Shown: piece by piece, positions 1 to 8,513 of the stretch
Layout: every line of letters begins with the position of its first letter
How positions within the stretch are numbered: position 1 is the stretch's first letter
Source: Dehalococcoidia bacterium
GTDB taxonomy: Bacteria > Chloroflexota > Dehalococcoidia > UBA1151 > UBA1328
NCBI GenBank assembly: GCA_030745955.1
Contig: JASLNQ010000080.1
Location: 1-8,513, forward strand
Length of the DNA: 8,513 bases
Reading direction: 5' to 3'
Translations under genes and position numbers: made by a program
Notes under the pieces: model-generated
The model's input: only the letters and a program-made list of their open reading frames with translations
What the model was told of the DNA's origin: nothing
The model's database searches: none

Positions 1-323
1 GAGAGATTCCCGAAGAATTGCAGGGTTCAATTGGCGCCGCGCTTTGCATGGCCGACGCCCGGGACCTGGACGACTACATGAGCCTGGTAGAGGAGACCGG
101 GTTCAAAATCAGGGAGTACCGCTTGGCAAGAGAGGCTGTCAACGACGTGATCAAAACAATCGGGACTCGCCTGATGATCGCCGATGCCGCGATCGGGCTT
201 GGGAGTCTCGATGTCGACCGGTCGTTGATTTTCGAAACCCGTGAAGCCCTGAAGTTGGCGAAGAGACTGGTCGACGATGGAACCCTGGGCTATGGCCTGA
301 TCGTCGCCCAGCGGACCGGATGA
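1..323 (+). CDS. C-terminal part of a class I SAM-dependent methyltransferase-like protein (5' truncated by window)
   Basis: The frame is open from base 3 (first full codon) to a TGA at 321-323, with no stop before it, so the true start lies outside the window. About 106 residues are visible. They contain the segment ADARDLDDYMSLVEETGF, followed by helices and a final strand GYGLIVAQR. That arrangement (an 'Asp-Ala ... Y ... L .. E.GF' block and a C-terminal 'LGY.LIVA.R' strand) resembles the end of arsenite-methyltransferase-like class I enzymes as I recall them. The SAM-binding glycine-rich loop would be in the missing N-terminal part, so neither activity nor substrate can be judged. The gene converges on the plsY-like gene with a repeat-rich gap of about 154 bases between them. 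The TTG at 18 is an internal codon, not a convincing start: there is no Shine-Dalgarno sequence and the frame continues upstream. Confidence 0.6.
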   Translation, partial: EIPEELQGSIGAALCMADARDLDDYMSLVEETGFKIREYRLAREAVNDVIKTIGTRLMIADAAIGLGSLDVDRSLIFETREALKLAKRLVDDGTLGYGLIVAQRTG

Positions 324-330
324 GCAAATC

Positions 331-476
331 CCCTCTCCCTGCGAGCGAGACGGGTGCCTCCTGGGCGCGGGTGTGGGTGAAAGTTCTCCAGGAGTGGCGA
401 GTTTACTCTTCAGCGAACCTCGACCCACCCTCTGACTCCCTCCTTGCCAGGGAGGGAGAGATAACTCACCCAAACC
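331..476. repeat. Hairpin-rich intergenic repeat element between convergent genes
   Basis: This stretch is made of self-complementary pieces. CTCTCCCT at 333-340 is the reverse complement of AGGGAGAG at 453-460. CTCCTGG at 358-364 is the reverse complement of CCAGGAG at 388-394. CTCCCTCC at 436-443 pairs with GGAGGGAG at 451-458. The wording 'CCCTCTCCCT ... GGGTGAAAG' and 'CCAGGGAGGGAGAG' resembles the abundant dispersed intergenic hairpin repeats of many bacterial genomes (recall). No credible gene is present; short open frames here are low-complexity. The identity of the repeat family is not proven from one window. Confidence 0.5.
436..458. terminator. Possible bidirectional terminator hairpin
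   Basis: An 8-bp perfect stem (436-443 with 451-458) closes a 7-base loop TTGCCAG. It lies between the converging methyltransferase (stop at 323) and plsY-like (stop at 478) genes, about 20 bases past the plsY end. There is no U-tract on either side, so factor-independent termination is uncertain. The hairpin may simply be part of the dispersed repeat. Confidence 0.35.
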
Positions 477-477
477 C

Positions 478-1113
478 CTACTCCAGCAGCCCCACCTTCC
501 GCCAGTTGCGGTCCAGCAGTGCCTGTTTCAGCTCCCCGGACTCACGCCCGAGGTGAGTCGCGATCACCATCACACTGAGCACAAGACAGAGCGCGATGCA
601 AAGACCAGGGGCACTCACCGCTACAAAAATCGCGTTGATCGCCAGGATCCCGGCACCGAACGCCCATACCCAGCTCCGGGTTACGAAATACACCCCGAAT
701 ACCACTGGTCCCGCAAGCATCGATTGAAGCGGCGCCATCGCAACCGATATGCCAAAAATAACCGCCACACCCTTGCCGCCCTTGAACCCGATGTACGGCG
801 ACCAGTTGTGCCCCGCGGTAACCGCAATCGCCATCGCGAACAGCGTGTAGTCGGGAATCCCGGCCAACCGACCGACCCCGATCACGACGGCGCCCTTCGC
901 CGCGTCGGCAGCCAGCACAAGCAATCCGTCACGCATGCCCAGCGTGCGAACCGCATTCACCGTCCCGACATTGCCGTTCCCATGATTCCGGATGTCGATG
1001 CCACCTCGAATCCTGCCGCCCAGGTAGGCAGCCGGAATACCGCCGACCATGTACGAAACGGAAACGAGCAGGATCGTGATCAAGAGTTCTGGGAATAATT
1101 CTGGCAACATCAC
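478..1113 (-). CDS. plsY: PlsY-type acyl-phosphate:glycerol-3-phosphate acyltransferase homologue
   Basis: PlsY transfers an acyl group from acyl-phosphate to sn-glycerol-3-phosphate, the first membrane step of phospholipid synthesis. The 211-residue product has the family's length and pattern of several hydrophobic segments. Visible motifs are GGIPAAYL (24-31), IDIRNHGNGNVGTVNAVR (39-56; motif 1) and GHNWSPYIGFKGGKGVA (101-117; the glycine-rich phosphate-binding motif 2, well kept). Two things are odd. The serine of the usual GSGN in motif 1 is Asn46 here (codon AAC, 976-978). The C-terminal motif 3, usually H-x-x-N-I-x-R-L-x-x-G-x-E, is reduced to His187 followed by LGRESGELKQALL. This may be a divergent paralogue rather than the housekeeping copy. 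GTG at 1113 is immediately followed by ATG at 1110; a weak GGTGGGAT upstream does not decide between them. It is divergent from the DUF2235 gene. Confidence 0.85.
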   Translation of the reverse strand: MMLPELFPELLITILLVSVSYMVGGIPAAYLGGRIRGGIDIRNHGNGNVGTVNAVRTLGMRDGLLVLAADAAKGAVVIGVGRLAGIPDYTLFAMAIAVTAGHNWSPYIGFKGGKGVAVIFGISVAMAPLQSMLAGPVVFGVYFVTRSWVWAFGAGILAINAIFVAVSAPGLCIALCLVLSVMVIATHLGRESGELKQALLDRNWRKVGLLE

Positions 1114-1217
1114 TGGTTCGATGATCCCACCGGCAATTCGATGTGCTGTTCATGATCAAACCAGCCATCGATCGCAACTCCGGCACTGGATCCCGCGGCG
1201 TGGCGTCCTGAACTCAC

Positions 1218-1255
1218 TGGGATAACATTCCACCGGAACCGGGGAAACTATCCCA
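1218..1255. promoter_or_regulatory. Inverted repeat in the plsY / DUF2235 divergent gap (operator or 5'-UTR hairpin candidate)
   Basis: TGGGATA (1218-1224) is the exact reverse complement of TATCCCA (1249-1255). Pairing continues imperfectly inward (TTCC against GGAA), giving a nested palindromic 38-bp element. It ends about 40 bases before the DUF2235 ATG, where an operator or leader hairpin would sit. No convincing -35/-10 pair was found beside it. The rest of the 182-base gap holds nothing I can assign. Confidence 0.35.
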
Positions 1256-1295
1256 ACGCTCAATATCGCGAAAATATCAGTGAGGTTAGCGAAAC

Positions 1296-2447
1296 ATGAA
1301 GCGAATCGTTGTCTGCTGCGACGGCACCTCCAACAAGTTCGACGCCCTAAATGTCACAAACGTGGCGAAGATCGCCCGCAGCGTCGCCAGTACATCTGCC
1401 GACGGTGAGATCCCGCAGGTCGTGTTCTACGACCAGGGAGTCGGGTCGCACGGCTTTCGCGACACCATCACCGGCGGGGCATTCGGGCACGGCCTCGCCA
1501 AAAACATTCAGGAGGCATACCGCTTCATCGTCCTCAACTACGCACCCGGCGACGAGCTGTTCCTGTTCGGATTCAGCAGGGGTGCGTTCACCGTCCGCAG
1601 CCTGTCGGGTCTGATCACAAAGTTCGGCGTCCTCGATGCCACCGAGATCAAGCAGATCCGCCCGACGATGGACCTCTACCGCGACCAGGAACCGCGCTCA
1701 ACCGCCAAAACCCACGAAGTCGAAATCAAGTTCTTGGGGGTGTGGGACACCGTCGGGGCCATGGGTATCCAGGCAAACCGAATAACCGGAGCACTGGGAT
1801 ACTGGACCGGGTACACCGTGGGCAGGGCTGGCCGTGCCCTCCGCATAACTCCCAAGAGCTGGACGCCGGATCTTCTACGGCGGAAGTTTGCGAGCGCGGG
1901 CAGGTCGATCAGCGGCAGGCTCGGTCTCAACAGGGGAAGATACTCGTTCCACGACGCAACTCTCTCGGAACGGGTGAAGAACGGCTATCACGCGGTGGCG
2001 ATCGACGAACGCCGTCCGATCTTCGAGGTCGTTCTCTGGAACAAAGAACCCGCACCCGGCCAGCACATCGAGCAGGTCTGGTTCTCGGGGGTTCATACCG
2101 AGGTCGGCGACGGGAGCCCGAACGTCAACGCGTCGGCTGAAGCGCTCAAATGGATGTCGGACAGGGCAGGGGAGCGCGGACTGACCTTTACCGATGAATT
2201 TGAAAAAGAAGTGTCGGGATTACTCGGTAGCAAGCAGAAGCCGATAAGTCGATCACCCTCCGGGCCGTGGCGCCTTGCCGGGCGCCTGCGGCGCACACTG
2301 GGAGCCAGCGGTACAGGGACCGAAAGTGTCCACCCCAGCGCCATCAGGCGGTTCTGCGACCAGAAATTCGACTACCCAGCGCCAAACCTTGAGACATACA
2401 TGAAATCGAAAGGGATTGACTGTCCACCACCCGAAGACAACCAGTAG
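1296..2447 (+). CDS. DUF2235 alpha/beta-hydrolase (Tle1-like phospholipase family)
   Basis: The 383-residue protein opens with MKRIVVCCDGTSNKF, the typical DUF2235 (PF09994) N-terminus. Domain order fits the family. The nucleophile elbow is GFSRGAFTVRSL with Ser94 in G-F-S-R-G (92-96). The acid residue is probably Asp151 in FLGVWDTVGAMG, and the catalytic His is His267 in VWFSGVHTEVGDG. Some family members are type VI secretion phospholipase effectors (Tle1). Here there is no secretion or immunity gene nearby, no signal peptide and no membrane segment, so the protein is probably cytoplasmic with an unknown ester substrate. The start is supported by GAGG about 10 bases upstream of the ATG and by conservation from residue 1. 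The region after about residue 310 is basic and low in recognisable motifs. It stands alone, convergent with the MBL gene. Confidence 0.85.
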   Translation: MKRIVVCCDGTSNKFDALNVTNVAKIARSVASTSADGEIPQVVFYDQGVGSHGFRDTITGGAFGHGLAKNIQEAYRFIVLNYAPGDELFLFGFSRGAFTVRSLSGLITKFGVLDATEIKQIRPTMDLYRDQEPRSTAKTHEVEIKFLGVWDTVGAMGIQANRITGALGYWTGYTVGRAGRALRITPKSWTPDLLRRKFASAGRSISGRLGLNRGRYSFHDATLSERVKNGYHAVAIDERRPIFEVVLWNKEPAPGQHIEQVWFSGVHTEVGDGSPNVNASAEALKWMSDRAGERGLTFTDEFEKEVSGLLGSKQKPISRSPSGPWRLAGRLRRTLGASGTGTESVHPSAIRRFCDQKFDYPAPNLETYMKSKGIDCPPPEDNQ

Positions 2448-2457
2448 CAACCAAAAT

Positions 2458-2478
2458 CCTCCCGCCCTTCCAGGGAGG
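2458..2478. terminator. Hairpin repeat just after the DUF2235 stop, possible terminator
   Basis: CCTCCC (2458-2463) pairs with GGGAGG (2473-2478) around a 9-base loop, beginning 10 bases after the stop codon. A short GTTTA follows, then a G-rich run (2486-2494). The core TTCCAGGGAGGG closely matches TTGCCAGGGAGGG in the 331-476 element, so this looks like another copy of the same dispersed repeat class, possibly serving as a terminator. Confidence 0.4.
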
Positions 2479-2526
2479 GGGTTTAGGGGGTGGGTCGTAC
2501 GCCAGGCATACCACGCGCAAGCCAAC

Positions 2527-2673
2527 CACCTGATTTCCCGACCGAAGTGGAGGGACCTCGAAGCAACCAGCCTGGATAATTCACGCTACCCGATAGATGC
2601 CATCCATCTCAACTCCCACCCCTTACTATGCTAATCCACAGAGATCCCTCCACTTCGGTCGGGAAATCAGGTG
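2527..2673. repeat. 147-bp element with 33-bp near-perfect inverted ends (MITE-like or giant hairpin)
   Basis: Bases 2527-2559 and 2641-2673 are reverse complements over 33 bases with a single mismatch (base 2644). They enclose 81 bases with no recognisable content. The arm core CCGACCGAAGTGG / CCACTTCGGTCGG is itself partly palindromic. Pairing stops sharply at both ends of the arms, and I see no target-site duplication outside them. The element fills much of the 310-base gap (2448-2757) between the convergent DUF2235 and MBL genes. The rest of that gap, 2674-2757, shows only a 10-base palindrome GGTGGCCACC at 2741-2750. It could be a non-autonomous transposable element, an intergenic repeat pair or a strong terminator-like structure. 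Confidence 0.7.
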
Positions 2674-2757
2674 TGCGCTCGTCGAAACTACATTGCATCC
2701 ATCGCGTCCACGGGCAACGCCAGGCAACCCCCCGATCGAAGGTGGCCACCCACCCGC

Positions 2758-3621
2758 CTAAACATCGATCGCCATCAGTTCCTCGGCGTAAATAACCTGC
2801 CCGCCATACACCTCGCGAATATCGCCGAGCCCCTTTTCCAGCGGACCGTGCTGCGCAATGTGCGCGCCCATGTGAACGAGAATCAGCCTCTTCACCCCGG
2901 CCTCCTCGGCCATGCGGGCAGCCCCTGTCGTGCCGCACTGACCCGGTGCCTCGCCGTCGGCATCCATCAACCCCTGGTCGTCCCAGCACATGCAAAGCAT
3001 CACATCGGCGTCCCTCGCCAGGTCGACAATCGACTGGCACGGCTGCGTATCGCCGGTGAACACCACCGACTTGCCCGACTTCGTCTCGATCCTGTAGGCC
3101 AGTGAATCGAGATACGGCTGCACGTGCTCGGCCTCCGCCGATGTCACTTCCCACTTGTTTGCCGTATGAACCGTCCCGACGCCAATATCGCGGGCGTCCA
3201 CTTTCGGCGCCGACCGTGGTAACTTGCCGCCCCGGTTCGCATACACCTTCTGCGAAAGCGGGTGGTAAATCCGCGCCTTCCAGTCGTGCGAAAAGATCCC
3301 GTTCTCGCCAATCACCCCCTCGGTGATCCTCTCGGTAAGCGTCGGGCCGAACACCTGGAGCCGGTTTTCCTTGCCGATCGACTGGTCGAAGCGCGTAAGC
3401 AGGAAGCAGGGATAATCGATGTCATGGTCGAAGTGGTGGTGGGTGAAAAAAATGTAGTCGATATCGGTCGGCCAGAGCCCTGCCTGAACGAGCTTGTGGG
3501 TCGTCGCGGGACCGCAGTCGAACATGATCTTCTCACCCTCGATATCGAGAACGTACGCCGAACCGAACCGGGTGGGCGTCGGAGTGGGTGTTCCTGCGCC
3601 GAGAACATAAAGCCTTGCCAT
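2758..3621 (-). CDS. Metallo-beta-lactamase-fold hydrolase (RNase Z / arylsulfatase-like branch)
   Basis: The 287-residue protein begins with a typical beta-strand and glycine turn (RLYVLGAGTPTPTPTRFG). It has the zinc motif THHHFDHD at 60-67 (His61, His63, Asp65, His66), His166 in EHVQPYLDSLAYRIE, Asp191 in VFTGDTQP, and His250/His254 in LVHMGAH. These supply a full binuclear metal site. The strand 'LAYRIE...GKSVVFTGDT' is typical of the RNase Z/ElaC-like branch of the superfamily. The long insert at about residues 95-155 and the Asp- and Cys-rich stretch at 206-230 make a tRNA-processing role unlikely; the substrate is unknown. The start is certain: GGGAGG lies 8 bases before the ATG on the minus strand. 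No signal peptide, so probably cytoplasmic. It is divergent from the zinc-ribbon gene and stands alone on its strand. Confidence 0.85.
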   Translation of the reverse strand: MARLYVLGAGTPTPTPTRFGSAYVLDIEGEKIMFDCGPATTHKLVQAGLWPTDIDYIFFTHHHFDHDIDYPCFLLTRFDQSIGKENRLQVFGPTLTERITEGVIGENGIFSHDWKARIYHPLSQKVYANRGGKLPRSAPKVDARDIGVGTVHTANKWEVTSAEAEHVQPYLDSLAYRIETKSGKSVVFTGDTQPCQSIVDLARDADVMLCMCWDDQGLMDADGEAPGQCGTTGAARMAEEAGVKRLILVHMGAHIAQHGPLEKGLGDIREVYGGQVIYAEELMAIDV

Positions 3622-3761
3622 TCGAATCGCCTCCCGGACCGCTGTGTGGTGCAGAAATAGTTCAAACCCAGGTCATCTGAACCCGGAAAAAGCATATCCC
3701 TGCCCCCGTTGCAGAAACTTGCACGAAAAGCGGGAAAATGCAAAATTCGCCAAAAGTCGCA

Positions 3762-3793
3762 GTAACGGTCAACAGGCACCTGTTAGCCGTTAC
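3762..3793. promoter_or_regulatory. 32-bp inverted repeat upstream of the zinc-ribbon gene (operator candidate)
   Basis: GTAACGGTCAACAG (3762-3775) and CTGTTAGCCGTTAC (3780-3793) are reverse complements at 12 of 14 positions, with a 4-base spacer GCAC. The compact dyad suits a dimeric regulator or a strong stem-loop. It is followed at 3796-3801 by GATAAT, a possible -10, but no matching -35 box is evident. It lies in the gap shared by the MBL (-) and zinc-ribbon (+) genes. Confidence 0.45.
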
Positions 3794-3812
3794 CGGATAA
3801 TCTGCCGTTTGT

Positions 3813-3857
3813 CAGTTCCCGGGTTCGGTAACGGACCCTTTCGAAAACAGGGAACTG
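3813..3857. promoter_or_regulatory. Second inverted repeat in the same gap, with a nested palindrome (leader hairpin or operator)
   Basis: CAGTTCCC (3813-3820) pairs exactly with GGGAACTG (3850-3857). Inside is the imperfect palindrome 3821-3838 (GGGTTCGGTAACGGACCC, 14 of 18 positions symmetric). It carries a third copy of GTAACGG (3828-3834); the other two are at 3762-3768 and, inverted, 3787-3793. The element ends 29 bases before the zinc-ribbon ATG. Confidence 0.4.
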
Positions 3858-3874
3858 GCCACGATGCGACGCAT

Positions 3875-3879
3875 GGAGG
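3875..3879 (+). promoter_or_regulatory. Ribosome binding site that fixes the zinc-ribbon start
   Basis: GGAGG lies 7 bases before the ATG at 3887. The same frame is open upstream to 3644, but the 81 extra codons there lack a ribosome site, cross both inverted repeats and give low-complexity protein, so 3887 is chosen. Confidence 0.75.
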
Positions 3880-3886
3880 CGTGCCG

Positions 3887-4231
3887 ATGCTGTATTTCAA
3901 GTCCTGTCTGCGCTGTAAAGACGGTACGGTTGAGCTTGGTGCCGACAATTTCGGTTCTTACCTGACCTGCCTGACGTGCGGCTACACGATCAATTCCCGC
4001 TCGGTCCGTGCTAATGGCTCGATCGAAGAGCCGATGACCCTCGAAGACGACGTAGTTGCGGCACCCGCGCTGAACCCGGTCGTGGCAGCCGACGCTTATG
4101 TCGCTAACCCGGACTCCGGTCCCGATCCAGGCAAATTCAGCGACGATTTAGGGTCAGACCCGGAGCTCGCGGTATTCGAGGAAGAACTGGGCGAACTCGA
4201 CATCGATATCGAGGAATCCGCAGCGATATAG
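3887..4231 (+). CDS. Small zinc-ribbon protein with long acidic tail, function unknown
   Basis: The 114-residue protein starts MLYFKSCLRCKDGTVELGAD and carries two CxxC knuckles, Cys7/Cys10 and Cys28/Cys31 (LTCLTCGYTI), 17 residues apart. This is a compact single zinc ribbon of the rubredoxin/TFIIB-like size. From about residue 46 onward the chain is Ala/Pro/Asp/Glu-rich and strongly acidic, ending DIDIEESAAI, with no predicted membrane segment; it is probably disordered. The ribbon plus acidic tail suggests a nucleic-acid- or protein-binding accessory factor, but no function is shown. Similar short 'MLYFKSC.RC...GSYL.CL.CG' proteins occur, as I recall, in Chloroflexota. It is convergent with the dehydrogenase pair and preceded by two inverted repeats that may regulate it. 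Confidence 0.75.
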   Translation: MLYFKSCLRCKDGTVELGADNFGSYLTCLTCGYTINSRSVRANGSIEEPMTLEDDVVAAPALNPVVAADAYVANPDSGPDPGKFSDDLGSDPELAVFEEELGELDIDIEESAAI

Positions 4232-4245
4232 ACCGGAACCCGGTC
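4231..4245. terminator. Short hairpin at the zinc-ribbon stop, between convergent genes
   Basis: GACCGG (4231-4236) pairs perfectly with CCGGTC (4240-4245) around a 3-base loop, overlapping the last base of the TAG stop. CCGGTC recurs at 4252-4257 and CCTG/CAGG (4245-4248 / 4257-4260) can form a second small stem. There is no U-tract. It is the only structure in the 48-base gap before the dehydrogenase stop, so it may serve both strands. Confidence 0.4.
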
Positions 4246-4279
4246 CTGTCGCCGGTCAGGCCCCCGGATTGACCCGACC

Positions 4280-5383
4280 CTACGCATGCCAGTGCGAATC
4301 GCCGCTCCGGACCAACCGTTCAACCCTCAAGTCCTTGCACGCACTGTCGAACCACTCAACCACCTCGCGGTGCAGCGGAATCCCATCCCGCTCCCGTGCA
4401 ATCGTCTCCTCGTGCTCCGGTAGTCCCGCGTAGTAAACACGGTCGTGTCCGGGTGCCGGCGGTGTATCGGCCAGGTACGTCAGGAACTCGTCCATCGACG
4501 ACTTGAACTCCGCCACATCACGGAACGCATCGATCGAGTAGGCAGCCACAAACTGGGAACCGTTGCCCGGTGGATTGGTAACCCCGAACAGCCCGGCCGA
4601 CAGTATCCCCGAGAACACCTGTCCGATAACCGCCATCCCGTAACCCTTGTGCGATCCTAGCTCACGTGTCGAGCCCCACGGCAGGAGCCGCGTCTGCGCC
4701 GGCACATCCTGCTCCTCCATAATCGGCGTCCCTTCTTCGTCGGCCACCAATCCGGGCAACAACTTGGCCCCCGTGCGCCGTAGCAGCTGGATCTTGTTCG
4801 CCGCCACCGACGATGAAGAAATGTCGAGGACGAACGGTGGCATCTTGTCGGCAGGGATCGCCCAGGCGTGGGGTACGGCCCCGATACGTGGCACCGCGCC
4901 ATACGTCGGCACCGTCACGGCCCCGCCACCCGTTATCGCGTAACCGATCATATCGTGCGGCATCGCCCGCATCGCGTGGTAGGCCATCATCCCCGCATGC
5001 TGACTGTTGTGGATCGTCACCGCCCCGATACCGACCTTGCTGGCCTTTTCGATCGCGATGTCCATCGCGTGCGGGCACATCACCAAACCGTGAGCCCCGT
5101 CGGCGTCGATAGTCGCCACAGCCGACGTCTCCCTGGTGATCTTCCAGTTCGGGGTCGGGTTTATCCTGCGCTCGGCGAACATCTGCACATAGGCCCGCAG
5201 CATGTTTGAAACACCGTGCGTCTCACAGCCCCGCAAATCTGCAGTCACAAGACCATCGGCAGCAAGCTCGGCGTCGGCGATGGGCATGCCCATCTTGCCG
5301 AAGACCGCCGCGGTCGTCCGGTGGAGATCGGCGTGGCGGACTCGTACCTGGTCTTTTTCCGGAACGTGAAAATGTTCAAGCAT
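4280..5383 (-). CDS. Ldh2-family (malate/L-lactate/ureidoglycolate dehydrogenase-type) oxidoreductase, copy B
   Basis: Family PF02615 enzymes oxidise 2-hydroxy acids or related substrates with NAD(P). The 367-residue protein has the family landmarks: RGCETHGVSNML with catalytic-type His56, NSQHAGMMAYHAM with His129, FVLDISSSSVAANKI with Asp187 and Lys197, and RELGSHKGYGM with His245/Lys246. The usual cofactor-loop signature (GTNP) is changed to GAVP (168-171), with Val at 170 where copy A keeps Asn. The C-terminus carries RVYYAGLPEHEE and a shorter GIPLHREVVEWF block. It follows copy A by 24 bases on the same strand with a moderate AGGA-type ribosome site, so the pair is probably one transcript. 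Substrate is unknown; broad 2-hydroxy acids are likely. Confidence 0.85.
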   Translation of the reverse strand: MLEHFHVPEKDQVRVRHADLHRTTAAVFGKMGMPIADAELAADGLVTADLRGCETHGVSNMLRAYVQMFAERRINPTPNWKITRETSAVATIDADGAHGLVMCPHAMDIAIEKASKVGIGAVTIHNSQHAGMMAYHAMRAMPHDMIGYAITGGGAVTVPTYGAVPRIGAVPHAWAIPADKMPPFVLDISSSSVAANKIQLLRRTGAKLLPGLVADEEGTPIMEEQDVPAQTRLLPWGSTRELGSHKGYGMAVIGQVFSGILSAGLFGVTNPPGNGSQFVAAYSIDAFRDVAEFKSSMDEFLTYLADTPPAPGHDRVYYAGLPEHEETIARERDGIPLHREVVEWFDSACKDLRVERLVRSGDSHWHA

Positions 5384-5407
5384 CGGGGACTGTTCCTGTC
5401 GTCGTTT

Positions 5408-6484
5408 CTATCGTTCCAGTGGGGCCAGGTTGAACTCGGCGGTGGCCTGGTCGAACCAGTCGACCACCTCCTTGTGAAGCGGAATCCCGCGCTCGTGCCG
5501 GTCGATCGACTCCTCGTGCTCGGGCAGTCCGGCGTAGTAGACGCGATCGTGACCCGGAGCCGGCGGTGTTTCCCTCAGGTACTTCAGGAAATCGTCCATC
5601 GAGCTCTTGAACCGTGCGACATCGGTGAACGCCTCGATCGAGTAAGCCGCCACGAAGTGCGACATTTGTCCGCGGTCGTAGGCACCGAAAGCACCGTCCG
5701 ACAGGATGCCGCTGAGCACCTGTGCCACGGTGCTCAACCCGTAACCCTTGTGCGAACCGAGCTCCCGCGTGGCCCCGTTGGGCAGGATCCACGTGTAGTC
5801 GGGAACCTCACGCTCGTCCATGATCGGCGTGCCCTTATCGTCGGAGATCAGGCCGGGGAGAATGTTCGCTTCCATGCGCCTGAGGAGCCCAATCTTGTTC
5901 GCGGCCACCGACGACGATGAAATGTCGAGCACGAACGGTGGTTCCTTATCGGCTGGCACGGCCCATGCGTGGGGATTCGGCGCCAGCCGTGGTTCGCCAC
6001 CAAACGTCGGGGGCATGCTCTGTCCACCCGCCGTGATCGAGTAGCCGATCATGTCGTGGGGCAGTGCCATCATGGCGTGGTAGGCGATCATCCCGGCGTG
6101 CTGGCCGTTGCCCATGGTGATCGCGCCGATGCCGGTTTCCCGGGCCTTCTCGATCGCCAGTTCCATAACCTGCGGGATCACCACGATGCCAAGCCCGCGG
6201 TCGCAGTCCACGTTGGCGGTGGTCGCCGTTTCCCGCGTTACCTTCCAGTTCGGACTCGGGTTGATAAACCCGGCCGCAAAGCTGGCGATGTAGTTGCGCA
6301 GCATGTTTGAAACGCCGTGCGTGTCGACGCCCCGGGTATCGGAGAGCAGGAGCACGTCGGTGGCCTGCCACGCGTCGTGCTCCGACAGGCCCATCTTCAG
6401 GAATAGTTCGTTGACCGTAACCCGCAGCGCGTCTGGCATGATCCGGACCTCGTCCTCAGGCGGGACATGGAAGTGTTCAAGCAT
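5408..6484 (-). CDS. Ldh2-family oxidoreductase, copy A (first gene of the pair)
   Basis: This 358-residue paralogue of copy B starts with the same MLEHFHVP and aligns with it without gaps to about residue 265, after which copy B has one extra residue. Landmarks are TRGVDTHGVSNML with His56, NGQHAGMIAYHAM with His129, FGGEPRLAPNPHAWAVP with the kept Asn170-Pro171 of the cofactor loop, FVLDISSSSVAANKI, and ELGSHKGYGL. The canonical Gly-Thr of GTNP is Ala-Pro here, so even this copy is off-consensus. The start at 6484 is preceded by AAAGGTG on the minus strand inside a perfect 10-base palindrome AGGTGCACCT (6490-6499). It is the upstream gene of the pair, so its promoter probably lies in the 321-base gap to its right. 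Cytoplasmic; the substrate cannot be named. Confidence 0.88.
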   Translation of the reverse strand: MLEHFHVPPEDEVRIMPDALRVTVNELFLKMGLSEHDAWQATDVLLLSDTRGVDTHGVSNMLRNYIASFAAGFINPSPNWKVTRETATTANVDCDRGLGIVVIPQVMELAIEKARETGIGAITMGNGQHAGMIAYHAMMALPHDMIGYSITAGGQSMPPTFGGEPRLAPNPHAWAVPADKEPPFVLDISSSSVAANKIGLLRRMEANILPGLISDDKGTPIMDEREVPDYTWILPNGATRELGSHKGYGLSTVAQVLSGILSDGAFGAYDRGQMSHFVAAYSIEAFTDVARFKSSMDDFLKYLRETPPAPGHDRVYYAGLPEHEESIDRHERGIPLHKEVVDWFDQATAEFNLAPLER

Positions 6485-6805
6485 TTTTTAGGTGCACCTT
6501 TTCGACTGCGAGCTGGCTCCTGCCACCGGTGGGCCACACCGTACTCGTGAATTACCGTCACGTAAATGACGAAGTAATACAATCCCGATTGCTACAGACG
6601 CCTGAATCCGAAGCTAGGTAATTTTGAGGCCCACCGAAGCCGGATTGGGAATTACCCAACCTCTGTCCGCCCATCACTCAACGAAGAGACGGGGTGTCTC
6701 GTCCCGATTAGCCATACAGGTCCGCACTGCTGATAATTCGGTACGATTTCGTAGAACGAAGTTATTTGTGAGCCACGGAACACTCAACAGCGACGGAGCG
6801 ACATC
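6485..6805. other. Divergent intergenic region between the dehydrogenase pair and the nitrilase operon
   Basis: These 321 bases hold no gene I can support. A weak plus-strand promoter guess is TTAGCC (6708-6713, 3 of 6 matches) with GATAAT (6732-6737), spacing 18. A small 5-bp stem, GAGAC/GTCTC, sits at 6686-6700. A clearer dyad is listed separately at 6551-6578. Composition is more AT-rich than the flanking genes, as expected for control DNA. Confidence 0.4.
6551..6578. promoter_or_regulatory. Dyad ATTACCGTCA ... TGACGAAGTAAT (operator candidate)
   Basis: ATTAC-CGTCA (6551-6560) and TGACG-AA-GTAAT (6567-6578) are inverted repeats around CGTAAA, with two extra bases in the right arm. It lies about 70 bases upstream of the dehydrogenase start and 230 bases upstream of the nitrilase start. 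It resembles the size of a dimeric-repressor site, but no regulator gene is in the window. Confidence 0.35.
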
Positions 6806-7660
6806 GTGCACGACACAAAGATCGCAGCCATCCAGATGACCTCGATAGTAGGCGATATCGAGACCAACCTCGCGACGATCGACCGGCTGCTCGGTGATGC
6901 GACAAAACTTGGCGCTGAAATCGCCTGCTTCCCCGAACTCTCGATATGCGGCTACAACACCTCCGAGCGCGACGGCCGTCCCGCCAACGGCACCCGCGTC
7001 CCGCAGGCGGTGGAAATCCCCGGCACAGAAACCGACGCCCTGGTCGCAATAGGCCAGCGTCACGGAATATGGTTCCTCGCCGGCCTGCTCGAGCGCGATT
7101 CGTCCGGCATCGTCTACAACACCCAGTTGGTCATCTCGCCGCTTGGAATCGAAGGCAAGTACCGCAAGACCCACGTCCCAACAACCGAGATCGGGACCTG
7201 GCGGCACGGCGACGACCTGCCGGTATTCGACCACCCGAAAATCAGGTTCGGAATCGAGATCTGCTACGACACGCACTTTCCCGAAGTGTCGACCGCGCTG
7301 GCCGAAAAAGGTGCGGAACTGATCTTCATGCCCCACGCATCGGGCGGCGCGGAACCGGCAGCCGACAAGCAAGCCCGCTGGGAGCGGTACGTGCCGGCCC
7401 GGGCCTACGACAACACCGTGTATGCTGCGATCTGCAACCAGGTGGGCGACAACGGCGCCGGTCACGACTTCCAGGGCGTGACGTTCGTGTGCGACCCGGC
7501 CGGCAAGCTCATCGCCCAGTCGGACGACGGCTCGGCCGAAGCGATCGTAATCACCAACTTGCAGGCCGCCGATCTGGAATCCGCCCGGCACGTCCCCGAA
7601 ACGTTCTTCAGGCATTTCCGAAGGCCCGAGATATACGAAACCTGGAAGGACCGTCCGTGA
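6806..7660 (+). CDS. Nitrilase-superfamily carbon-nitrogen hydrolase
   Basis: The 284-residue protein shows the complete nitrilase catalytic set: Glu44 in CFPELSICGY, Lys121 in KYRKTHVP, and Cys153 in GIEICYDTHFPE, followed by ELIFMPHASG. Length and lack of a glutaminase partner place it with the free-standing amidases (N-carbamoyl-amide or omega-amidase-like branches); the exact substrate cannot be read from sequence. It starts at GTG 6806, with GGAG at 6795-6798, 7 bases before it, and the typical beta-strand KIAAIQM from residue 5. Its stop overlaps the next gene's start (GTGA, bases 7657-7660), a classic sign of translational coupling. It is the first gene of a three-gene operon with a CinA-like protein and a nucleotidylyltransferase. 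It hydrolyses nitriles or amides of small metabolites; a role in repair of damaged amides is one guess from the context. Confidence 0.85.
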   Translation: MHDTKIAAIQMTSIVGDIETNLATIDRLLGDATKLGAEIACFPELSICGYNTSERDGRPANGTRVPQAVEIPGTETDALVAIGQRHGIWFLAGLLERDSSGIVYNTQLVISPLGIEGKYRKTHVPTTEIGTWRHGDDLPVFDHPKIRFGIEICYDTHFPEVSTALAEKGAELIFMPHASGGAEPAADKQARWERYVPARAYDNTVYAAICNQVGDNGAGHDFQGVTFVCDPAGKLIAQSDDGSAEAIVITNLQAADLESARHVPETFFRHFRRPEIYETWKDRP

Positions 7661-8226
7661 CCCCGCAGGAACTCGCGCAAAAACTCCACGGCGTTCCGGG
7701 CCGTGGCTGCGTCGCGGTCACCGGTGCTGGGATCCAGGCGATCAGCGACCTATTCTCGCAACCCGGTACCTCACGGACCATCCTCGAGGCGCTGGTGCCG
7801 TACGCCCGAAAAGCACTCGACGAGTTCGTCGGCATCCAGGCCGGTCAGCATGTTTCAGCAGAAGAGGCCGGCTTGATCGCCGAGGCTGCGCTGAAAAGGG
7901 CCCGTCATCTCGCCGATGCACCCGATTCGGCAATACCAGCCGCCGGTGAATCACCCGAACCCGAATTGCTCTTTGGGATCGGGTGCACCGCGGCTGTCGC
8001 CACCGACCGGGTCAGGCGCGGCGAAGACCGTGCACATGTTGCATGGACCGACGGCACACGGTCGGGCGGGACTTCGATATGGTTCGACAAGAGTGCAAGG
8101 ACCCGGGAGGAAGAAGACACAATAGTGTCAGCAATCGTATTGAATTCGATCGCCGAGGTAGTCGGCGTCGAAGAGAGGTTGGCAATCGAAATGCTTAGCA
8201 CTGAGCGGCTTGATGAACTCGATTGA
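7657..8226 (+). CDS. CinA C-terminal-domain-like protein lacking the usual NMN-deamidase motif
   Basis: The 189-residue protein aligns by eye with the CinA/PncC C-terminal domain: VAVTGAGIQAISDLFSQPGTS (19-39) corresponds to AESCTGG...VPGAS, VPYARKALDEFVG to the following 'V.Y....K...LG' block, and VSAEEAGLIAEAAL (66-79) to the 'VSEEVA..MA' helix. Later, ELLFGIGCTAAVATDR (103-118) takes the place of VTGIAGP. The ESCTGG serine motif is absent, with Thr22 at the nearest position, so NMN deamidation is doubtful. The start is GTG 7657, supported by GGAAGGA at 7644-7650, 6 bases away, and the GTGA overlap with the nitrilase. The C-terminal part has TREEEDTIVSAIVLNSIAE. It overlaps the next gene by 14 bases. 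The same combination of domains occurs fused in plant proteins such as Arabidopsis At2g01220 (recall). Cytoplasmic. Confidence 0.7.
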   Translation: MTPQELAQKLHGVPGRGCVAVTGAGIQAISDLFSQPGTSRTILEALVPYARKALDEFVGIQAGQHVSAEEAGLIAEAALKRARHLADAPDSAIPAAGESPEPELLFGIGCTAAVATDRVRRGEDRAHVAWTDGTRSGGTSIWFDKSARTREEEDTIVSAIVLNSIAEVVGVEERLAIEMLSTERLDELD

Positions 8227-8513
8227 TCGGCTCTATGCCGCCGAAATTCCGGCACTGGTGATCATGCCTTCCGCCCTGTACACCGAAGGCAATTCGATCA
8301 GCGAGCGGCTGCCCGAGAAGCCCCTTGTGCTTGCAGGTTCGTTCAACCCACTCCACGACGGGCACCGCGAGATGCTCGCGGCTGCGTCGAAACTCACTGG
8401 CAAGACCGGCTACCTCGAAATATCCGTCCAGAACGTCGACAAACCCATGCTCCCCCGCAAGGAACTCGACCGACGGGCGGCGCAGGTTGCGCTGTCCGGG
8501 TTTTCTCTCATCG
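8213..8513 (+). CDS. N-terminal part of an HxGH-motif nucleotidylyltransferase, NMNAT-like (truncated by window end)
   Basis: From ATG 8213 the frame gives MNSIDRLYAAEIPALVIM and stays open for 100 codons to the window end. Residues 42-51 read GSFNPLHDGH, the nucleotidylyltransferase signature (H48-x-G50-H51) of the NMN/nicotinate-mononucleotide adenylyltransferase and cytidylyltransferase superfamily. The following EISVQNVDKPMLPRKELDRR corresponds to the substrate-proximal region of the plant CinA-NMNAT fusion. The gene overlaps the CinA-like gene by 14 bases in a different frame; GAGCGG (8203-8208) is a poorly spaced ribosome site, so coupled translation is likely. An alternative ATG at 8264 would still keep the catalytic motif. 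The pre-motif linker (residues 1-38) fits a former fusion junction. The nucleotide substrate cannot be assigned; NAD-type pyridine nucleotides are the first guess. Confidence 0.75.
   Translation, partial: MNSIDRLYAAEIPALVIMPSALYTEGNSISERLPEKPLVLAGSFNPLHDGHREMLAAASKLTGKTGYLEISVQNVDKPMLPRKELDRRAAQVALSGFSLI

Follow-up and report, generated by a model that had tools for sequence, protein, structure and literature searches.

At the end of a contig from a Dehalococcoidia bacterium, a gene for a CinA-like protein overlaps a gene for a nucleotidylyltransferase-like protein, raising the question of whether the two form one functional unit and what such a unit would do. The window that we analysed is the whole 8,513-nucleotide stretch; the contig end falls inside a short operon, within the second gene. 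We refer to the two genes as ORF1 and ORF2, and list the relevant features below.

6806..7660, plus strand: nitrilase-superfamily gene (PF00795), upstream of ORF1 and overlapping it by 4 bases
7657..8226, plus strand: ORF1, GTG at 7657 to TGA at 8226, 189 amino acids; CinA-C/PncC fold without the catalytic lysine
7720..7722, plus strand: Thr22 codon of ORF1, at the position of the AtCinA nucleophile Ser31 (register inferred from spacing)
7801..7803, plus strand: Tyr49 codon of ORF1, at the AtCinA Tyr58 position (phosphate/ring contact)
7816..7818, plus strand: Leu54 codon of ORF1, at the position of the AtCinA catalytic Lys63
8104..8106, plus strand: Arg150 codon of ORF1, at the inferred AtCinA Arg145 position (phosphate salt bridge)
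8213..8226, plus strand: 14-base overlap of the ORF1 end and the ORF2 start, if ATG 8213 is the start
8213..8513, plus strand: 5' part of ORF2, in another frame than ORF1; HxxH nucleotidylyltransferase, NadD/NMNAT type by homology
8336..8365, plus strand: GSFNPLHDGH nucleotide-binding motif of ORF2, read from the sequence

ORF2 could start at TTG 8210 or ATG 8213, with 101 codons visible from 8210 and the frame open to the window end. The original prediction, which described two separate genes overlapping by 14 bases, is borne out provided that ATG 8213 is the start, and the segments that it singled out were all located, PGTS..VPY at residues 36-49 and REEED at residues 150-154 of ORF1, and GSFNPLHDGH in ORF2. 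Among the 32 separate-gene loci collected in this study (see below), the two genes overlap by 14 bp in 17, 23 bp in 7, 4 bp in 4, 8 bp in 1 and 35 bp in 1, and are separated by gaps of 6 bp and 739 bp in one locus each; these counts rest on the available ORF2 starts, and several frames offer alternative ones. The 17 loci in which the 14-bp register is available are the window's own clade. The closest named relatives are Dehalococcoidia/SAR202 Chloroflexota, many of them from marine metagenomes. Elsewhere in the window, two tandem Ldh_2 (malate/L-lactate dehydrogenase family) paralogues lie upstream of the pair (4280-6484, minus strand), as members of this family also do in L001 and other relatives, and the product of positions 1296-2447 (plus strand) contains a catalytic domain of the Tle1-like phospholipase type (PF09994, E 1.5e-71).

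The pair had been proposed to correspond to the two halves of a single plant protein. We collected plant members by protein search with a plant-like sequence as query, and the members from Arabidopsis thaliana included P0239 (388 aa) and P0256 (390 aa). ORF1 aligned with the N half of P0239 at 29% over 166 columns (E 2e-20, single comparison). Because ORF2 is cut by the contig end, its full-length orthologue from L001 was used for the C half, which it matched at 36% over 201 columns (E 1e-34). Both halves are thus homologous, and since their order and motifs also agree between the pair and P0239, the correspondence stands. P0239 resembles the window pair in having two domains in identical order and an N half that likewise lacks the lysine, but it is one polypeptide whereas the window has separate overlapping genes. 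The proposed locus name, At2g01220, finds support in a Hibiscus member (P0275) named "like AT2G01220", although no record bearing the locus name itself was seen; At2g01220 gave no match in the full-text literature searched, where we also found no experimental function for the plant one-piece protein. P0256 reads HDGD for HDGH, while the close P0254, also labelled Arabidopsis thaliana, reads HDGH, so one form of the second Arabidopsis paralogue may have an impaired adenylyltransferase half.

We then considered what kind of protein ORF1 is. Fold comparison assigned it the CinA-C fold (a family absent from such fold lists is not thereby excluded), and one of the two outcomes that would have undermined the original prediction, a placement outside the CinA family, did not occur. 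ORF1 matched 0 Pfam families, PF02464 included. Other ORF1-family members matched PF02464 weakly in 7 of 25 cases (E up to 1, best 0.0032), and fused relatives in 3 of 11 (best 9.5e-5). A search of PDB sequences with ORF1 gave no match, and one with the ORF1-family profile gave matches at chance level.

The reference for this fold is the PncC/CinA C-terminal domain (NMN deamidase, PF02464), represented by AtCinA (PDB 2A9S). In the accessible part of its description, the AtCinA mutants S31A, K63A, Y58A and R145A have undetectable activity, R145A being also destabilised, and Ser48, Tyr58 and Arg145 touch the NMN phosphate (PMC5384747). We placed ORF1 in register by equal ungapped spacing, with PG(A/S)S and the tyrosine as anchors, such that Ser31-Gly46-Tyr58 of AtCinA correspond to Thr22-Gly37-Tyr49; from residue 27 onward a profile alignment also supplied the register. 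The phosphate-contacting residues are present by spacing and profile alignment, with Ser39, Tyr49 and Arg150 standing for Ser48, Tyr58 and Arg145. By contrast, ORF1 has leucine at the Lys63 position and threonine at the Ser31 position, and so lacks the Ser-Lys dyad; its relatives have other non-lysine residues at the former and Thr, Ala or Ser at the latter, and the ESxTGG and GxAGP motifs are gone.

This pattern extends across the family. In 356 homologues from three protein searches (ORF1-family, fused and plant), counted with gaps set aside, the Lys63 position (352 rows) is Leu in 176, Met in 145, Phe in 15, Thr in 10, Ile in 4 and Val and Ala in 1 each, and the Ser31 position (352 rows) is Thr in 123, Ala in 123, Ser in 103, Cys in 2 and Tyr in 1. 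Lysine at the Lys63 position was found in 0 of these 352 rows, 0 of 116 rows from genomic loci and 0 of 17 viral rows. The Tyr58 position is tyrosine in 352/352 homologue rows and the Arg145 position arginine in 350/350; the 17 viral rows and the 116 locus rows have the same pattern, the latter with one Glu and one Ala among the 112 ungapped at the Arg145 position. Near-uniform tyrosine and arginine with lysine absent indicate that the phosphate site has been kept throughout and the catalytic pair has not, which is the main reason for reading ORF1 as a protein that binds but does not cut. "CinA-like" thus holds for the fold but should not be read as NMN deamidase, and we rejected ORF1 as an ordinary PncC, given that it has neither the lysine nor a Pfam match. 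Thr22 in the window would nevertheless allow a different chemistry, and the ligand may be other than NMN, since CTAAxATDR stands in place of the ribose-side loop GxAGP of CinA. The family-conserved His11, Arg118 and Lys145 vary in the 17 viral rows.

The second protein had been predicted to be of the adenylyltransferase type, and its motif, Pfam match and the fold of a homologue agree. ORF2 contains the HxGH motif (GSFNPLHDGH), and its visible part matches PF01467 at 23.4 bits (cut-off 21). The FxPxHxxH pattern occurs in 38/38 separate-gene, 11/11 unlinked and 41/43 fused loci; SSTxxR near the C-terminus, which in ORF2 would lie beyond the contig end, occurs in 34/38, 11/11 and 43/43, respectively. 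For the fold, we compared the C half of one fused homologue, whose nearest fold is NadD/NMNAT rather than PPAT. The HxGH motif and Pfam match of ORF2, the SSTxxR pattern of its relatives and the fold of the homologous domain thus resemble NadD/NMNAT (TIGR00482, PF01467), but partial ORF2 scores far under the NadD equivalog cut-off (17.2 versus 112.45 bits for TIGR00482), and hosts of the family have a true NadD besides. Its best NCBIfam match is a weak, below-cut-off one to a PPAT model, slightly above the NadD models, all far under their cut-offs. The fused profile matched PDB sequences weakly, with NadD and PPAT chains mixed and 2a9s at E 0.049.

We next asked how regularly the two halves occur together. 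Scanning genome contigs with the ORF1-family profile, and then with profiles for both halves, gave 78 loci: 31 with separate adjacent genes, 1 with a pair 739 bases apart, 13 with one fused frame and 33 with only the N half within the locus. Among these 33, a contig end truncates one (L017); the remaining 32 comprise 24 from genomes without a C half and 8 from genomes with a C half elsewhere. A C-half search at E 1e-10 over 33 genomes (the 33rd being that of L062) thus left 24/33 with the N half only, mainly Acidimicrobiia. A class-wide draw, some genomes of which are also among the 78 loci, contained ORF1 in 11/197 genomes, and all 11 had the partner (7 adjacent, 4 fused). A phylum-wide draw, for which the best few candidates per genome were scored, matched 47/301 Chloroflexota at 1e-20: 26 fused (including one cut by a contig end and one frame reported as two matches), 3 adjacent, 17 apart and 1 with the C half only. 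The 17 unlinked pairs lie on different contigs in 14 genomes and on a single contig, at distances of 0.8, 2.9 and 3.9 Mb from each other, in the other 3. Both halves are therefore present in 46/47 matched genomes; the Fisher value for co-occurrence, 9e-54, takes no account of how closely the genomes are related. In draws from two other phyla, matches numbered 1/246 and 1/299, in each case the centre genome itself. Of 7995 proteins scored with the fused profile, 3561 matched at E 1e-5, and both halves were present in 120/120 of the matches listed, as they were in 120/120 of those listed for the plant search. With 31 adjacent and 13 fused among the 78 loci, the predicted recurrence of the pair was confirmed, and we rejected the possibility that adjacency is confined to this genome.

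Another part of the prediction, that a bacterial pair became a fused eukaryotic gene, found no support: one-piece proteins are abundant in bacteria and metagenomes, which also led us to reject a eukaryotic origin of the fusion, and the separate groups lie among fused ones. We built a tree by a quick method from 92 paired loci, 25 of which were thinned out, with 8 plant and 8 metagenomic rows added (83 rows in all); many of its forks are weak. Without a root, it requires three changes between fused and separate states. Separate genes form a 23-row Dehalococcoidia clade (SH-aLRT 99) and a small second adjacent group (85), and the plants form one clade (99). Nine unlinked rows with L062, mostly Chloroflexales where named, form a clade (99) that sits among fused rows. 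A tree of the N half was poorly resolved and joined long branches. On the unrooted tree, three fissions and a single fusion followed or preceded by two fissions are equally good accounts. Put most simply, the window pair is one of several separate versions of an often one-piece protein, and at most a candidate for the ancestral form.

The neighbourhood and the NAD enzymes of the hosts bear on the function. A nitrilase-family homologue lies upstream in 10 of the 32 separate-gene loci, with another gene or none in the others; the nitrilase thus probably belongs to the operon of the pair in the window, but we rejected it as an obligate third component. A nitroreductase-family gene (PF00881, one representative scanned) is near the pair in 28/32 (e.g., L001:7245-7835). 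Genes for an APH-type kinase family occur near ORF1-like genes in 17 Dehalococcoidia and 14 Acidimicrobiia loci, probably because such kinases are common there. In Acidimicrobiia, where the ORF1-like gene occurs without the adenylyltransferase, members of an aminotransferase class-V family were found repeatedly (13 loci), directly upstream in L032, L039, L046, L051, L055, L060 and L078.

In each of five Dehalococcoidia genomes that carry the pair, we found a true NadD and 2 or 3 Pfam-CinA copies (11 in total), and NadD is also present in five further Chloroflexota; ORF2 as the hosts' only NadD-type enzyme was rejected, NadD being over its cut-off in 10/10 related genomes. The NAD-synthase family was matched in 8/8 genomes. 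We read the 11 Pfam-CinA copies (L150-L154, L079-L084) by eye around the catalytic motifs. Five stand-alone copies keep the serine and have Arg or His for Lys, L083 having a Lys one residue further on; in five full-length copies the serine is missing and the motif is EDLSGG or EDLSAG; a sixth full-length copy keeps the serine and has neither tyrosine nor lysine. By this reading, none of the 11 copies has a canonical Ser-Lys dyad, and if this holds, direct adenylylation of NMN would be useful to these hosts.

NAD+ regeneration is also a phage function; NARP2 is one phage module for it. An IMG/VR contig scan with the fused profile gave 22 loci (L177-L198), a few of them apparent near-duplicates and some on contigs of ~320-452 kb; we infer that these contigs are phages. 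Twelve have one fused frame and five have the genes separate and adjacent; in the remaining five only the C half passed the threshold, although for three of these the tblastn ranges extend into the N half. A NAMPT/NAPRT-family gene lies within the 8-kb flanks of 9/22, which near-duplicates reduce to about six cases: NAMPT_N and NAPRTase domains were found in L181, L182, L191 and L198, and in L192 by its match to L191, and the NAPRTase domain alone in L189 and L194, and in L190 and L195 by their matches. Between the homologue of the pair and the NAMPT/NAPRT-family gene, L182 and L191 have a NUDIX-domain gene. The reverse scan found the pair in only 2 of 28 viral NAMPT loci, one being the contig of L181, already counted. 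PHROGs gave nothing for 5 of 6 window and viral queries, while the L189 C half weakly matched one family of unknown function. Here "NAMPT" denotes a family, because a relative of NAMPT in a phage can also act as a nicotinamide ADP-ribose transferase, as the available portion of PMC12774641 describes. The proximity of some viral copies to NAMPT/NAPRT-family genes recalls the NAD+ regeneration module NARP1, but the same portion describes no CinA-like domain in it (PMC12774641), and the window locus has no NAMPT/NAPRT neighbour. NAMPT_N was found in only 1/301 Chloroflexota genomes (G239, which has a fused gene), so the viral setting is no guide to the host of the window, and NAMPT as the usual partner in Chloroflexota was rejected.

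Taken together, these results lead us to propose, at roughly even odds, that ORF1 and ORF2 work as a single unit, which supplies a second pyridine-mononucleotide adenylyltransferase in addition to the housekeeping NadD and in which ORF1 binds NMN without deamidating it. ORF2 would join AMP from ATP to NMN (or NaMN), giving NAD+ (or NaAD), while ORF1, with its substrate-phosphate pocket kept and the catalytic lysine lost, would feed, stabilise or regulate ORF2. By analogy with the fused homologues, the two proteins likely form a physical complex. The architecture and functional linkage are well supported, and the mechanism moderately so. Several observations run against the proposal: ORF1-family genes without a partner in 24/33 genomes, one Chloroflexota genome with the C half only, threonine at the nucleophile position, the altered ribose-side loop, a PPAT model as the best weak match of ORF2, a fused profile that matches NadD and PPAT chains alike, the rarity of NAMPT_N in Chloroflexota and of the pair among viral NAMPT loci, and an ORF2 of which only part is visible. 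A more specific version, which we advance only tentatively, sees a dead NMN deamidase turned into the NMN-capturing, NMN-sensing subunit of a second NMN adenylyltransferase. This would be a two-part NAD+ salvage enzyme of Chloroflexota, other bacteria, plants and large phages, made as one chain or from two translationally coupled genes, which some phages may use beside NAMPT to rebuild NAD+.

The rewritten ribose-contact loop also suits a unit that acts outside NAD metabolism, on another 5'-phosphate mononucleotide from which the adenylyltransferase half makes a different dinucleotide. The upstream nitrilase (10/32) and downstream nitroreductase (28/32) families are not NAD-synthesis genes, canonical NadD is present anyway, and partial ORF2 scores slightly better with PPAT than with NadD models, all far below their cut-offs; with the NAMPT/NAPRT-family neighbours on viral contigs and a C-half fold nearest to NadD/NMNAT rather than PPAT pointing the other way, we regard this as rather unlikely. 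Unlikely, too, is a bifunctional route in which ORF1 is an amidohydrolase, acting via Thr22 or via water with His11, Lys145 or Arg118, that converts NMN to NaMN, which ORF2 would turn into NaAD for NadE. The absence of lysine at the base position from every row counted argues against it, as do Ala at the nucleophile position in 123/352 rows (including 85/120 bacterial or metagenomic fused proteins among the matches listed) and the variation of His11, Arg118 and Lys145 in viral versions. It does draw on Thr or Ser at that position in 226/352 ungapped rows, His11 in 345/348 ungapped rows, the NAD synthase family in 8/8 genomes and the automatic name "nicotinic acid mononucleotide adenylyltransferase/nicotinamide mononucleotide (NMN) deamidase" on some fused proteins. 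That two unrelated genes merely share an operon, as lone ORF1-like genes in Acidimicrobiia could suggest, is highly improbable, given fusion in plants, bacteria and viral contigs and the presence of both halves in 46/47 genomes, 17 of which keep them on separate contigs or at a great distance.

Fused members already carry the name NaMN adenylyltransferase/NMN deamidase in some sources, and UniRef calls one ORF1 relative "CinA C-terminal domain-containing"; automatic annotation has thus made the domain assignment before. We found no description of the two-domain family in the full-text literature searched, including the accessible parts of PMC13191266, PMC13036487, PMC3680494, PMC5384747 and PMC12774641, a scope outside which most subscription papers fall. 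Within that literature, three things thus appear to be undescribed: that the deamidase residues were lost while the phosphate site was kept, that the two halves co-occur in separate, fused and unlinked forms, and the viral context. If our proposal is true, it corrects automatic labels that call the N half NMN deamidase, and it assigns a function to a plant protein listed in databases as "hypothetical" or "cytidyltransferase-like"; the split bacterial version offers two halves that are easy to express and test apart. It would also add a new form of enzyme to NAD salvage, perhaps including that of phages, for which the supply of NAD+ is one element of the conflict with bacterial defence.
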